Source of the DNA: Singulisphaera sp. GP187
GTDB taxonomy: Bacteria; Planctomycetota; Planctomycetia; Gemmatales; Gemmataceae
Assembly: GCA_945905925.1 (NCBI GenBank)
Contig: CAMDQN010000018.1
Coordinates: 1 to 64,000 of the forward strand
Direction: 5' to 3'
Length of the DNA: 64,000 nt
The position numbers were made by a program, and so were the translations under genes. Positions 1 through 64,000 of the stretch are shown here, one piece after another. Numbering within the stretch: position 1 is the first letter of the stretch; every line of letters starts with the position of its first letter. The notes beneath the pieces are model-generated. The model did not search any database. It had not been told where the DNA came from and saw nothing but the letters and a program-made list of their open reading frames with translations.

Positions 1-2
1 TC

Positions 3-212
3 GACGACTACAAGCAAGTGTTGCTCGCGGACAAGGATCAGTTGGCGCGTAACCTCGCGCAGAAGCTAATCGTCTACGGCACCGGTGCGGACATCCAGTT
101 CGCGGACCGCGAAGCGGTGGAAGAGCTGGTGGCGAAGTCGCGTGCGAAGAATTACGCCTTCCGCGCGCTGCTGCACGACGTCGTGCAGAGCCGCGTGTTC
201 CTCAACAAGTGA
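3..212 (+). CDS. DUF1585-domain C-terminus of a DUF1592/DUF1588-type secreted protein (partial)
   Basis: Open from the left edge of the window, so only the last 69 residues are visible. They match the C-terminal DUF1585 module of the large planctomycete secreted proteins that carry DUF1587/1592/1588/1585 domains: the segment LARNLAQKLIVYGTGADIQF is followed by a helical tail (RALLHDVVQSRVFLNK) that normally ends the protein. The next gene downstream encodes a DUF1552 protein. DUF1592-type and DUF1552 genes are usual partners in planctomycetes, which supports the call. Molecular function is not established; some relatives carry cytochrome-like domains, but none is visible in this fragment. Confidence 0.85.
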   Translation, partial: DDYKQVLLADKDQLARNLAQKLIVYGTGADIQFADREAVEELVAKSRAKNYAFRALLHDVVQSRVFLNK

Positions 213-216
213 CTTC

Positions 217-317
217 AAAGTAGCAGGCACATGCCGTGTGCCGTCGCTGCACAACTGAAGAACGCGTCGCGCCCCTGAAATGTACAGCAACGGCACACGG
301 CATGTGCCTACTACTTT
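217..317. repeat. 101-bp inverted-repeat element, copy 1 (left of the DUF1552 gene)
   Basis: Two arms of about 27-30 nt face each other. The left arm reads AAAGTAGCAGGCACATGCC and the right arm ends GGCATGTGCCTACTACTTT, separated by about 40 unrelated bases. A second copy with the same ends and the same 101-bp length lies at 1610-1710, on the other side of the DUF1552 gene. A related half-copy is at 19550-19581. The transcript could form a long hairpin. This may be a MITE-like or REP-like dispersed element; no transposase is nearby. Confidence 0.8.
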
Positions 318-329
318 CGAGAGATTACC

Positions 330-1592
330 ATGCCTCTCCATCGCCGTACTTTCTTGCGCGCCGCAGGCGTTGCCATCGGGCTTCCCCTCCTCGACGCGAT
401 GCTTCCCATCGGCCTCGGTGCGGAACAGAAGGCCGCTACGATGCGCGCCAAAAGAATGCTGCTCATCAGTCGGCCGCTCAGCCTCCACACGCCGAACCTG
501 TTCCCAACAAAGGGCGGCAAGGACTACGAAGTCACGCCACTGCTAAAGCCACTGCAAGATCACCGCGACCACTTCACGGTTTTCTCCGGCATGTCGCACC
601 GCGGCTACAGCGCCGGGCACGGTGCCGATGTCGCGCTCTACACCGGCGTTTCACCCGAAGGCATGCGCCCAGGCGACCTTCGCAACACCATCTCGCTCGA
701 CCAAGAGGTCGCGGTGAAGCTCGGCGGCGACACGCGGTTCGCGTCGCTGCAACTCGGTGGCGGCGATATGTCGTGGAACCGCAAAGGCGTGAAACTGCCG
801 TCGGAATCACAAGCGTCGCGCGCCTTCAAGGCCATGTTCATCGACGGCACACCGGCGGAAGTCACCCGCGAGATCGAACGCATCCAAAACGGTCAGAGCA
901 TCCTCGACGGCGTGCGCGATCAGGCGAAGGCGCTCGCCGCGAATCTCGGTCCCGCCGACCGCGAGCGGTTAGACCTGATGCTCACATCGATCCGCGAAGC
1001 CGAACAGCGGCTTCAACAGGATCAGGCGTGGGTGAAGAAGCCAAAGCCCAAAGTGCCCGCGAAGCCGATCACGGACGACCACGTCACCGACGGAAAGATG
1101 CTCGAACGCGAGCGCCAGTGGTACGATCTGGTTCACCTCGCACTCCAAACCGATTCGTCGCGTGTGATCTCGCTGTACCTGTGGTCGCACAACGAACGGA
1201 TCGACCTCCCGGGTCTAACGGTCGCACACCACGACGCCTCGCACCACGGTCAGGACGACGCGAAGTTAAAGCAACTCGCGTTGATCGAAGTAGCCGAAAT
1301 GAAGCTGTTCGCCGACTTCCTCGGCAAAATGAAGGCGACCGACGACGGCGGCACGTCGCTGCTCGACCGCACCGCGATTGTCCACGCGAGCAGCATGGGC
1401 AACGCGTCCGCGCACACGAACGACAACCTGCCGGTGCTACTCGCTGGCGGCGGGTTCAAGCACGCGGGTCACGTCGCGTTCGACCGCAAGAGCAACAAGC
1501 CGATGTCGAACCTGTTCGTGCGGCTGCTGCAACAGATGGGTCTTGAGATGGACAAGTTCGGGAGCAGCACCGGCGTGCTGAGCGAGGTGTAA
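330..1592 (+). CDS. DUF1552 domain-containing secreted protein
   Basis: 420 residues. The N-terminus HRRTFLRAAGVAIGLPLL is a twin-arginine-type signal with a hydrophobic stretch at about residues 8-25, so export by Tat is likely. The body matches DUF1552 throughout: an early SRPLSLHTPNLFP region, a GMSHRGYSAGHGADV segment near residue 90, and a late HNERIDLPGLTVAHHDASHH stretch near residue 285. DUF1552 resembles DUF1501, an alkaline-phosphatase-like fold family, but its activity is unknown. It lies just downstream of the DUF1585 gene end, the usual pairing in planctomycetes. Copies of the same 101-bp inverted repeat sit on both sides (217-317 and 1610-1710), so the gene probably has its own transcript boundaries. 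Confidence 0.92.
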   Translation: MPLHRRTFLRAAGVAIGLPLLDAMLPIGLGAEQKAATMRAKRMLLISRPLSLHTPNLFPTKGGKDYEVTPLLKPLQDHRDHFTVFSGMSHRGYSAGHGADVALYTGVSPEGMRPGDLRNTISLDQEVAVKLGGDTRFASLQLGGGDMSWNRKGVKLPSESQASRAFKAMFIDGTPAEVTREIERIQNGQSILDGVRDQAKALAANLGPADRERLDLMLTSIREAEQRLQQDQAWVKKPKPKVPAKPITDDHVTDGKMLERERQWYDLVHLALQTDSSRVISLYLWSHNERIDLPGLTVAHHDASHHGQDDAKLKQLALIEVAEMKLFADFLGKMKATDDGGTSLLDRTAIVHASSMGNASAHTNDNLPVLLAGGGFKHAGHVAFDRKSNKPMSNLFVRLLQQMGLEMDKFGSSTGVLSEV

Positions 1593-1609
1593 CAGCGTCC
1601 GCGCCGTCC

Positions 1610-1710
1610 AAAGTAGTAGCCACATGCCGTGTGCCGTTGCGACACGATTCAGATACGCAAAGCGCTCTGTAATTGTGGAACGACGGCACATGGCGTGTGC
1701 CTACTACTTT
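1610..1710. repeat. 101-bp inverted-repeat element, copy 2 (right of the DUF1552 gene)
   Basis: Same family and same length as 217-317. It begins AAAGTAGTAGCCACATGCCG and ends GTGTGCCTACTACTTT; the core between the arms differs from copy 1. It lies in the gap between two convergent genes (DUF1552 and the M20 peptidase), so the hairpin could act as a bidirectional terminator. Shared ends with a diverged centre suggest that the ends are under constraint or that the element is mobile. Confidence 0.8.
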
Positions 1711-1714
1711 GAGG

Positions 1715-3118
1715 TCACTTCACGGTCGCGGGCGTGAGCTTGCCGAGATTAGCGAACAGCCCGACCAGCGACGCCATCAGCTTCTTGAAGTCGCCTTCGT
1801 GCAGGCTCTCGTTGGGTGCGTGCGCGTTGCTCGCGGGGTCTTCGATGCCCATGAGCAAGGCGGGCGCGCCGCCAAACAACTCCGAGAGCGGCCCGACGAA
1901 CCCGATCGTGCCGCCGCAGCCGATCGCAACCGGGTCGCGGTCGAAGCCGACTCGCATCGCGGAGAGCGCCGCCTCGAACGCCGGACCGTTCGGGTCGGTC
2001 ATCCACCAGTCAACCGGCGGGCCGGCTGGCGTCACGGTCACCTCGCAGCCCCACGGCGGATTCGCCTTCAGGAACGCGCTGAGTTTCTCCAGCACGTGTT
2101 CCGGCTTCTGGTCCGGCACGATGCGGCAACTCACAATCGCCGACGCCTTCGGCAACACCTGGTTTGAAGCGCCTTTCAGCGAACTCGCCTCTTGCGCGAT
2201 CACCGTGACCGCTGGGCGGCGCCAGCACTGGGCGTACTCGCTGTAACCGGGTTCCATCGCGAACCGCGAGCCGGGAACCATCCCAATCGAGGTGCGGAGC
2301 TTTTCCAGATCAGACGGGAGCTTGTTGAACGCGTTGCGTTCCTTGTCGGTGAGCGGGCGAACTTGCTCGTAGTAGCCCGGAATCGGCAGCGGGCCATTCT
2401 CAGCGTAGAGCCGACCGAGGATCGCGTTCAGCGCGATGGCTGCGTCCGGCAGACTGCCACCGCCCATCCCACTGTGAACCGGCATCTTCGCTGTGGTCAC
2501 GTCCACGCGAACCGCCACGATTCCGCGAAGCGAGTACGTGATGCTCGGAATCCCGACCTCGATGTTCTCCGTGTCGCAAACGACGATCACGTCGGACTTG
2601 AGCCGGTCGCGGTGTGTCTCGAAAAACTTCAGTAAGTTCTTCGAGCCGACTTCTTCTTCGCCTTCGACCAACATCTTGATGTTGACCGGCAGCGAGTTCC
2701 CGGTCTTGCGGTACGCGGCGACCGCGCCGAGTTGTGCCGAAATCGCGGCCTTGTCGTCGGCGGACCCGCGAGCGTAAAGCCGACCGTCGCGCCGCGTGAG
2801 CTTCCACGGGTCGCTAAGCCACTGCTCCACGAAGTTCACCGGTTGCACATCGTGGTGCGCGTACAGGAACACCGTGGGCTTGCCGGGCGCTTCGAGCCAC
2901 TCGCCGTAGGCGTAGGGCAGCGATTGCCCGACGCGAAGGACGTCGACGTTGTGCAACCCCGCCTGCCGCATCTGATCGCAGGTGAGCTTCGCGGTGCGGT
3001 CGATTTCGGGGTTGTGTTCGCCGTCGGTGCTGATGCTCTGGATCGCGACCAAATCGGCCAGCCCGCGAACGATCTCCTCATGATTCTTGTTCAGCCAGTC
3101 GAGTGCGGCGGCTTGCAT
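1715..3118 (-). CDS. M20 family metallo-dipeptidase
   Basis: 467 residues. A zinc-dependent exopeptidase of the M20/CNDP dipeptidase type. Visible features are the first metal site in YAHHDVQPV (about residues 86-94), the second-metal Asp and basic region in ARGSADDKAA (about 135-144), and the catalytic Glu region in VEGEEEVGS. A dimerisation (lid) domain occupies roughly residues 205-360. There is no signal peptide, so it is probably cytoplasmic, cleaving short peptides. The length is normal for the family and the ATG at 3118 is the first reasonable start. It is convergent with the DUF1552 gene. The exact substrate cannot be read from the sequence. Confidence 0.93.
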   Translation of the reverse strand: MQAAALDWLNKNHEEIVRGLADLVAIQSISTDGEHNPEIDRTAKLTCDQMRQAGLHNVDVLRVGQSLPYAYGEWLEAPGKPTVFLYAHHDVQPVNFVEQWLSDPWKLTRRDGRLYARGSADDKAAISAQLGAVAAYRKTGNSLPVNIKMLVEGEEEVGSKNLLKFFETHRDRLKSDVIVVCDTENIEVGIPSITYSLRGIVAVRVDVTTAKMPVHSGMGGGSLPDAAIALNAILGRLYAENGPLPIPGYYEQVRPLTDKERNAFNKLPSDLEKLRTSIGMVPGSRFAMEPGYSEYAQCWRRPAVTVIAQEASSLKGASNQVLPKASAIVSCRIVPDQKPEHVLEKLSAFLKANPPWGCEVTVTPAGPPVDWWMTDPNGPAFEAALSAMRVGFDRDPVAIGCGGTIGFVGPLSELFGGAPALLMGIEDPASNAHAPNESLHEGDFKKLMASLVGLFANLGKLTPATVK

Positions 3119-3175
3119 GGGATGATGCTCCGGTGATGGGGTGCAGTCACTCTACCGGTCGGGTATGCTGAGGGA

Positions 3176-3309
3176 AAGAACCTCTCCCCCAACCCCCTCC
3201 CCTAAGAAGGGAGGGGGAGCCGGAAAAGTAGGGGCGCCGTCAGCAACCGCGAGCGATGGTCTTACTCCCCCTCCCTTCTTAGGGGAGGGGGTTGGGGGGA
3301 GAGGTTCTT
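3176..3309. repeat. C/G-run inverted repeat, copy A (about 44-bp arms)
   Basis: The left arm starts AAGAACCTCTCCCCCAACCC and continues with CCCCTCCCCTAAGAAGGGAG. The right arm is its near-perfect reverse complement, ending GGGGAGAGGTTCTT, with a spacer of about 45 nt. Each arm also contains a smaller C-run/G-run hairpin. Related elements are at 38551-38679, 48988-49126 and, in short form, 34945-34988. It sits between divergently transcribed genes and ends about 20 bp before the start of the next gene, so it could affect transcription or 5' leader folding. The G-runs could also form quadruplexes. Confidence 0.85.
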
Positions 3310-3330
3310 CCTTCACCCACGAGGCACACA

Positions 3331-3891
3331 ATGTCCGCTCCCCCTCCCCCGCTGGCGACCGAACTTGCATTCCGCGCGAAGTTCCTTCGCGTTGCGTGTC
3401 TGGCGAACATCGTGCTGTTCGTGCTGCTCGTCGGCGGCGGAACCGTGCTGCTCACCACCGTGGCGCGTGCAACCGGTGCGAGTACCGCCGCGGCCGATGA
3501 GAAGGACATCCGCGCCGTACTCGACGCGCAAGTGACCGCGTGGAACAAGGGCGATCTCGACGGCTTCATGGCCGGTTACTGGAACGACGAAGGACTGACG
3601 TTCATCTCCGGCGGCGAGATCACATCGGGCTGGAAGAAGACGAAGGAGCGTTACGAAAAACGGTACAAGGCCGACGGCAAGGAGATGGGCAAGCTCACGT
3701 TCAGCGAGCTGCACGTCGAGACGTTCAGCCCGAACGCCGCGATGATGCGCGGCAAGTTCGCGTTGACGTTCGAGAAGGAGAAGGACGAGAAAAAGAAGAC
3801 GGCGGGCGGGCGCTTCACGCTGATTCTGCGGAAGATGCCCGACGGCTGGAAGCTCGTCCACGACCACACGTCCGCGGAAGAGAAGAAGTGA
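3331..3891 (+). CDS. Membrane-anchored NTF2-like (DUF4440/SnoaL-type) protein
   Basis: 186 residues from the ATG at 3331, chosen because sequence further upstream lies inside the inverted repeat. An N-terminal transmembrane segment (about residues 18-45, LRVACLANIVLFVLLVGGG) is followed by a single NTF2-like cone domain. It shows DIRAVLDAQVTAWNKGDLDG near residue 65, FMAGYWNDEGLTFISGGE after it, and a final strand GWKLVHDHTS. This is the pattern of DUF4440/YybH-type proteins with an exposed domain outside the membrane. The family includes small-molecule binders, isomerases and scaffold proteins, so no reaction can be assigned. It appears monocistronic. Confidence 0.85.
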   Translation: MSAPPPPLATELAFRAKFLRVACLANIVLFVLLVGGGTVLLTTVARATGASTAAADEKDIRAVLDAQVTAWNKGDLDGFMAGYWNDEGLTFISGGEITSGWKKTKERYEKRYKADGKEMGKLTFSELHVETFSPNAAMMRGKFALTFEKEKDEKKKTAGGRFTLILRKMPDGWKLVHDHTSAEEKK

Positions 3892-4088
3892 GTGGTAGTC
3901 AGAGTGAAAATAGGTCGGGCCGGTAAACCTTCGGGGACGCTGCCAACCCCTCGGCTCACCATCTCCGATGCGCGCCACTTCGCAGTTATTATTGCCGCGC
4001 TCAGGAACTTTTTCCTTGCGGTCACGACCGCGGTGTGTTTTGTAGGGTGAGCCTGCGCAAAGCCTTGACCCGCCCTACAAGAGAACCC

Positions 4089-4970
4089 ATGAACACACTC
4101 TCCCGCCGTTCGTTTCTCGCTGCTGGCGCTGTCGCGGTCACGGGGGGTTTCTCTCCCCCAATCGCCAAAGCCGCTGACGAAGCCGCGAAGTTCAAACTCG
4201 GCACCGTCACCTACAACGTGCCGATGAACTGGGATCTGCCCACACTTCTCAAGGTGTGCAAGCAAACGGGAATCGCGGCCGTCGAGTGCCGTACCACACA
4301 CAAACACGGCGTCGAACGCACCCTCACCGCGGACCAGCGCAAGGACGTGAAGAAGCAGTTCGCGGACGCCGGCATCGTGTTCTGGGGCTGCGGCAGCGTG
4401 TGCGAGTTCCAGTCTACCGACGCGGCCGTCGTGAAGAAGAACGTCGAGGACTGCAAGGAGTTCGTGAAGCTCGTTCACGACCTCGGCGGCACCGGCGTGA
4501 AGGTACGACCCAACGGAATGCCGAAAGCCGCCGACGAGCAGAAAACCTTCGAGCAGATCGGCAAGGCGCTCCAGGAGTGCGGCAAAGCGGCCGACGCCGC
4601 CGGTGTCGAAATCTGCGTCGAAGTTCACGGGGCGATCACGCAGATCCCCAAGAACATGAAGACCATCATGGAGGCGTGCGGCCACAAGAGCGTCGGCGTG
4701 ACGTGGAACTCGAATCCCACCGATGTGGAGAACAAGTCGGTCGCGGCGAACTTCGCGCTGCTCAAACCGTGGATCCGGTCGTGCCACATCAACGACTTAA
4801 CTAACGACGCAAAGGGCACGTACCCATACCGCGAACTGTTCAAGCTCCTTCGCGGCATCGGCTACGACCGCTACACCATGTGCGAGGTCGGGAAGTCCTA
4901 CGACGTGGCCGAAGGCACCGAGTTCTTCAAGGGCTACAAGAAGTTGTGGGATGAGCTGACTCGGGCATGA
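4089..4970 (+). CDS. Tat-exported sugar phosphate isomerase/epimerase-like TIM barrel protein
   Basis: 293 residues from the ATG at 4089. This start is preferred over upstream in-frame codons because it begins directly with a Tat signal (NTLSRRSFLAAGAVAVTGGF). The rest is a xylose-isomerase-like TIM barrel (AP endonuclease 2 superfamily): FKLGTVTYNVPMNWDLPTLL at the first strand, then IAAVECRTTHKHGVE, VEICVEVHGAITQIP and a late HINDLTNDAKGTYPYRELF segment that corresponds to the metal-site region. Such exported paralogues are abundant in planctomycetes and probably act on sugars or polyols in the periplasm. The substrate is unknown. Confidence 0.88.
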   Translation: MNTLSRRSFLAAGAVAVTGGFSPPIAKAADEAAKFKLGTVTYNVPMNWDLPTLLKVCKQTGIAAVECRTTHKHGVERTLTADQRKDVKKQFADAGIVFWGCGSVCEFQSTDAAVVKKNVEDCKEFVKLVHDLGGTGVKVRPNGMPKAADEQKTFEQIGKALQECGKAADAAGVEICVEVHGAITQIPKNMKTIMEACGHKSVGVTWNSNPTDVENKSVAANFALLKPWIRSCHINDLTNDAKGTYPYRELFKLLRGIGYDRYTMCEVGKSYDVAEGTEFFKGYKKLWDELTRA

Positions 4971-4971
4971 A

Positions 4972-5060
4972 GTCGCAAGACTTCGAGTCGCAAGCCCCAA
5001 TTCGAAAACGAAAACAGCAAAGGTCTTCGACTTGGGACTTGCGACTTGAAGACTTGCGAC
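4972..5060. repeat. AAGTC-type intergenic inverted repeat, copy 1
   Basis: It starts two bases after the stop codon of the TIM-barrel gene. The left arm GTCGCAAGACTTCGAGTCGC pairs with a right arm CTTGCGACTTGAAGACTTGC; within each arm the unit AGTCGCAAG recurs, so the element is both an inverted repeat and a short tandem repeat. Relatives with different units are at 45268-45349 and 51995-52069. It lies between convergent genes and could act as a terminator for both. Confidence 0.75.
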
Positions 5061-5066
5061 CTCTCG

Positions 5067-5831
5067 TCACCACTTCGCCTCGTCGTCGAACGCGCCCCAC
5101 TTGGGTGCATCGGGGACGGCGCTCAACTTCGCGGCGCGGGCCTTCAACACCGCGTCCGCGAGTTCCAGATCGTCCTTCGTCGTAATCTTGAAGTTCACCG
5201 GCGCACCGGGCACCACCACAACCGAGTGCCCGAGCGCTTCGATCAGTTGCGCGTCGTCGGTGATTGGAACGCCCAGCGACGCGCGATTCGCGTAAGCCTC
5301 CACGAGCCAGTCACGGCGGAACACCTGCGGCGTCTGCGCCTGCCAAACACCCGCTCGCGGCACCGTGCCCGTGATTCGGTTGCTCTCCGCATCAACCTGC
5401 TTGAGCGTGTCCGCAACCGGCACCGCGAGCATCGCGGCCCCGTGTTCGTCGGCCGCCTGAACTACTGAATCAATCAGCGCGGAAGTGACCAGCGGCCGAA
5501 CCGCGTCGTGGACCGCGACCAGTGGCACGCTATCGGGGATGCGTGCGAGAGCGTTCGCGACCGACTCGAACCGCTCCGCACCTCCGGTTACCACTTCGAC
5601 CTTCTCCGAATGCACGAACGCGATCATGTGCCCGAACCGCGTGCGGAAGTCGTCGCGATCTTCAGCGGCGATCACGAGATAGACTTTGCTCACGTCATGT
5701 CGCGACCAGAAGAGTTCCGCGGTGCGCTGCCACACCGGGCGCCCGTCGAGCGACACGAACGGCTTCTTCTCCATCCCGCCGAACCTCGACGACCGACCGG
5801 CCGCCGGGATGATTACCGCGAACTGTGGCAT
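5067..5831 (-). CDS. ispD: 2-C-methyl-D-erythritol 4-phosphate cytidylyltransferase
   Basis: 254 residues. It transfers CMP from CTP to MEP in the third step of the non-mevalonate isoprenoid pathway. The CTP-binding loop is present near the N-terminus (VIIPAAGRSSRFGG, residues 6-19, then KKPF), followed by VTGGAERFESVANAL, VAVHDAVRPLV with the conserved Asp/Arg pair, and the C-terminal TDDAQLIEALGHSV and VNFKITTKDDL signatures of IspD. Length and motifs are normal. ispF is not adjacent. The following minus-strand ORF (the coiled-coil protein) lies upstream by about 20 bp and may be co-transcribed with it. Confidence 0.95.
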   Translation of the reverse strand: MPQFAVIIPAAGRSSRFGGMEKKPFVSLDGRPVWQRTAELFWSRHDVSKVYLVIAAEDRDDFRTRFGHMIAFVHSEKVEVVTGGAERFESVANALARIPDSVPLVAVHDAVRPLVTSALIDSVVQAADEHGAAMLAVPVADTLKQVDAESNRITGTVPRAGVWQAQTPQVFRRDWLVEAYANRASLGVPITDDAQLIEALGHSVVVVPGAPVNFKITTKDDLELADAVLKARAAKLSAVPDAPKWGAFDDEAKW

Positions 5832-5852
5832 GGCGCACCTACGACAAAGAAG

Positions 5853-6176
5853 TCAGGACTCGACTTCTCGTCGTTGTAGCAGTTCCTCCCACTCAGCGAA
5901 CCGCGCGTGCCAGTGCGCGACGACTGCTGCACGTTCGGCCAGTTCGCGATCGACGGACGCGGTCAGTTCATCCGCGGCGCGCAGGCGCGACTCCCAATCT
6001 CGGAGGCGAGCGTCGAGGCGGTCGAGGGCCGGCGGCGGTTCCCCTTCCCCGGCCGACGGCGCGACGGCGCGTTCGTACCGCTCTTCGCGACGGTCGAGGG
6101 CATGCGTCGCGGCCGTCAACGACATTTCCATTCGGTCGAGCGTGTCCTGCCACTGTGAAATCGGGAGCGAGTTCAT
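5853..6176 (-). CDS. Small coiled-coil protein of unknown function
   Basis: 107 residues with no recognised family. The sequence is almost entirely charged heptad-like helix in two segments: about residues 8-40 (QWQDTLDRMEMSLTAATHAL) and 50-105 (LDRLDARLRDWESRLRAADE), separated by a Pro/Gly-rich linker. No signal peptide or membrane segment is seen. Codon use matches the neighbours and the antisense frames make no sense protein, which supports a real gene. It ends 21 bp upstream of ispD on the same strand, so the two may share a transcript. A structural or partner-binding role is only a guess. Confidence 0.65.
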   Translation of the reverse strand: MNSLPISQWQDTLDRMEMSLTAATHALDRREERYERAVAPSAGEGEPPPALDRLDARLRDWESRLRAADELTASVDRELAERAAVVAHWHARFAEWEELLQRREVES

Positions 6177-6405
6177 CCGTCCCCTTCATCGGAGGGCGAG
6201 TGCGCAAACTGGGCGGCTCGTACCCCGGTGTTGTCGCGCTCGCAAGCCGAGTTTCGGGGAGTTTTTTCTTGCGTGTCTCGGAATTGGTCGGTATCCACCC
6301 GCCCTGAGTTGGGGGACTCCTCGCATGGACCTTGACGGGGGTCGAGTGCCGTGCGAGACGAAATGGGGCCGCAGACAACGCTTGCTTCGGCGGGCGCGTG
6401 TGCGT

Positions 6406-6411
6406 AGGAGG
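6406..6411 (+). promoter_or_regulatory. Shine-Dalgarno AGGAGG fixing a GTG start
   Basis: A perfect AGGAGG lies 7 nt before the GTG at 6419. The frame is open further upstream, so this site decides the start: translation begins with MYVACSTLSF, where the TIM-barrel homology begins. Confidence 0.8.
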
Positions 6412-6418
6412 ATATGCC

Positions 6419-7180
6419 GTGTACGTTGCCTGTTCGACGCTAAGTTTCAGCAAGGTGTCGCTGGAGGACGCCCTTCGAACCGTTCGCGAGATGCGGTTCA
6501 CGAAGGCCGATCTCGCGATCCACGACGGCGGCCCGCATCTCACGCCTGCGGAGGTCGCCGCCGATGTCGGCCGCGCCGCCCAACGCCTCAAGGCCGCCAA
6601 CCTGCCACTGGCTGCGATTCACCTCGTCATCGATGCACCCGGCACGGCCGAGGCGCGCGATCAGTTCCGCGCCGTGTGTCGGCTGGCCCGCGTCTCGACT
6701 GTCCCGCTCGTGACGATCCCGGCCGCGCCGCTTGGCAGCGATCTGGATGCCGAAGTGTCGCGTCTCCAGGAGTGGGTGCGGGTCGGGGAATCCGAAGGCA
6801 TGATTCTGTCCGTCGAGACGCACACGGACACAGTGACGGCCGACCCGCTCGGGGCCGCGGAACTGTGCCGTCGCGTGCCGGGTCTGGCGCTCACACTTGA
6901 CCCGAGCCACTACCACGTCGGCCCGCACGCGACGACCGATTACGACAGTCTTTACAAGTTCGTGCGCCACGTAAGGCTGCGCGACACCGGCAAAACGGCC
7001 GACCAGTTCCAGGTGCGTATCGGTCAAGGCGAACTGGAATACGGGAAAGTGATCACGCAGCTCGACCGCTTCCGCTACGACCGGGCGCTGACGGTGGACA
7101 TTCGCGACGTGCCCGACAGCCCATTCCCGGTCGAGCCGGAAGTGCGGAAGCTCAAGTACCTGCTCGAATCGCTCGTGTGA
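6419..7180 (+). CDS. Cytoplasmic sugar phosphate isomerase/epimerase-like TIM barrel protein
   Basis: 253 residues from GTG 6419, chosen for the AGGAGG at 6406-6411. Member of the xylose-isomerase-like TIM barrel (AP endonuclease 2) superfamily. It shows a first strand VACSTLSFSKVSLEDAL, a conserved Glu after a strand (ILSVETHTDTV), the metal-site segment LTLDPSHYHVG near residue 165, and VRHVRLRDTGKTADQFQVRI with the usual late His/Arg pair. No signal peptide is present, unlike the exported paralogue at 4089-4970. Likely a sugar epimerase or isomerase; substrate unknown. It stands alone between divergent and convergent neighbours. Confidence 0.85.
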   Translation: MYVACSTLSFSKVSLEDALRTVREMRFTKADLAIHDGGPHLTPAEVAADVGRAAQRLKAANLPLAAIHLVIDAPGTAEARDQFRAVCRLARVSTVPLVTIPAAPLGSDLDAEVSRLQEWVRVGESEGMILSVETHTDTVTADPLGAAELCRRVPGLALTLDPSHYHVGPHATTDYDSLYKFVRHVRLRDTGKTADQFQVRIGQGELEYGKVITQLDRFRYDRALTVDIRDVPDSPFPVEPEVRKLKYLLESLV

Positions 7181-7235
7181 TCTGCGGAGCAGCGCGTTCG
7201 GGCGCGGAATCTTCCGCGCCCGAACGCGATCGCGG

Positions 7236-9056
7236 TCACTTCGGCGGGCTGCTGGGCGGCTTCACCGGTTCCGGGCGGATCACCTTCTCGTCAAGTTTCT
7301 CCGCCCCGTCGCGCGTCACGATCCCCAGGAACGTCTTCTCGTCAAGACCGGTCGCGAGCGTGCGTGCGCTGCCGTCCGCGTACACCGCACCGAACCGCTT
7401 CGCGATGTTCGGCGCACCGGCCGGCAGCTTGCCTTCCGCGGTCAGGTTGATGTCGAGCGGCTTCGTCCAGTACACCGCCTGATTCGACTCTTCGAGCGAG
7501 ATGAGGAGCAGCGTCTGCGCGAGGCCGTCGCGAACGCTCGTGTCGGTGACCTGCTTCGTCGGGTCGAAGATCGCGCCCTTCCCGACCACCGCCATCACCG
7601 TTGTCTTCCCGGTCGAAGACGCGTTGTACGACAGCACGCTGTACGGTGCGCGGTACGGCGACGGCAGGTAACCGATCAGCTTCTTGTTGTTCGGCCCGTC
7701 CCACGGTTCGTCGAGCTTGAACATGTCGTACAGGGCTTTAGGGCTGTTGATCCCTTTCTCGGGGTACGGCACGTTGATGTACGCGTTCTCCATGTACGGG
7801 AGGATCGCGACGCGCCAGCTCAGCGTCGGCTTGCCGTCCTTGTCGAGCATCGCGGGCGGCGGGTAGTGACCCTTGTCGGCGCGGTACTTGTCCACCGCCT
7901 TCGCGAGCGCGGTCATGTTCCGTTCGCGGTCGGTCCACTCGTAGTTGCCCGGCGTGATGTTGCTCCCGTCGGTGCGCTCGGAACTGCCGATCGCGTAGCC
8001 GATGGCGATCGCGACCACGCCCACCGACACTACCGTGCTGCCGCCGGGAATGATGCCGTCCAGTTCCAGCGACCCACGAACGGCGGTGCCGTTTACTTCG
8101 AGCGGCATCTTCCCGAGCAGACCGTCGAGTTGCTTCAAACCGGACGCGGCGAGGAGCAACCCGACCGCTTGCGGGAACTCCTGAATGCCCACCGGCGGCT
8201 TGCCCGGTTCGCGCTTCGACTTCTTCTCCACGAACGTGAGCGCTTCGGCGATGAGGCCTCGCGTCATCTGCACGCCTTCCTGCGCCGATTTCAACCCGTC
8301 CTTCGCCTGTGCCTCGGTGCCGAAGTCCACCGCGAACGCGACCAGCGTCTTCGGCTTCAGGTCGAGCGTCGCGACCCACGCCTGCGCCTTGAACAGCGGG
8401 TGCAGCGCCTCGGGCACTTCCTTCAGCAATTCCGGCTTCGCGAACGTTGATGGATTCACACCCATCGTGACCGGGTGCTTGTCGTGTTCGCGCGTCAGGA
8501 TCGTTGCGAGCGACGACTCGCCGCCTTTCGCCATGCGGTCGATGAGCGCGGTGATCGAATCTTCCGAAGCGTAGGCGTAGGTGCGGTCGTCGAGGATGAG
8601 CACCCCGGCCCAGTACGTCTCGTCGAAGATGTACTCCTTGCCGTTGTGCTTTCGCATCTTGCCGCCGTTGGCCATCGTCTTGAGCAACTCCGCGCGGTCG
8701 AGCGGCTTCTTGCTCGCGATCACCCAGACGGGGGTCACGTCGGTGGTGCGCCCCATCGGGAGGATGTCGCGGAAGTTGGTGTCGTACAGCACGACCGTGA
8801 ACGACTCGATATCCGACGGGGCCGGCACGAAGCGGCTGTCGAAGTCCGCGAGCATACCCGGCCCGGCCTGTTCGGTGAAGGCGCGCAACTGCTTCGCGGC
8901 ATCGGCCGACCAGATGTCGCCGACGCGCACGTGAACGAACCCGATCGCGTCGGGCGTGAGTGTCTTCGCCGCGGCGGGGTCGGCTGCGCGTGCGCCGTCG
9001 GGCGCCGCGAACAGCGCCACGACAACCGCAGCGAGCGCGAATCGAACTCGGCTCAT
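7236..9056 (-). CDS. Secreted protein with C-terminal DUF1559-like domain
   Basis: 606 residues. The first ~24 residues (RFALAAVVVALFAAPDGARA) are a Sec signal peptide. Residues 30-330 form a domain about VGDIWSADAAKQLRAF with repeated strand-helix units, seen also in the lipoprotein at 43618-45258. The C-terminal third has the DUF1559 hallmark ALAKAVDKYRADKGHYPPPA, then LSWRVAILPYMENAYINVPY, then DEPWDGPNNKKL. In canonical DUF1559 proteins this part follows a type IV pilin-like leader, which is absent here. A hydrophobic stretch (VVSVGVVAIAIGYAIGSSE) precedes the DUF1559 part and may be a membrane anchor. Function unknown. Confidence 0.88.
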   Translation of the reverse strand: MSRVRFALAAVVVALFAAPDGARAADPAAAKTLTPDAIGFVHVRVGDIWSADAAKQLRAFTEQAGPGMLADFDSRFVPAPSDIESFTVVLYDTNFRDILPMGRTTDVTPVWVIASKKPLDRAELLKTMANGGKMRKHNGKEYIFDETYWAGVLILDDRTYAYASEDSITALIDRMAKGGESSLATILTREHDKHPVTMGVNPSTFAKPELLKEVPEALHPLFKAQAWVATLDLKPKTLVAFAVDFGTEAQAKDGLKSAQEGVQMTRGLIAEALTFVEKKSKREPGKPPVGIQEFPQAVGLLLAASGLKQLDGLLGKMPLEVNGTAVRGSLELDGIIPGGSTVVSVGVVAIAIGYAIGSSERTDGSNITPGNYEWTDRERNMTALAKAVDKYRADKGHYPPPAMLDKDGKPTLSWRVAILPYMENAYINVPYPEKGINSPKALYDMFKLDEPWDGPNNKKLIGYLPSPYRAPYSVLSYNASSTGKTTVMAVVGKGAIFDPTKQVTDTSVRDGLAQTLLLISLEESNQAVYWTKPLDINLTAEGKLPAGAPNIAKRFGAVYADGSARTLATGLDEKTFLGIVTRDGAEKLDEKVIRPEPVKPPSSPPK

Positions 9057-9216
9057 GGTGCGTCCTCCTGGGAAAGATGTGTCGCGACATTATCGTGCCG
9101 GGTGTAGCCGGGCTCAACTCCGCGTGCGAGAATTTTGAGTGAGGGTCGCACGGGTCCGGCGTCTACTTCGTAACGCTCTGCGCGGAACTGCGAGCTTACC
9201 ACATTAAAGGTGTGTC

Positions 9217-11676
9217 ATGGGTGCCCGTCGCGGGTCGTGGGTGTTGGCCGGTGTTCTGACGTACGGATTCGCTGGTCTTGCGAGCGCGCAGAAACTCGTT
9301 CCCGCACAGCCACCGGGCACACCGAAACCCGCCGACCCGACCGCGAAAGCCCCCGCAGTGCAGTCCGGCGGGTTGCCCGCCGGCGCGCTGGCTCGCCTCG
9401 GAAAGACGCGACTGCGACACGCCGAACCACCAACGTGCGTCGCGTTCGCCCCAGACGGCAAGACGTTCTTCACCGGTGGTCAGGATGGAAGCATTCGCGC
9501 GTGGTCCGTCGCGACCGGTGAGATCGTCAACATCGCCCAGAAACCGGCGATGGGCGTCGCGGTTCTGAGATTCACGCACGGCGGAACTCGGGTTGCGGTT
9601 CATCACAACAACGAGAGCATCATCCGCTTTCTCGACCCGAAGACCCTGCGCGAAGTCGGTTCCGCACCGTTCATCAACAAGCACCGGTTCGGGTTCAGCA
9701 CCGATGGCAAATTCATGATCACGTCCGACGCAGTCGGCAACGCGGTCGTCACGGAGGTAGAAGGCGACCTCCCGAAACTGGAACTCACGGGTGCGGACCG
9801 GTTCGACTTCCGGCCCGACGGCAAAGCGGTCGCGGTGGGCGACTCGAAGGGCAACGTCACGGTTCACCTTGTCACCGGTGGCAAGCCGACCTTCGCGCTG
9901 AAGGGCTTGGGCACCGTGTACGGCCTAGCGTACAGCGCGGACGGGAAGCGTCTCGCGGTCGGCGCGCGTAGCCTTGAAGGCAACGACACAGTCCGCGTTT
10001 ACGAAGACAAGAACGAGAAACCGGTTGCGGTAATCACGGGCATGAACCTGCCGCGCGCGTGGACCGACAGCGACTCGCTCGCGGTCGGCAACGGGACCGA
10101 CGTCGGCGTGTACGACATCAAGAAGAAGGACTGGACCGGGCGCGTGCGCGGCGCGCCGGGCGAGTTCGCGGTGTCACCCGACGGCACGAAGCTCGTCGCG
10201 ACCGGTAACGGCGGCGGGCTGCGCGTGCGCCTCTGGGACTTGACCACCGGCAAGCAGATGCACGCGGAGAACGACAGCTTCCCGGACCCGGCGCTGATGA
10301 TCGGTTCCGCCGACTGCAAATCGCTGTTCCTCCTCGCGACCGACACCGCGTACCTGTGGCCGATCGGCGCCGAGAGCGCGAAGACCATCGGCACGCTCCC
10401 CGGTGTCGCGGTGTCGGCCGCGGCGAGCAGCGGAATGCTCGTTGTCGCGACTGCCGACGCGGTGATCGTGTACGCGAACTTCGACCCGCTCAAGCCGCTC
10501 CCCGCGAAGCCGACATTCACCTTCGAGAAGAGCGCCGGCGCGAAACTCGTGGCCGTGTCGCCGGACGGGAGGCGGGTCGCGTGGGCCGTCGATGGCGGGA
10601 AAGTGACCATCGCGGACGCGTCCGACAAGAAGCCGCGCACCGAACTGCCCGTGACCGCGATCACTATCCGGGCGCTCGCGTTCGACCCGACTGGGGCCAA
10701 ACTCGCGGTGTGCGAGCGCACGCACTTACGACTCTGGGACGTGACCGACCTCGGCGGATCGAAAGAGTTGTGGAGCGCGCGACGCGGCAGCGGGTTGAAG
10801 GCCGCGATCTGCTTCAGTCCCGACGGAAAGTTAATCGCCGCCGCGTCTCTCGCGCAGGTGCCGGTGTTCAACACTGCGGACGGCAGCGAGGTCTTCAAGG
10901 CCGACCGCTACAGCGAAGACGGGTACGCGCAGCACGCGACGTTCAGCCCCGACAACCGGTTGCTGATCTTCGGTTCCGGCGGCACGTCGGGTTGTGTCGA
11001 GGTGTGGGAGATGGCGACGCGCGGCATGGTGCGGAAATTCACGACGGGCTACGGCGGCATCTCGCGGCTGTGCGTGTTCCCCGACGGCACGCGTCTCGCT
11101 TCCGCCGGCGCGGAAGAAGCCGTCACCGTCTGGGACTTGACCTACGGAACAGGCAAAAGCGCACCGAAAGCTGACGAATTGCTCACCGCGTGGGGCGGGC
11201 TGGATTCACTCGACGCGGCCATCGGCTACCCCGCTATCAAGCTCCTCGCGACCGCCGGCGACCGCGGCACGGAGACCATTTCTCGCGGCACGAAAGACCT
11301 ACTCGTTACGCAGCGGAAGATCAAGGCGTGGGTGGAAGACCTCGGCTCCAAAACGTTCACGATCCGCGAAGTCGCATCGAAGGAACTGCTCTCGCTCGGG
11401 ATTCGCGCGCTGCCCGCAGTGAAGGCCGCGACGCGATCCGAAGAGCCGGAGGTTCGCGACCGCGCGCTGGAGCTTCTGCGGAAACTTCAGGCGAAGGGGC
11501 TGACCACGCCTGAAAGCGGGTTGGCCGGTGACGCGCTTCGTTTAGTGCGTGCGGTGCAGGCGCTCGAAGAGATCGGCACGGCGCAAGCGAAGTCGGTGCT
11601 CGGCGAGATCGCGACCGCAGGCGGCGCGCCCGGCGACGAAGCGAAAGCCGCCCTCGCACGGTTGAAGAAGAAGTAG
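9217..11676 (+). CDS. Secreted WD40-repeat protein with C-terminal HEAT-like segment
   Basis: 819 residues. After a signal peptide (about 1-25, ending SAQ) and a Pro-rich linker, residues about 65-640 form WD40 repeats. Typical units are CVAFAPDGKTFFTGGQDGSI, AVSPDGTKLVATGNGGGLRV ending in RLWDLTTG, and FPDGTRLASAGAEEAVTVWD. There are enough blades for two propellers. The last ~150 residues contain a helical segment, ALPAVKAATRSEEPEVRDRA, resembling PBS-lyase HEAT repeats. WD40 scaffolds of this kind are expanded in Gemmata relatives; the binding partner is unknown. It is the only gene in its transcription unit. Confidence 0.9.
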   Translation: MGARRGSWVLAGVLTYGFAGLASAQKLVPAQPPGTPKPADPTAKAPAVQSGGLPAGALARLGKTRLRHAEPPTCVAFAPDGKTFFTGGQDGSIRAWSVATGEIVNIAQKPAMGVAVLRFTHGGTRVAVHHNNESIIRFLDPKTLREVGSAPFINKHRFGFSTDGKFMITSDAVGNAVVTEVEGDLPKLELTGADRFDFRPDGKAVAVGDSKGNVTVHLVTGGKPTFALKGLGTVYGLAYSADGKRLAVGARSLEGNDTVRVYEDKNEKPVAVITGMNLPRAWTDSDSLAVGNGTDVGVYDIKKKDWTGRVRGAPGEFAVSPDGTKLVATGNGGGLRVRLWDLTTGKQMHAENDSFPDPALMIGSADCKSLFLLATDTAYLWPIGAESAKTIGTLPGVAVSAAASSGMLVVATADAVIVYANFDPLKPLPAKPTFTFEKSAGAKLVAVSPDGRRVAWAVDGGKVTIADASDKKPRTELPVTAITIRALAFDPTGAKLAVCERTHLRLWDVTDLGGSKELWSARRGSGLKAAICFSPDGKLIAAASLAQVPVFNTADGSEVFKADRYSEDGYAQHATFSPDNRLLIFGSGGTSGCVEVWEMATRGMVRKFTTGYGGISRLCVFPDGTRLASAGAEEAVTVWDLTYGTGKSAPKADELLTAWGGLDSLDAAIGYPAIKLLATAGDRGTETISRGTKDLLVTQRKIKAWVEDLGSKTFTIREVASKELLSLGIRALPAVKAATRSEEPEVRDRALELLRKLQAKGLTTPESGLAGDALRLVRAVQALEEIGTAQAKSVLGEIATAGGAPGDEAKAALARLKKK

Positions 11677-11683
11677 GCTGCTC

Positions 11684-11719
11684 GGGCGCGACCCCTCCGG
11701 GGTCAACGCTAAACGTGAC
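11684..11719 (+). repeat. Dispersed short hairpin repeat, copy 1
   Basis: It contains GACCCCTCCGGGGTC (hairpin with a 3-nt loop, 11690-11704) followed by AACGCTAAACGTGACTT. The reverse complement of 20374-20410 has the same layout (GCGTCCCCTCCGGG then CGCTAAACG). It follows the WD40 stop codon by a few bases and could act as a terminator. It is probably a genome-wide dispersed element. Confidence 0.65.
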
Positions 11720-11774
11720 TTGTCCGCGCGAGCGCAGTATCATCGCAGGCACCTCATTCCCCCACGAGGCTGCG

Positions 11775-13130
11775 ATGCGTTATCTCTCCGCCACACTGTT
11801 CGCACTGGTGTTCGCCGCTACCTCATCGGCGGCACCGCCGAACATCGTGTTCGTACTCGCGGACGATCTCGGGTACGGCGACCTCGGTTGCTACGGTCAG
11901 AAGAAGATCAAGACGCCGAACCTCGACCGGCTCGCGGCGGATGGAGTGCGGTTCACGCAGGTGTACTCCGGGAGCACCGTCTGCGCACCGTCGCGGTGTT
12001 CGCTCATGACCGGACTGCACACCGGGCACTGCCGCGTTCGCGGTAACGGCGGGTTCTTCCTCTCGCCCGAAGATGTCACCGTCGCGGCCGTACTGAAGAA
12101 AGCCGGGTACGCGACCGCGTGCGTCGGCAAGTGGGGGTTGGGCGATGCCGGCAGCACCGGCGTTCCGTCGAAGCACGGGTTCGGCCACTTCTTTGGATTT
12201 CTCAACCACACGCACGCGCACAACTACTACCCCGATCACCTGTGGCGCCACGAGGAGAAAGTACCGCTGAAGAACGTGCAGGAGAAAGGCGTCGCGACCA
12301 AGAGCATCGAGTACGCGCCGGACCTGTGTACCGCTGACGCGATCACGTTCATCGAGGCGAACAAGGCGAAGCCGTTCTTCCTGTACTTCTCCTCAACCTT
12401 GCCGCACGCCAACAACGAGCGCACCCGCGCCGACGGGAACGGCAACGAAGTGCCGACCGACGAGCCGTACACGAAGGAAGAATGGCCGCAACCGGAGAAA
12501 AACAAGGCCGCGATGATCACGCGACTCGACGCCGATGTGGGCAAGCTGCTCGCCAAGTTGAAAGAACTCGGCCTCGATAAGAACACGGTGGTGATCTTCA
12601 GCAGCGACAACGGACCACACAAGGAAGGCGGCAACACGATCGAGTTCTTCAACAGCGCCGGGCCTTATCGCGGGTTCAAGCGGAGCCTCACCGACGGCGG
12701 TATCCGCGTCCCCGCGATCGTCCGCTGGCCCGGCGTCGTGAAACCCGGCACGGAATCGGCGCACGTGTGGGCGTTCTGGGACGTGTTCCCGACACTGTGC
12801 GAAATCGCGAGCGCCAACGTCCCAAAGGGACTCGACGGACTTTCGTTCGCCCCGACACTCACCGGGAAGGGCGCGCAGAAATCGCACGACTTCCTGTACT
12901 GGGAGTTCCACGAGAACGGCACAAAGCAAGCCGTGCTACACGGTAACTGGAAGGCAATCCGGCTCGCGCCCAACACGCCGCTGGAGCTGTACGACCTCGC
13001 GAAAGACGTGGGCGAGAAGCTCAACGTCGCGAAGGACAACCCGACGGTGGTCGAGAATATCGAAACGTATCTGAAGACGGCGCGGACGGAGTCGAAAGAC
13101 TGGCCGATCCGCGAACCCAAGAAGAAGTAA
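11775..13130 (+). CDS. Arylsulfatase (sulfatase family, periplasmic)
   Basis: 451 residues from ATG 11775, giving a clean signal peptide (MRYLSATLFALVFAATSSA). It hydrolyses sulfate esters; in planctomycetes such enzymes help degrade sulfated polysaccharides. The metal-binding start VFVLADDLGYGDLGCYG (about residues 26-41) and the sulfatase signature CAPSRCSLMTG (about 70-80) are intact. Cys70 is the residue expected to be converted to formylglycine. Later landmarks are GKWGLGDAG, the metal-site VIFSSDNGPHKEGG and a C-terminal WKAIRLAPNTPLELYDL tail. Length is typical. A formylglycine-generating enzyme is not in the window. Confidence 0.95.
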   Translation: MRYLSATLFALVFAATSSAAPPNIVFVLADDLGYGDLGCYGQKKIKTPNLDRLAADGVRFTQVYSGSTVCAPSRCSLMTGLHTGHCRVRGNGGFFLSPEDVTVAAVLKKAGYATACVGKWGLGDAGSTGVPSKHGFGHFFGFLNHTHAHNYYPDHLWRHEEKVPLKNVQEKGVATKSIEYAPDLCTADAITFIEANKAKPFFLYFSSTLPHANNERTRADGNGNEVPTDEPYTKEEWPQPEKNKAAMITRLDADVGKLLAKLKELGLDKNTVVIFSSDNGPHKEGGNTIEFFNSAGPYRGFKRSLTDGGIRVPAIVRWPGVVKPGTESAHVWAFWDVFPTLCEIASANVPKGLDGLSFAPTLTGKGAQKSHDFLYWEFHENGTKQAVLHGNWKAIRLAPNTPLELYDLAKDVGEKLNVAKDNPTVVENIETYLKTARTESKDWPIREPKKK

Positions 13131-13214
13131 CAATCGAGCGGCCAGCGATCGCCCGCGGCGCTCACTCCTGTGTATCATCAGGGTGTCCGAGTCTTCGCGG
13201 AGCGAGCGCCAGCC

Positions 13215-14210
13215 ATGTCCACACTCACCTGCCCGAAGTGCCGACAGGGGATGACCGACGACGCGCTCGATGTCGGGCAGTGCCCCGCGTGCGGCTTCCC
13301 ACTCGACGGCCCTCTCGTTCTCGACGGCACCAACAAGCGCCGTCCCCCTGCTCTGTTGTTCGCGGTCGCCGGCGTGCTGGTCGCCGGCGCTGCGGGTTAC
13401 GCGTACTTCGGTCAATCAGAACCAACGCGCGAAGTCGCCGACGCGCGAAACGATGACACGCCAGTCACCCCCATAAAGCACATCGCACCGTTCCCGCACG
13501 CGCCGAAACCGCGCGACCCGCGAAGCCCAGATCAGCCCATCACGCTGAAACCCATTGACCCGAACGGCACGGGCGGCAACAAAGTTCAACCGCTGGTGCC
13601 ACCGATCGTGGAACCGAATCGCGTCGGCCCGCGACCGATCGGCGTCGTGATGAAGGTCGATCCGAAGATCGCGCCGATGCGCCACTTCGACCAGCCCGAC
13701 GACATGGCCGCGCTCCCCGACCTCAACAGCGGTGACCGCGTCGTTCTCACGGGGAAAGTGCGTACCCTCCGCATCGGCTCGGTGAACGGCAAAGGTTCAA
13801 TTGACGCGTCGGGACTGATCGCGGAGGAGATCGTGATTACCGGCGACCTGAACGGCGAGGCGGTCGTCACGCTGAACTCGCCGGGCGGCAAGGTGACGCT
13901 CGGCGGCTACGTCGGCGGCGTGTCGAAGCTCACCGTGATCGCGCCGGGGGGCGAAGTGATCGTACTCGCAGACTCCGGCCGGCTCACCGGCAGCGCGGTC
14001 ACGACCGTGACCGCGAAGCGTCTGAACGTTGCCGGAAAACTGCTCGGCGGCGCACGGCTGAATGCGACGCTCACCACCGGCGGCTCGCTGAAACTGACCA
14101 CGACCGAAGAGGGTGCGATCGTCACTTACAAGAAAGCCGTGGCGAGCGACCCGGCGGTGATCGTGGAGCGTGGGATCCTCCACGGCGGGGCGAAGGTTCT
14201 CGCGGAGTGA
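13215..14210 (+). CDS. Zinc-ribbon, membrane-anchored protein with bactofilin-like repeat domain
   Basis: 331 residues from ATG 13215. The N-terminal zinc ribbon has CPKCRQGM and CPACGFPL (residues 6-30), then one transmembrane helix (about 47-65, LLFAVAGVLVAGAAGYAYF), then a Pro-rich linker to about residue 165. The C-terminal part from GDRVVLTGKVRTLRIGSVNG is a series of short beta units (GEAVVTLNSPGGKVTLGGYV, AGKLLGGARLNATL) like the right-handed beta-solenoid of bactofilin and polymer-forming domains. This suggests a cytoplasmic metal-binding head and an extracytoplasmic beta-solenoid. No exact family was recognised and no function can be given. Confidence 0.75.
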   Translation: MSTLTCPKCRQGMTDDALDVGQCPACGFPLDGPLVLDGTNKRRPPALLFAVAGVLVAGAAGYAYFGQSEPTREVADARNDDTPVTPIKHIAPFPHAPKPRDPRSPDQPITLKPIDPNGTGGNKVQPLVPPIVEPNRVGPRPIGVVMKVDPKIAPMRHFDQPDDMAALPDLNSGDRVVLTGKVRTLRIGSVNGKGSIDASGLIAEEIVITGDLNGEAVVTLNSPGGKVTLGGYVGGVSKLTVIAPGGEVIVLADSGRLTGSAVTTVTAKRLNVAGKLLGGARLNATLTTGGSLKLTTTEEGAIVTYKKAVASDPAVIVERGILHGGAKVLAE

Positions 14211-14284
14211 TACGTGCGGCTTTGAGACGCGTGGATGCGTTAGGTGAGCGGGACTCGCAAAGGCGCGTGACGAGGAACTAGCAA

Positions 14285-14333
14285 ACTCTGGGCAGCCGAT
14301 ACGGATCTGCTGTCCGCTTCGTCCGCCCAGAGT
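14285..14333. terminator. Candidate bidirectional terminator hairpin
   Basis: ACTCTGGGC (14285-14293) is the reverse complement of GCCCAGAGT (14325-14333). It lies between convergent genes (13215-14210 and 14402-14821). There is no clear T-tract on either side and the loop is about 31 nt, so the call is tentative. Confidence 0.35.
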
Positions 14334-14401
14334 CACGGATAATAAAGCAAGTGCCATTGGGCGTGTGGTCTGCCCCACGAAACTCATCCAGGCGATCCGG
14401 G

Positions 14402-14821
14402 TCACTTCCCCTTGATCGTCAGATCGAACGTATTCGCCCCGGGCTTGACCGTGAACTCGAAGCCGCTGGTCGTGGGGTCTCCGTAGCGCACAGGGGAAAG
14501 TGGTCTTGCCGCCGGCGGTTGATTGCCCTTGGGCGGCTCGAGCGTGTCCATGACCTGAACGGCGACCTTGTACTCGCCCGACGGAAGCCCGGTCTTTGCC
14601 CCGACCTTCAACGTGTAGACCCCATCGGGACCAATCAGCCCTCTGGGCGTCGGCCGGGTTGTGTCCCCGTCGACTGGGTAGAAGGTCACCTCACCGCTGG
14701 GCGCGTCGCGGTCGTCCACGGTGACCTTGCCAGTCACCGTGGCGTCCAGACCGCCCTGGTTGCATCCAACCAGCAGCAATCCCGTGCCCAGAAACGCTGC
14801 ATAAATCCGCGTCCAGCGCAT
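14402..14821 (-). CDS. Small lipoprotein with transthyretin/carboxypeptidase-regulatory-like fold
   Basis: 139 residues from ATG 14821. A lipobox LLLVGCNQG at about residues 13-21 makes it a lipoprotein. The mature part is one beta-sandwich domain: ATVTGKVTVDDRDAPSGEVT, then TRPTPRGLIGPDGVYTLKVG, then GEYKVAVQV. This is the layout of carboxypeptidase regulatory-like proteins that often sit next to DUF1559 genes in planctomycetes. Its start lies 35 bp downstream of the DUF1559 stop on the same strand, so the two probably form one operon. A structural role in the cell surface is plausible but unproven. Confidence 0.82.
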   Translation of the reverse strand: MRWTRIYAAFLGTGLLLVGCNQGGLDATVTGKVTVDDRDAPSGEVTFYPVDGDTTRPTPRGLIGPDGVYTLKVGAKTGLPSGEYKVAVQVMDTLEPPKGNQPPAARPLSPVRYGDPTTSGFEFTVKPGANTFDLTIKGK

Positions 14822-14855
14822 GATCCTGTCTCTCCGTTTCCCTGAGGACACTCGA

Positions 14856-15788
14856 TCACGGGGGGGAGACAGCTTCACCGCCAGCCTTGGTCGCCAGTTG
14901 GCGATACAGGACGACGTTGATGCTGTCGGGAATCCAACGAACGGACCCATCAGCCAGGCAGAAGTTGGCCCCACCCCGGTGCAGGCTGCGGAAGGAGATC
15001 GCGATTGGCCAGTTCGCCGGATCGGCGGGGAAGGTATTCAGGGCCACGTGGCACGAGGAGTAGTCTGCGTTGGAGAAGAACGCGGCCGTGTGGACGTTCG
15101 AGGCCGCCACGTCCTCGCCCACCGCGAACGTGTTGCTCAGGCCGTCCGTGATGGTGTTGAACGACACCGGCTCCTGGTAGTTGTTGCGGTAGAAGAGGCC
15201 GGAACAGCCAGTGGTATTGTGGCGATCGGCCGCGTCGACGCCCGGCTGGCCGAGGTTGTAGCCGCCCATCGGATTGGCTCCCATGCATCCCTTGTAGTTG
15301 GTGTTCGTCTGCTGGATGCCGGCCATCTGATACGGTTGGACGGTCGTTGCCGAAGATTTCGGGTCGGTCGGACACTGGAGAACCTTCAGCGGCGTCTGGA
15401 GTACCGTTGAACCGTTGGCTGACGAGCAGGCAAACAGGCCGCCGTTGGGGGAAGCCAAGGCGCCAACCCTGGTCGGTTCGAGTGCCTTGAAAAGGCTCCC
15501 CTGCTCCAGGTACGGCAGCGTCTCGATGAGCCATCCGCGACCGGTGTGTGGCGCCACCGGTCTGGGCCCCTCTGCCCCGTAGCCGTGGCTTGTTGGCAGA
15601 GCGCCGCTGACGTCGTGGTGGTTGTGCAGCGCGACCCCGAGCTGTTTGAGGTTGTTCTGGCACTTCATGCGCGAGGCCGCCTCGCGCACCTTCTGCACCG
15701 CAGGAAGCAGCAGCCCGATGAGGATCGCGATGATGGCGATCACCACCAACAACTCAATCAATGTAAACCCGAATCGCTTGTGGAACAT
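14856..15788 (-). CDS. DUF1559 protein with type IV pilin-like leader
   Basis: 310 residues from ATG 15788. The N-terminus [19 protein letters not shown] is a prepilin-type signal (cleavage before Phe; Glu at +5) followed by the pseudopilin helix to [20 protein letters not shown]-like residues, then [20 protein letters not shown]. The C-terminus has the DUF1559 ending [20 protein letters not shown]. These proteins are presumed to be processed and assembled by a type II secretion or pilus-like machine, and they are massively expanded in planctomycetes. It is followed by the small lipoprotein at 14402-14821, a typical partner. Confidence 0.94.
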
Positions 15789-16017
15789 GAACCCCTCCAG
15801 AGAGTACAGGCCCGGGTCGGGAAGCACAGCGACCGGAGCCGAATGAGGTTTGGGAGGTATGGCTGAGAATGGGATCAAAGTGAACAGTACCCGGGCCTCG
15901 TCAGCGAAGCCAGAGGAAAATATTCTTCCCAGCGTCAATGGGTGCGACAATTGGGTTCCAGAACGGTTCAACGAGCCTTTACCACCTCCAAAGCCGGGTT
16001 CTCGCGAACGGCAGGCT

Positions 16018-17703
16018 TCACTTCGCTTTCTTCTCCATCTTGGCCCACGTGTCTCGCAGCGTCACGGCTCGGTTGAACACGATCGCATCGGGCGCCGAAT
16101 CCCGGTCTACGCAGAAGTATCCGAGGCGCTCGAACTGGACCGTCGTGCCGACTGCGGAACCGGCGACCGACGGTTCCAGTTTGCACCCGGTCAGCACCTC
16201 CAGTGACTTCGGGTTCAGGTTTGCGAGGAACGTCTGACCCTCGGGCGATTCGTCCGGGTTCGGCTTCGCGAACAAGTGGTCGTAGAGCCGCACTTCGGCA
16301 TCGACCGCGGTCGCGGCATCGACCCAGTGAATCGTCCCCTTCACCTTGCGGCCGTCGGGCGAATCGCCGCCGCGCGTCGCGGGGTCGTAGGTACATTTCA
16401 CGGCGACCACACTCCCGTTCGCGTCCTTCTCCACGCCAACGCACGTCACGAAGTACGCGTACCGGAGCCGCACCTCGCGACCGGGCGAGAGCCGGAAGAA
16501 GTCCTTCGACGCGACCTCGCGGAAGTCTTCTTGTTCGATGTAGAGCGTCTTCGAGAACGGCACCTTGCGCAACCCGGCCGACGCGTCTTCCGGGTTGTTG
16601 ACCGCGTCCATCTCTTCCGTCTGTCCGTTGGGGTAGTTCTCGATGACCACTTTCAGCGGCCGAAGCACGCCCATCACGCGCGGCGCCTTCTTGTTGAGAT
16701 CCTCGCGTAGCGCGTCTTCGAGCCACGCCACGTCGATCATGCCGTTGTACTTCGAGATGCCGATGCGCTCGCAGAACTTCCGCATCGCCTCCGGCGTGTA
16801 ACCCCGACGCCGGACGCCACAGATCGTCGGCATCCGCGGATCGTCCCAGCCGCTGACGTGCTTCTCTTGCACCAACTGAATGAGCTTCCGCTTGCTGAGT
16901 ACCGTGTACGTGAGGTTGAGGCGCGCAAACTCGATTTGCTGCGGGTGGTAGATCCCAATGTTCTCGACGTACCAGTCGTAGAGCGGGCGGTGGATCTCGA
17001 ACTCCAGCGTGCAGATTGAGTGCGTGATGCCCTCGATGGAGTCCGATTCGCCGTGGGCGTAGTCGTACATCGGGTAGATGCACCACTTGTCGCCGGTACG
17101 GTGGTGCTTCGCGTGCATGATCCGATACATGATCGGATCGCGCAGGTGGAAGTTCGGGTGGCTCATGTCGATCTTCGCCCGCAGAGTGCATTTGCCCTCG
17201 GGGAACTCACCCGCCTTCATCCGCCGGAACAGGTCGAGGTTCTCTTCCACCGAACGGTCGCGGAACGGGCTGTTCTTGCCGCCCTTGATGTCGCCGCGGT
17301 ACTCCGCCATCTTCTCTGGCGGCAGGTCGTCCACGTACGCTTTGCCTTCCTTGATGAGCTTTTCGGCCCACGCGTAGAGCTGGTCGAAGTAGTCGGACGC
17401 GTAGAACTCGCGGCCCTCCCAGTCTGCCCCGAGCCAGCGCACGTCTTCGCGGATGGAATCGACGTACTCCTGCTCCTCGGTGGTGGGGTTGGTGTCGTCG
17501 TACCGCAGGTTGAATTTGCCGCTGTACTTGACAGAGAGGCCGTAGTTCAGGCAGATCGACTTCGCGTGCCCGATGTGGAGGTAGCCGTTCGGCTCCGGTG
17601 GGAATCGCGTGTGAACTTTCCCACCGAAGCGCCCAGTCTTGTTGTGTTCCTCGATGATGTCCTGAATGAAGTTGAGGGGAGGCGCGTCGGGCTTGTCAGA
17701 CAT
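16018..17703 (-). CDS. glnS: Glutaminyl-tRNA synthetase
   Basis: 561 residues. It charges tRNA-Gln directly with glutamine. The class I HIGH motif is in [20 protein letters not shown] (about residues 35-54) and the KMSKS-equivalent is VLSKRKL near residue 270. The region [16 protein letters not shown] and the two C-terminal beta-barrel anticodon-binding domains are in place, and the length is standard for GlnRS. The PEPNG rather than PSPTG signature separates it from GluRS. gltX lies directly upstream on the same strand with a gap of about 50 bp, so both may be co-transcribed. Confidence 0.96.
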
Positions 17704-17755
17704 GGAATGTTCTCACTGATCGGAAGTTTAGCGGCGACCCGAAGGGGCGCTCCCC

Positions 17756-19336
17756 CTATACGGATGCTTTCAATGCGCGATCAAGGCGGGCGAGGCAGCG
17801 GTCGCGACCGAGGACGGCGAGCGTGTCGTAGGCGCTGAACCCGACCTCGTAGCCGGTCGCGGCGACCCGCAACACCTGACTCAGTGGCCCGGCCTTCGCT
17901 CCTTCGGTCTGCGCGAGTGCCTCCGTCGCAGTCTTCAGCGTGTCGTGTGCGAACGGCTCCGCGCTCGCGACTGCCGCTCGCAGTTTCGGAAGCATCTCGG
18001 CAAGCGATGGAACGACCGTAGCGCCCTTGAACGCGGCGGTGAGGTGTTTCGTAGCAATCGCCGGGTCGAAGCTAATCTGCTCGTCCGGCAGGAAGAGATA
18101 GTCGTAATCGAGGATGTCGCCGGCGACGGTCATTCGCGGTCCGGCGGCCTCCACCACGCGCGAGACGAAGGCTCGCGCCGCGTCCGCGTCGGACACCAGG
18201 GCCGCACGCACGAGGAACGGCAACACCTGCTCGATCTTCTCCGCGACCGGCAGCGACTGCATGTGCCGCGCCTGGAACGCGAACAACTTCTTCACATCGA
18301 GACTCGCCGGGTTTTGAACCACGCGCTCAAGCGAGAACTCGCGGACCATCTCCGCGAGAGTGAAGGCCTCCCGGTTGTCCTCGGTCGCCCAGCCGACGAG
18401 CACCAGGTAGTTCAGCAGCGCGGCGGGGAAATATCCCACTTGTTTGTAGAAATCGACCAGCACCGGGTTGAACGACTCCGGGGCCGCGAGCGCACCGATG
18501 CGGTCAGCAATGGCCTTCGCGTGGTCATAGACCTTCTTGAAGTCGGCGTTCTTCAGATACTGCGGAATCTTTCGCTTGCTGAGTTTGTTCTTGCTGCCCG
18601 GCTCGGCGACGAATGGAAGGTGCGCGTACTCCGGTCGCGGGTAGCCGAGTCCCTCCAGCATGAAGATCTGTCGCGGTGTGTTAGACAGATGCTCCTCCGC
18701 GCGGATCACGTGGGTGATCTTCATGTCGAAGTCATCGACCACGTTCGCGAGGTTGTACGTCACCGTACCGTCAGAGCGCTGGATAACAATGTCTTGCTCG
18801 CCGGCCCACTGCACCTCGATGTCCTTGCGCACCTGGTCGTAGAATTTGCACACGCCCTCGCGCGGCATCTTGACCTTCACCGATCCCGTGCGCCCCTCCG
18901 CCTCGAATCGCGCGCGGTCCGCGGCGGTCTCGGCCATCCACCGGCGGCTGTAAATCTTCGGCCGCTTCTCCTTCTCGGCCAACTCCATCTCCGTTTTCGT
19001 CTCCTCCGGGCGCGCGTAGTCCCAATACGCCAGCCCCTTGTCGAGTAGTTGGCGGACGGCCTCTTGATAGCGGGGGAGTTTCTCCGACTGGTAGTACGGT
19101 TCGCACGGCCCGCCGACTTCCGCGCCCTCGTCCCAAGTCAGGCCGAGCCACTTGAACCCTTCGAGAATCGGTTGCAGCGCTTCGGGCTGGTTGCGGTCCT
19201 GGTCGGTGTCGTCGATGCGCAGGATGAACTGACCGCCGTGCTTGCGGGCATACAGCCAGTTGAACAGGGCCGTCCGAACGCCGCCGATGTGAAGGTAACC
19301 GGTCGGGCTGGGTGCGAATCGCGTGCGAACCGTCAT
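17756..19336 (-). CDS. gltX: Glutamyl-tRNA synthetase
   Basis: 526 residues. It charges tRNA-Glu. The class I signature PSPTGYLHIGGVRTALFNWL is at about residues 9-28 and the KMSKS-equivalent KLSKRK is near residue 253. The catalytic core has RFAPSPTG and the connective region with HVIRAEEHLSNTPRQ. The C-terminal helical anticodon-binding domain runs from about residue 340 to the end. Start ATG 19336 gives the standard N-terminus. With glnS just downstream, this cell can charge both tRNAs directly. A 350-bp gap lies upstream (see the repeat at 19550). Confidence 0.96.
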   Translation of the reverse strand: MTVRTRFAPSPTGYLHIGGVRTALFNWLYARKHGGQFILRIDDTDQDRNQPEALQPILEGFKWLGLTWDEGAEVGGPCEPYYQSEKLPRYQEAVRQLLDKGLAYWDYARPEETKTEMELAEKEKRPKIYSRRWMAETAADRARFEAEGRTGSVKVKMPREGVCKFYDQVRKDIEVQWAGEQDIVIQRSDGTVTYNLANVVDDFDMKITHVIRAEEHLSNTPRQIFMLEGLGYPRPEYAHLPFVAEPGSKNKLSKRKIPQYLKNADFKKVYDHAKAIADRIGALAAPESFNPVLVDFYKQVGYFPAALLNYLVLVGWATEDNREAFTLAEMVREFSLERVVQNPASLDVKKLFAFQARHMQSLPVAEKIEQVLPFLVRAALVSDADAARAFVSRVVEAAGPRMTVAGDILDYDYLFLPDEQISFDPAIATKHLTAAFKGATVVPSLAEMLPKLRAAVASAEPFAHDTLKTATEALAQTEGAKAGPLSQVLRVAATGYEVGFSAYDTLAVLGRDRCLARLDRALKASV

Positions 19337-19549
19337 CCGTGGTCTTCCTACACGTCTGGGTGCTGGCTCGGGACGGGAAAGAGGCGACAGGCGCTGTCGT
19401 CCACCGGAGGAAGGACTCGCGGGACTCCGTGATGGTTCGAGTCTTCGCGTCGCGAAACGGCCCGCGTTGAGTTCAACGGAGTACCGAACCTATCCTACGG
19501 CGGGCCGACCGGAGTTCCAGGCGCACCCCCATCGCTCCAGGGTCTTTCT

Positions 19550-19581
19550 AAGTAGGAAGCACACTCCGTGTGCCGTGGCCT
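19550..19581. repeat. Half-copy of the 101-bp inverted-repeat family
   Basis: AAGTAGGAAGCACACTCCGT followed by GTGCCGTGG resembles one arm of the elements at 217-317 and 1610-1710, but the second arm is missing. The rest of the 350-bp gap between gltX and the next gene (19337-19689) holds no gene or other structure that I can support. Confidence 0.45.
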
Positions 19582-19689
19582 GATCGCCGCGGTTCGGGGC
19601 GGACTCTAACAACCTCCCACAACGACCAATCACCGGCTTTCGACTTCGGTTCGCCCGCGATGATCCGCGACGCCAACAAAGACGACGGC

Positions 19690-20358
19690 CTACTCCTTGC
19701 GCACACCCGCGACCGTGATCGCGAAACCCAGCGTGGTCTTCTTGTCTTCCGCGACGAGCGCGCGCCGGATCGTCGCGACGTACACGCCGTTCTCTTTGCT
19801 CAACACCTTCACGCCGACATCCTTGCCGTTGTTCGGCCACATCAGAAGCACCGCGGGGTGCCGACCCTCGTTGACCAAACTACTCACTTCGATCACCTTC
19901 TTCGGTTCGAGTGTGTCCGCGGTCTTATCCTTGTTTGCGGCGCACATGAGGCAGAAGTCCGGGTGCGGGGCCGTGCCGGTGTGGTCGCCGATGTCGGGCT
20001 GCACCATGAACCGCAACGTGTACACGCCGGCGGGAATCTCCTGCTTGCGGAAGTCGGTGAACTTCGCGGGGAAGCGAATCGCGCCGACGAGCGTGCCTTC
20101 GGGGATCTCGCGGTAGGTGAGTCCGTTCTTGATCTGCTCCACGGTGGCCTTCGCCGGAATCTCGGTGCGGAACCACACCGTCATCAGTTCGGTGTCGCCA
20201 TCGCGCACCACGAGCGACTGTTCGTCGAGCAACTTGCGGACCGCCGGCGCGAGCGCCTCCGGCGGCGCGACCTTCTCGACCTTCGCCGACAGCTTCGGCT
20301 CCGCGCCGAACCCAGGCGAACAGGCACACACAATTCCCACAACTAACAGCATTCGCAT
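19690..20358 (-). CDS. Secreted protein of unknown function
   Basis: 222 residues from ATG 20358. The leader RMLLVVGIVCACSPGFGAEP is a signal peptide; it contains Cys residues but no convincing lipobox. The mature protein shows beta-rich segments ELMTVWFRTEIPAKATVEQI, YREIPEGTLVGAIRFP and VYTLRFMVQPDIGDHTGTAP, and a metal- or heme-like patch HPDFCLMCAANKD near residue 155. No family was recognised. The single CxxC (CLMC) could bind metal or be redox active, but this is unproven. It lies between a dispersed repeat (20374-20410) and a gap before gltX, on its own transcript. Confidence 0.75.
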   Translation of the reverse strand: MRMLLVVGIVCACSPGFGAEPKLSAKVEKVAPPEALAPAVRKLLDEQSLVVRDGDTELMTVWFRTEIPAKATVEQIKNGLTYREIPEGTLVGAIRFPAKFTDFRKQEIPAGVYTLRFMVQPDIGDHTGTAPHPDFCLMCAANKDKTADTLEPKKVIEVSSLVNEGRHPAVLLMWPNNGKDVGVKVLSKENGVYVATIRRALVAEDKKTTLGFAITVAGVRKE

Positions 20359-20373
20359 ATGAAGCACTCAACC

Positions 20374-20410
20374 AAAGTCGTTTAGCGTCGTTCCCGGAGG
20401 GGACGCGCGA
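20374..20410 (-). repeat. Dispersed short hairpin repeat, copy 2
   Basis: Read on the minus strand this is GCGTCCCCTCCGGGAACGAC followed by GCTAAACGACTTT. It matches the layout of 11684-11719 with small changes that break the perfect hairpin. It directly follows the stop codon of the TIGR02996 gene. Confidence 0.6.
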
Positions 20411-20412
20411 AC

Positions 20413-21114
20413 TCAACCCACCACATCCTCACCAAAGCGTTCGATTACCTGTTGCCACACTCGGCCGCGAAGCCGGTTGCCTTCAAGCAATTGAAGGCGC
20501 TTGAGGTTGTCGAGGTACGGCGACTTCACCAGTGCCCGCGCCGCGTCGTTGTCGAGGTTGTTGTTCGTCAGGTTAAGCGATGTGATCTTCCGCACCCCGC
20601 GATGCTGCGCGAGAGTTTCGACGCCGGCCGTGGTGATGACCGGTTCCAACCGGAACGGAGTGAACAGCGAATCGACTGCCTTCTCCTCTTCGACTTCATT
20701 ACCTTCGAGGTTCAGCTCGGTCACGCGGGCGAACGCAGCCAAGCCAAATAACGTGTCGAACGGCTCAGCCGACGTGATCCGCCCGCCGCACACCTTCACC
20801 CCTTCGACCGCGAAGCACGGCGCCCACGGGCCAATCAGTTTCCGCCGCAGTTCGGTCGAATCGCTCAACTCATCTGACGCGAGCGTGACCGTCTTCCACG
20901 GTATCGGAAACCCGCGGTCAAACGCAAACACCTCGGTGAAATCCGGCACGACCGTCGGCCGCGGCCCTATCCCGCACTGCCACCGAATAAACACCGCCCG
21001 CTCTTCCTCCCCGTTCTCCTGAATAAAGTCGGCATACACGAGGCGCGGCGTGTCGTCGTCGGGCGCGTCAAAGATCGCCCGCAGAAACGCTTCGTGTTGC
21101 GACAGCAGATCCAT
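20413..21114 (-). CDS. TIGR02996 domain protein with leucine-rich segment
   Basis: 233 residues. The N-terminus matches the repeat-companion domain TIGR02996, common in Gemmata: HEAFLRAIFDAPDDDTPRLV, then YADFIQENGEEERAVFIRWQ (residues 7-46). The rest shows irregular leucine-rich strands, such as VTELNLEGNEVEEEKAVDSL and KITSLNLTNNNLDNDAARAL. These proteins are thought to be protein-interaction modules; no biochemical role is known. Its ATG overlaps the argC stop codon by one base (TAATG on the minus strand), so it is translated from the argC transcript although its function looks unrelated. Confidence 0.9.
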   Translation of the reverse strand: MDLLSQHEAFLRAIFDAPDDDTPRLVYADFIQENGEEERAVFIRWQCGIGPRPTVVPDFTEVFAFDRGFPIPWKTVTLASDELSDSTELRRKLIGPWAPCFAVEGVKVCGGRITSAEPFDTLFGLAAFARVTELNLEGNEVEEEKAVDSLFTPFRLEPVITTAGVETLAQHRGVRKITSLNLTNNNLDNDAARALVKSPYLDNLKRLQLLEGNRLRGRVWQQVIERFGEDVVG

Positions 21115-22127
21115 TACAGCAGCCCAGTGCGCTCGTCGAAGCCGAACACGCGGTTGAAGTTCTGCACCGCCACGCCGCTCGCGCCGCGGATCAGATTGTC
21201 TTCCGCCGTCAGCACCACCACCTTACCCCGAACCACCTTCACGCACACGTCGAGGAAGTTCGTGCCGACCGTGTCCTTCGTCGCGGGGAGGCTCGTTCGC
21301 ACGCGCACGAACGGCTGACCCGCGAAGTAGCGCCGGTATTGTTCCACCAACTCCGATTCGGTGACGGTTCGCGTCGGGGTCGCGTAGATCGTGCTGAAGA
21401 TGCCGCGGTCCATCGGCATCAGGTGCGGCGTGAAGATCACCGACACCGGTTCGCCCGCGATATCGCCTAACGCTTGCTCGATCTCCGGCGTGTGCCGGTG
21501 CGTGCCGACCGCGTACGCGCTCACGCTCTCGTTGCATTCGGGAAAGTGTGTCGTGAGTTTCGGCGTGCGCCCGGCACCGGACACGCCGCTCTTGCTATCA
21601 ATCACGATGCCCGTGAGCTGAATCAGCTTGTGCGCAACGAGCGGCGCGAGGCCGAGAATCGCGGTCTGTGGATAGCAACCGGGGTTCGCCACCAACTTCG
21701 CACCCGCGAGACGACTACCGTAAATCTCCGGCAGCCCATACACCGCGTGCGCGAGGTTCTTCGCGTCGTGGTGCGTTTCCTTGTACCACTCCTGATACAC
21801 CTTCGCGTCGCGCAACCGGTAATCCGCGCTCAGGTCGATTACGCGAATGTCGCGTTCGAGCAACGGCGGAATGCTCTCCATGCTGTTGCCGTGCGGCAGG
21901 CACCCAAACGCGAGCTGTGTGCCCTTCGCCTTGAGCGCGTCCGCGTTGAACGGTTCGCACCGCATGTCGAACCTACCCAACAAGCTCGGGTGCAGGTCCG
22001 CGATATGTTCGTCCTGGCGCGAAGTGATCGCGACGATTTCCGCGCCGGGGTGCCGCAGCAGAATCTTGATGAGTTCCGCGCCCGTATAACCGGACCCGCC
22101 GAGAACCGCGACCTTCACCTTGTCCAT
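21114..22127 (-). CDS. argC: N-acetyl-gamma-glutamyl-phosphate reductase
   Basis: 337 residues. It reduces N-acetyl-glutamyl-phosphate to the semialdehyde with NADPH, the third step of arginine synthesis. The Rossmann motif VAVLGGSGYTGAELIKILL is at residues 6-24, the catalytic Cys lies in VANPGCYPQTAILGL (about 145-160), and the late HTPEIEQ and FTPHLMPMDRGIFSTIY motifs are intact. Length is standard. No other arg genes are adjacent. The downstream gene overlaps by one base. It is divergent from the amidase gene with a 63-bp gap. Confidence 0.95.
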   Translation of the reverse strand: MDKVKVAVLGGSGYTGAELIKILLRHPGAEIVAITSRQDEHIADLHPSLLGRFDMRCEPFNADALKAKGTQLAFGCLPHGNSMESIPPLLERDIRVIDLSADYRLRDAKVYQEWYKETHHDAKNLAHAVYGLPEIYGSRLAGAKLVANPGCYPQTAILGLAPLVAHKLIQLTGIVIDSKSGVSGAGRTPKLTTHFPECNESVSAYAVGTHRHTPEIEQALGDIAGEPVSVIFTPHLMPMDRGIFSTIYATPTRTVTESELVEQYRRYFAGQPFVRVRTSLPATKDTVGTNFLDVCVKVVRGKVVVLTAEDNLIRGASGVAVQNFNRVFGFDERTGLL

Positions 22128-22190
22128 TTCGACCGCCCTTTCGGATGACGCTACCTAATAGAGTATCCGCACCTCTCTGGGGAACCAACG

Positions 22191-23531
22191 ATGCCCGAAC
22201 TACGGACAATCACGGAAGCCGCGGAGTTCATCCGCACCGGTGAACTCACGCCCACCGCGTTGCTCGAACAGTGTCTGAGCCGCATCGACCGGTACGAAGA
22301 TCGCGTGCGGGCATGGGTTTACATCGACCGCGAAGGCGCACGCGAACAAGCCTCGCGTCTCACCACCGAACTGAAGGCGGGGCAGAATCGCGGCCCGCTG
22401 CACGGGATTCCGGTCGGCATCAAGGACATCATCGACGTGTTCGACATGCCGACCGCGTGCGGCTCGAAGCGCTGGGCGAATAGTTACGCGCGCCGCGACG
22501 CGACCTGCGTGGAACGGCTGCGTTCGGCCGGTGCGGTCATCATGGGAAAAACAGTGACGACCGTGTTCGCGAGCTTCGACCCGCCGCCGACGCGCAACCC
22601 GTGGAACCTCGATCGCACGCCGGGCGGAAGTTCGAGTGGTTCGGCTGCCGCGGTCGCGTGCGGGATGTGTCTCGGCGCACTCGCGTCACAAACCGGTGGT
22701 TCGATCACCAGACCCGCGAGTTACTGCGGCGTGTACAGCCTGAAGCCGACCCACGGCCGCGTCAGCGTGGACGGCGTGCTGCCGCTCGCGCCAAGTCTTG
22801 ATCACGTCGGCGTTATGGCGAACAGCGTGCGCGACCTGGCGATTCTGCTTCAACCGCTCGCCGCACTCGACAACGACAACGGCTCGAACCCTTACCACTA
22901 CCTCAGCGAGATGAACCAGTCAGGTTCCATGCGATTCCGCCAACTGTCGGCGCTACCGGACTTCCCCGCGACCGCCAGCCCGGAGATGACCGCCGCGTTC
23001 GCTGCGCTTCGCGACAAGACGCGCGCCGCAGAGTGGGCGTGGAACGAATTGCCGCTGCCGCCGTCGTTCGCGGACGCGCCGCGATTCCAACACACCATCA
23101 TGGCAGTGGAAGCCGCCACGTACCACGGCGCGCGAATGGCGCGCCACCCGGACGATTACCCGCCAAAGGTTCGCAGCCTGATCGAACATGGCCTCGCCAC
23201 GCCCGCGCCGCACTTCGTCAACGTGATAAAACACCACAAGGCGATGCGAGACGAGATCGAGCGTGCGTTCGTGGATACGTGGCGGATATTCGCCACGCCC
23301 GCAACCGCCGGCCCCGCGCCATCTGCCGAAACGACCGGCGATCCAGTGTTCAATTCGCCGTGGAGCTACACCGGATTGCCCACGGTGTCGCTGCCGTTCG
23401 CGTGGAGCGCCGACGGAATGCCGCTCGCGGTGCAACTGATCGGCGAGCGCTATTGCGAAGACGATCTCCTCGCGGTCGCGAACATGCTCGAGGCGGACAT
23501 CGCTTTCGAGCGTCGGCCGCTTCCGCTATGA
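22191..23531 (+). CDS. Amidase (amidase signature family)
   Basis: 446 residues. Amidase-signature hydrolase with the Ser-cisSer-Lys triad: Lys in GIPVGIKDIIDVFD (about residues 77-90), the signature TPGGSSSGSAAAVACGM (about 143-159) with the cis-Ser, and the nucleophile in SQTGGSITRPASYCG (about 165-180). Later YTGLPTVSLPF and GMPLAVQLIGE are family hallmarks. Related proteins include GatA, but glnS/gltX and the lack of gatB/gatC nearby argue for a general amidase. No signal peptide. It is followed after 8 bp by the pseudouridine synthase gene, so the two probably form an operon. Confidence 0.88.
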   Translation: MPELRTITEAAEFIRTGELTPTALLEQCLSRIDRYEDRVRAWVYIDREGAREQASRLTTELKAGQNRGPLHGIPVGIKDIIDVFDMPTACGSKRWANSYARRDATCVERLRSAGAVIMGKTVTTVFASFDPPPTRNPWNLDRTPGGSSSGSAAAVACGMCLGALASQTGGSITRPASYCGVYSLKPTHGRVSVDGVLPLAPSLDHVGVMANSVRDLAILLQPLAALDNDNGSNPYHYLSEMNQSGSMRFRQLSALPDFPATASPEMTAAFAALRDKTRAAEWAWNELPLPPSFADAPRFQHTIMAVEAATYHGARMARHPDDYPPKVRSLIEHGLATPAPHFVNVIKHHKAMRDEIERAFVDTWRIFATPATAGPAPSAETTGDPVFNSPWSYTGLPTVSLPFAWSADGMPLAVQLIGERYCEDDLLAVANMLEADIAFERRPLPL

Positions 23532-23539
23532 TGTGACGC

Positions 23540-24280
23540 ATGTCGTTCGCGGACGCACTCGACATCCTGTACGAAGACAACCACTGCTTGGCGCTGAACA
23601 AGCCGGCCGGGTGGCCGACCACGCACTTCGACGGCAAGGACGAGACCGTGGACCGGCTCGTGAAAGCGTACCTCAAGGAGAAGTACGACAAGCCCGGCAA
23701 CGTGTTCCTCGGCGTTGTCCACCGGCTCGACAAACCCGTCAGTGGGTCGCTGCTGTTCGCCCGAACGAGCAAGGCCGCGGCGCGTCTGAGCGAACAGTTC
23801 CGCGAAGGCGGCGTCGAGAAGTGTTACTGGGCCGTCGTCGAAGACCAGGCGAACCCCGGACGCAAGTCCGAGGGTGTTCCGCTCGCGCCGTGGGCGACCG
23901 CCGACACCGGTTCGCTCGAAGACTGGCTGAAGAAGGACGAGCCGAAGATGCGCGTGGAGGTGGTCGCACCGGAGACGCCCGGCGCGCAGTTCGCGCGACT
24001 GCTGTTCCAAGTGAAAGCGCGTCACAACGGCTTGATCTGGCTGGAACTCCGCCCACACACCGGCCGCAAACACCAACTTCGTGTACAACTCGCGAGCCGC
24101 GGCGCGCCGATCTATGGCGACGCCAAATACGGCAGCGACCACGCGTTCGGGCACTCGATCGCGCTTCACGCGCGCAGCCTGACGTTCCTGCACCCGACGA
24201 CGAAGGAACCGATCACTGCGAAGTCCGACGTGCCGAAACTCTGGCGCGGCCGGTTCGCTTACCTCCTTCAGACAAGTTAG
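23540..24280 (+). CDS. RluA-family pseudouridine synthase
   Basis: 246 residues from ATG 23540, eight bases after the amidase stop. It converts a specific uridine in rRNA or tRNA to pseudouridine. The catalytic Asp is in VHRLDKPVSGSLLFARTSKA (about residues 60-79), preceded by the family start DILYEDNHCLALNKPAG. The ending RPHTGRKHQLRVQLASRGAP is the RluA C-terminal signature. It lacks an S4 domain, so it is a short RluA type. The exact target base cannot be read. The stop codon lies inside the perfect hairpin at 24276-24323. Confidence 0.9.
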   Translation: MSFADALDILYEDNHCLALNKPAGWPTTHFDGKDETVDRLVKAYLKEKYDKPGNVFLGVVHRLDKPVSGSLLFARTSKAAARLSEQFREGGVEKCYWAVVEDQANPGRKSEGVPLAPWATADTGSLEDWLKKDEPKMRVEVVAPETPGAQFARLLFQVKARHNGLIWLELRPHTGRKHQLRVQLASRGAPIYGDAKYGSDHAFGHSIALHARSLTFLHPTTKEPITAKSDVPKLWRGRFAYLLQTS

Positions 24281-24323
24281 CCGCAAGCCGAAGGCGAGCG
24301 ATCGCCTTCGGCTTGCGGCTAAC
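24276..24323. repeat. Perfect 22-bp hairpin with GNRA tetraloop, includes a stop codon
   Basis: The two arms (24276-24297 and 24302-24323) are exact reverse complements, starting GTTAGCCGCAAG and ending CTTGCGGCTAAC, with the four-base loop GCGA. The TAG stop of the pseudouridine synthase gene is inside the left arm. The element ends 12 bp before the next start codon. A perfect stem of this size with a stable tetraloop suggests an RNA function: transcript end, 3' protection, or reduced read-through into the D-glutamate cyclase genes. Confidence 0.85.
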
Positions 24324-24334
24324 CCAAACACACC

Positions 24335-25270
24335 ATGACCACCGACGAGAAGCTCGCCGCGATCCTGGCCGCGGTGCAAACCGACCCGGGCAACCGCGGG
24401 CTGGCGCGTGATCCGCACGACAACCTGTTCACGGCAACGAAGGGCGACTTCGAGGCCGCGTGCCGCAGCATCGCGGAGCACCGACAGCCGGAGTTAGGTA
24501 TCGTCACGGGGTTCTTCATCCCAACGGCGACCCCGGCTGCATACGAAACGGATGGACCACTCGGTGCAGCCTTTCTCGCTCGCGCCTTGGAACCCTTAGG
24601 GGTTGTATGGCTCTTCCTGATCGAAGAGACGGGCCGGCGGATTTTCAAGCATGCGGGCATTCCGCCACACGATCGCGGAGCCAATTCCGTGCGTATCCCC
24701 CCGGCTACCTTCTCCGACGATCAACTCGTGGCGAGTCCAACTGGACTCCGTGTTCTCCCATTTACACATCTGATCGCCCTCGAACGCGTTGGGCCAGGTC
24801 TCGATGCCCGGTGCAGGAATATGCGCGGCGTTGACATCACTGATCGCACGGAACCTGCTGACCGACTGTTCCGGCTCTACCCACAAATCGACCCGGCGAT
24901 CCGCACCATCGGCATCGGTGACGGCGGCAACGAAATCGGCATGGGGAAGATTCCGCACGAGACGATCGTGAAGAACATCCCCAACGGCGATCTAATCCAC
25001 TGCCGCGTGCCGACGGATCACCTGATCGTCGCGGGCGTGAGCAACTGGGGCGCGTACGCGCTCGCTGCGGGCGTGTATGTGCTTCGCGAAGTGAAGCCGC
25101 CGGCGGACCTCTTCGACCCGAACCGCGAGCGCCAGATACTGGAAGTGATGGTTCGCGAAGGGCCGCTCGTGGACGGCGTGACCGGTCAGCAGACCGCGAC
25201 CGTGGACGGGCTAACGTGGGACGAGTACGCGAAACCGCTTGTGCGCATTCGCGCGATCTTGGAGTCGTGA
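24335..25270 (+). CDS. D-glutamate cyclase-like protein (DUF4392)
   Basis: 311 residues. DUF4392 family, which corresponds to the C-terminal domain of the vertebrate mitochondrial D-glutamate cyclase that turns D-glutamate into 5-oxo-D-proline. The hallmark glycine-rich motif [16 protein letters not shown] is at about residues 192-207. An N-terminal [20 protein letters not shown] (about 55-74) and [19 protein letters not shown] are also family features. No signal peptide. Its stop overlaps the start of the DUF1445 gene (TGATG), giving a tight two-gene operon. The reaction is inferred from the human protein and has not been shown here. Confidence 0.85.
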
Positions 25271-26064
25271 TGGGCAGCGATCTGATTCGAGCAACGGGTG
25301 CCGACGTTCGCGCCGCGTGCCGCGAAGGGACACTTACCGGACCAACACCGGGGCTCGCTCTCGGCTACGTTCAGGCGAATCTCGTAATTCTCCCGCGCGA
25401 CTGGGCGTTTGACTTCCTGCTGTTCTGCCAGCGGAACCCGAAGCCGTGCCCGGTGCTCGACGTCACCGAACCCGGCGATCCGGAAACTAAACTGGTCGCA
25501 CCGGGCAGCGACCTCCGCAGCGATCTGCCCGCGTACCGCATCTGGAAGAACGGCGAACTGGTCGCGGAGCCGACGGACATCACCCCGCACTGGCGCGACG
25601 ACCTCGTATCGTTCGTGATCGGCTGTTCGTTCACCTTCGAGAACGCGTTGCTGGCGGCGGGCGTCCCGGTCCGGCACATCGAGCAGAACGTGAACGTGCC
25701 GATGTACCGCACGAACGTCGCGTGTAAACCAGCCGGGCGATTCCGCGGCCCGCTCGTCGTCTCAATGCGTCCGCTCACGCCGGTCCAAGCGGTAAAGGCG
25801 ACGCAGATTTGCAGCCGTTTCCCGCGCGCGCACGGCGCACCGGTCCACTTCGGTGAAACAAACGCAATCGGGATTCGCGACATCAACAAACCGGATTACG
25901 GCGATGAGGTGGAGATCCGCGCGGGCGAAGTGCCAGTGTTCTGGGCCTGTGGCGTGACTCCGCAAGCAGCTCTGATGCAAGCGAAGCCGCCGTTCGCGAT
26001 CACGCACAAACCGGGTCACATGTTCCTGACCGACCTCAAAGACACGGACCTTGAAGGCGAGTGA
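25270..26064 (+). CDS. DUF1445 putative hydro-lyase, partner of the DUF4392 protein
   Basis: 264 residues from ATG 25270, which overlaps the previous stop by one base. DUF1445 family (putative hydro-lyases): [20 protein letters not shown] (residues 28-47), [57 protein letters not shown] and [14 protein letters not shown] are all conserved. In vertebrates DUF1445 and DUF4392 are fused in one D-glutamate cyclase protein; here they are separate genes in reverse order. This supports a joint role in D-glutamate or 5-oxoproline metabolism. The exact role of the DUF1445 part is not known. Confidence 0.87.
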
Positions 26065-26134
26065 GGCACGTGGTCGAAGACGACAACGTTGCGACTCTGG
26101 GCATTGCCCCCAGTGCAGGGAGTGGAAATGAAAC

Positions 26135-26166
26135 AAACCCCGCACAGTTTTACCCGTGCGGGGTTT
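26135..26166 (-). terminator. Rho-independent terminator of the rRNA operon
   Basis: On the minus strand AAACCCCGCACGG pairs with CTGTGCGGGGTTT across a short loop, followed by a T-rich run (TTTGTTTCATTT). It lies 12 bp past the 5S end and faces the stop of the DUF1445 gene, so it may also stop that transcript. Confidence 0.85.
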
Positions 26167-26177
26167 GAGTGTAAAGA

Positions 26178-26284
26178 GCCGGCAATACCTACTCTCGCGC
26201 TGGACGCACTACCATCGGCCCCGAGCGTTTCACTGCCGTGTTCGGAATGGGAACGGGTGTTTCCACTAGGGTATGGTCACCGGC
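26178..26284 (-). rRNA. rrf: 5S ribosomal RNA
   Basis: About 107 nt. On the minus strand it starts GCCGGTGACCATACC and has the conserved CCCGTTCCCATTCCGAACAC (loop B/C region) and GAGAGTAGGTATTGCCGGC at the 3' end. The terminal stem GCCGG/CCGGC sets both ends, to within a few bases. It follows the 23S gene by about 105 nt and is the last gene of the operon. Confidence 0.95.
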
Positions 26285-26331
26285 AAGCTGCTTACAATCT
26301 CCATCAATACGAATGTGATCTGTGACGACAA

Positions 26332-26351
26332 GGTTAAGCAAGTTAGTTGCA
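26332..26351 (-). other. 3' arm of the pre-23S processing stem
   Basis: These 20 bases are the exact reverse complement of 29770-29789, so the two flanks of 23S can pair in the transcript. Such stalks are RNase III substrates that release pre-23S. The stem continues beyond with small bulges (TTGTC/GACAA). Confidence 0.75.
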
Positions 26352-26389
26352 CGTGACGTATTGTTGACACGAGCGAGAAAGGGAACAAT

Positions 26390-29522
<3,133 letters not shown>

Positions 29523-29769
29523 CATTGTTCGCTCCCTCGACTCGTGTTACCACTTATCGCTGTCACGAACACTTCACCTTACTAGTATTTCATATCACCC
29601 CCAAACGCTGGGTAGCGCCCGGGGTCGACGATGTTTCCTATCTCGATCTTTCGATCTTCTAAGGCTCGTGTCTTGTTTGTCATAATTCGCTACCACTCGC
29701 ACCCAGCCTGCCCGTACCCCACTTGCGTGCGATGAAGACAAAACTAAGAGCCAGCGGCATCGAAAAAGA

Positions 29770-29789
29770 TGCAACTAACTTGCTTAACC
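29770..29789 (-). other. 5' arm of the pre-23S processing stem
   Basis: Perfect 20-nt complement of 26332-26351. It lies about 250 nt before the 23S 5' end and 350 nt after tRNA-Ala. The spacer 29523-30140 holds no gene; the rest of it shows no further feature that I can support. Confidence 0.75.
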
Positions 29790-30140
29790 AAGTTGTCAAA
29801 GATCACTTAACCGCTCGCGGTAATCCGCTCGCGGTATTTGGGCAACCCTTCGCCTTTCGGCTCCAGATCACCCGAGCTGGCTCGCGACCCTGTCGAGTCG
29901 GCGGACCAGATTCTCGCCCTTCTTACCTTCGCGTGCTACGTCGCAAGTTCTTATCGACGTTGCGTTTCCATCACTGCAGGGCAAATCTTAGTAGCGTCGC
30001 GTTTCAGAGTCAACCCGTCCCGCGATTTTTTCTTCTCGTTGTCTTCTTGCGGCTTTTACTGCAAGGCTTTCGAGATCACGGGGGCCGGGAACAAGGCTCG
30101 CCACTCGCTTGTGTTCCCGTGTCGGGTCGCGGACTTTAGG

Positions 30141-30213
30141 TGGAGGAGAGGGGACTCGAACCCCTGACTTCCTGCTTGCAAAGCAGGCGCTCTACCAACT
30201 GAGCTACACCCCC
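30141..30213 (-). tRNA. tRNA-Ala (TGC)
   Basis: 73 nt on the minus strand. GGGGGTG acceptor, TAGCTCAGTTGGTAGAGC D-arm, anticodon arm CCTGC-TTTGCAA-GCAGG giving anticodon TGC, and T-arm AGGGG-TTCGAGT-CCCCT. Acceptor pairing has one U-U mismatch and one G-U pair. CCA is only partly encoded. It is the second of two tRNAs in the spacer position. Confidence 0.93.
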
Positions 30214-30235
30214 GAACCGTGTGCCGCCAACCAGA

Positions 30236-30309
30236 TGCGCGTGCCTGGATTTGAACCAGGGACCCCGTCGTTATCAGCGACGTGCTCGTACCAACTGAGC
30301 TACACGCGC
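30236..30309 (-). tRNA. tRNA-Ile (GAT)
   Basis: 74 nt on the minus strand. Acceptor GCGCGTG pairs perfectly with CACGCGC. Anticodon arm CGTCG-CTGATAA-CGACG gives anticodon GAT; T-arm CCTGG-TTCAAAT-CCAGG. It is the first gene of the operon. The order Ile then Ala before 23S is that of an ordinary 16S-23S spacer. Confidence 0.94.
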
Positions 30310-30334
30310 GACATCTACCCCCATCAAATGCGAA

Positions 30335-30357
30335 GGCCAAACCGTTTTGGTTTGGCC
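30335..30357 (-). other. Leader hairpin of the rRNA operon
   Basis: GGCCAAACC and GGTTTGGCC form a 9-bp stem with a 5-nt loop, 25 bp before tRNA-Ile and about 105 nt after the expected transcription start. It could be a processing site or part of an antitermination leader. No T-run follows on the minus strand. Confidence 0.55.
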
Positions 30358-30469
30358 CCCTCGACAAACACGTTGTCTTTGGAAGCTATCCGCGATTGAG
30401 CGGAATCAGGCCTGTCAGCGACAACGTGGTAATCATGCACACCTCAAGGGGCGGGATTGCACATGGGAG

Positions 30470-30497
30470 ATTCTAAAGCGATGGGCAGTCCTGTCAA
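30470..30497 (-). promoter_or_regulatory. Sigma-70-type promoter of the tRNA-Ile/tRNA-Ala/23S/5S operon
   Basis: On the minus strand, -35 TTGACA (30492-30497, perfect) and -10 TAGAAT (30470-30475) are 16 bp apart, about 160 bp upstream of tRNA-Ile. This is one of the best consensus promoters in the window and shows that the operon starts here, with no 16S gene further upstream. Confidence 0.8.
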
Positions 30498-30595
30498 GGG
30501 TCCGGTTCGCGTAGCAACCGAACACGGGCTGTCTCCCGTGTCCGGGCGCGTTGTCCTTGAACGACTTCCGACAAATTCCTGGTTTCCGAAAAATC

Positions 30596-30624
30596 TTCCT
30601 TTGCGAGCGCCACGGCGCTATGAT
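30596..30624 (+). promoter_or_regulatory. Candidate promoter of the methylisocitrate lyase gene
   Basis: TATGAT (30619-30624) with a weak -35 TTCCTT (30596-30601) at 17 bp, 38 bp before the ATG at 30662. The -10 is good and the -35 is poor. It is divergent from the rRNA promoter. Confidence 0.4.
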
Positions 30625-30661
30625 AAGGCGGAATTCGCTTACTCCACACACGGGGAAATTG

Positions 30662-31558
30662 ATGCCGGCCACCCCTTCGCTTTCCCCGGGCCGCCGCCTT
30701 CGCGATGCGTGGTCGAGTGGACCGGTCGCAATCCCAGGCGTGTTCAATCCGCTCGTCGCGAAGATGGCTGAGCGCCTGGGATTTCAGGCCGTTTATCTCT
30801 CCGGCGGTGCGCTCTCTGCGGGGAACGGCGTGCCTGATATCGGGTTGCTCACGCTCACCGAGTTCGTCCAAGCCGCACAACTTACCGCACAGGCGACGAC
30901 GCTTCCGCTGCTCTGCGACGCGGACACTGGGTTCGGCGAATCGCTCAACGTGGAGCGCACCGTTCGCCTATTTGAAGCCGCGGGGGTCGCGGGGATTCAC
31001 CTCGAAGATCAGGAGATGCCGAAGCGCTGCGGACACCTTTCGGGCAAGTCGGTGGTATCGACGGAAGCGATGTGTGCGAAGATTCGCTCCGCGTGCGCGG
31101 CCCGGAAAAACAAGGACTTCGTCATCATTGCGCGCACCGACGCCCGCGGCGTCACCGGCTTCCCAGACGCGCTCGAACGCGCCCACCGCTACATGGCGGC
31201 TGGAGCCGACGCGATCTTTCCAGAAGGACTTCAGGCTGCGGACGAGTTCGAGGAATTCGCCCGTGAGATGGTCGCCCCGCTCCTGGCGAACATGACCGAG
31301 TTCGGCAAATCACCGTTGCTCGACGTGAAGACGCTCGGCGCGATGGGCTACAAAATGATCCTGTTCCCGCTGACGGCATTCAGGACCGCGATGAAGGCCG
31401 CCGAAGACACGCTCCGCGACCTCCTCGCGAACGGCGTGCAGACCGCGAGCATTCCGAAGATGCAGACGCGAGCAGAGCTGTACGATCTGCTCGGTTACAC
31501 CGGGTACGAGGCCCGCGATAAGGCGTATTTCGGTACGCCTCCGGAAGGCGGTTCGTGA
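30662..31558 (+). CDS. prpB: Methylisocitrate lyase (isocitrate lyase/PEP mutase family)
   Basis: 298 residues from ATG 30662, the position where family homology begins (SLSPGRRLRDAWSSGPVAIP). It splits 2-methylisocitrate into pyruvate and succinate in the methylcitrate cycle. The signature EMPKRCGHLSGKSVV has the catalytic Cys; the metal-site Asp residues are in LLCDADTGFGESLNVERTV, and VYLSGGALSAGNGVPDIGLL is a family feature. Length is as expected. prpC/prpD are not nearby, so a related carboxy-phosphonate or dimethylmalate lyase activity is possible. Its TGA overlaps the ATG of the ABC ATPase gene. Confidence 0.87.
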   Translation: MPATPSLSPGRRLRDAWSSGPVAIPGVFNPLVAKMAERLGFQAVYLSGGALSAGNGVPDIGLLTLTEFVQAAQLTAQATTLPLLCDADTGFGESLNVERTVRLFEAAGVAGIHLEDQEMPKRCGHLSGKSVVSTEAMCAKIRSACAARKNKDFVIIARTDARGVTGFPDALERAHRYMAAGADAIFPEGLQAADEFEEFAREMVAPLLANMTEFGKSPLLDVKTLGAMGYKMILFPLTAFRTAMKAAEDTLRDLLANGVQTASIPKMQTRAELYDLLGYTGYEARDKAYFGTPPEGGS

Positions 31559-32382
31559 TGGCGGACGACACTCCTGCCCCGCCGACCCCATCGCCCATCG
31601 TGCAACTTCGCGGCGTGAGCGTGTCGTTCGGCGCGCAATCGGTGCTGCACGGCATCGACCTCGACATCTTCCCGCAAGACACGCTCTGCGTGATCGGCGA
31701 GAGCGGCTGCGGCAAAACCGTGCTGCTGAAACTCATCGTCGGGCTGCTGAAACCCACCACCGGCGAGGTGATTCTCGAAGGCAAGCCGCTGCACAAACTC
31801 TCCGAACGCGAACTCACGCAGTTGCGGCTTCGCGTCGGGTTCTTGTTTCAGCAAGCGGCGCTGTTCGACAGCTTGAACGTGTTCGACAACGTCGCGTTCG
31901 GCTTGCGGGCGAAGGGCGGCGTGACTGACGCGGATATCGCAACGCGAGTACGCGAACGCGTGCTGGAAGTCGGTCTCCCCGCGACGGCGGAACTGAAGAT
32001 GCCCGCAGAGTTGTCCGGCGGTATGCGGAAGCGAGTGGGGTTGGCTCGTGCGCTGGCGCTCGACCCCGACGTTATGCTCTACGACGAACCGACGACCGGT
32101 CTCGACCCGATCATGACGGACGTGATTAACGAGTTGATCCTGCAAACGCGCAAGAAGCGCCCGGTGACATCGGTGATCGTGACGCACGAACTCCGCACCG
32201 TGCAGAAGTGCGCGAGCCGGGTCGTGATGCTGTACCCGCGTTCGCGTTTGGGCGCGGACGAGCGGCAAATCCTTTACGACGGCCCGCCGAGCGGCCTGGC
32301 GACCGCGGAAGATGCTCGCGTGCGGCAGTTCGTGGAAGGCGAAGCCCGCGACCGCCTCACCGAAATGAAGGACACACCATGA
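31558..32382 (+). CDS. ABC transporter ATP-binding protein, Mla type
   Basis: 274 residues from ATG 31558, overlapping the previous stop by one base. It binds and hydrolyses ATP for a transporter. Walker A GESGCGKTVLLK (about residues 46-57), Q-loop FLFQQAALFDSLNVFDNVAF, signature ELSGGMRKRVGLARALALDP and Walker B VMLYDEPTTGLDP are all intact. The FDSLNVFDNVAF and SGGMRKRVGLARA patterns are those of MlaF/Ttg2A ATPases that move phospholipids between membranes. The partner permease and MlaD-like protein are not in the window, so it is an orphan ATPase. Pairing with a methylisocitrate lyase is unusual. Confidence 0.88.
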   Translation: MADDTPAPPTPSPIVQLRGVSVSFGAQSVLHGIDLDIFPQDTLCVIGESGCGKTVLLKLIVGLLKPTTGEVILEGKPLHKLSERELTQLRLRVGFLFQQAALFDSLNVFDNVAFGLRAKGGVTDADIATRVRERVLEVGLPATAELKMPAELSGGMRKRVGLARALALDPDVMLYDEPTTGLDPIMTDVINELILQTRKKRPVTSVIVTHELRTVQKCASRVVMLYPRSRLGADERQILYDGPPSGLATAEDARVRQFVEGEARDRLTEMKDTP

Positions 32383-32999
32383 CCGAAGAAGAATGGCTGA
32401 AGTGCAAGGATTCGATCGCAATGGTGAAAGCACCCGCCGTCGCCTATCACACTCGCAAATCACGATTGTTTGCGTGCGCTTGCTGTCGGCAAGTGTGGAA
32501 TTTGCTGACCGCGCGAAGCCGAACGGCCGTTCAGCAACTCGAAGATTTCGCGGATAATCTGCGCGCCACACTGATCCGCACAACCGCAGAGGACCTCGCA
32601 TGGGCAGCGGACAGAGACGACGGTAGCTCATCGGCGGCAAGAGTGGTAACATGTGCCGCCCACTCTTACCTGCAGCCATTCGACTTGCTCAATACATTCA
32701 GGAGAGCACTTGATCGGTCGCGTGGACTCATTGAATCTGACTGCGTGCAATTGGAAAAAGCACTCCTTTACGACATCTTCGGGAACCTTCCGCCCGGTCA
32801 CCTTCGCCCCGGAGTGGCGCACCGATACCGCCGTCGCGCTCGCGCGGCAGATGTACGAGTCGCGTGACTTCAGCGCGATGCCGATTCTGGCGGACGCGCT
32901 CCAGGACGCGGGCTGCGACAACGACGCTGTGCTGAACCATTGCAGGGGCGAAGGGCCGCACGTTCGCGGGTGTTGGGTCGTGGATTTGCTGTTGGGAAA
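32379..32999 (+). pseudogene. Gemmata-type hypothetical protein, broken by a frameshift
   Basis: ATG 32379 overlaps the ABC ATPase stop (ATGA). It starts MTEEEWLKCKDSIAMVKAP and continues KSRLFACACCRQVWNLLTAR, the typical opening of a small protein family abundant in Gemmata. Frame 1 is open to LLYDIFGN, where the expected continuation FRPVTFAPEWRTDTAVALAR is found only in another frame. The shift is at about 32786, where GGGAACCTTCCGC replaces an expected in-frame sequence two bases longer. The second frame then runs MPILADALQDAGCDNDAVLN and GPHVRGCWVVDLLLGKE, the usual C-terminus, but the stop is missing and the 33005-33088 hairpin begins right there. Family function unknown. A sequencing error is the main alternative. 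Confidence 0.8.
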
Positions 33000-33004
33000 G
33001 GAGG

Positions 33005-33088
33005 GACGCCCCTCATTCGGAGCCGCAAGCGTGAGCGACGGACAACGCTATCCGTCGCTCACGCTTCCGGCTCCGAATGAGGGGCGTC
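33005..33088. repeat. 84-bp near-perfect inverted repeat (38-bp arms)
   Basis: Arms at 33005-33042 and 33051-33088, starting GACGCCCCTCATTCGGAGCC and ending GGCTCCGAATGAGGGGCGTC, with one mismatch and an 8-nt loop. It lies where the stop codon of the broken gene should be and 6 bp from the stop of the CotH gene on the other strand, so it could terminate both. Confidence 0.85.
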
Positions 33089-33093
33089 AGTCA

Positions 33094-34914
33094 TCACTGC
33101 CCGGCCTTCTTCACGTCGGCGTTGCTCAGCAAGTACTTCTGCCGCTGCTCCGCGAACGCACGCAGGTTCATCCCACCGCGACCGCCGCCGCCCGCGGTCG
33201 GAATCGCGTCGTCGGTCGCACGCTTGAACGCGTCGAACGAGTCGAGCTTTCGCGTGTCGAGTTCCACTTCCTTCTCGATCAGCTTGCGGTACTGCGACAC
33301 CACCGGCCCGAGTTTCTTCCAGTCGAGCGAATCCTCCGCGATCTTCTTCACGTTCGCGAGGTACTTCGCCTTGAACGCGGGCACCGCGAGGAGCTTACTG
33401 CGGAGCGGCTTGTTCGCGTCGGTCAGCCCGATGAGCGGATCGAGTTCCACACTGCGAGCGCCGCCCATGCCACCACCGGGACCACCCGGGAACCCGCCGC
33501 CCGGAGGCCCGAAGCCACCACCAGGACCGCGATCCTTCAGTTCCTTGAACGCTTTCTTCTGCTCCTCGGTCATCAGTTTTTCGAGCTTCTCATCGACTTC
33601 CTTCTGAATCGCTTCGAGTTCCTTCTTCTGCGCGTCGGTGAGTTGGAGCGTGTCCTGCACTGGCGGCGGAATGATCACGCCCGGAGGCGGACCGCGGAAG
33701 CCGCCGCCCGGACCACCGAACCCACCGCCCGGACCGCCCATCGCGGGACGGAACGACTCGTTCATGTCGTGCGGGATGATGTGGAACTTGTTCTTCTCGT
33801 CCAGGTAGATGCAGAAGTCGCTGGAGCGAACCCAGTAGCCGTCGTTGTTGATCAGCGCGTTATCGAGCGCGAGGAACCACAGAATGCCGTCCACGTCCGC
33901 GATCGGCTTGAGTGCCGCTTCGAGCTTGTCCGGCGGTGTCTGGTTCAGCACTTTGCAGAAGTTCACCAGCGCCTTCCACGCCTCCGCGTTCTCGTCGGAC
34001 TTGATCTGGAACACGCGCTTGTAGTCTTCGACATTTTCACCGAAGTATTCCAAGCCTCCGCGCCCCCCCGGACTACCGCGAACCTTCCACCGCGTACCTT
34101 TAGTGGTCTTGTAATGCTCAGTCAGGAACGCCTTGTCGAACTGCTGCACGCTGGCGTACACACCCCAACTCTCGCCGTTGATGACCACCTTCACGAAGTT
34201 CGCTTTCGGAGCCGGGATGTACTGGTTCGCGATGTGCGAGTACAGCACCGTGCTCATCAGCGACGCGTCCTCGTGCGCGTTGAGCAGGTTAAGCGTCTTG
34301 TAACCTCGGAGCCGCTGCTTGTCGTCGGCCATGTCGAATGACAGGTTGAGCGATCGCTTCGAGCCAGCACCGACGCCCATGTACGACGACATGCCGCGGA
34401 AGTGGACGCCGACGTTCTTGTACTTCTTGCCGTCCACGGTCGCGGTCGCGGGCACGTCCACATCGGTGTTGTGGAAGTCCTGAATCTCCGATTCCCAATC
34501 TGAATTCTCGAACTCCAAAAAGATGGTGCGGAGCACGGTCGGGTCGTAGAGTTTCGCGTCCGGGAAGTTCTTCACCTCGTCGGGCTTCACCTTCGGGCCG
34601 GGCTTGCCGGCTTCGCCGCCCTTGCCGAACGGACCGCCTTTCGGCCCACCGAAGCCACCGAAACCGCCCTTCGCGCCGGCCTTCGCGGCCTCGCGTGCCG
34701 GTTTGCGCTCTTCGGTGTTCAACCACCCGTCCTTGTTCTTGTCGAACTCGGCGAGAATCTTGCGTTCCTGTCCGCCGGGCGGACCTTTCCCGAAGCCTCC
34801 GGGACCGCCCTTTTTGTCCTTCTCGGGCGGTTGCGTGAACGCACTCGGCGCGCACAAAGCCACCAGCGCCGCGGTGAGAATCGCCATCGGCAGCGCGAAT
34901 AACCGGCGGTGCAT
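33094..34914 (-). CDS. CotH-like kinase with EF-hand and inserted LTXXQ-like module
   Basis: 606 residues from ATG 34914, preferred over an ATG four codons upstream because a GAGG lies at the right distance. Signal peptide at about 1-26, then one EF-hand loop (DKNKDGWLNTEE) near residue 60, a Gly/Pro-rich linker, and a CotH domain from about residue 120. The CotH core has KNVGVHFRGMSSYMG, GSKRSLNLSFDMAD, LRGYKTLNLLNAHEDASLM, VINGESWGVYASVQQFDKAF and the metal-site KFHIIPHDMNESF. Right after it, about 95 residues rich in Gly/Pro with LQLTDAQKKELEAIQKEV are inserted before the C-terminal part of the domain (NKPLRSKLLAVPAFKAKYLA). CotH proteins phosphorylate proteins in spore coats. It is downstream of DUF4956 and VTC genes. 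Confidence 0.9.
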   Translation of the reverse strand: MHRRLFALPMAILTAALVALCAPSAFTQPPEKDKKGGPGGFGKGPPGGQERKILAEFDKNKDGWLNTEERKPAREAAKAGAKGGFGGFGGPKGGPFGKGGEAGKPGPKVKPDEVKNFPDAKLYDPTVLRTIFLEFENSDWESEIQDFHNTDVDVPATATVDGKKYKNVGVHFRGMSSYMGVGAGSKRSLNLSFDMADDKQRLRGYKTLNLLNAHEDASLMSTVLYSHIANQYIPAPKANFVKVVINGESWGVYASVQQFDKAFLTEHYKTTKGTRWKVRGSPGGRGGLEYFGENVEDYKRVFQIKSDENAEAWKALVNFCKVLNQTPPDKLEAALKPIADVDGILWFLALDNALINNDGYWVRSSDFCIYLDEKNKFHIIPHDMNESFRPAMGGPGGGFGGPGGGFRGPPPGVIIPPPVQDTLQLTDAQKKELEAIQKEVDEKLEKLMTEEQKKAFKELKDRGPGGGFGPPGGGFPGGPGGGMGGARSVELDPLIGLTDANKPLRSKLLAVPAFKAKYLANVKKIAEDSLDWKKLGPVVSQYRKLIEKEVELDTRKLDSFDAFKRATDDAIPTAGGGGRGGMNLRAFAEQRQKYLLSNADVKKAGQ

Positions 34915-34944
34915 TGTGAACCTCATGTTGAGATGAAGGTGAAG

Positions 34945-34988
34945 AACCTAACACCCAACCCCTTCCCTGAAAGGAAGGGGGTTAGGTT
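34945..34988 (-). terminator. Hairpin between the DUF4956 and CotH genes (C/G-run family, short form)
   Basis: AACCTAAC and GTTAGGTT close a stem that contains CAACCCCTTCC/GGAAGGGG around the loop CTGAAA. The stop codon of the DUF4956 gene (34982-34984) is inside the right arm. It may reduce read-through into the CotH gene or mark a processed mRNA end. Confidence 0.7.
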
Positions 34989-35695
34989 TGCTCGCCTTGC
35001 TTCCACTCGACCCCTTGAACGCCCTCGGTGCGGTTCAGATCGCCGATCAGCGCGATCACGGTGGCGGATTTGCGAAGGCACAGCGCGTACGTCAAATCAA
35101 GCGCCGCTCCCTGCCGCACCGTGGCAGCCGCGACCAGTTCGACGCCGTCGGCGTGGGTCGCTATCGTCGCCGCAAGCGGGCCCGCTGGATCCGTCCCGAT
35201 CCCGACGCGGACCACCACCGTCGTCGGTCGCGGTTGCGCGGCCGGCGCCGGCTTCTCACCGCTGCGACCCCAGAGGGCCAGCAGCCACGCCACGAAGCCC
35301 ACGATCGGGATGCCCACCACCGCGACGAGATACTCCCCGGTTCCCGCAGCCATGCCGACCACCACCGCGAAGATCACGAACGCGGTGTCGCGTGTGTCCT
35401 CCACCACCGAACGAAATCTCACGATCGACAGGGCACCCACGAGCGCGAACGCCTGCGCGATGTTCTTGCCGATCACCATGCTCACCATCCCCAAGAGGAT
35501 GGCAAGCAGGACCATCGTCGCCACGAATGACGCAGCTTCTGCGCGGTTCTTCTTCTGCGTGAGGAAGTACGCGGTGCCCGCCGCGATCCCGAACATCGCC
35601 GCGAAGCAGATCCGCATCGCGATGTCTTCGGGCGTCAGCGCAGTGGTCGGGGGAGATTCGGTGAACGGGTTCGCATCGCCCCCGGAATTAGCCAT
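34982..35695 (-). CDS. DUF4956 membrane protein
   Basis: 237 residues from ATG 35695, which overlaps the VTC gene end by 8 bp. At least four transmembrane segments follow in order: MRICFAAMFGIAAGTAYFLT, VATMVLLAILLGMVSMVIGK, then AFVIFAVVVGMAAGTG and YLVAVVGIPIVGFVAWLLAL. The conserved DUF4956 motif is FALVGALSIVRFRSVVEDTR DTAF (split here for length) between helices 2 and 3. A soluble C-terminal tail of about 90 residues follows. DUF4956 genes are commonly next to VTC polyphosphate polymerase genes, as here. It may be a membrane partner or channel for the polymerase; that is inference. Confidence 0.9.
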   Translation of the reverse strand: MANSGGDANPFTESPPTTALTPEDIAMRICFAAMFGIAAGTAYFLTQKKNRAEAASFVATMVLLAILLGMVSMVIGKNIAQAFALVGALSIVRFRSVVEDTRDTAFVIFAVVVGMAAGTGEYLVAVVGIPIVGFVAWLLALWGRSGEKPAPAAQPRPTTVVVRVGIGTDPAGPLAATIATHADGVELVAAATVRQGAALDLTYALCLRKSATVIALIGDLNRTEGVQGVEWKQGEQT

Positions 35696-36521
35696 TCGCA
35701 ACCCCGCTCGCTTGCTCTGCAATCGCGGGAACCAATCCGGCGGCGCGCACAAACGTCCGGTACTTCGACACCGGCGTCGGGGTCAGTCCGAGGTCCACGA
35801 CGATGCCCTTGAACAGCGCCGGCATCGCGACGCGAAACTTGAACTCGCACACCACGCGATCCAACAGCGGCGCCCCCTCACCAACCTGTTCGATCGCCCA
35901 CTCGGTCGCAACGACCCCGCGAACATTCCGGTCGAAGGTCAGGCGCACCGTACCGCCGTCGGCGGTGCCGAGGTACGCAACACGCTCGTACGCGACCCGG
36001 CACACCGGCTTCAGTTGCTTCTGGATCAATTGGCTGTGGAACCACTCACCCGCCCACTCACTAGTCAGCGATAGCGCCGCGAGGTCCGACACCTCGTTCG
36101 CGTTGATCGGCGCGCGATGTTTCCGCACCTTGTCGCCGTTCTTGCTCTTCCGTTCCACGAACACCGGACCGTTCAGCCCGTAGCGCCGCACGCGGAACTT
36201 GTCGCGATTGTAGCCCTGAGTACGGTAGAACACGTCGAAGTTCGGTGTGTCGGTGTAGATGCTGGTCGTGCAGTACGCGTTCCCCATCGCTGGGTCCGCG
36301 TAAGCGTCGAGCGCGAGTTTCCCGGTCACGCGGGCGATCACCTCACGCACCTGTTCCTCGGTCAACAGAAACTTCACTTCGTACGCCGTCGCCGCGTCAG
36401 TCGCACCGTTCGCGGATGGGGCGAACAACGAGGGCGACTCGAGTCCGCTCGCGGGTGTCACGTAACCATTCCCCGAGGGACCGAACGCGGCTCCCGTTGC
36501 GGAATCGGACAGGTCCGACAT
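35688..36521 (-). CDS. VTC-domain polyphosphate polymerase-like protein
   Basis: 277 residues from ATG 36521; the AGGAG 8 nt upstream selects it over the GTG at 36527. The VTC domain is a tunnel-shaped CYTH-superfamily fold that, in yeast Vtc4, makes polyphosphate from ATP. The expected pattern is visible: YEVKFLLTEEQVREVIARVT at the first strand, YCTTSIYTDTPNFDVFYR, the basic strands DKFRVRRYGLNGPVFVERKS with KNGDKVRKHR, and the late acidic strand RVVCEFKFRVAMPALFKGIV. There are no membrane segments. It is translationally coupled to DUF4956. Whether it makes polyphosphate or another phosphorylated product is not shown. Confidence 0.88.
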   Translation of the reverse strand: MSDLSDSATGAAFGPSGNGYVTPASGLESPSLFAPSANGATDAATAYEVKFLLTEEQVREVIARVTGKLALDAYADPAMGNAYCTTSIYTDTPNFDVFYRTQGYNRDKFRVRRYGLNGPVFVERKSKNGDKVRKHRAPINANEVSDLAALSLTSEWAGEWFHSQLIQKQLKPVCRVAYERVAYLGTADGGTVRLTFDRNVRGVVATEWAIEQVGEGAPLLDRVVCEFKFRVAMPALFKGIVVDLGLTPTPVSKYRTFVRAAGLVPAIAEQASGVANG

Positions 36522-36830
36522 TCTCACCGCTCCTTCACCCGTTCTTCAAACGGGGTTGCGTTGTGAAACGGAACCGGTCGGCCGTTCGAGACGGCCTGAC
36601 CGCTGACTCTCTAACTGGTCGGGAGTCACACCAATGCCTGGCAGCGTTTAGCAGCAGCAGAACGGGAAAGGGCATTGGCGGTGTGGAGAACAACCGAGTT
36701 TACCCGAAATACAACAATCAAGTCTACCTGACCCGAACACGGGATTCACCGACTTTTCATCACGCGTTACGTTGCGATCTTCGCTGGTCGCGTTGCGACC
36801 ACCCCCGAGCGTGTAACAACCACGAGAACA

Positions 36831-36860
36831 TTCACCGCGTCTTCACGATTCGTTTATGAT
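36831..36860 (+). promoter_or_regulatory. Candidate promoter of the second CotH gene
   Basis: TTCACC (36831-36836) and TATGAT (36855-36860) with an 18-bp spacer, about 64 bp before the ATG at 36924. It lies in the 402-bp divergent gap 36522-36923 between the VTC and CotH genes, which otherwise holds only AT-richer sequence; I see no gene there. Confidence 0.4.
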
Positions 36861-36923
36861 GATCTCCAACAACTCCCCCCTGATGAAACGAAACACGCTA
36901 CGTCTTTTCAAGAGGTCACACCG

Positions 36924-38543
36924 ATGAGACTCCTCTTCTGGATCGCGACCGCGACCGTGTTCGCGCTCACGGGTTCGGTGCTGTGGTCGCCGACACACGC
37001 GAACGCTGTACCGGATGAACCCAAGAAAGCACCTGCGGGCGCCGACGTGTTCGGGCACGAGAAGGTATGGCAGTTCCATCTATCGCTCACCGCGAAGGAA
37101 TACGATGCGATGCAACCGGTCAACGTCGGGTTCGGGTTCGGCCCACCGCCGAAGAAGGTTGAGCCGAAGCCCGGCGAGGAAAAGCGCGAAACGCATCGCA
37201 GCGCGTTCGGAACGGAGTTCCCGTGGGCCGAAGCCTCTCTCACCGCGGACGGTAAGACCATCGAGAAAGTCGGACTGCGGTACAAGGGCAACTCGACGTA
37301 CCTGTCCACCTCGCGCGGCCTGAAACGCTCGTTCAAGGTCGATCTCGACCGCCACGACGACGCGGCCCGGTTCCACGGCTTGAAATCGCTCACGCTCAAC
37401 TGCGGCGTGCTTGACCCGACGAAGGGCCGCGAAGCGCTCGCGTACTCGATCTACCGCGCCGCCGGCGTGCCCGCCCCGCGGACCGCGTTCGCCGAGGTCA
37501 CGATCACGGTCCCCGGCAAGTACGACAAGGAACACGTCGGCACATACACACTCGTCGAGGGCGTGGACAAGAACTTCCTGAAGCTGAACTACAAGAACGA
37601 CAACGGCCTCCTGATGAAGCCCGAACGCATCCGCGGGCTGGATTACCTCGGCGAAGACTGGGCACGCTACAAGGACACCTACCAACCCAAGCGAGAAGCG
37701 ACGAAAGAAGAAGTCAAACGCGTCATCGATTTCACGAAGCTGGTGAATCAGGGCACCGACGCGGACTTCAACAAGCAAATCGCGACCTACCTCGACGTGG
37801 ACGCGTTTCTGAAGTACATGGCTGCGACCGCGATCGTCTCGAACCTCGACAGTTTCTTCACGCTCGGCCACAACTACTGTCTCTACCTCCACCCGCAGAC
37901 GAACAAGTTCCACTTTATCCCATGGGACGTGGACCTCGCTATGGGCAATTTCGCGTTCATGGGCACCGCGGACCAGCAAATGGATCTGAGCCTGACGAAG
38001 CCCTACCCGCAGTCGCGGTTGGCGGATCGGGTGATGGCGAACAAGGAGTTCGCGGACAAGTACCAGCAGATTCTGAAGGAAATCGTGCCGCTCTGCTTCA
38101 ACAAGGAAAAGGTGCTGAAGGAACTCGCGACCATCGAAAAGTCCGTGCTGCCGCTGATCGAGAAGGAGAAGAAGGCGGTCAGCGCGCGGAAGGAACCGGC
38201 CGGTGGTCCCGGCTTCGGCGGCTTCGGCGCGGCCCCACCGGACCTGAAGAAGTTCGTGGAGAAGCGTTCGGAGTCGATCGCGGCGCAACTCGCGGGCGAG
38301 CGAAAAGGCTTCACGCCGGTCGGCTTCGGGTTCGGCGGCCCGCCACCGGCGCGCCCGCTGCCGGGCGACGTGCTCCCGCCGAACGTCCAGAACAACCTGC
38401 AGATGACCGAGGCGCAAAAGAAGGAACTCGCGGACTTGCAGAAGGAAGTGGACGCGCGCCTCGATAAGATTCTGACACCAGAACAGCGTTCGCAACTGAA
38501 GCGGATGCGCGAGGGCGGCTTCGGCCCGCCGAAGATGCCGTAG
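36924..38543 (+). CDS. CotH-like kinase with C-terminal LTXXQ-like module
   Basis: 539 residues with a signal peptide (LLFWIATATVFALTGSVLW, cleaved near residue 30). CotH-kinase domain from about residue 40: KVGLRYKGNSTYLSTSRGLK, RSFKVDLDRHDDAARFHGLK, LTLNCGVLDPTKGREALAYS, TYTLVEGVDKNFLKLNY and the metal-site strand KFHFIPWDVDLAMGNF near residue 325. The C-terminus is Gly/Pro-rich and ends with NLQMTEAQKKELADLQKEVD then LTPEQRSQLKRMREGGFG, very like the inserted segment of the other CotH. It is divergent from the VTC/DUF4956/CotH operon. An extracytoplasmic protein or sugar kinase is likely; the substrate is unknown. Confidence 0.9.
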   Translation: MRLLFWIATATVFALTGSVLWSPTHANAVPDEPKKAPAGADVFGHEKVWQFHLSLTAKEYDAMQPVNVGFGFGPPPKKVEPKPGEEKRETHRSAFGTEFPWAEASLTADGKTIEKVGLRYKGNSTYLSTSRGLKRSFKVDLDRHDDAARFHGLKSLTLNCGVLDPTKGREALAYSIYRAAGVPAPRTAFAEVTITVPGKYDKEHVGTYTLVEGVDKNFLKLNYKNDNGLLMKPERIRGLDYLGEDWARYKDTYQPKREATKEEVKRVIDFTKLVNQGTDADFNKQIATYLDVDAFLKYMAATAIVSNLDSFFTLGHNYCLYLHPQTNKFHFIPWDVDLAMGNFAFMGTADQQMDLSLTKPYPQSRLADRVMANKEFADKYQQILKEIVPLCFNKEKVLKELATIEKSVLPLIEKEKKAVSARKEPAGGPGFGGFGAAPPDLKKFVEKRSESIAAQLAGERKGFTPVGFGFGGPPPARPLPGDVLPPNVQNNLQMTEAQKKELADLQKEVDARLDKILTPEQRSQLKRMREGGFGPPKMP

Positions 38544-38550
38544 GCGCTGA

Positions 38551-38679
38551 AAAGAACCTCTCCCCCCAACCCCCTCCCCTAAGAAGGGAGGGGGAGCAGA
38601 ACCAGCAACCGAAGATGCCGTAGCGTCTTCGGTTTGAAGCCCCTCCCTTTTTAGGGGAGGGGTTGGGGAGGGGTTTCTT
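38551..38679. repeat. C/G-run inverted repeat, copy B
   Basis: The left arm AAGAACCTCTCCCCCCAACC continues with CCCTCCCCTAAGAAGGGAGG and matches copy A (3176-3309) closely; the right arm is more diverged (CCCTCCCTTTTTAGGGGAGG). The loop contains CGAAGATGCCGTAG, a copy of the end of the CotH gene (38530-38543). It lies 8 bp past the CotH stop. Confidence 0.8.
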
Positions 38680-38699
38680 CCGAACGCGGAGAATCGCAC

Positions 38700-40118
38700 A
38701 TGCACGTCCCCCTGTTCTCCTCGCGACGCGAATTCCTCCATTCCGCCGGGGGCGGGTTCGGCGCACTCGCGCTGTCCGCGATGGCGGCGGAAGCCAGCGC
38801 GTCAGAATCGCCACGCGTCGCGGATCCGCTTGCGCCGAAGAAGCCGCACTTCGCGGGCACCGCGAAGCGGGTCATCTTCCTGTTCATGGAAGGCGGGCCG
38901 TCGCACGTCGACCTCTTCGACCCCAAACCGGAACTCACCAAGCAGCACGGCAAGCCGCTACCCGCGAGCTTCGGCAAGGTCATCACGCCGATGGGCACCG
39001 GCGGGAACAATCTCCTCGCCAGCAAGCGGAAGTTCGCGAAGCATGGAAAGAGCGGGCTGGACTTCAGCGACTGGCTCCCGAACCTCGCGAAGTGCGCCGA
39101 CGACTTCACGCTGCTCCGCGCGTGCTGGGCCGACGGGTTGAATCACGTCGGCAGCGTGTGCCAGATGAACACCGGGAGCATCCTCGCGGGTCGACCGAGT
39201 TTGGGCTCGTGGGCGATGTACGGACTCGGGAGCGAGAACAAAAACCTGCCGGGGTTCGTGGTCTTCACGGAAGGTGGCGGTCAGGTGTTCGGCGGCGCGC
39301 GCGTCTGGGGCACCGGTTACATGCCCGCGACCTACCAAGGCACGCACTTCAACAGCGGCGCGAACCCGATCCTGAACCTCAGCCCGCCCGCGGACATCGG
39401 CGGCGTGCGCCAGAAAGACAAACTCGACCTCATCGGCGAACTGAACGGCATTCACCAGCGCGAGCGGCCCGGCGACACGGAGTTGACCGCACGGCAAGCC
39501 GCTTACGAACTCGCATTCAGGATGCAGGCGAGCGCACCGGAGGCGGTGGATTTAACGAAGGAATCGGAGAAGACGAAAGAGGCATACGGCCTGAACCGCA
39601 AGGAGACCGCGGAGTTCGGTCACCGGTGCTTGCTCGCACGGCGGCTCGTCGAACGCGGTGTGCGGTTCGTACAGGTCTACTGCGGAGCTGGGAGCCAGTG
39701 GGACGCCCACGCGGACATCGAGGGCAACCACACGAAGATGTGCCTTCGCTCCGACCAGCCCTCGGCGGCGCTGCTCCGCGACCTGAAACAGCGAGGCATG
39801 CTCGACGACACCCTGGTAATCTGGGGCGGCGAGTTCGGTCGCACGCCCATGACCGAGGGCACAAATGGGCGTGACCACAACCCCTACGGCTTCTCGATGC
39901 TGATGGCCGGCGGCGGCGTGAAGGGTGGCTACGTCCACGGCACAACCGACGAATTCGGGCTACACGGCATCGACGGTCGCGTTCACGTTCACGACTTCCA
40001 CGCGACCATTCTCCACTTGCTCGGCTTCGACCACACCAAACTGACGTACTTCCACAACGGGAAGGACGAGCGCCTCACCGACGTGAAGGGCAAAGTGGTG
40101 AAGGAAGTGCTGGCGTAG
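38700..40118 (+). CDS. DUF1501 domain-containing exported protein
   Basis: 472 residues. DUF1501 family, an alkaline-phosphatase-like fold. The N-terminus FSSRREFLHSAGGGFGALAL is a Tat signal. The family landmarks KRVIFLFMEGGPSHVDLFDP (about residues 58-77), GLNHVGSVCQMNTGSILAGR, FVQVYCGAGSQWDAHADIEG, LVIWGGEFGRTPMTEGTNGR and DHNPYGFSMLMAGGGVKGGY are all intact. DUF1501 genes usually follow DUF1549/DUF1553 genes in planctomycetes; no such partner is adjacent. Activity unknown. It follows the CotH gene after the C/G-run repeat. Confidence 0.93.
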   Translation: MHVPLFSSRREFLHSAGGGFGALALSAMAAEASASESPRVADPLAPKKPHFAGTAKRVIFLFMEGGPSHVDLFDPKPELTKQHGKPLPASFGKVITPMGTGGNNLLASKRKFAKHGKSGLDFSDWLPNLAKCADDFTLLRACWADGLNHVGSVCQMNTGSILAGRPSLGSWAMYGLGSENKNLPGFVVFTEGGGQVFGGARVWGTGYMPATYQGTHFNSGANPILNLSPPADIGGVRQKDKLDLIGELNGIHQRERPGDTELTARQAAYELAFRMQASAPEAVDLTKESEKTKEAYGLNRKETAEFGHRCLLARRLVERGVRFVQVYCGAGSQWDAHADIEGNHTKMCLRSDQPSAALLRDLKQRGMLDDTLVIWGGEFGRTPMTEGTNGRDHNPYGFSMLMAGGGVKGGYVHGTTDEFGLHGIDGRVHVHDFHATILHLLGFDHTKLTYFHNGKDERLTDVKGKVVKEVLA

Positions 40119-40185
40119 CCTTTTGGCGAGCCAGGAGCGTAAGCGTAAGCGACCGGAGGCGACGCGCTCACTGCTCGCCAAAAGG
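40119..40185. repeat. TTTTGGCGAGCC-family inverted repeat, copy 1
   Basis: CCTTTTGGCGAGC (40119-40131) pairs with GCTCGCCAAAAGG (40173-40185), with GAGCGTAAGCGTAAGCGACC in the loop. It starts on the base after the DUF1501 stop and ends 2 bp before the stop of the small lipoprotein gene, so it lies between convergent genes. The same family is at 47561-47642. Confidence 0.8.
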
Positions 40186-40187
40186 CG

Positions 40188-40313
40188 TTACTTCTTCGGT
40201 GCGGTGGTGGGTCGGTCAAAGTCGCTGTTCTTACCCCGTTCGCGGGAACCGCCGCATCCGAGCGCGGTCAGGCCGAGCGCGAGAAGCAATCCGAAGATGA
40301 AAGTGCGTCGCAC
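40188..40313 (-). CDS. Very small lipoprotein (41 residues)
   Basis: It starts at GTG 40313 with GGAG 8 nt upstream. The peptide is a signal peptide RRTFIFGLLLALGLTALGCG with the lipobox TALGC, then about 20 residues of charged tail ending PTTAPKK. Codon use fits the genome. No family recognised. Tiny lipoproteins of this kind are often missed by gene finders. A second one lies 140 bp upstream on the same strand. Confidence 0.7.
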   Translation of the reverse strand: MRRTFIFGLLLALGLTALGCGGSRERGKNSDFDRPTTAPKK

Positions 40314-40453
40314 GGGTGAACTCCGCGAGAGTGGGGCACGCGGTTCGGGCATTCCGGCGTACTCGAAGACATGCTACGAAAAAGACAAGGGCCGACCGTA
40401 AACCGGCCGACCCCATCCACACAAAGGTGGTTCCCGCTTGCGCAGGCGTCAAA

Positions 40454-40564
40454 CTACTTGGCCTTGGTCGGGGTGCTGCCGCCGCCGGTGGTCGGGGTGC
40501 TGCCGCAGCCAACGACGGTCGCGAGGCCCAGGGCCAGAACCATCACAATGAGAACCTTCTTCAT
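40454..40564 (-). CDS. Very small lipoprotein (36 residues)
   Basis: ATG 40564 with GGGAG 7 nt upstream. It encodes a signal peptide KKVLIVMVLALGLATVVGCG with the lipobox TVVGC and a mature tail of only about 17 residues with two GSTPT repeats. It resembles the neighbouring 41-residue lipoprotein in layout. A surface or periplasmic peptide role is possible; nothing is known of the function. The 500-bp stretch upstream (40565-41064) holds only the nested palindrome at 40862-40970. Confidence 0.72.
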   Translation of the reverse strand: MKKVLIVMVLALGLATVVGCGSTPTTGGGSTPTKAK

Positions 40565-40861
40565 AGCAAACTCCCTGAAAATGGTGGGACACAGTTGAGA
40601 CAACAGAGAGGTTCCTCACGTGCCCCGGCCTATCCGGAGTCGCGGCCTTCTGTTTTGTTGGGATTTACCGGTTTGGGTCACATCTTCGAGGCGAGCAACG
40701 GTCGCAACTCGTTTCAGAGTCGCTGGTTCCGCCGCACGTGGTGCCAGTCGATGCGATCAATTCCGTTTCACCCACGACGACATAGATACGAAGCCGGGAA
40801 GGATATTCCCGAAAAATCCCTGACTGCCGAAATTTCCTCCCTATCGTGACAGCCGGCTTCA

Positions 40862-40970
40862 GGTAGGTGCCGCTCGCCGAGCGGCACGCGATAGCCCGCT
40901 GTCAAGCGACACGTATTTTCTGGAAGCGATCCGAGTTGTGCCGCGTGCCGCTCGGCAAGCGGCACCTACC
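40862..40970. repeat. Nested palindrome, two hairpins within a larger inverted repeat
   Basis: The left arm GGTAGGTGCCGCTCGCCGAG carries on with CGGCACGCG; the right arm is its reverse complement, ending GCGGCACCTACC. Each arm is itself a palindrome (GTGCCGCT...AGCGGCAC). The centre of about 50 nt is unrelated. Confidence 0.8.
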
Positions 40971-41064
40971 CAAATCCGGTTCGGGCGTGAGAACAACGCG
41001 CTCGCGGCGAATAAAGTTCGGGAATAAACCCCGCGGTTCGGGTTCGTGAGGATGAGGGTTTGGT

Positions 41065-41625
41065 ATGGCGTCCGGTGGCCTGCCCCAACTAATCAATGCG
41101 CATTACGAAGCTCTCTACCGGTACGCCTACCGATTGAGCGGGTCGTCGGCCGACGCCGAAGACCTCACTCAAGAGACGTTCGGGAAGGCACTCGCCCGGT
41201 TGCCACAGCTCCGCGAACCGGACCGCGCCAAAGCCTGGCTGTTCCGAATTCTGCGGAACCTGTATCTGCATAAGATCCGCGACCAGAAGCGGCACAAGGT
41301 GATCCCGCTCGACACCACCGGCGACCTGCCCGCACGCGTCAGCGACGACCACACACTGGATATCGATCCCGCGAAGTTGCAGCAGGCGCTCGACGAACTG
41401 GATGAAACGTTTCGGACGCCCATCATCCTGTTCTATTTTGGAGAGTTCAGTTACCGCGACATCGCCGCGCAAATGGATCTGCCGATTGGAACGGTGATGT
41501 CGCGACTGGCGCGGGGAAAGTCTTACTTGCGAACTCGCTTGAGCCCAACCGACGAAGCGCACCACGAACGGCCCTCACTCCCGACAGAGGCCGTTGCGAA
41601 GCAGGTGACCGATGGAATGCCGTGA
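41065..41625 (+). CDS. ECF-type RNA polymerase sigma factor
   Basis: 186 residues. Region 2 is at about 8-75 (YEALYRYAYRLSGSSADAED and LTQETFGKALARLPQL, then KAWLFRILRNLYLHKIRD), and region 4 at about 105-165 (LQQALDELDETFRTPIILFY, then FSYRDIAAQMDLPIGTVMSR). There is no region 1.1 or 3, as expected for extracytoplasmic-function sigma factors. It would direct RNA polymerase to a small regulon. The downstream gene overlaps by 14 bp and encodes its probable anti-sigma factor. Confidence 0.92.
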   Translation: MASGGLPQLINAHYEALYRYAYRLSGSSADAEDLTQETFGKALARLPQLREPDRAKAWLFRILRNLYLHKIRDQKRHKVIPLDTTGDLPARVSDDHTLDIDPAKLQQALDELDETFRTPIILFYFGEFSYRDIAAQMDLPIGTVMSRLARGKSYLRTRLSPTDEAHHERPSLPTEAVAKQVTDGMP

Positions 41626-42373
41626 CGCCCAATTTTACCTGAGGATGCGCCGACACGCGGCCGACGAACTCGGCCCGGACGTGACCGCTCCGCTCGACGC
41701 GCACCTGGCAACCTGCCCGGCGTGCGCCGCCGACGCCCGCGAACTGATGTCGTTCGACCGCGCCGTCGCGTCCACGATGGTCAACGTTCCTATTCCTTCT
41801 GGGTTGCGCGCCCGGCTCATCGCGTCCGGCGCGGAAAAGCAAGGCACGGCCCTCCGCCGCAAGGCGTATCGGGCCGTGGCCGCTCTCGCGGCGTCGCTTC
41901 TGTTCGCGGGTCTCGCGCTCGGCGTGTTCACCAATACGCGCCCCAAACCGAACAACGACGAACTCGTCGCGCTCAACGACCGCCTGTTGAGCGACCCGCA
42001 ACAATCCACCAAGGAATGGCTCGCGGCGCAAAAGCTCCCAAATGAACTCCCACTGCCGTTCGATTACACCCTTCTCGTATCCCTCGGGTACGAGAAGGTG
42101 AACGGTCGGGACGTTCCGGTGATCGTGTTCCGCAGTCCGCACCCGGATCCCGCGAACCTCGGCGAACCCGCCGGGTTCGCGAAGGTGTACCTGTTCCCGC
42201 ACGACGGCCGGTTCGACCTGAAGAACCTTCAGGAATCGCAGGCTTCGCTCACGCGTGCGCAGGTCTACGTCGGACGGGATGCCTATCGCGGCGTGACCTA
42301 TGTGTTCGTCCACACCGGGCGAGACCTGCAAAAGTTCTTCCGCACCGGCAACGTTGGCGCGATCCACATCTGA
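41612..42373 (+). CDS. Zinc-finger anti-sigma factor
   Basis: 253 residues. The N-terminal anti-sigma zinc-finger (ZAS) has Cys3, then HLATCPACAADARELMSFDR with the H-x3-C-x2-C pattern at about 31-38. One transmembrane helix is at about 85-108 (AVAALAASLLFAGLALGVF). The extracytoplasmic part of about 140 residues is of unknown fold (YTLLVSLGYEKVNGRDVPVI, QVYVGRDAYRGVTYVFVHTG) and presumably senses a signal. It is translationally coupled to the sigma gene (14-bp overlap). Release of the sigma factor on signal is the expected mechanism for this family. Confidence 0.88.
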   Translation: MECRDAQFYLRMRRHAADELGPDVTAPLDAHLATCPACAADARELMSFDRAVASTMVNVPIPSGLRARLIASGAEKQGTALRRKAYRAVAALAASLLFAGLALGVFTNTRPKPNNDELVALNDRLLSDPQQSTKEWLAAQKLPNELPLPFDYTLLVSLGYEKVNGRDVPVIVFRSPHPDPANLGEPAGFAKVYLFPHDGRFDLKNLQESQASLTRAQVYVGRDAYRGVTYVFVHTGRDLQKFFRTGNVGAIHI

Positions 42374-42479
42374 CCACCGAACCCGCTCTTTGCGGCACCG
42401 AACCAGTCTCGGGTTCGCTGCTTTTCTCGCGTCCGCAGTTGCGTAACCAACTCCTTTCTTCGTTCGCCCGAGGTGCGTG

Positions 42480-42719
42480 ATGAACATCGAACTGAAATAC
42501 TGTTCGGTCTGAGGATACGAATCGAAGGCCCTCAGTTTGACGGCCGTGCTGTTGAGCAGTTTTAAGCAGAAGATCAAGGAGTTCACCCTGGTTCCCGCCG
42601 GCGGCGGGTGCTTTGAAGTGACGGTCAACGGCGAGTTGGTCTACTCGAAACTCCAGGCCGGGAAGTTCCCCGATGAGCAAACCGTTCTCGAATCCGTGCG
42701 GGACCGGTTGAAGAAGTGA
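42480..42719 (+). CDS. selW: SelW-like selenoprotein (Rdx family), in-frame TGA = selenocysteine
   Basis: 79 residues from ATG 42480, with GAGG 6 nt upstream. It starts MNIELKYCSVUGYESKALSL: the in-frame TGA at 42510-42512 falls exactly on the second position of the CxxU redox motif (C8-S-V-U11) of the SelW/SelT/Rdx family. After it the frame is open and family-like, with FTLVPAGGGCFEVTVNGELV, YSKLQAGKFPDEQTVLESVR and the C-terminus DRLKK. A 6-bp stem starting at the TGA could be the SECIS (42509-42535). Reading only from the later TTG or GTG codons would drop the strand and redox site. The function is probably thiol-based redox. It needs selA, selB, selC and selD, which are not in the window. 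Confidence 0.88.
42509..42535 (+). promoter_or_regulatory. Candidate bacterial SECIS element
   Basis: CTGAGG (42509-42514, containing the Sec TGA) pairs with CCTCAG (42530-42535) around a 15-nt loop ATACGAATCGAAGGC. Bacterial SECIS elements lie immediately 3' of the UGA within the coding region, as here. The stem is short but perfect. The loop's fit to SelB is not tested. Confidence 0.65.
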
Positions 42720-42754
42720 CCTGCGGCACGTGGCCGAACCCTTGCGAGCGGCCC

Positions 42755-43540
42755 ATGATCGTCTTCTCGTGCCCGACATGCCGAAACACGATGCAGGTTC
42801 CGCCCGTGATGGCCGGCCACCCGGTCACGTGCCCGTTCTGCCACCACCCAGTCCTCGCCCCGCTTTTCGTTCCGGCGCACGCGCCACAGCCCGAACCGCT
42901 CCGCCTCGAAGACCCCATCGACGACGACGAACAGGAGCGCCGGACCCTCGCCTTTCGCGCCGCCCGCGACGCAAAGCAAAAACGGAAGGCACTCATCTAC
43001 ATCGGGTGCGGAATCGCGTTCGCGCTGATCGGGGTGGTGTTCCTCGTCGCGCTGTGGACGACCCTAATGACCGACGTGCGCGGCGCGAAGCCGCTCACCA
43101 CCACCGAATTACTGTCACTCAAGGAAGCGGACGCGGAGGACTCGCCGTGGGTGACGTATACCGGCGAACAGGTCATCGAAACGGACCTCGGGATTGAGAC
43201 GAAAGGCAAGTACACGAACGAGCAGACGCGGTTTGTGTTGGTCCCGATTCAGGACCGGTGGCTGATCGCCGAGCGCCCGCTGGAGGAAAAGGGAAACCGG
43301 TTGGAGGGCAAGTTGGAGGTGTGGGACGGCGGGTTGTCGAAGCAGGCCGCGGACAAGATCAAGGCCCGACACCCGGAGTTGAAAGACAAGTGGCTCCCGG
43401 TGCAGTTGAGCGCGAGCCAGGGCGGCGCGAGTACGTCCGCGCTCATCCAGTTGGTCGTGATAGGCGCGTTCGTGGTGATGGGCTTGGGCTGCGCGCTGCA
43501 CAGCTTCGTGTCACTGCCCCGCAAGCGCCCGACGGCATGA
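42755..43540 (+). CDS. Zinc-ribbon membrane protein of unknown function
   Basis: 261 residues from ATG 42755; a GTG at 42716 overlapping the selW stop is an alternative start. An N-terminal zinc ribbon (CPTCRNTM and CPFCHHPV, residues 5-35) is followed by an acidic linker and one transmembrane helix at about residues 80-105 (IYIGCGIAFALIGVVFLVAL). An outer domain of about 115 residues follows (VTYTGEQVIETDLGIETKGK, FVLVPIQDRWLIAERPLEEK), then a second hydrophobic helix near the C-terminus (LIQLVVIGAFVVMGLGCALH). This gives a two-pass membrane protein. No family recognised. It closely follows selW. Confidence 0.78.
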   Translation: MIVFSCPTCRNTMQVPPVMAGHPVTCPFCHHPVLAPLFVPAHAPQPEPLRLEDPIDDDEQERRTLAFRAARDAKQKRKALIYIGCGIAFALIGVVFLVALWTTLMTDVRGAKPLTTTELLSLKEADAEDSPWVTYTGEQVIETDLGIETKGKYTNEQTRFVLVPIQDRWLIAERPLEEKGNRLEGKLEVWDGGLSKQAADKIKARHPELKDKWLPVQLSASQGGASTSALIQLVVIGAFVVMGLGCALHSFVSLPRKRPTA

Positions 43541-43617
43541 CGCCACGCCATTGTCTTCCCTGTCCCCGCGGCAATAATCTCATTGCCCCAGACACCTCTT
43601 CCCACCAGGAGACCGCC

Positions 43618-45258
43618 ATGCCCCGTCGGTCGTTACTCATCCCCCTCGGCATCCTGCTCGCGTGCCTCGTCGCCGTACCCGCCTGCAAGAAGAAGCCGGC
43701 CGACAGCGGCGACCCGGGACCCGGTCCGGGTCCGGGTGTGCCCCCGGCTACGGTCAGTTCCGACTCTCTCCTGTTCGCTCACTTGAAAGCGAAGGACATC
43801 CGCGACAGCACCCTCTTCACCGAAGTGAAGCAAGCCTTCACGAAAGCCGGCGGTACGGCCGAGTGGGACCAGATCGATAGCACGTTAGCCCGCGTACTCG
43901 GGGTCAAGTTGACCGACATCGAATCCCTGACGGTCTGTGTCACGGAGGTTCCCGAGGAAGGCGAACCGAAGATGGTCGTCATCCTCGCGTCCGATAAGCC
44001 GATCACGAAATCCGGTGCGTTCGGCCTCGACGCGAACGCGAAGCCCGACAGTCGCGGGTTCTACAAAGCGGGGCGCGCACTCGCCCACTTCCCGGACGAG
44101 AAGACACTCGCCATCGTCCACCCGGACCTCGCGCAGAAGTACCTCGACGGTTACGCGAAGGACCGGACCACGTGGCCGTTCACGGCGGAGTTGTCGAAGG
44201 CCGCTGCCGGGCACACGCTGTTCGCGACCGTTCAGTTGCAAAAGGTGCCAACCGACATGCTCAGCGCCCGCGAGACGAAGGACTTCGCACCGCTGCTCGC
44301 GGCTCGCACGGTCACGCTGACGGCCGACCTCAAGGGCAAGGAACTCAGCGCCGCGGCCCGCGCCACCTTCGCGGACGCGACCGCCGCGGGGAAAGCCAAA
44401 GACAAGGCGCAGGAACTGATCGGGCTGGCAACCGACGAGATCGGAAAGTTCATGAACGGCAAGGTCGCGGGCGATTTCGCTACGTTCATGCCCGCCGTCA
44501 AGGAAGCTGAACGCGCACTCAAGGCAACGAAGGTCGAAGTATCCGGCTCGGACCTCACCGCGACCGCCACTTACAAGGCCGATTTCGACTTCGGGGCGGT
44601 GGTCGCCGATGCCGTGAAGAAGGTCCGCGAGGCCGCCGCGCGGATGAAAGCGTCAAACAACTTGAAGCAAGCCGCACTGGGGTTGCACAGTTACCACGAC
44701 TCGATGGGCCGGTTTCCGATTCACGGGACTGGGGCGAATGGCGCCCCGCTCCAGCAACCGACCGATAAACCGCTCCTGAGTTGGCGAGTCGCCATCCTGC
44801 CATACATCGAACAGGCGAACCTGTACAACCAGTTCAAACTCAATGAACCGTGGGACAGCGACCACAACAAGAAACTGATCGACAAGATGCCGAACCTCTA
44901 CGCGCCGACCAACAAGCCAGGCAAGCCGGGCTACACGCACATGCAGATGGTCATCGGCCCGAAGGCGATGCAGCCGAGGGGCTTATCGTTGCTCCACATC
45001 ACGGACGGCACGTCGAACACGATCGCAATGGTGGAAGCGGCCGACGCGGTGATCTGGACGAAGCCCGACGACGTGATGTTGACCGGCAAGGAATCGGCGC
45101 AGGAGTTGAAGAAGCGGTTCGGCGGCCAGTTCCCCAACGGGTTCAACGTCGCATTCTGGGACGGTTCGGTATGGTTCGTGTCCGACAGCACCAATGACAA
45201 GACGCTCCGCGGCCTGCTGTCGCCAAGCGGCGGTGAAGTTCTGGATAGCGACCGGTAA
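43618..45258 (+). CDS. Lipoprotein with C-terminal DUF1559-like domain
   Basis: 546 residues from ATG 43618. Lipobox VAVPACKKK (Cys at about residue 21), then a Gly/Pro linker and a domain starting SLLFAHLKAKDIRDSTLFTE that resembles the N-terminal part of the 7236-9056 protein. The C-terminal 200 residues match DUF1559: VKKVREAAARMKASNNLKQA, GLHSYHDSMGRFPIHGTGA, LSWRVAILPYIEQANLYNQF and LNEPWDSDHNKKL, ending with NGFNVAFWDGSVWFVSDS. No pilin-like leader is present. So this is a lipid-anchored version of the DUF1559 fold. Function unknown. Confidence 0.87.
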   Translation: MPRRSLLIPLGILLACLVAVPACKKKPADSGDPGPGPGPGVPPATVSSDSLLFAHLKAKDIRDSTLFTEVKQAFTKAGGTAEWDQIDSTLARVLGVKLTDIESLTVCVTEVPEEGEPKMVVILASDKPITKSGAFGLDANAKPDSRGFYKAGRALAHFPDEKTLAIVHPDLAQKYLDGYAKDRTTWPFTAELSKAAAGHTLFATVQLQKVPTDMLSARETKDFAPLLAARTVTLTADLKGKELSAAARATFADATAAGKAKDKAQELIGLATDEIGKFMNGKVAGDFATFMPAVKEAERALKATKVEVSGSDLTATATYKADFDFGAVVADAVKKVREAAARMKASNNLKQAALGLHSYHDSMGRFPIHGTGANGAPLQQPTDKPLLSWRVAILPYIEQANLYNQFKLNEPWDSDHNKKLIDKMPNLYAPTNKPGKPGYTHMQMVIGPKAMQPRGLSLLHITDGTSNTIAMVEAADAVIWTKPDDVMLTGKESAQELKKRFGGQFPNGFNVAFWDGSVWFVSDSTNDKTLRGLLSPSGGEVLDSDR

Positions 45259-45267
45259 CCTGATTAA

Positions 45268-45349
45268 GTCTCAAGTCTGCAAGTCTCAAGTCCCAAGTCG
45301 AAGACCTCAACAGTGAAGGTCTTTGACTTGGGACTTGCAGACTTGAGAC
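45268..45349. repeat. AAGTC-type inverted repeat, copy 2
   Basis: The left arm has AAGTCTCAAGTCTGCAAGTC repeats; the right arm CTTGGGACTTGCAGACTTGA is their reverse complement, with AAGACCT/AGGTCTT closer to the loop. It lies between convergent genes (the DUF1559-type lipoprotein and the response regulator). Confidence 0.75.
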
Positions 45350-45363
45350 GCCGCGCAGCGGCC

Positions 45364-46095
45364 TTACGCCCGCTGCACGGACTGGAACAGCTCGCTCATC
45401 TTCATGCCCAGCGCCAGACAGATGCGGTACAGCGTTTCGATCGACGCGGAGTTCTTCCCCAACTCGATCTGGCTCAGGTAGCCGAGCGAAACGCCAGTCC
45501 GGTCGCTCATGTTCGACAGCGTCAGCGCCAGCCCCTTGCGGCGCTCGCGGATCGCCGCACCGAGCGATTCCTTGAGCGCGTCCTCGGTCATCCGAAGAAG
45601 CCCCTGGCTCTCCAGACACCGGTACACGATCTCGCGCAGTTGCTCGATCTGGAACGGCTTCGTCAGGTAGTCGCACGTCTTCGCACGGAGGCAGTTGATC
45701 GCGCTGTCCACCGACGGGTAGCCAGTGACGACGACGATGTTCGCGTCTGATTGGTGGTCGTGAATCCAGCCGAACACCTGCTCCGTTTCGAGGCCGGGGA
45801 GCACGTAGTCCAACACGATCAGGTGATACCGCTGGCTCACGGAGAGCGCGGACTCCACCATCATGGGGTCGGACACGACTTCCAGGACGAAGTCGCGGTT
45901 GTTCAGAGCCGCCTGGATAACGGCGCACGTGTGCGGGTCGTCGTCCAGAATGAGAATGTGAATATCGCCCGACGACTGTAGTTCCCGGGACGCGGGGAAA
46001 CTCTGTCCCTTGAACTGCGCCGGTGGCAGCGGAGTCATCATCGGGTACAAGGGTTTGGGTATCTGGGTCAAGCGATCGTCAATGTCGTATGGCAT
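45364..46095 (-). CDS. Response regulator fused to an XRE-type HTH domain
   Basis: 243 residues from ATG 46095, 5 bp after the kinase stop. N-terminal receiver domain at about 45-165: the acidic pair is in ILILDDDPHTCAVIQ, the phospho-acceptor Asp in LIVLDYVLPGLETEQVFGW, the Thr in VVVTGYPSVDSAI and the Lys in CDYLTKPFQIEQL. The C-terminal HTH is of the XRE/Cro type: LTLSNMSDRTGVSLGYLSQI, then ELGKNSASIETLYRICLAL (about 195-235). Most response regulators use OmpR, NarL or Fis-type DNA-binding domains, so REC-XRE is unusual. The N-terminal 40 residues are disordered and Pro-rich. Confidence 0.92.
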   Translation of the reverse strand: MPYDIDDRLTQIPKPLYPMMTPLPPAQFKGQSFPASRELQSSGDIHILILDDDPHTCAVIQAALNNRDFVLEVVSDPMMVESALSVSQRYHLIVLDYVLPGLETEQVFGWIHDHQSDANIVVVTGYPSVDSAINCLRAKTCDYLTKPFQIEQLREIVYRCLESQGLLRMTEDALKESLGAAIRERRKGLALTLSNMSDRTGVSLGYLSQIELGKNSASIETLYRICLALGMKMSELFQSVQRA

Positions 46096-46100
46096 GGTGA

Positions 46101-47330
46101 TTAACCTCCGACCGCGTTTGCGGTGATAGGCCCAGAGACGACCGTCGCGGGCCGGGCTGCTGCCAGCGGCAGCACGACCCGCACCTGAGTGCCGGTTCCG
46201 GGTGGTAGTACAGGTTCGAGTTGGATGCCACCCCGGTGCGCGCACAGAACACGGTACACGATGGCCAGTCCCAGCCCGCGGTGCCGCACCTTGGTGGTGA
46301 AAAACGGTTCAACGAACAGCCGCTTCCGCACTTCCGGTTTGATGCCCTGACCGGTGTCGGAAATGGTGATTTGCAAGTACCCGCCGACCCCGACACGGCC
46401 GAGGTAGGCGTCGGCGTCGGTCAACTCGACCGAGCGGGCCGAGACCCGCACCACACCGCCCGACGGGCACGCTTCAACGGCGTTTTCAAGCAGGTGGCCG
46501 AGCACGATCTGGAGCGGCCCGGTTTCCACCGCGACCAACGGCAGGTCCGGAGGGAGATCCATTTCGACCCGCACCGCGGTCTGAGCCGCGATCTTCAGGC
46601 GAGTTTCTTCTTTCGTCAGGGCCAAGCCGACCGACCCCGGGTTCGGCTTCACCTGCCCGCTACGGCTCAGATGGTGCAACTGCTGAGTGAACGTGACGCC
46701 ACGCTGACCGACCTTGCCGATCTCGGCGACGAAGTTCGCGGGCTGCGAGCCGGGCGGTAGGAAGGGAAGAGTCAGTTCCGAGAACCCGATGATCCCTTGA
46801 AGCAAGTTGTCGAAGTCGTGCGCCATGCGACCGGCGATGACGGCGGTATCGCCAAGTCGTTGATAGAGGCGGTCGGGGTCGATGATCGGGCCAATGATCG
46901 CGGAGAGTGCGGGTGCGCGTTCGACGGTCTTTCCGACAAGCGAGAGGTAGGCTCGTTCGCCGTCGGCCCATGGTTGACTGGCGGGCTTTTCGGCCCACAA
47001 GACGCCGACCGGGCGCCCGGCCGGGTGGACGGCCGCGAAGACGCGTCCCGTTGTGTTCGGGCTCGAGTACAGGACGGTCGCCTCACCGCTCTTGAGTCGG
47101 CGCAGCGCGTCGGGCACTTCGGGGGGTGGCGGAGCGTCGATCTCAATTCCAGCCTGAACCGTTTTCACGACGGCAGCACTTTCGCTGGCCCACGCGAACC
47201 CGCAGGCCCGCCACCCGCACGCATGCGCCCAACCGGTGAGCAACGCGTCGAACGCGGCCGGATCGGTGGTTTCGCGCCACCAGTTCGGCAGGAACGCAAG
47301 AGCGGCGGAGAGAGTTCCGGGGGGGGACAT
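46101..47330 (-). CDS. Histidine kinase with GAF-like sensor domain
   Basis: 409 residues. Residues 1-140 form a GAF-like sensor with GWRACGFAWASESAAVVKTV. The dimerisation/His box is RMAHDFDNLLQGIIGFSELT (about residues 165-185), with His168 expected to be phosphorylated. The ATPase domain follows: N-box VLGHLLENAVEACPSGG, G1 ISDTGQGIKPEV, F-box FFTTK and G2 GLGLAIVYRV. No transmembrane segment or signal peptide is present, so it senses a cytoplasmic signal. It is followed 5 bp downstream by the REC-XRE regulator, its obvious partner. A good promoter and a palindrome are upstream. Confidence 0.92.
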   Translation of the reverse strand: MSPPGTLSAALAFLPNWWRETTDPAAFDALLTGWAHACGWRACGFAWASESAAVVKTVQAGIEIDAPPPPEVPDALRRLKSGEATVLYSSPNTTGRVFAAVHPAGRPVGVLWAEKPASQPWADGERAYLSLVGKTVERAPALSAIIGPIIDPDRLYQRLGDTAVIAGRMAHDFDNLLQGIIGFSELTLPFLPPGSQPANFVAEIGKVGQRGVTFTQQLHHLSRSGQVKPNPGSVGLALTKEETRLKIAAQTAVRVEMDLPPDLPLVAVETGPLQIVLGHLLENAVEACPSGGVVRVSARSVELTDADAYLGRVGVGGYLQITISDTGQGIKPEVRKRLFVEPFFTTKVRHRGLGLAIVYRVLCAHRGGIQLEPVLPPGTGTQVRVVLPLAAARPATVVSGPITANAVGG

Positions 47331-47386
47331 CGACGGCTCTCAGGACCGTGTGGCCGGGGCGAGCGCGACTGGAGTAAGGCAGTACC

Positions 47387-47402
47387 TGAATTCGGGAATT
47401 CA
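47387..47402 (-). promoter_or_regulatory. Palindromic candidate operator of the kinase/regulator operon
   Basis: TGAATTC-GG-GAATTCA: two 7-bp arms in perfect inverted symmetry with a 2-bp centre. It lies 6 bp downstream of the -10 box, across the expected transcription start of the operon. A dimeric XRE-type regulator could bind here; autoregulation by the REC-XRE protein is an inference. Confidence 0.5.
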
Positions 47403-47407
47403 CCCTG

Positions 47408-47435
47408 AATCTAGAACGGACCCAAACGAAGTCAA
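47408..47435 (-). promoter_or_regulatory. Sigma-70-type promoter of the kinase/regulator operon
   Basis: On the minus strand TTGACT (47430-47435) and TAGATT (47408-47413) are 16 bp apart, about 80 bp before the kinase start codon. Confidence 0.55.
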
Positions 47436-47560
47436 CCGAGTTGTATTGCTTCACGCGAATCGACCGACTCTGCGTGAAGATACTGTAAATTATGGGAATG
47501 CCGGCAGATGTGCGTTCTGGCCGCGATTGCGGCCGGGAGAAGAAATGCGGGCACGCAGGT

Positions 47561-47642
47561 TTTTGGCGAGCCGGGAGCGTCAGCGGCCGGAGGGTCCACG
47601 CCAGTGTGCGGACCCTCCGTCCGCTGACGCTCCGGTTCACCA
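47561..47642. repeat. TTTTGGCGAGCC-family inverted repeat, copy 2
   Basis: TTTTGGCGAGCCGGGAGCGT at the left, matching the start of 40119-40185. The arms continue as CAGCGGCCGGAGGGTCC and GGACCCTCCGTCCGCTG, and the right end is GACGCTCCGGTTCACC. Arms are about 31 bp with a few mismatches and the loop is 12 nt. It is in the 332-bp gap between the HEAT protein stop and the kinase promoter. Confidence 0.8.
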
Positions 47643-47662
47643 ACAGACACAAACCCGTACAG

Positions 47663-48904
47663 CTACTTCTTCTCAGGTTCCTTCTTGTCTGGATCTTTCT
47701 TCGGCTCGGGCTTCTTCTCAATCTTACGAATCGCGATCCCGGCCGCTTCCCGCACGCGAACCTGGGGGTCGGCGAGGCGCAACCGCAGCGCGGAAATCGT
47801 TTCCAGTGCTTCGGCTTTCACGCCCTTGTCGAGTGACACGAGATCGACTCCGAGATGTTCGTACCCGAGGGCGGCGATTTCGTCGATGAGCGCAAGCCGC
47901 ACCTCGTAATCCGGTTGCGTCTTCGGGTCGAGTTGCGGGCGGAGATCTTTGAGCCGGGCCTTCACGCCGGTCGAGCCGAGGGCGGAGCCGAACGCCCGCA
48001 CCGCGTCCACGCGAATGTCCTTCGTCTTGTCGGTGGTGACCAGTTTGAACAGGTCGTTCGCGGCCGGTGCCGAGGCGGTGCCGAACACACCGAGCGTCCG
48101 CGCGGTGACGCGCCGCACGTCGTCCTCTGGGTCGGCGAGAGCCGCCGTGAGTGCCCGCACGACGACCTCGGACTTCTCCGCGAGCAACCCGATTGAGGCG
48201 AGCAATTCGCGCTTGATCGGGAGGGCCTTGTCTGTGTCCGTGTCTTTCTCCGTGGTGAGCATCGCGGCCAGCGTTTCGGCGACAGTGGCGCCGCCTTCTG
48301 GGGCGATGCGACCGAGCGTGTACACCGCAGCGAGGCGAACGGGCCGTTCCGGGTCTTTCAACAGTGGGATGAGGTCCGCGGCAGCGGATTTCGCCATCGG
48401 TCCGGCGAGCGCCAGCGATTCGGCGGCGGCGATCCGCACCGATGCTTCGGGGTCTTTGAGGGACGGAACAAGCGACCCGACCCCGGCCGCGCAGACAGCG
48501 GGATACTTGGCCATTGCCGCGATGATCTCCTTGCGCACCCGCGATTCTGGTTCCGTCTTGAGCACGTCGATGAGCGGTTTGGCGCCGAAGTCCTGCATGT
48601 CTTTCTCGCGCAGGGTCGCGAGGACGATGGCGGCCTGGGCGCGAACGGCCGCGCTCTTATCGGCGCGGAGACGTGCGGCGACGTGTTCGACGGCGCGGGT
48701 CTTGGGGTCGAGGATCCAGATCTTGCCCAACGCTTCGACCGCGAGCGATCGCTGTCGAACTGTGGCCTTGTCATCCTGTGCGATGCTGACCCACTGGGAG
48801 AACGTCTTGCCGTTGTGTACCGGTTCCTCTTCGGCGCGCACGACCCCGGTCGCGAGCGCGACGAGTACACACGTTCCAACGACGCGCACTGCGGCAGCGA
48901 ACAT
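47663..48904 (-). CDS. Secreted HEAT-repeat protein
   Basis: 413 residues from ATG 48904. Signal peptide at about 1-27 (VVGTCVLVALATGVVRAEEE). The rest is HEAT repeats: VRQRSLAVEALGKIWILDPK, AVRAQAAIVLATLREKDMQD, RKEIIAAMAKYPAVCAAGVG, SVRIAAAESLALAGPMAKSA and RVREAAGIAIRKIEKKPEPK, plus others, about eight in total. The C-terminus is a charged tail EPKKDPDKKEPEKK. Such solenoids bind proteins; the partner is unknown. The long open frame continuing upstream on this strand is antisense to the LptD-like gene and is not real. Confidence 0.88.
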   Translation of the reverse strand: MFAAAVRVVGTCVLVALATGVVRAEEEPVHNGKTFSQWVSIAQDDKATVRQRSLAVEALGKIWILDPKTRAVEHVAARLRADKSAAVRAQAAIVLATLREKDMQDFGAKPLIDVLKTEPESRVRKEIIAAMAKYPAVCAAGVGSLVPSLKDPEASVRIAAAESLALAGPMAKSAAADLIPLLKDPERPVRLAAVYTLGRIAPEGGATVAETLAAMLTTEKDTDTDKALPIKRELLASIGLLAEKSEVVVRALTAALADPEDDVRRVTARTLGVFGTASAPAANDLFKLVTTDKTKDIRVDAVRAFGSALGSTGVKARLKDLRPQLDPKTQPDYEVRLALIDEIAALGYEHLGVDLVSLDKGVKAEALETISALRLRLADPQVRVREAAGIAIRKIEKKPEPKKDPDKKEPEKK

Positions 48905-48987
48905 GATGCGATCCTCAGAGCGGCAATTCGGCCAATCTGGATGATATGACGCCCGCGGCGCACGGGTCAAACAGTTTCGGCCTTCAA

Positions 48988-49126
48988 AGACGACCAATCC
49001 CCCAACCCCTCCCTGAAGGGAAGGGGAGTGGCGCCCGCGGAATGTAGCACTTATCGGCCGCGAGCGAAGCGAGCGGTGGACTTTCTCCCTTACCGTTAGG
49101 GAGGGGGTTGGGGGATTGGTCGTCTT
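48988..49126. repeat. C/G-run inverted repeat, copy C
   Basis: AAGACGACCAATCCCCCAAC at the left pairs with GTTGGGGGATTGGTCGTCTT at the right; inner C-runs and G-runs also pair. The centre contains GGCCGCGAGCGAAGCGAGCG. It occupies the divergent gap between the HEAT and LptD-like genes (48905-49210), so it may influence both promoters. Confidence 0.8.
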
Positions 49127-49210
49127 CGCCTTGATTCGCCCGGTGCGCTTTCTATAGTCCCCGCCTTCGAGTAGCAAAACGTTTTCCGTCGTGGCCGCAT
49201 CGCGCGGCCG

Positions 49211-51988
49211 ATGAAGGGACACCGCGTGTTCAGCGGGCGGGCGATAACGTGTGCAGGACTGGTGGCTGTCGTGGCGTTCTGGGTGAGCGCACCGACAGTC
49301 CACGCGCAACCGCTTCCCTCGGTGCGCCCAGCGTCCCGGTTCACCGACGAACCGCTCGGCGGGTTCTCGCTGCCTACCGATGGGTTGATGGCACCCGTGC
49401 AACCGGTACCCCCGCGCACGGCATTCCAACCGCCCCGCGACCCCGGCGGCATCCCCTACGAACCCGACTTCGCACTCCCCAACGGCGCGGTCATTCCGAC
49501 TCCACAGTCGAAGCAGTTGCGTGTCCAGTACATCCGCCGGTACGGAACACCGCAAACCCAGGACGCGGTCGATCTGCCCGACGGCACCACGCGTATCCTG
49601 TTCACCGGCGGGGTGATCGTCAACATCGCCACCCTCGACGGCAAACAACAGACCGAGTTCGCCACCGACGAAGCGGTGATCTGGGTGCGCGGGGCCGGGG
49701 CGAAGAACATCGCTGGCGGGTTCGTCACCGGCGGCGGCGACAAGACCGAGGTCGAGGTCTACCTGTCGGGGAACGTGATCATCCGCTCGACGCAGGGAAC
49801 CACGGAGCGGCCGACGACGCAGACGCTGCGGGCCGAGCAGGTGTACTACGACGCGTCCCTCAATCGCGCGATCGCACTCCGGGCCGACCTGGAGACAGCG
49901 GTTCCCAATTCCCCCGATCCCCTCCACTTGAAGGGCAGTGAGGTGCGTCGGTTGGACCTGGACAACTGGGAAATCTTGACGGCGTCTGCGAACGCGAGCA
50001 AGGTGCCCAGCGACCCCGGGTTGCGGCTCGACGCGCAGCGATTCACCCTGAACCAGCGAAAGGTGATCCGCCGCAACGTGTTCGGGATCCCGTACCGCGA
50101 CATCACGACCGGCAACACGGTCGAGGGGTTGGAACAGATCGTCACCGGCAAGAACGTGGTGACGCGGATCGGAGACGTCCCGGTATTCTTCACGCCGCGG
50201 ACGCAGTTCGACGCGTCCGACCCGCTCGGCCCGTTGGCCGGGCTGAGTGTCGGCCAGAACACCATCTTCGGGACGCAAGTGTATTCGAGTTTCGACATCT
50301 TCGAGTTGCTCGCGCTGCGCCCGCCCAAGGGGCACGCCTGGCGGCTCAACCTGGACTATCTGAGCGAGCGCGGCTTGGGGGGCGGCACCGACTACACGTA
50401 CCGGATCCCGCCTGCGGAGCCGGGCGAGTATCCGATCGGCAGTGGCCTGATCAAACTGTACGGCATCCAGGACAACGGGGAAGATGTCATCGGCAGCGGG
50501 CGCGGGCCAGAGCCGCCACCAAAGAACGGGCTGCGCGGGCGGGCTCAGTGGCGCCACCAGCAGGAAGTTCTGGAGGGACTTTACTACCAAGGGCAGATCA
50601 CGTACTTGAGCGACAAGAACTTCCTGGAGCAGTACTACAAGCAAGAATTCGATGTCGGTCCGAATCAGGAGACGTTCGCGTACCTGGCGTGGCAGCGGCG
50701 GACCTTCGGCGCGACCGTCCTGGCGGAGAACCGGTTCGACCGCGAGTGGGTGACCGAAACGAACTGGCTCCCGCGGATCGATGCGCACGTGATCGGCCAG
50801 ACGTTCCTCGACGACCTGTTCGTGTACAGCGCGCGGACGAGCGCGGGTTACGCCCAACTGCGTCCCGCCGAGCTGTCCCCGTTCCCGCTGCTGAGTACCG
50901 ACCAGCGGGTCGAGACCGGGCGGTTCAACCTGTCGCAAGAGTTGAGCGTCCCACTCGACCTCGGTCCAATCAAGTTCGCGCCGTATGGCGTACTCGACCT
51001 GACCGAATACACCAACGACCTGACCGGCAACGAGATTGGCCGCATCCACGGGGGCGGCGGCGCGCGGGCGAGCGTCCCGTTTTCCCGGCTCTACGGCGAC
51101 GTGTCGAGCGAACTGTTGAACTTGAAGGGGCTGTACCACAAGGCCGTGTTCGGCGCGAACTACCGGTACACGCGGTCGAACGAACCGTACAACCGGTTCC
51201 CGCAACTCGACCGGCTCAACGACGACGTCACGGACCAGGCGTGGCGGACAATCACGCCACAGCAATCGGGCTTCGTGATGGGGCCGAACGGAGTGGCACT
51301 GATGAACGCGCCGGGGTACAGCCCGTTCAACCCGCAACTGTATGCGATCCGGCGTGCCGTCGAGAACCGCGTCGATACGCTCGACAACGTGAACGTGCTC
51401 CAGGGGGACCTGCGGCAACGGTTCCAGACGAAGCGCGGGTATCCGGGTATGGAACACACGGTGGACTTCCTCACACTCGACGTGTCCGCGTCGTACTTCC
51501 CGGACGCGCGGCGCGACAATTTCGGGCACCCGTTCGCGTTCCTCGAATACGGGACGATCTGGAACCTCGGGGACCGAACCTCATTCATCTCCAACGGCTG
51601 GTTCGAGCCATACGAAGGCGGGAGCCGGTACTGGAACGCGGGCGTGTCGCTGAGTCGCACCGACCGCACCAGCGTGTACCTCGGGTACCGGCAGACGGAC
51701 CCACTGAACAGCAAGGCGGTGCAACTCGCGCTGGGCTACCAGTTGAGCACCCGGTACAACGTGAGCCTCGGCGTGAACTACGACTTCGGTATCCAACAGG
51801 CGCTCACGAACTCGTTCACGCTGATCCGCACCGGCGCGGATCTGACGGCGACATTCGGGATCACCTACAGCCCGCTCGTGACCAAGAACAACGTCGGGTT
51901 CCAGTTCCTGATCATCCCGAACTTGGCCGCGTCGCAGGGCGGGCGGTTCGCGGGCAGCCCCATGAGCAACCAGCGGCAGCAGCGATAA
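49211..51988 (+). CDS. LptD-like outer-membrane LPS-assembly protein
   Basis: 925 residues with a signal peptide (about 1-34, ending VHAQ). It resembles LptD. An N-terminal periplasmic OstA/LptA-like beta-jellyroll (about residues 120-320: RILFTGGVIVNIATLDGKQQ, VYLSGNVIIRSTQGTTERPT, LRAEQVYYDASLNRAIALRA) is followed by a large beta-barrel from about residue 330 (RLNLDYLSERGLGGGTDYTY, FSIFELLAL-like strands, and alternating aromatic-rich strands to the C-terminus). LptD inserts LPS in the outer leaflet. The two conserved Cys pairs of E. coli LptD are not obvious. It stands alone, without LptE. LptD proteins of planctomycetes are divergent and the function is inferred. Confidence 0.82.
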   Translation: MKGHRVFSGRAITCAGLVAVVAFWVSAPTVHAQPLPSVRPASRFTDEPLGGFSLPTDGLMAPVQPVPPRTAFQPPRDPGGIPYEPDFALPNGAVIPTPQSKQLRVQYIRRYGTPQTQDAVDLPDGTTRILFTGGVIVNIATLDGKQQTEFATDEAVIWVRGAGAKNIAGGFVTGGGDKTEVEVYLSGNVIIRSTQGTTERPTTQTLRAEQVYYDASLNRAIALRADLETAVPNSPDPLHLKGSEVRRLDLDNWEILTASANASKVPSDPGLRLDAQRFTLNQRKVIRRNVFGIPYRDITTGNTVEGLEQIVTGKNVVTRIGDVPVFFTPRTQFDASDPLGPLAGLSVGQNTIFGTQVYSSFDIFELLALRPPKGHAWRLNLDYLSERGLGGGTDYTYRIPPAEPGEYPIGSGLIKLYGIQDNGEDVIGSGRGPEPPPKNGLRGRAQWRHQQEVLEGLYYQGQITYLSDKNFLEQYYKQEFDVGPNQETFAYLAWQRRTFGATVLAENRFDREWVTETNWLPRIDAHVIGQTFLDDLFVYSARTSAGYAQLRPAELSPFPLLSTDQRVETGRFNLSQELSVPLDLGPIKFAPYGVLDLTEYTNDLTGNEIGRIHGGGGARASVPFSRLYGDVSSELLNLKGLYHKAVFGANYRYTRSNEPYNRFPQLDRLNDDVTDQAWRTITPQQSGFVMGPNGVALMNAPGYSPFNPQLYAIRRAVENRVDTLDNVNVLQGDLRQRFQTKRGYPGMEHTVDFLTLDVSASYFPDARRDNFGHPFAFLEYGTIWNLGDRTSFISNGWFEPYEGGSRYWNAGVSLSRTDRTSVYLGYRQTDPLNSKAVQLALGYQLSTRYNVSLGVNYDFGIQQALTNSFTLIRTGADLTATFGITYSPLVTKNNVGFQFLIIPNLAASQGGRFAGSPMSNQRQQR

Positions 51989-51994
51989 CTTGAA

Positions 51995-52069
51995 AGTCTC
52001 AAGTCACATATCGAAGGCACGAATCTGTTTGTCCGTTTTCTTAGACTTGAGGGTTGCTGACTTGCGACT
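51995..52069. repeat. AAGTC-type inverted repeat, copy 3 (degenerate)
   Basis: AGTCTCAAGTC (51995-52005) pairs with GACTTGCGACT (52059-52069) with one mismatch. It has the same unit as 45268-45349 and 4972-5060 but the arms are short. It is 6 bp past the LptD-like stop and 11 bp before the diacylglycerol kinase start. Confidence 0.55.
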
Positions 52070-52079
52070 CGGAGGCTGT

Positions 52080-52499
52080 ATGTCCACGGAATCGTGGGGC
52101 GCGACGAACGACGAGCAACCCCTACGGCGGAAGCCGCGACGGTGGCGCGACAAGTTCCGTGAGGCGTTCCGGGGCGTCAAGCGCGGTGTTCGCGGGCATT
52201 CGAGTTTCTCGGTTCACTTCTTTTGCGCGGTCGTGGCACTCGCAGCCGCTGTTGCGCTCGACTGCGATTACCGCGAATGGTGTCTCGTGATCGGGTGTGT
52301 GGGGTTGGTGTTCACGGCGGAGCTGTTCAACAGTTCGATCGAGACGCTGTTTCGCGGATTGGAACCAGAGGCGCGGGACCGCGTGTACGGGTGTCTGGAC
52401 ATCGCCGCCGGCGCGGTGCTCGTCGCCGGGCTAACCTCCGCGACCGTCGGCGGCGTCATCTTCGGGCGCAAACTGCTGATCCTGTTCCACGTGGTGTAG
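52080..52499 (+). CDS. Diacylglycerol kinase family protein (DgkA-type)
   Basis: 139 residues from ATG 52080. Three transmembrane segments ([52 protein letters not shown]) and the family motif in [18 protein letters not shown], which matches the ELxNTAIE-type region of DgkA. The N-terminus is basic ([20 protein letters not shown]). DgkA-type enzymes phosphorylate diacylglycerol or undecaprenol. Its position just after the LptD-like gene, in envelope biogenesis context, fits. The length is a little over the E. coli protein (122 residues). Confidence 0.82.
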
Positions 52500-52617
52500 C
52501 AGTTCCTCTTCCGCCCCTTTCGGCTTCGAGAAACCGCAAGCAGCAGGTCGCGAGAGTGGCAAGACGCCGCGTGCCTTCACGCGTAAAACAGTCCCGGACT
52601 CACCCACGGAACCATCG

Positions 52618-53370
52618 ATGAAACTCACGCTCCACGTCTGGCGCCAGCCGTCGCGCACCGCCACGGGCCGGATGGTCGTCTATGGCCTCGATGGTATCAG
52701 CCCGGACATGTCATTCCTTGAAATGCTGGACACGCTCAACGAGCAGTTGATCCGCAAGGGCGAGGAACCGGTCGCGTTCGACCACGACTGCCGCGAGGGC
52801 ATCTGCGGCAGTTGCGCGATGATGATCAACGGCCTCGCGCACGGTCCCGAGAAGGGCACGACCACGTGCCAGTTGCACATGCGGAGTTTCGCCGACGGCG
52901 CGAAGTTGTACATCGAGCCGTGGCGCGCCGGTCCGTTCCCGGTGGTGAAGGACTTGGTGTGCGACCGCAGCGCGTTCGACCGCATCATTCAGGCTGGCGG
53001 GTTCGTGAGCGTGAACACCGGCGGCGCACCGGACGGCAACGCGCTGCCCATCGCAAAAGTGGACCAAGACCGCGCGATGGACGCGGCAGCGTGCATTGGC
53101 TGTGGCGCGTGTGTGGCGGCGTGCCCAAACGCGTCCGCGATGCTGTTCCTGTCGGCGAAGGTGAGTCACTTCGCGCAACTGCCGCAGGGCCAACCGGAGC
53201 GCCGCGACCGTGTGCGTGCGATGGTCGCGACGCACGACCGCGAGGGTTTCGGGCACTGCACGAACATCAACGAGTGCGAGGCCGCGTGTCCGAAGGACAT
53301 CAGTGTGGAGCACATCGCGCAGCTCAACCGCGACTTCATCGCGAGCACTGTGAGCGCCGCGGTGAAGTGA
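52618..53370 (+). CDS. sdhB: Succinate dehydrogenase/fumarate reductase iron-sulfur subunit
   Basis: 250 residues. The iron-sulfur subunit passes electrons from the flavoprotein to quinone. The [2Fe-2S] ligands are in [15 protein letters not shown] (about residues 60-74). The C-terminal ferredoxin-like domain has the [4Fe-4S] set [14 protein letters not shown] (about 160-173) and [15 protein letters not shown]. Start ATG 52618 is given by the family N-terminus [12 protein letters not shown]. No SdhA or SdhC gene is next to it in this window, unusual for this operon. Its presence between dgkA-like and csaA-like genes suggests a rearranged locus or a distant operon. Confidence 0.92.
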
Positions 53371-53386
53371 ACGTCAGAGGGCCGCG

Positions 53387-53716
53387 ATGGAACCACCGGA
53401 CGCGTTCGCGCTACTCGATGTGCGCGTGGGGCGAGTGATCCGTGCCGAACCGAACGCGGGCGCGCGGAAGGCGGCGTTCAAGTTGTGGATCGACTTCGGG
53501 CCGCTCGGCGTGAAGCAGTCGAGCGCGCAACTCGTCGCGCTCTACACCACCGACGCGATCGTTGGTCGACTCGTGGTCGCCGCGGTGAACTTGGGCGTGC
53601 GCAAGGTGAACGGCTTCAACTCGGAGGTGCTGGTACTCGGCGTACCTGACGCAGACGGGAGTGTCGTGCTGCTCAACCCCGACCGCGACGTGCCGCTCGG
53701 CGGCCGGATGTTTTGA
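53387..53716 (+). CDS. CsaA-like tRNA-binding domain protein
   Basis: 109 residues. OB-fold tRNA-binding domain as in CsaA and the tail of MetG: FALLDVRVGRVIRAEPNAGA, RKAAFKLWIDFGPLGVKQSS, then VNLGVRKVNGFNSEVLVLGV and the C-terminal PDRDVPLGGRMF. This matches the CsaA group of chaperone-like tRNA-binding proteins. It starts 17 bp after sdhB and is probably co-transcribed. The exact function is not known. Confidence 0.88.
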   Translation: MEPPDAFALLDVRVGRVIRAEPNAGARKAAFKLWIDFGPLGVKQSSAQLVALYTTDAIVGRLVVAAVNLGVRKVNGFNSEVLVLGVPDADGSVVLLNPDRDVPLGGRMF

Positions 53717-53725
53717 GCGAAGCGA

Positions 53726-54754
53726 TTACTTCTTGGCCTCTTCGCGCGGGCGCGCGAGCATCACCACGAGGCGCTCGACCTGCACACGCTCGGGGAGCGG
53801 GTTGCCGCCTTTCAGCCCGTAGTTGAGTTCCACGAGCCAGTCGGGAAGTTTGAGCAACCGGCGCCCGCCGAGGTGCTTCAACTGCTTCTCGCAACTGATC
53901 CGCGCCTTGTCCCACTTCGGCACGTTGGCTGCGTCCATCGCGGGGCCGAGCGCGACGTTTTCCACGAAGTGGAGCCGGCCGACGGTCGCGAGTTTCCGCA
54001 ACTGCGCTGTGAGTGGACCCATCACCGCGAGCGGGTCTTCGCCCTCCGCGAACAGTTCCTCCAAGATGCTCAGCGCCTCGCGCGGGCGCCCTTCCCCGAT
54101 CGCTTCCAGGATGAGGAACACGTTGGCCGCTTTGCTGCGCCCGACAAGCGCCTCCACGTCTTCGACCGAAATACCAGCCTTCGCGCCGACCGCGTTCGCG
54201 AGCTTACCCAACTCCTGATCGAGTAGCCCCATCGACGTGCCGACGAGTTCGACGAGGTGCTCCGCGGCGTTCATCGCGAGCTTCTTCTTGTGCGCCGTCT
54301 GCGCCCACTTCACGCACCACGAATGGAGTTCGTTGAGCTTGTGTGCGGGCGGCCCCTTGCACGCGAGTTTGGCCGCGTCGGGGAGCGCCTTCGCGAGTTT
54401 TGTAGTTTCGGGAAACGTCTTCACATCAAGAACGAGTACGCCGACCGAACTCGGCTTGGCGAAATACGCTTCGAGCGCGGGCCGGTTGTCGGTGACGAAC
54501 TTGTCGGCGGTTTCGACGATCACGACGCGACACGGCGCGAGGAACGGGAGCGTTTCGAGTTCGTTGCGAACGGTGGAGAAGTCGAGTTTGTCGCCCTGAT
54601 ACACCGCGACCGCGAACGACGGGTCTTCGTCGCCGATGGCGATGGAAACGATCCGCTCGCGTGCGTACCGCTTGAGGAAGTCTTCGTCGCCAACGAGCGC
54701 GTAGATCGGCTGCCGCTTGGAGTCCTTCGCCGAGAGGAAATGCAGTGCTTCCAT
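53726..54754 (-). CDS. holA: DNA polymerase III subunit delta
   Basis: 342 residues. Subunit of the clamp loader that opens the beta sliding clamp. The family layout is visible: IYALVGDEDFLKRYARERIV at the start, VETADKFVTDNRPALEAYFA around residue 85, LACKGPPAHKLNELHSWCVK, then the helical lid (LVELVGTSMGLLDQELGKLA) and the C-terminal bundle ending VQVERLVVMLARP. Walker A residues are not conserved, as usual for delta. It is convergent with csaA (stops 10 bp apart), and its start is 30 bp downstream of the nnrE stop; both lie on the minus strand. Confidence 0.9.
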   Translation of the reverse strand: MEALHFLSAKDSKRQPIYALVGDEDFLKRYARERIVSIAIGDEDPSFAVAVYQGDKLDFSTVRNELETLPFLAPCRVVIVETADKFVTDNRPALEAYFAKPSSVGVLVLDVKTFPETTKLAKALPDAAKLACKGPPAHKLNELHSWCVKWAQTAHKKKLAMNAAEHLVELVGTSMGLLDQELGKLANAVGAKAGISVEDVEALVGRSKAANVFLILEAIGEGRPREALSILEELFAEGEDPLAVMGPLTAQLRKLATVGRLHFVENVALGPAMDAANVPKWDKARISCEKQLKHLGGRRLLKLPDWLVELNYGLKGGNPLPERVQVERLVVMLARPREEAKK

Positions 54755-54784
54755 GAGTTCTGAACGCTTCCCTTCGGGGCGCGG

Positions 54785-55480
54785 CTAACCTCTGTCCCTG
54801 TATTCATCCACAAGTACGCGGGGTGCGCCAATGTCAATCACATGAACTTCGCCGGTCCACGCTTGCGACGCCGGGTTGAGGAAGCCGCGTTTGTGGGCGA
54901 CGAAGGTCGCGGTGTGGGTGGCGCGAACGGTCGGGCCAAGCGGTTCGCCGGTATCGCAGTCGAGACCGGAGGGAATGTCGATCGCGAGTACTGGTTTTCC
55001 CGACGCGTTCACAATCGCGGCGAGTTCGTCGAACGGCGCGGCGAGCGGACGTGAAAGCCCAGTGCCGAAGAAAGCGTCAACGACCCAAGTCGCGGGGTTG
55101 AAACTCAAGCGAAGGAACTGGTCGTAGAGGTCCGGGTGGCTGAAGTACGCCGGATCGGTCTGGGTGAAATGGATGTCCGAGTTGGTGATTGCTTCAAAGT
55201 TGATTTCGGCGTCCCCCGACAGCCCGTTGTTCTTCGCGAACACACGAACGTCCACCGACCAGCCGGCGTTATCTAAGTGTCGCGCGATGACGAAGCCGTC
55301 ACCGCCGTTGTTGCCGGGACCGCACAGGATCACCACCGGCTTGCGCTCCGGGTTCAGGCGCATCAACAGTTCGGCGCACCCGCGCCCGGCGTTCTCCATC
55401 AGCACGATGCCAGGCACGCCGAAGTCGTTGATCGCGCGGCGATCCAGTTCGCGCACCTCGTCGCGCGACAGGGTGAACAT
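54785..55480 (-). CDS. nnrE: NAD(P)H-hydrate epimerase
   Basis: 231 residues from ATG 55480, with an AGGAGGG 9 nt upstream. It repairs damaged NAD(P)H hydrates by epimerisation. YjeF-N domain: REVRELDRRAINDFGVPGIV at the start, then VVILCGPGNNGGDGFVIARH, a Rossmann-like nucleotide-binding loop, and VVDAFFGTGLSRPLAAPFDE and VLAIDIPSGLDCDTGEPLGP. It is the N-domain only; the C-terminal dehydratase domain (NnrD) is missing, so it must be encoded elsewhere. Clustered upstream of holA. Confidence 0.92.
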   Translation of the reverse strand: MFTLSRDEVRELDRRAINDFGVPGIVLMENAGRGCAELLMRLNPERKPVVILCGPGNNGGDGFVIARHLDNAGWSVDVRVFAKNNGLSGDAEINFEAITNSDIHFTQTDPAYFSHPDLYDQFLRLSFNPATWVVDAFFGTGLSRPLAAPFDELAAIVNASGKPVLAIDIPSGLDCDTGEPLGPTVRATHTATFVAHKRGFLNPASQAWTGEVHVIDIGAPRVLVDEYRDRG

Positions 55481-55585
55481 GAAGTGCCCTCCTGAAACGC
55501 AAACACCCTCGCTTTTGGCAAGGGTGAAATGTGGGGACGACAAGCCCACTCGTTACAACGAATGGGCGTGATAGCTCCTGAGTGA

Positions 55586-57058
55586 TCAGCCCAGGTTCAT
55601 CGAGAGGAGGAACTCCATGTTGGATTTCGTCTTCTTCGCCTTGTTCAGGAGCATTTCCATCGCTTCCACCGGGTGCATGTCGGCCAGCACACGGCGGAGG
55701 ATGCGCACCTTGTCGTACTCTTCCGGGTGCATCAAGAGTTCTTCTTTGCGGGTGCCGCTCTTCACCGCGTCGATGGCGGGGTACACCCGCTTCTCGACCA
55801 GCCGGCGGTCCAGGTGAAGCTCGCTGTTACCCGTGCCCTTGAACTCCTCGAAGATAACCTCGTCCATACGCGAGCCGGTGTCCACGAGCGCGGTCGCGAG
55901 GATGGTAAGCGAACCGCCTTCCTCGACGTTACGCGCCGCACCGAAGAACCGCTTCGGCTTCTGCATCGCGTTGGAGTCGAGACCGCCGGAGAGCAGCTTG
56001 CCACCGCCCGGGGCTTCCGTGTTGTGCGCACGGGCCAGCCTAGTGATCGAGTCCAGAAGAATGACCACGTCGCGCCGCATCTCGACCATGCGCTTGGCTT
56101 TTTCCAAGACGATTTCGGAGATGTGGATGTGTTCTTCCGGCGGCTCGTCGAACGTACTCGCCACCACCTCGGCGTTCGGGCTGTTCACCAACCGCTGCAT
56201 TTCGGTCACTTCTTCCGGCCGCTCATCGACGAGCAACACGAAGACGTATGCTTCGGGGTGGTTCTTGATGATCGCGTTCGCCATCTTCGCGAGCAGGATG
56301 GTCTTACCGGTTCGTGGCGGAGCGACGATCACGCCGCGCTGCCCCTTCCCGATCGGCGTGATGAGATCCACGATTCGCATGGAATATTCATCGGGAGTCG
56401 TTTCGAGTTTCAGCCGCGTGTTCGGGTGCAGCGGCGTCAGGTCTTCGAAGCTCGTGACGCCGGTCCCTTCGTCCGGGTGCTTGTTGTTCACAAGCTCGAT
56501 CTGCATCAGCGCGAAGTTGTCCTGGTTCTCAATCGGAAGCCGGATCGGGCCTTCCACGATGAGGCCGGTTCGCAGGCTCATGCGGCGGATTTGCGACGGC
56601 GAGACGTAAATGTCTTCCGGGCTGGCGAGGTAGTTGTGCGCCTGGCTGCGGAGGAACCCGTAGCCGTCGGGCAGAACTTCCAGCGTGCCGGACCCGCGAA
56701 CCACTTCGCCGCGCTCGATCTGCCGGCGCACGACGCCGACGATGAGTTGCGCCCGGCTCATGCCGGTGTGTTCGCGAATGCCTTCTTTCTCCGCCAGCGC
56801 GAAGAGTTCCGGCATTGGCATTCGGTACAGGTCGTCGAGCCTGGAACCGCTGCCCGCAGGTCGCGGGCGTTCCTGGCGCTCGATCCGTTCGCGCTCGGCC
56901 CGATCAACGGGAGGAGGCGCGACGGGAGCAGGCGGCGCAGCGGGAGCAGGTCCGGCGGGGCCGTCGGTGGGTTTACGGAAGGGCCGCTTGGCGGCTGCCG
57001 CGCGAAGAAGTGAGGGGCGCGGCAGTGGCGACCCTTCGACGCCCTTGGCGTCGGGCAT
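55586..57058 (-). CDS. rho: Transcription termination factor Rho
   Basis: 490 residues from ATG 57058. Hexameric RNA-dependent helicase that ends transcription. An unusual Pro/Ala-rich N-terminal extension (about 1-80, [20 protein letters not shown]) precedes the RNA-binding N-domain (about 95-145) and cold-shock-like domain ([20 protein letters not shown]). Walker A is [18 protein letters not shown], Walker B is [17 protein letters not shown], and the Q-loop and R-loop follow. The C-terminal [20 protein letters not shown] is conserved. Some in-frame codons lie further upstream but lack homology. The 465-bp gap before it (57059-57523) has no gene that I can support. Confidence 0.95.
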
Positions 57059-57409
57059 AGCTAATCCTCGGTCAGAAGGGAAAAGGGGACTCGGTGGCGG
57101 TGAATCGCCTCCGGTCAGACGTGGCACAATCGCCACCAAACGGGTTACGTGGGACCAATTCCCCGTAACATCGAGCAACGGAATTCAGGTCAGAGGATTC
57201 GCACGGACTTCCCCACGTGGGGCGAGTAGGTCATTCGCGTTTCGTTCGCAATTCGTCTCTTGCGTCTGGGCGATACGCCTACAGTGCCAAATAACAGGTG
57301 GGGAAGTCAAGACGCGTTGTGAGTCGGAAGTTATTCGGCTCATTACGCTGGAAAGTGCGGGCTTCCTACTTACTGGCAGTCTACGCCATCCGTGCCCGAC
57401 GTCAACAGG

Positions 57410-57415
57410 ATTATA
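57410..57415 (-). promoter_or_regulatory. Candidate -10 box upstream of rho
   Basis: A perfect TATAAT on the minus strand, about 350 bp before the rho start, but with no convincing -35 at the right distance. Long 5' leaders are known for rho genes in other bacteria, where Rho controls its own mRNA; this is a tentative idea here. Confidence 0.3.
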
Positions 57416-57481
57416 AACACAACGCGACAAAAAATCCAGGTTTGGGGTGTCGGGAAGTTAAGAGAACCGGGGAAGAGCGGT

Positions 57482-57523
57482 TACGCCTGGCACCAGGGTC
57501 TCACGCCCCTGGTGCCAGGCGTA
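57482..57523 (-). terminator. 17-bp perfect hairpin directly after the DUF255 gene
   Basis: TACGCCTGGCACCAGGG (57482-57498) and its exact complement (57507-57523), with an 8-nt loop. It touches the stop codon of the DUF255 gene. No T-tract follows, so termination may need Rho. Confidence 0.7.
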
Positions 57524-59911
<2,388 letters not shown>

Positions 59912-59993
59912 GGCGGGTTCTCCGTGGAAGGTAGTGGAGATGATACGCGAAAACTCGTCTCCGCGGCGTACGGGCGCTCCGCGGAGAAAGCGC

Positions 59994-60353
59994 CTACAGC
60001 GGCCAGCGGTCGCCGGTCTTCGCGCTTTCGGGCAGCGGCGTGTTCATGAAATACGCCCACACCTCTCTGTGGCCTTCAACCTCGATCTGTTCGCGCACGA
60101 ACGGCCCGGGCACTTCCTCGAACGCGTCCAGTTCCGCGAGGCACTTCGCATCCACCGCGAACAGCTCGCCGCGAATCGCGAGGCCGTCGAAGTCGTCGCA
60201 AATCAGCCCGGGGTGCGCGCCGAGATCGATCACGCGATACCGCGGCGCGGTCACGACTTCGCCGACGAACTCCTGATCCGCGAGCCGGAAGTAGTTCCGC
60301 CCGCCGCGCTTCAACGTCCCATACACGAACAGAATCGTTTTCTCTATTTCCAC
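59994..60353 (-). CDS. Gamma-glutamylcyclotransferase-like (AIG2/GGCT family) protein
   Basis: 119 residues. The family start is [20 protein letters not shown] (residues 7-26), with the conserved YGTL motif. [20 protein letters not shown] follows, with Glu in [20 protein letters not shown] as the expected catalytic acid. The fold is a beta-barrel that forms 5-oxoproline from gamma-glutamyl compounds. It is of the short bacterial type. A link with the D-glutamate cyclase genes at 24.3-26.0 kb through 5-oxoproline is possible but there is no proximity. Confidence 0.85.
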
Positions 60354-60472
60354 TACCCTACTCCTTCTCAGCGTGGCCCGCGAATTACTTCCGCCTCATC
60401 ATACAGAGGACAAGACGCGAGTGTGAAACGAGAACACCGGGCAGCGTGTGCGCGATCACCATCGCGGCGAAG

Positions 60473-60700
60473 ATGGGCGCAGCCGCGCTGAAGAAAAAGG
60501 AGTGGACCGACGAGGAACTTGACGCCAAATCCGCGCGGTCGAAGGCGCTGGGGTTGAAGCCCAACCGATGGACGGGGCGCGGCGGTTGGACGGCCGACGA
60601 GGTGAAGTTACTCGACACGTTGACAGATGCCGCAGTCGCGAACCGAACCGGGCGCAGCATGAATGCGGCGCGGTGCAAGCGCAGACGGGTTCGCGAGTAG
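60473..60700 (+). CDS. Small SANT/homeodomain-like protein (hypothetical)
   Basis: 75 residues from ATG 60473 (a GTG at 60446 is possible). Two Trp-Thr-start helical units: KEWTDEELDAKSARSKALGL and GGWTADEVKLLDTLTDAAVA, ending RTGRSMNAARCKRRR. The second half matches the SANT/Myb-like motif seen at the end of several Gemmata regulatory or mobile-element proteins. It may be a complete small DNA-binding protein or the remnant of a larger one. Confidence 0.5.
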   Translation: MGAAALKKKEWTDEELDAKSARSKALGLKPNRWTGRGGWTADEVKLLDTLTDAAVANRTGRSMNAARCKRRRVRE

Positions 60701-60766
60701 ATCGTTGCTCACAACCTGCGCGCGGCCTACAGTGGAACAGCGTCCACTACCGCCCGCGAGGTCAAG

Positions 60767-61096
60767 GTGAGCGAGCCGCGCCCCTCCTTCAGAGTCGCCG
60801 TCGTCGGCACGCTCCCGACCGACATCGGCGAGAGCGTGCCCGGTCCCGAACACATGCGCGCCCTGGATCGGCTACGCGACTTTCTCGACCGTGCCACCGC
60901 CAGCAAGAACGGCACCCATCACATCAGCCTCGCGACGTTCACGCACGGCCCCGGTATGCCGTGGGCGCGGTCCCGCAGGTACTCGATCATCCTGATTCCG
61001 CGCCTCGGAGGAACGGTCACAGCCGAGCGTGAGTTAGTCGATTGGTGTGATGCGCTCGTCGTGGTCGGGAATCCGGTGAGGTTCTTCGCGGGGTGA
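60767..61096 (+). CDS. Hypothetical protein
   Basis: 109 residues from GTG 60767, with GAGG upstream. A first strand-loop FRVAVVGTLPTDIGESVPGP resembles a Rossmann-type start, and the C-terminus has RRYSIILIPRLGGT and WCDALVVVGNPVRF, two hydrophobic strands. No family recognised. A nucleotide-binding SLOG-like fold is a weak guess. Codon use agrees with the genome. Confidence 0.55.
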   Translation: MSEPRPSFRVAVVGTLPTDIGESVPGPEHMRALDRLRDFLDRATASKNGTHHISLATFTHGPGMPWARSRRYSIILIPRLGGTVTAERELVDWCDALVVVGNPVRFFAG

Positions 61097-61150
61097 ACGA
61101 AGGGATCCGGCAATCGCCGGGTTCGGTGTGATTGATGGATCAGTGCGAGG

Positions 61151-61339
61151 TCAGCCCGCGACCACATCGGCCGCGAGCGCGGACAGCGCCGCCGCGATGC
61201 CGGGAACCGGCGCGTCGAACTGGTGAAGTTCGCCAGCAACCAAGTCATCCGCGAGTATCGCCGCCGTGTCGGGGTTGTCGTGGAACCGCTCGACGGCTTC
61301 GACCAACCGGCCCGCCGCTCCCGCCGTTGCCCACCCCGG
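61151..61339 (-). pseudogene. C-terminal coding remnant
   Basis: On the minus strand a frame bounded by TGA codons reads LVEAVERFHDNPDTAAILAD then DLVAGELHQFDAPVPGIAAA and LSALAADVVAG before the stop at 61151. Composition and codon use look coding, but there is no ATG or GTG start (only TTG at 61306). It could be the end of a decayed gene. The rest of 61097-61730 holds no gene I can support; a zinc-ribbon-like CPLCNRPGWDDPAGPVRL near 61570-61620 on the minus strand looks like another remnant. Confidence 0.35.
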
Positions 61340-61730
61340 TCAGCAGCGCGAAGCCCGCGAAGAAGAAGTGATTCGCGCCAGTGCTTCGAAGTCTTCGAAG
61401 CACCCCGAAGCGCGGCGCCAAAGCATGCGGCCGCCACGGTCGCAAAGTTCGACGCGAGCGATACGATTGCGCAGGAGACGTGTTCACTTGTTCAGATAGG
61501 CAAAGGGGCTGCAAAGGGGCGCAAATTGATCCTGAGCGATCCTGGAACGATTGCGGGCACATCAAACGAACCGGCCCGGCGGGATCGTCCCAACCGGGTC
61601 GGTTGCACAGCGGGCACACGTTCGCCGTGCTTCGATAGCGCATGTCAGCGAAACGAACACAGCCGACGGAAAGGATCGCCCTTGTCGCGCCGGCTGCGTC
61701 GCCCCACCCCCCCCGACGAGGCTGGCCGCA

Positions 61731-62249
61731 CTACGTTTTGTTAGCGGCGCGTGCCGCTTCGATGCGGTCGCGAATCGCTATTACTTTGTTCTCGGCACGC
61801 GGAGGTTCGCCGCCGCTTGAATTCTGGCGCGACCGAATTGTGTGCCCGATGCCCAGCGCGTCGGCCAGTTGCTTCATTCGCCCCGTGAGCGTGTCTTTCG
61901 TCTTCAACAGCGGGTTCGGTTTCGACATGCTGTGACCGGTCGGCCTCCCGTTCCTGTTGAACGTCGGAACGTCGATCACCACCCCGGCCCGGTCGATGGC
62001 TTGGGAGACTGCCGCGAGGTCCGCGAGCGTAGAGCAATACGACGCGACCAACTCCGCATCGATCAGCGCCAGCGCGCCGCCCGCTTCCAGTTCGCCCACG
62101 ACACGCCGCCACAGCTTCAACGCCCCCTCGCTCAACCACGAAGGGCAGTCTGGTGTTCCCGGTTTGAACCGTGCGCCGCCCGTGGCGGCCTGCCTCGCAG
62201 CGTGCGCCCGGATCGCTGGATGAACCGGCTTCGGCCCCCGCGCTCCCAT
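61731..62249 (-). CDS. P27-family phage terminase small subunit
   Basis: 172 residues. The family start MGARGPKPVHPAIRAHAARQ is followed by FKPGTPDCPSWLSEGALKLW and RRVVGELEAGGALALIDAEL, the helix-turn-helix-like part of P27 small terminases, and then LIDAELVASYCSTLADLAAV. This subunit recognises phage DNA for packaging. Its large-subunit partner would be expected downstream (lower coordinates), where only broken sequence is seen, so the packaging module is probably incomplete. Gene order (virion-type genes upstream of the small terminase) is unusual. Confidence 0.8.
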   Translation of the reverse strand: MGARGPKPVHPAIRAHAARQAATGGARFKPGTPDCPSWLSEGALKLWRRVVGELEAGGALALIDAELVASYCSTLADLAAVSQAIDRAGVVIDVPTFNRNGRPTGHSMSKPNPLLKTKDTLTGRMKQLADALGIGHTIRSRQNSSGGEPPRAENKVIAIRDRIEAARAANKT

Positions 62250-62408
62250 TGAATCTCTCCACTACCGGCGGAATCGAACGCAAAACCCGATGCATTTTTT
62301 TGTCAGGGGGCATACGGTATTTCGACCATCGAGGTCGAGAATCTGACCGGATACCCCGTCATTCGCAACCGGGCACAACTTGTGTGATCGTGCCCGGCTG
62401 CGCGACTG

Positions 62409-63053
62409 TTAGCCGAGCGAGACGTTCGTCTTCGACGTGATCAACCACTTGCCGCCGTAAGCGCGGAGTGTGATGCCGTCTCCAACAGCACCTCCGAATG
62501 TGCCGATATCGGAGCCAGCACCGCCCGCATTGAACCCAGAGCCGGCCGCGTTCGACAACGTGTGAACCGCCGCCGTTGTCGAGAGGATCGTAAGTTCCTT
62601 CCCGTCGTCCGTGACGGACGTAGGGTCAGCGAGGGTCAGCGCCGCCGCCGTTCCTTTCGTGATGAAGACGCATCCGTCTTTGAGCGTGACCGCGCCGTTC
62701 GCGGCCATCGCCGTTGCCTCTTCGACGAGAAACAGAAACTTCCACTGTCCAGGGTTCTGCGACACCTGTCGGCGAGCGCTCACACCGTGCGGTTGCGTGA
62801 TCACGCCATCGTTGCCGTAGAGCGTCATTGCGCCGTTATTCGCATGCTCGGCCCGGTTGTACAGCGGGAGCAGTTGCTGCACTTCGTTGGCCACGGTCAC
62901 GACGGATTCGAACCAACCGCTATCGCAGTATTCAAGTTCACCGCTTGGCAACTGCGCGAACACTTGCACGATTCGGTCGCCGACTGCCGCGCCGTATGCG
63001 GACATCGCGCCCGCGCCCGCCATGCCTCGGCCTTCTGTTTTGAGAACCTTCAT
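62409..63053 (-). CDS. Phage-type structural protein (hypothetical)
   Basis: 214 residues. Start MKVLKTEGRGMAGAGAMSAY. The C-terminal half is a beta-rich Gly/Ala/Thr segment (GCVFITKGTAAALTLADPTS, HTLSNAAGSGFNAGGAGSDI, ITLRAYGGKWLITSKTNVSL) of the kind found in phage head or tail-fibre proteins. The N-terminal half has VQQLLPLYNRAEHANNGAMT. No specific family recognised. It lies between the terminase and the coiled-coil gene on the same strand. Confidence 0.6.
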   Translation of the reverse strand: MKVLKTEGRGMAGAGAMSAYGAAVGDRIVQVFAQLPSGELEYCDSGWFESVVTVANEVQQLLPLYNRAEHANNGAMTLYGNDGVITQPHGVSARRQVSQNPGQWKFLFLVEEATAMAANGAVTLKDGCVFITKGTAAALTLADPTSVTDDGKELTILSTTAAVHTLSNAAGSGFNAGGAGSDIGTFGGAVGDGITLRAYGGKWLITSKTNVSLG

Positions 63054-63114
63054 TGAACCTCGCGCGTTCGATGTGAATGGACGCGCCGCAATGTGCGGCG
63101 CGTCGTGGTCGTGG

Positions 63115-63963
63115 TCAAATTCCTTCGAGCAGCGGCGCGACGGCCAGCACCTGTTCGCGGGTCAGTAGTTTCTCGCGAATGAAGTAGGCCGCCGTTTCGT
63201 TCAAACCGGTTGTGCCGACCTGAACGCTCGTTGAAAATTCGTTCAGCGCGCAACCCAGACCCGCCGCGCGAACCTTGTTTTTCGCCGCGCGGACTGCGTC
63301 GAACTTCGCGAGCAGTTCGACGAAAACGATGGCGAACGATTCTTGCGCGGGTCGAACCAGTGACGCGACCGCAGCACTCGATAACTTTCGCGATGCTTCT
63401 TGGAGCAACGGGTGGATTCTGTCGGCCGCGATCTTGCACGCGCTCGCGAGGTGCTTCTCACGTTCAGCCACCGATTTCAGAAGTTGAACCCGCGCGTAAT
63501 CGCCGCCGTTCACGAGCAGTTCCACCGATCTCTTTTCGAGCGCGGCGGCCGTCGCGTTAGTTGCGAGGCCCAATTCCTTTTCAAGTTCGACGCGCTCTGC
63601 GAACGCCGCCGTCAAATCGGCCGCTAGTCGGCTGTAGTTGGCGCGGCTCGCGATCAGGTCCGCGTTTTCTTCTGGGTCGGGCAACCCCGCGACCGCCGGG
63701 CGCTTCATCGGCGCGGCCGGAATCACGGGACCGCTCGGCGCTTTCGCGGGCAAGGCTTCGTGTTCCGCGACGGTTGGCGCCGGGCGCGGCATTACTCGAA
63801 AACCGGCGCGCGGGTCGTAAACGCCGGGTCGTTCCCGCACGAGTTTGCCGGTCGCGCCGTCAGGCGGTTTCGCCCTCGCTTCGAGCTTCGCGTTCGAGGT
63901 GCCGATTAGTTCGGCAATCGAGTTCGCGTCGGTCAATGTTTCGGTCGTCGTCGTCGTTGCCAT
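63115..63963 (-). CDS. Hypothetical prophage-region protein with helical domain
   Basis: 282 residues. The first ~100 residues are low-complexity and Pro/Ala-rich (TTTTTETLTDANSIAEL start, PAAPMKRPAVAGLPDPEENA). Residues 110-260 are charged helices (LAADLTAAFAERVELEKELG, DYARVQLLKSVAEREKHLAS), likely a coiled coil. The end is YFIREKLLTREQVLAVAPLL. No family recognised. It may be a scaffold or head-assembly protein given the neighbours; that is inference. Confidence 0.6.
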   Translation of the reverse strand: MATTTTTETLTDANSIAELIGTSNAKLEARAKPPDGATGKLVRERPGVYDPRAGFRVMPRPAPTVAEHEALPAKAPSGPVIPAAPMKRPAVAGLPDPEENADLIASRANYSRLAADLTAAFAERVELEKELGLATNATAAALEKRSVELLVNGGDYARVQLLKSVAEREKHLASACKIAADRIHPLLQEASRKLSSAAVASLVRPAQESFAIVFVELLAKFDAVRAAKNKVRAAGLGCALNEFSTSVQVGTTGLNETAAYFIREKLLTREQVLAVAPLLEGI

Positions 63964-64000
63964 GTGTGCCTTTCGTCGTCGGGGTTTGCGGCACGCCCCG

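Follow-up and report, generated by a model that had tools for sequence, protein, structure and literature searches.

Four adjoining genes in the window (the whole stretch of 64,000 nucleotides that was analyzed) encode two CotH-type proteins, a DUF4956 protein, and a VTC-type protein. They had been proposed from the letters and open reading frames, and all four were confirmed at the positions given then, each scoring above its Pfam cut-off (CotH, 23.8 bits; VTC, 23 bits; DUF4956, 30.6 bits). The features are as follows.

33094-34926, minus strand: CotH1, secreted CotH-type kinase, 610 aa (Pfam CotH, 130 bits)
About 34982-35695, minus strand: DUF4956 membrane protein, about 237 aa from the ATG (Pfam DUF4956, 43.4 bits)
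35688-36527, minus strand: VTC-type polyphosphate polymerase, 279 aa (Pfam VTC, 105.8 bits)
36528-36923, no strand: divergent intergenic region between VTC and CotH2 (our own reading of the sequence)
36924-38543, plus strand: CotH2, divergent second secreted CotH-type kinase, 539 aa (Pfam CotH, 203 bits)
38700-40118, plus strand: DUF1501 secreted protein, downstream of CotH2 (Pfam DUF1501, 530 bits)

VTC, DUF4956, and CotH1 are arranged head to tail on the minus strand, with GTG 36527 or ATG 36521 as the candidate starts of VTC. The overlap between VTC and DUF4956 claimed by the sequence-only reading holds, while its extent was revised from 65 nt, which follows from the listed DUF4956 ORF (256 aa, up to 35752), to 8 nt, which follows from an internal ATG at 35695. 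The shorter overlap fits the median VTC-DUF4956 gap of the family (−10 nt for loci of the host's order and +4 nt for the GTDB set described below). CotH1 follows DUF4956 after 55 nt on the same strand, which suggests a single VTC-DUF4956-CotH1 operon. On the opposite strand, CotH2 begins after a gap of 396 nt, and this intergenic region held a single weak sigma-70-like match (plus strand, 36831-36860), a match that is no evidence of function. The host genome has one VTC, one DUF4956, and five CotH genes in total; the chance of two of the five CotH genes lying 3 kb or less from the sole VTC was about 1e-5 (a 6-kb stretch of the 6.47-Mb genome would be expected to hold 0.005 CotH genes). A DUF1501 gene was also close to VTC in several loci of the host's order. 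It was not a constant partner outside that order in the neighbor survey, and the DUF1501 gene is probably outside the module.

Conservation of the arrangement was assessed in 57 VTC loci of the host's order and in 80 GTDB loci from well over 12 phyla, the latter selected by DUF4956 alone, which is thus the seed of that set. Co-occurrence of the families, named earlier as a check, proved strong and wide: VTC adjoined DUF4956 in 70/80 GTDB loci and CotH was nearby in 63/80. All 70 of these pairs had VTC and DUF4956 in the same orientation, with VTC first in 67. Within the host's order, DUF4956 was directly downstream of VTC on the same strand, VTC first, in 51/57 loci, and CotH was nearby in 35/57. 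The distance matrices of the three proteins from the 57 loci were correlated (VTC-DUF4956, r = 0.885; DUF4956-CotH, 0.811; VTC-CotH, 0.744), with permutation maxima of 0.11 to 0.16. Among 14 control genomes, VTC and DUF4956 were both found in the same three, two of which also had CotH. Genes of all three families were found in the genome of Corynebacterium glutamicum. From these data, VTC-DUF4956-CotH is almost certainly a true conserved module of many bacterial phyla, and its mechanism, discussed below, is put forward more cautiously.

Partial loci were also observed. VTC-DUF4956 was found without a nearby CotH at 21/57 loci of the host's order and 15/80 GTDB loci, DUF4956 with CotH but without VTC at 8/80 GTDB loci and at 12/20 VTC-less loci of the host's order, and VTC with CotH but without a nearby DUF4956 at 5/57 loci of the host's order. 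Since loci lacking VTC or DUF4956 exist, no single step, that of VTC included, is deduced to be obligatory. Of the genomes whose VTC locus was incomplete, 22 were checked, and every one of them still encoded CotH somewhere. A search of 80 genes beside non-Firmicutes modules gave no constant fourth partner. A phosphate-selective porin was considered as a partner and dropped, matching in only 2/80. Genes for ECF sigma factors, two-component systems, and Ser/Thr kinases were repeatedly found in the vicinity, and given how common they are in these genomes, no link is claimed.

In 18 Firmicutes loci the module extends in a fixed order through CotH, a GH72-like protein, a HEAT protein, and a GT2 protein, the last being a chitin-synthase-like glycosyltransferase. 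This fixed ending ties the Firmicutes module to exopolysaccharide. Outside Firmicutes, exopolysaccharide genes were not found as constant neighbors. At the present locus, the neighbors scanned between 30.5 and 42.4 kb encoded PEP mutase-like, ABC ATPase, DUF1501, sigma factor, and anti-sigma-like proteins, with no pel or other exopolysaccharide synthase among them.

The assignment of VTC is supported by the following data. The profile of its relatives matched yeast Vtc4 structures with an E value of 2.9e-26, and VTC K52, R112, R114, K127, K136, R182, E228, K230, and K255 align with conserved Vtc4 tunnel residues. On the yeast side, Lys200, Arg264, Arg266, Lys281, Lys294, Arg361, Glu426, and Lys458 were aligned and are conserved across the bacterial VTC family. 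The roles of these tunnel residues are taken in part from the yeast study and in part from general background. In that study, R264, R266, and E426 of Vtc4 were required, and Vtc4 by itself was slow and needed basic residues of the membrane channel (PMC9911596). This channel dependence provides a rationale for a VTC-DUF4956 partnership. The Pfam scan found neither an SPX nor a membrane domain in the VTC protein, which, lacking SPX and the 3-TM domain, is therefore a VTC-domain enzyme rather than a subunit of the eukaryotic VTC-complex type. PPK1 was found alongside VTC in the host genome and in 20/21 relatives checked; replacement of PPK1 by VTC was thereby ruled out, and VTC is not the general polyphosphate (polyP) enzyme.

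The AlphaFold2 model of DUF4956 (mean pLDDT 85) consists of five TM helices and a C-terminal ACT-like domain. The fold of the C terminus was matched by both Foldseek and VIA-align against the PDB, with 2lqj, the MgtC/SapB C-terminal domain, among the best structure matches. The same searches gave no structural match for the membrane part, which is not proof of novelty. A colinear profile match to MgtC/SapB had a probability of 94.5, while the controls, namely the MgtC alignment run in reverse and alignments of five unrelated families, reached at most 0.5%. Pfam MgtC was absent above its curated cut-off, and the protein lists only DUF4956, PMT_2, and DUF6442. Judged by profile and model, DUF4956 is distantly related to MgtC/SapB, with a colinear match, and is not filed as a member of that family. 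Residues R112, F113, and R114 were invariant (63/63) in a loop with a mean of 3.6 Lys/Arg, and the positive-inside pattern places this Arg-Phe-Arg loop and the C-terminal domain on the cytosolic side. Neither DUF4956 nor MgtC is known to form a channel.

The secretion of both CotH proteins, also claimed earlier, was borne out by export signals evident at their N termini on reading the sequences, with a helix at residues 5 to 24 in the CotH1 model. An N-terminal hydrophobic segment was present in 92/99 module-adjacent CotH proteins by a lenient test. The CotH1 model matched Bacillus cereus CotH (5jd9) with an E value of 5.4e-17 and a TM score of 0.84 by target, and CotH2 matched the same solved structure at 8.7e-17. 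B. subtilis CotH requires both D228 and D251, and the catalytic aspartates are kept in CotH1 (D362/D387) and CotH2 (D309/D335). CotH1 additionally has an EF-hand-like loop at its N terminus and an inserted Gly/Pro-rich linker with a helical hairpin. Export and fold are thus well supported, and kinase activity is presumed. CotH1 is 51 to 55% identical to nine module CotH proteins of other lineages; on sequence grounds it is the conserved kinase of the module and CotH2 a more distant, added paralogue.

The sequence-only reading had proposed a system that uses phosphate or ATP to modify something beyond the cytoplasmic membrane, an idea that would be refuted if co-occurrence were not conserved or if VTC or CotH had lost catalytic residues. 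Neither was the case, the residues being kept in VTC and both CotH proteins and the CotH1 model fold being intact, and the proposal is therefore plausible and in part supported. We tentatively favor, at somewhat less than even odds, a widespread three-gene module for cell envelope phosphorylation, VTC to DUF4956 to CotH, present here in one copy. VTC would very probably polymerize phosphate from ATP into polyP in the cytosol, as its residues strongly suggest. It would work at the cytosolic mouth of DUF4956, as suggested by the constant gene coupling, the topology, and the analogy to yeast VTC. DUF4956, with its ACT-like regulatory domain and cytosolic Arg-Phe-Arg loop, would anchor and regulate the polymerase, and may carry the polyanion over the membrane. 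An exported CotH, in this genome CotH1 with CotH2 added, would then phosphorylate a matrix protein or polysaccharide. In the known CotH case, ATP is the donor. That polyP could stand in for ATP at CotH is purely an assumption, and this weighs against the mechanism, as do the partial loci, the lack of a known channel in DUF4956 or MgtC, and the absence of exopolysaccharide genes as constant neighbors outside Firmicutes and among the genes scanned here. It is quite unlikely, in our estimate, that VTC and the MgtC-like DUF4956 form a bacterial polyP synthase-translocase whose product, or nucleotide regenerated from it, is used on the matrix by the exported CotH proteins; if true, this would explain extracellular kinases working without ATP.

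A doubtful alternative that still deserves serious weight is a matrix-kinase module without polyP export, in which CotH phosphorylates secreted material using scarce extracellular ATP, while the VTC-DUF4956 pair has a regulatory role in the cytosol, sensing or buffering phosphate or nucleotide and controlling the output of exopolysaccharide or CotH. ACT-like domains are regulatory as a rule, and the ACT-like fold match, the VTC-less DUF4956-CotH pairs, and the Firmicutes link to exopolysaccharide synthase genes are consistent with such a pair; the fixed, overlapping VTC-first order and the full polymerase residues, however, are easier to reconcile with a catalytic pair than with a sensor. We consider it unlikely that the locus serves phosphate or cation homeostasis, with VTC storing cytosolic polyP, the MgtC-like DUF4956 tuning phosphate or magnesium, and CotH a frequent but not invariable passenger. 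Although the MgtC-like profile match and the loci without a nearby CotH point that way, PPK1 is also present, CotH stays with DUF4956 where VTC is missing, and genomes with an incomplete VTC locus retain CotH.

The tunnel fold of the TTM superfamily is common to hydrolases too, and an assay of a bacterial VTC was not found in the literature searched, so that VTC could theoretically be a tripolyphosphatase or other triphosphate-tunnel enzyme. The match to Vtc4 is specific, however, and includes the Tyr-x-Arg and Ser-Lys-Tyr motifs, making this very improbable. Chance adjacency of unrelated genes, for which no favorable point was found, is refuted by the order conserved over many phyla and by the correlated distance matrices, and its probability is negligible.

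Returning to the favored phosphorylation module, the grouping itself is not new, having been in the literature since 2020 as the unexplained accessory genes cotH-PPP-DUF4956-DUF4832 of Gram-positive pel loci (PLoS Pathog 2020, PMC7112168). The same three families lie side by side in both, adjoining exopolysaccharide genes there, whereas the locus described here has no pel or glycosyltransferase gene among its scanned neighbors, has a second, divergent CotH, and lies in a genome that, judged from its relatives, is of the Gemmata/Planctomycetes kind. In Clostridium perfringens NELoc-2 (PMC2879425), two VTC genes are each followed by a membrane-located protein of ~225 aa, annotated "tubulin/FtsZ" and probably DUF4956, and then by CotH, a 685-aa protein, a HEAT protein, and a glycosyltransferase, matching the 18 Firmicutes loci. 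NELoc-2 differs from the present locus in composition, and a polymerase or kinase function was not proposed there.

The reviews consulted present VTC polymerases as enzymes of eukaryotes whose membrane channel is built in. The bacterial VTC shares the catalytic tunnel residues and the principle of a cytosolic polymerase with a membrane partner with the yeast complex (Vtc1/Vtc3/Vtc4; PMC9911596); it differs in lacking SPX, in having an MgtC-like 5-TM rather than a 3-TM DUF202-type membrane part as its constant partner, and in the frequent addition of an exported kinase. If these parts cooperate, they would represent a second solution for membrane-coupled polyP synthesis and could be a source of phosphate for kinases that act outside the cytoplasm. 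The CotH proteins share their fold and catalytic Asp pair with the spore coat kinase of B. subtilis and B. cereus (5jd9; PMC7821199), and differ in the export signal, the extra EF-hand-like and hairpin segments of CotH1, and the lack of a sporulation context. With MgtC/SapB (C-terminal domain, 2lqj), DUF4956 has in common a membrane part of five helices with an ACT-like domain after it, and the colinear profile match; it is set apart by the lack of a Pfam MgtC match, by its invariant Arg-Phe-Arg loop, and by its tie to VTC and CotH.

The sequence-only reading had described a cluster of two CotH kinases, a DUF4956 membrane protein, and a VTC-like polyphosphate (polyP) polymerase. The four positions were borne out by the ORF list and Pfam as follows.

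33094-34926, - strand, CotH kinase (CotH1)
34982-35752 (ORF), - strand, DUF4956 membrane protein
35688-36527, - strand, VTC-like polyP polymerase
36924-38543, + strand, second CotH kinase (CotH2)

The TTG at 35752 was assigned mechanically, as the first start codon of the DUF4956 ORF. An internal ATG at 35695, giving an overlap of 8 nt with the VTC stop, fits the DUF4956 start of relatives, as their median VTC-DUF4956 gap was −10 nt in loci of the host's order and +4 nt in GTDB loci. With this overlap, VTC, DUF4956, and CotH1 look like one operon, with CotH2 divergent. A search of the host genome (~6.47 Mb) found one VTC, one DUF4956, and five CotH genes together with a separate polyP kinase, PPK1. 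An ECF-type sigma factor gene overlaps an anti-sigma-like zf-HC2 gene at 41065-42373 (+) of the window; 15 other loci also have sigma factor genes close to the module, possibly reflecting the mere abundance of such genes. Elsewhere in the window, tRNA-Ile, tRNA-Ala, 23S, and 5S genes are linked at 26177-30309 (−), with a PEP mutase-like gene upstream and a group I intron (Rfam RF00028, 74.9 bits) at 27130-27453 (−) within the 23S rRNA gene (26390-29521, −). Since Rfam found no 16S gene in the window, an rRNA operon with an unlinked 16S is suggested.

The cluster proved to be a real and widely conserved module of VTC, DUF4956, and CotH. Within the host's order, VTC was present in 53 and DUF4956 in 74 of 102 genomes. 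The regions around the VTC matches, searched with profiles built in this analysis, gave 57 loci: VTC+DUF4956+CotH (30), VTC+DUF4956 (21), VTC+CotH (5), and VTC alone (1, at a contig end). DUF4956 followed VTC on the same strand in all 51 loci having both, and CotH was encoded somewhere in each of the 22 checked genomes with an incomplete VTC locus. A neighbor-blind set was obtained by scanning GTDB contigs with a DUF4956 alignment and taking the best 80 loci, which comprised all three genes (55), VTC+DUF4956 (15), DUF4956+CotH (8), and DUF4956 alone (2). These 80 cover Planctomycetota, Verrucomicrobiota, Acidobacteriota, Chloroflexi, Actinomycetes, Firmicutes, Poribacteria, Myxococcota, Deltaproteobacteria, Bdellovibrionales, Campylobacterales, Eisenbacteria, Zixibacteria, Aminicenantes, and others. 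Pairwise distances of the three proteins correlated across 57 complete loci (0.885, 0.744, and 0.811; permutation maxima ≤0.162), a pattern expected for jointly inherited genes; common descent of the hosts contributes as well. The 14 control genomes tell the same story: VTC and DUF4956 turned up in the same three, Bacteroides ihuae, Corynebacterium glutamicum, and Methanosarcina acetivorans, and in none of the rest; the latter two also have CotH.

Catalytic residues were retained in both enzyme families. For VTC, the basic tunnel residues and the Glu-x-Lys pair were invariant or nearly so in a diverse alignment and in a wider one (n=56). The family profile matched yeast Vtc4 structures over the whole domain (3g3q, E 2.9e-26; also complexes 7ytj and 8i6v), with Arg-x-Arg-x-Tyr-Gly, Glu-x-Lys, Tyr-x-Arg, Glu-Val-Lys, and Ser-Lys-(Tyr/Phe) in register. 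Substitution of R264, R266, and E426 inactivates yeast VTC (PMC9911596). Given this and the matches above, the bacterial protein is likely to be catalytic; the literature searched held no assay of a bacterial VTC enzyme. Bulk polyP is not its purpose, since this genome and 20 of 21 relatives also carry PPK1.

Export signals were read by eye in both CotH proteins, and by a lenient hydropathy test 92 of 99 CotHs adjoining VTC or DUF4956 may carry an export segment. A solved CotH was matched by CotH2 at E 8.7e-17 and by CotH1 at 2.2e-4, and the CotH1 model (mean pLDDT 82) matched 5jd9 at E 5.4e-17. The two aspartates required in Bacillus subtilis CotH, D228/D251 (PMC7821199), are kept as D362/D387 in CotH1 and D309/D335 in CotH2, a register resting on alignment to Bacillus cereus CotH. 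Judging from identity, CotH1 is the module's own kinase: it shares 51-55% identity with nine module CotHs from other planctomycetes, Verrucomicrobia, and Acidobacteria, whereas CotH2 is 29% identical to CotH1. An EF-hand-like loop lies at CotH1 residues 62-72, with a similar loop in 35 of 109 module CotHs. In both proteins a Gly/Pro-rich linker precedes a helical hairpin similar to LTXXQ/Spy, the match of CotH1 424-462 (E 0.08) being below the cut-off.

Only three papers in the literature searched mention DUF4956. Its AlphaFold2 model (63 sequences, mean pLDDT 85) has helices at 41-65, 70-94, 96-115, 120-138, and 141-165, then a beta-alpha-beta-beta-alpha-beta domain. In a structure search this modeled C-domain resembled ACT and other ferredoxin-like domains, including the MgtC C-terminal domain 2lqj; this fold is common and says nothing on function. 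A colinear profile match to MgtC spanned 188 columns at a probability of 94.5; the controls, a reversed MgtC alignment and alignments of five further families, gave ≤0.5. Arg112, Phe113, and Arg114 were invariant in the 63 sequences. The positive loops are those that follow TM1 and TM3, together with the stretch behind TM5; by the positive-inside rule, these loops and the C-domain would lie on the cytosolic side, where VTC works.

The module, its gene order, the retained residues, the folds, and the topology signal are thus observed; in the proposed mechanism VTC would make polyP, DUF4956 would couple VTC to the membrane, and CotH would act outside it. In yeast, the polymerase domain alone is slow, chain discharge depends on basic residues in the membrane channel, and a lumen-positive potential is thought helpful (PMC9911596). 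By analogy, VTC and DUF4956 could work in this way, as the bacterial membrane potential is likewise positive on the outside. Speaking against a rigid pathway are DUF4956-CotH pairs from genomes or loci without VTC, namely 12 of 20 VTC-less loci of the order (L208-L211, L213, L214, L219, and L221-L225) and 8 of the best 80 GTDB loci (L121, L137, L139, L144, L176, L179, L182, and L186), and the five order loci with VTC-CotH and no DUF4956 nearby. At least some of the latter are from genomes with DUF4956 at another VTC copy: at loci L044, L046, and L053 (genomes G009, G010, and G012) a second VTC copy lies beside CotH without DUF4956, which adjoins the other copy, leaving the module divided between two loci. 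A further VTC copy (L049, G006:C1:1405666-1406304) is broken by one in-frame TAA, with a second, intact copy in that genome. Given the loci that lack VTC or DUF4956, the full chain is put forward tentatively, with the balance tilting slightly against it, and polyP serving as phosphate donor for CotH is considered improbable.

In 18 Firmicutes loci the module runs on, at nearly constant distances, into CotH, a ~740-aa protein that weakly matches GH72, a ~370-aa HEAT protein, and a GT2 resembling chitin synthase. No constant fourth partner was found among genes beside the module outside Firmicutes, and Pfam showed no exopolysaccharide gene among its scanned neighbors in this window. In a Paenibacillus locus, VTC-DUF4956 is followed by a Cthe_2159 carbohydrate-binding protein and not CotH (L090:9473-11371), and in one from a Lachnospiraceae, MBOAT and AlgX-like genes come after the module (L193:11499-14197), suggesting an acetylated exopolysaccharide. 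The Firmicutes gene order is that of Clostridium perfringens NELoc-2 (PMC2879425) and of an annotated Planococcus plasmid. For Gram-positive pel operons, cotH, a poly-phosphate polymerase, DUF4956, and DUF4832 have been listed as accessory genes, with regulation of Pel by phosphorylation proposed (PMC7112168). The grouping as a pel accessory was already known; new within the literature searched are the breadth of the module, the constant pairing of VTC with DUF4956, and the MgtC-like nature of DUF4956.

Follow-up and report, generated by a model that had tools for sequence, protein, structure and literature searches.

The window analysed here, a 64,000-nucleotide stretch of Singulisphaera sp. 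GP187 DNA (contig CAMDQN010000018.1, positions 1 to 64,000 of the forward strand), carries a short selW-like gene directly preceded on the same strand by genes for an ECF sigma factor and an anti-sigma factor (Table 1). The selW frame starts at the ATG in 42480, translates as MNIELKYCSV-TGA-GYESKALSLTAVLLSSFKQKIKEFTLVPAGGGCFEVTVNGELVYSKLQAGKFPDEQTVLESVRDRLKK-TGA and terminates at the second of these TGA codons (42717-42719). The original prediction had read this frame as a SelW-like selenoprotein whose internal TGA falls on the selenocysteine (Sec) position of the redox motif, is flanked by Rdx-like sequence, follows a properly spaced Shine-Dalgarno sequence and opens an RNA stem. The GAGGTG hexamer stands where such a ribosome-binding site is expected, and motifs of the AGGAG or GGAG type are found 5' of the ATG in several relatives. 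Elsewhere in the window, a group I intron (27130-27453, minus strand, Rfam 74.9 bits) lies inside the 23S rRNA gene (26390-29521).

Table 1. Features of the selW locus, in window coordinates.
Feature	Position	Strand	Remarks
ECF sigma-70 factor gene	41065..41625	+	Sigma70_r2 2.7e-18, Sigma70_r4_2 5e-13
Anti-sigma factor gene	41612..42373	+	N-terminal HxxxCxxC zinc-finger motif (HLATCPAC)
Shine-Dalgarno-like GAGGTG	42470..42475	+	4 nt before the ATG
selW-like gene	42480..42719	+	79 aa if UGA is read as Sec, MNIELKYCSVUGYESKALSLTAVLL...
Redox motif C8-S-V-U11	42501..42512	+	aligned with the CxxC of the solved Rdx proteins 2fa8 and 2p0g
In-frame TGA, predicted Sec codon 11	42510..42512	+	second redox position of CxxU
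Stem CTGAGG/CCTCAG	42509..42535	+	present, not conserved as a stem
Predicted bacterial SECIS hairpin	42527..42545	+	GGCC C TCA [GTT] TGA C GGCC; covariation over 40 sequences

For profile and structure comparisons, a cysteine was placed at the TGA position of the 79-residue product. Residues 2-75 of this product match Pfam Rdx (PF10262) with 77.4 bits (cut-off 22.6, E 1e-21), and the TIGR02174 model CXXU_selWTH, which describes the SelT/SelW/SelH proteins, is matched with 74.7 bits (cut-off 34.2, E 5.4e-21). The homology therefore extends on both sides of the TGA, as had been proposed, and places it at the second position of the CxxU motif. Residues 3-73 also align with the Campylobacter SelT/W/H model NF041051 (SelTWH_Campy, E 1.4e-19), and the score of 70.1 bits remains below the equivalog cut-off of 88, so that the protein is a relative of this group and not a member. 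Among proteins of known structure, matches were obtained with C17orf37 and several bacterial Rdx proteins and, weakly, with selenoprotein W (2npb, E 0.001); in the alignments shown, the TGA falls on the second cysteine of CxxC. Y7, C8, position 11 and Y13 are invariant in alignment A1, and the gene is the only Rdx gene detected genome-wide. SelW-like proteins are an established family of bacterial selenoproteins (PMC1794560) and were the most abundant selenoprotein family in an ocean metagenome survey (PMC2398784). The window gene is a further member of this already known family (TIGR02174, PF10262; PMC1794560, PMC2398784, PMC13188914), with which it shares the fold family, the length, the N-terminal CxxU with Sec at the second motif position and an in-frame downstream SECIS. 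Nothing essential differs, the SECIS being distinguished here by a tight GUU loop and a stem with a C.C mismatch.

The conservation of the codon was followed in three sets of genomes. Unrelated sequence across the TGA in close relatives would have counted against the prediction; the TGA was instead found at the identical codon in 12/12 relatives from a separate genome collection (Gemmata, other planctomycetes and Chloroflexota). Of 95 genomes of the family, 75 possess the gene; a TGA-containing copy occurs in 74 of them, and most matches display exactly one TGA. Copies with an exceptional codon or frame were read in detail: the sole genome without a TGA copy (G005, L068, contig C172) has a glycine codon, GGT, in place of Sec, G047 contains a separate CxxC paralogue (L070) and G087 a frameshifted copy (L074). 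L068 furthermore reads GGSFE where the others read GGCFE, and its genome still encodes SelB. In a phylum-wide sample, 140 of 392 genomes gave a match, mostly with one TGA, and in the TGA copies read from this sample the TGA is located at codon 11. A divergent second SelW-like gene, which reads CTS-U-GYR and has both a TGA of its own and a hairpin with compensated pairs, was observed in two genomes (L072, G082:C29; L073, G069:C8). The dN/dS of selW amounts to about 0.09-0.12 against two relatives of the genus, a value which indicates purifying selection across the TGA.

These observations bear on two readings in which no selenocysteine is involved. The gene might be a pseudogene, or a TGC or TGT cysteine codon might have been mutated or mis-assembled to TGA, since a single base change suffices and the assembly is fragmented into 251 contigs; the recurrence of the TGA in all 12 relatives and in almost every further copy read, together with the low dN/dS, leaves this reading a negligible probability. 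The frame might also consist of two short genes, with a short upstream peptide and a restart at the TTG in 42537, as the ORF listing contains a 60-residue TTG frame (42537-42719) that a gene finder might take. The product of such a restart would be deprived of the first strand and redox motif of the Rdx domain, both conserved upstream of the TGA, and the split is regarded as extremely improbable. Conservation and purifying selection were accordingly the grounds for rejecting pseudogene, assembly error, readthrough and restart alike.

A selenoprotein gene implies that the host possesses the corresponding decoding machinery. The host assembly (6.47 Mb, 96.6% complete) was found to contain all four predicted components: a tRNA-Sec (selC) with anticodon UCA (C5:65197-65290, 69.5 bits, cut-off 47), SelB as a single 714-residue frame on contig C174 (365 bits, cut-off 242), SelA on contig C2 (555.6 bits) and SelD on contig C53 (387 bits). 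Neither selB nor selC, whose absence would have spoken against the prediction, is thus lacking. The four genes reside on four contigs and do not form one operon as assembled. A second Rfam tRNA-Sec match (L002, G000:C5:83745-83849, 49.8 bits, over the cut-off) was noted 18 kb from the first, and ARAGORN found no tRNA at this position. SelB exceeds the cut-off in 81 of the 95 family genomes, and Gemmata obscuriglobus is reported to possess genes for Sec insertion (PMC4807772). The host genome also holds a second Sec gene, FdhA (L154, G000:C142:4643-6502), with one in-frame TGA in the context SNRT-U-HAPSVVGLA; positions 1-51 of its profile match about 2.7 kb further downstream (C142:9202-9354).

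The frame and its conservation do not by themselves name the amino acid, and the UGA could in principle be decoded by other means, either by stop readthrough or by assignment to Trp, Gly or Cys. The complete SelA/SelB/SelC/SelD set, the location of the TGA at the redox cysteine position of a family known for its selenoproteins (PMC1794560) and the covarying SECIS hairpin described below all argue against such decoding, and TGA is also used as an ordinary stop, for example to terminate selW itself. Decoding without Sec is consequently considered very unlikely. Selenocysteine is retained as the reading of codon 11, and the gene is almost certainly that of a SelW-like, thioredoxin-fold selenoprotein of the Rdx family with a CxxU redox centre, as judged from sequence.

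The element that would recruit the Sec machinery differs from the one initially put forward. The hairpin listed in Table 1 is composed of 4 bp, a C.C mismatch (42531/42541), 3 bp and a G-U-U loop (42535-42537), with a spacing of 22 nt between the UGA and the loop G. The loop G is present in 74/74 and the U in 73/74 distinct sequences, despite the alternation of Ser and Gly at codon 19. Within a set of 40 sequences, six of the eight pairs have changed on both sides in at least one case; the covariation score of 0.326 compares with a shuffle mean of 0.186, is reached by none of 500 shuffles and falls to 0.097 or less when the partners are slid. Compensated variants are exemplified by GTCAGTTTGAC, CTCAGTTTGAG and ATCAGTTTGAT, and by ACCAGTTTGGT in the divergent second paralogue L073. 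The C.C mismatch originates from a leucine codon (CTC) instead of valine (GTC) at codon 18, with no matching change on the 3' side. It is common to L060, L064, L083 and L086; the position is unpaired in 3 of the 40 rows, most relatives being paired there.

The stem CTGAGG/CCTCAG (arms 42509-42514 and 42530-42535), proposed at first as starting at the TGA, does exist and belongs to the minimum-energy fold of the isolated window RNA. Its first three pairs join the invariant UGA to the UCA that is conserved as part of the other hairpin; of the two pairs that follow the UGA, the first forms in only 8/40 and the second in only 28/40 sequences. It was therefore rejected as the SECIS, the covarying element being the overlapping downstream hairpin, which shares bases 42530-42535 with it; this choice of stem is the single detail in which the otherwise supported selenoprotein prediction erred. 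When the UGA and the next bases are removed before folding, in order to mimic their coverage by the ribosome, the conserved hairpin becomes the predicted fold at about -9 kcal/mol (-8.8 in the window). The model suggests that the hairpin would refold in this manner on the ribosome when the UGA region is covered. Decoding may be less efficient in the window gene because of the C.C mismatch and because the isolated fold favours the competing stem.

The covarying pairs, and a core recurring in FdhA and in E. coli fdhF, identify the hairpin at sequence level as a bacterial SECIS. In the host FdhA, GTCGTC-GGT-CTGGCGAC is found 3' of the TGA, with the shared core GTC-GGT-CTGGC. The E. coli fdhF stretch, TGA CAC GGC CCA TCG GTT GCA GGT CTG, contains GGTCTG at the same codon distance as FdhA (the query letters matched at 100%). 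Like that of selW, the fdhF SECIS has a GU-bearing apical loop at a fixed distance after the UGA and within the coding sequence. In SelW the loop occupies the eighth codon after the UGA, one codon more distant than in fdhF and the host FdhA, where it is the seventh, and no bulged U can be made out in the stem of SelW. A search of the genome with an RNA model of the hairpin (R1) returned the window match as the only significant one; as the FdhA SECIS ranked only fourth (E 9.3), R1 is unsuitable for listing other selenoproteins. In SelW genes of other planctomycetes (L108, L110, L111, L113 and L117), GTGAGCCTG replaces the usual hairpin, for which a different stem, CAGGC/GCCTG closing a CGTGA loop, may act as a substitute.

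In three relatives, L065 (G036:C121) and L067 (G037:C222) from one genus and L066 (G066:C82) from another, SelW reads Y-U-x-x-U with TGA at both redox cysteine positions, while the window protein is the single-Sec CxxU form. This arrangement appears from the sequences to have arisen twice independently, because the nearest other relatives of each lineage have cysteine at the first position. The comparison of L065 with L067 (dS 0.53, dN/dS 0.15) indicates that the two-TGA gene is kept under purifying selection, and SelB is over the cut-off in all three genomes. We lean towards a double-Sec U-x-x-U SelW in two Gemmataceae-like lineages, with both UGAs served by one conserved SECIS hairpin; the doubt mainly concerns the first UGA, whose distance from the hairpin exceeds that of the usual one by nine bases. 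Three other candidates (L119, L134 and L135) were discarded, their second TGA being the terminal stop. From a point slightly ahead of the second TGA until beyond the stop, the selW genes of L066 and L077 have the same sequence, but their 5' ends and the bases immediately upstream differ; the pattern resembles a recombination mosaic bounded close to the first TGA. UxxU motifs are described in Prx-like, mercuric-reductase-like and FmdB-like prokaryotic selenoproteins (PMC13188914, PMC9312934), and the main texts of the same reviews name no motif for SelW-like proteins other than CxxU with a single Sec.

As for the neighbouring genes, the anti-sigma product scores 22.0 bits with zf-HC2 (cut-off 22.2) and 5.5e-9 with NF052375, below the model cut-off. 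In 10 relatives the three genes follow one another on the same strand as sigma, anti-sigma and selW, and the anti-sigma alignment ends about 120-170 nt 5' of selW; in most other relatives examined, no sigma or anti-sigma match occurs within the selW flank. This arrangement, along with general knowledge of zinc-finger anti-sigma factors, suggests that selW could be linked to the sigma/anti-sigma pair and to redox stress.

The proposed mechanism is built on the established frame, family, TGA conservation, covarying hairpin, full Sec machinery and second TGA-containing Sec gene, and can be summarized as follows. Upon arrival of the ribosome at the UGA in codon 11 of the selW mRNA, SelB-GTP carrying Sec-tRNA-Sec would bind the G-U-loop hairpin that follows closely within the coding mRNA and deliver selenocysteine, giving rise to the CxxU redox centre. 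The resulting SelW would be a small thiol/selenol oxidoreductase, probably forming a C8-U11 selenenylsulfide, and perhaps plays a role in the oxidative-stress response.

Selenoprotein genes are routinely missed or truncated by gene finders and the selenoproteomes of planctomycetes are little described. The selW alignment provides a clean covarying SECIS model for SelW, and the UxxU relatives offer a way to ask how one bacterial SECIS could serve two UGAs separated by nine bases, and what role a diselenide would have in the SelW fold. Selenocysteine use is common in this planctomycete family, with SelW as a frequent target.
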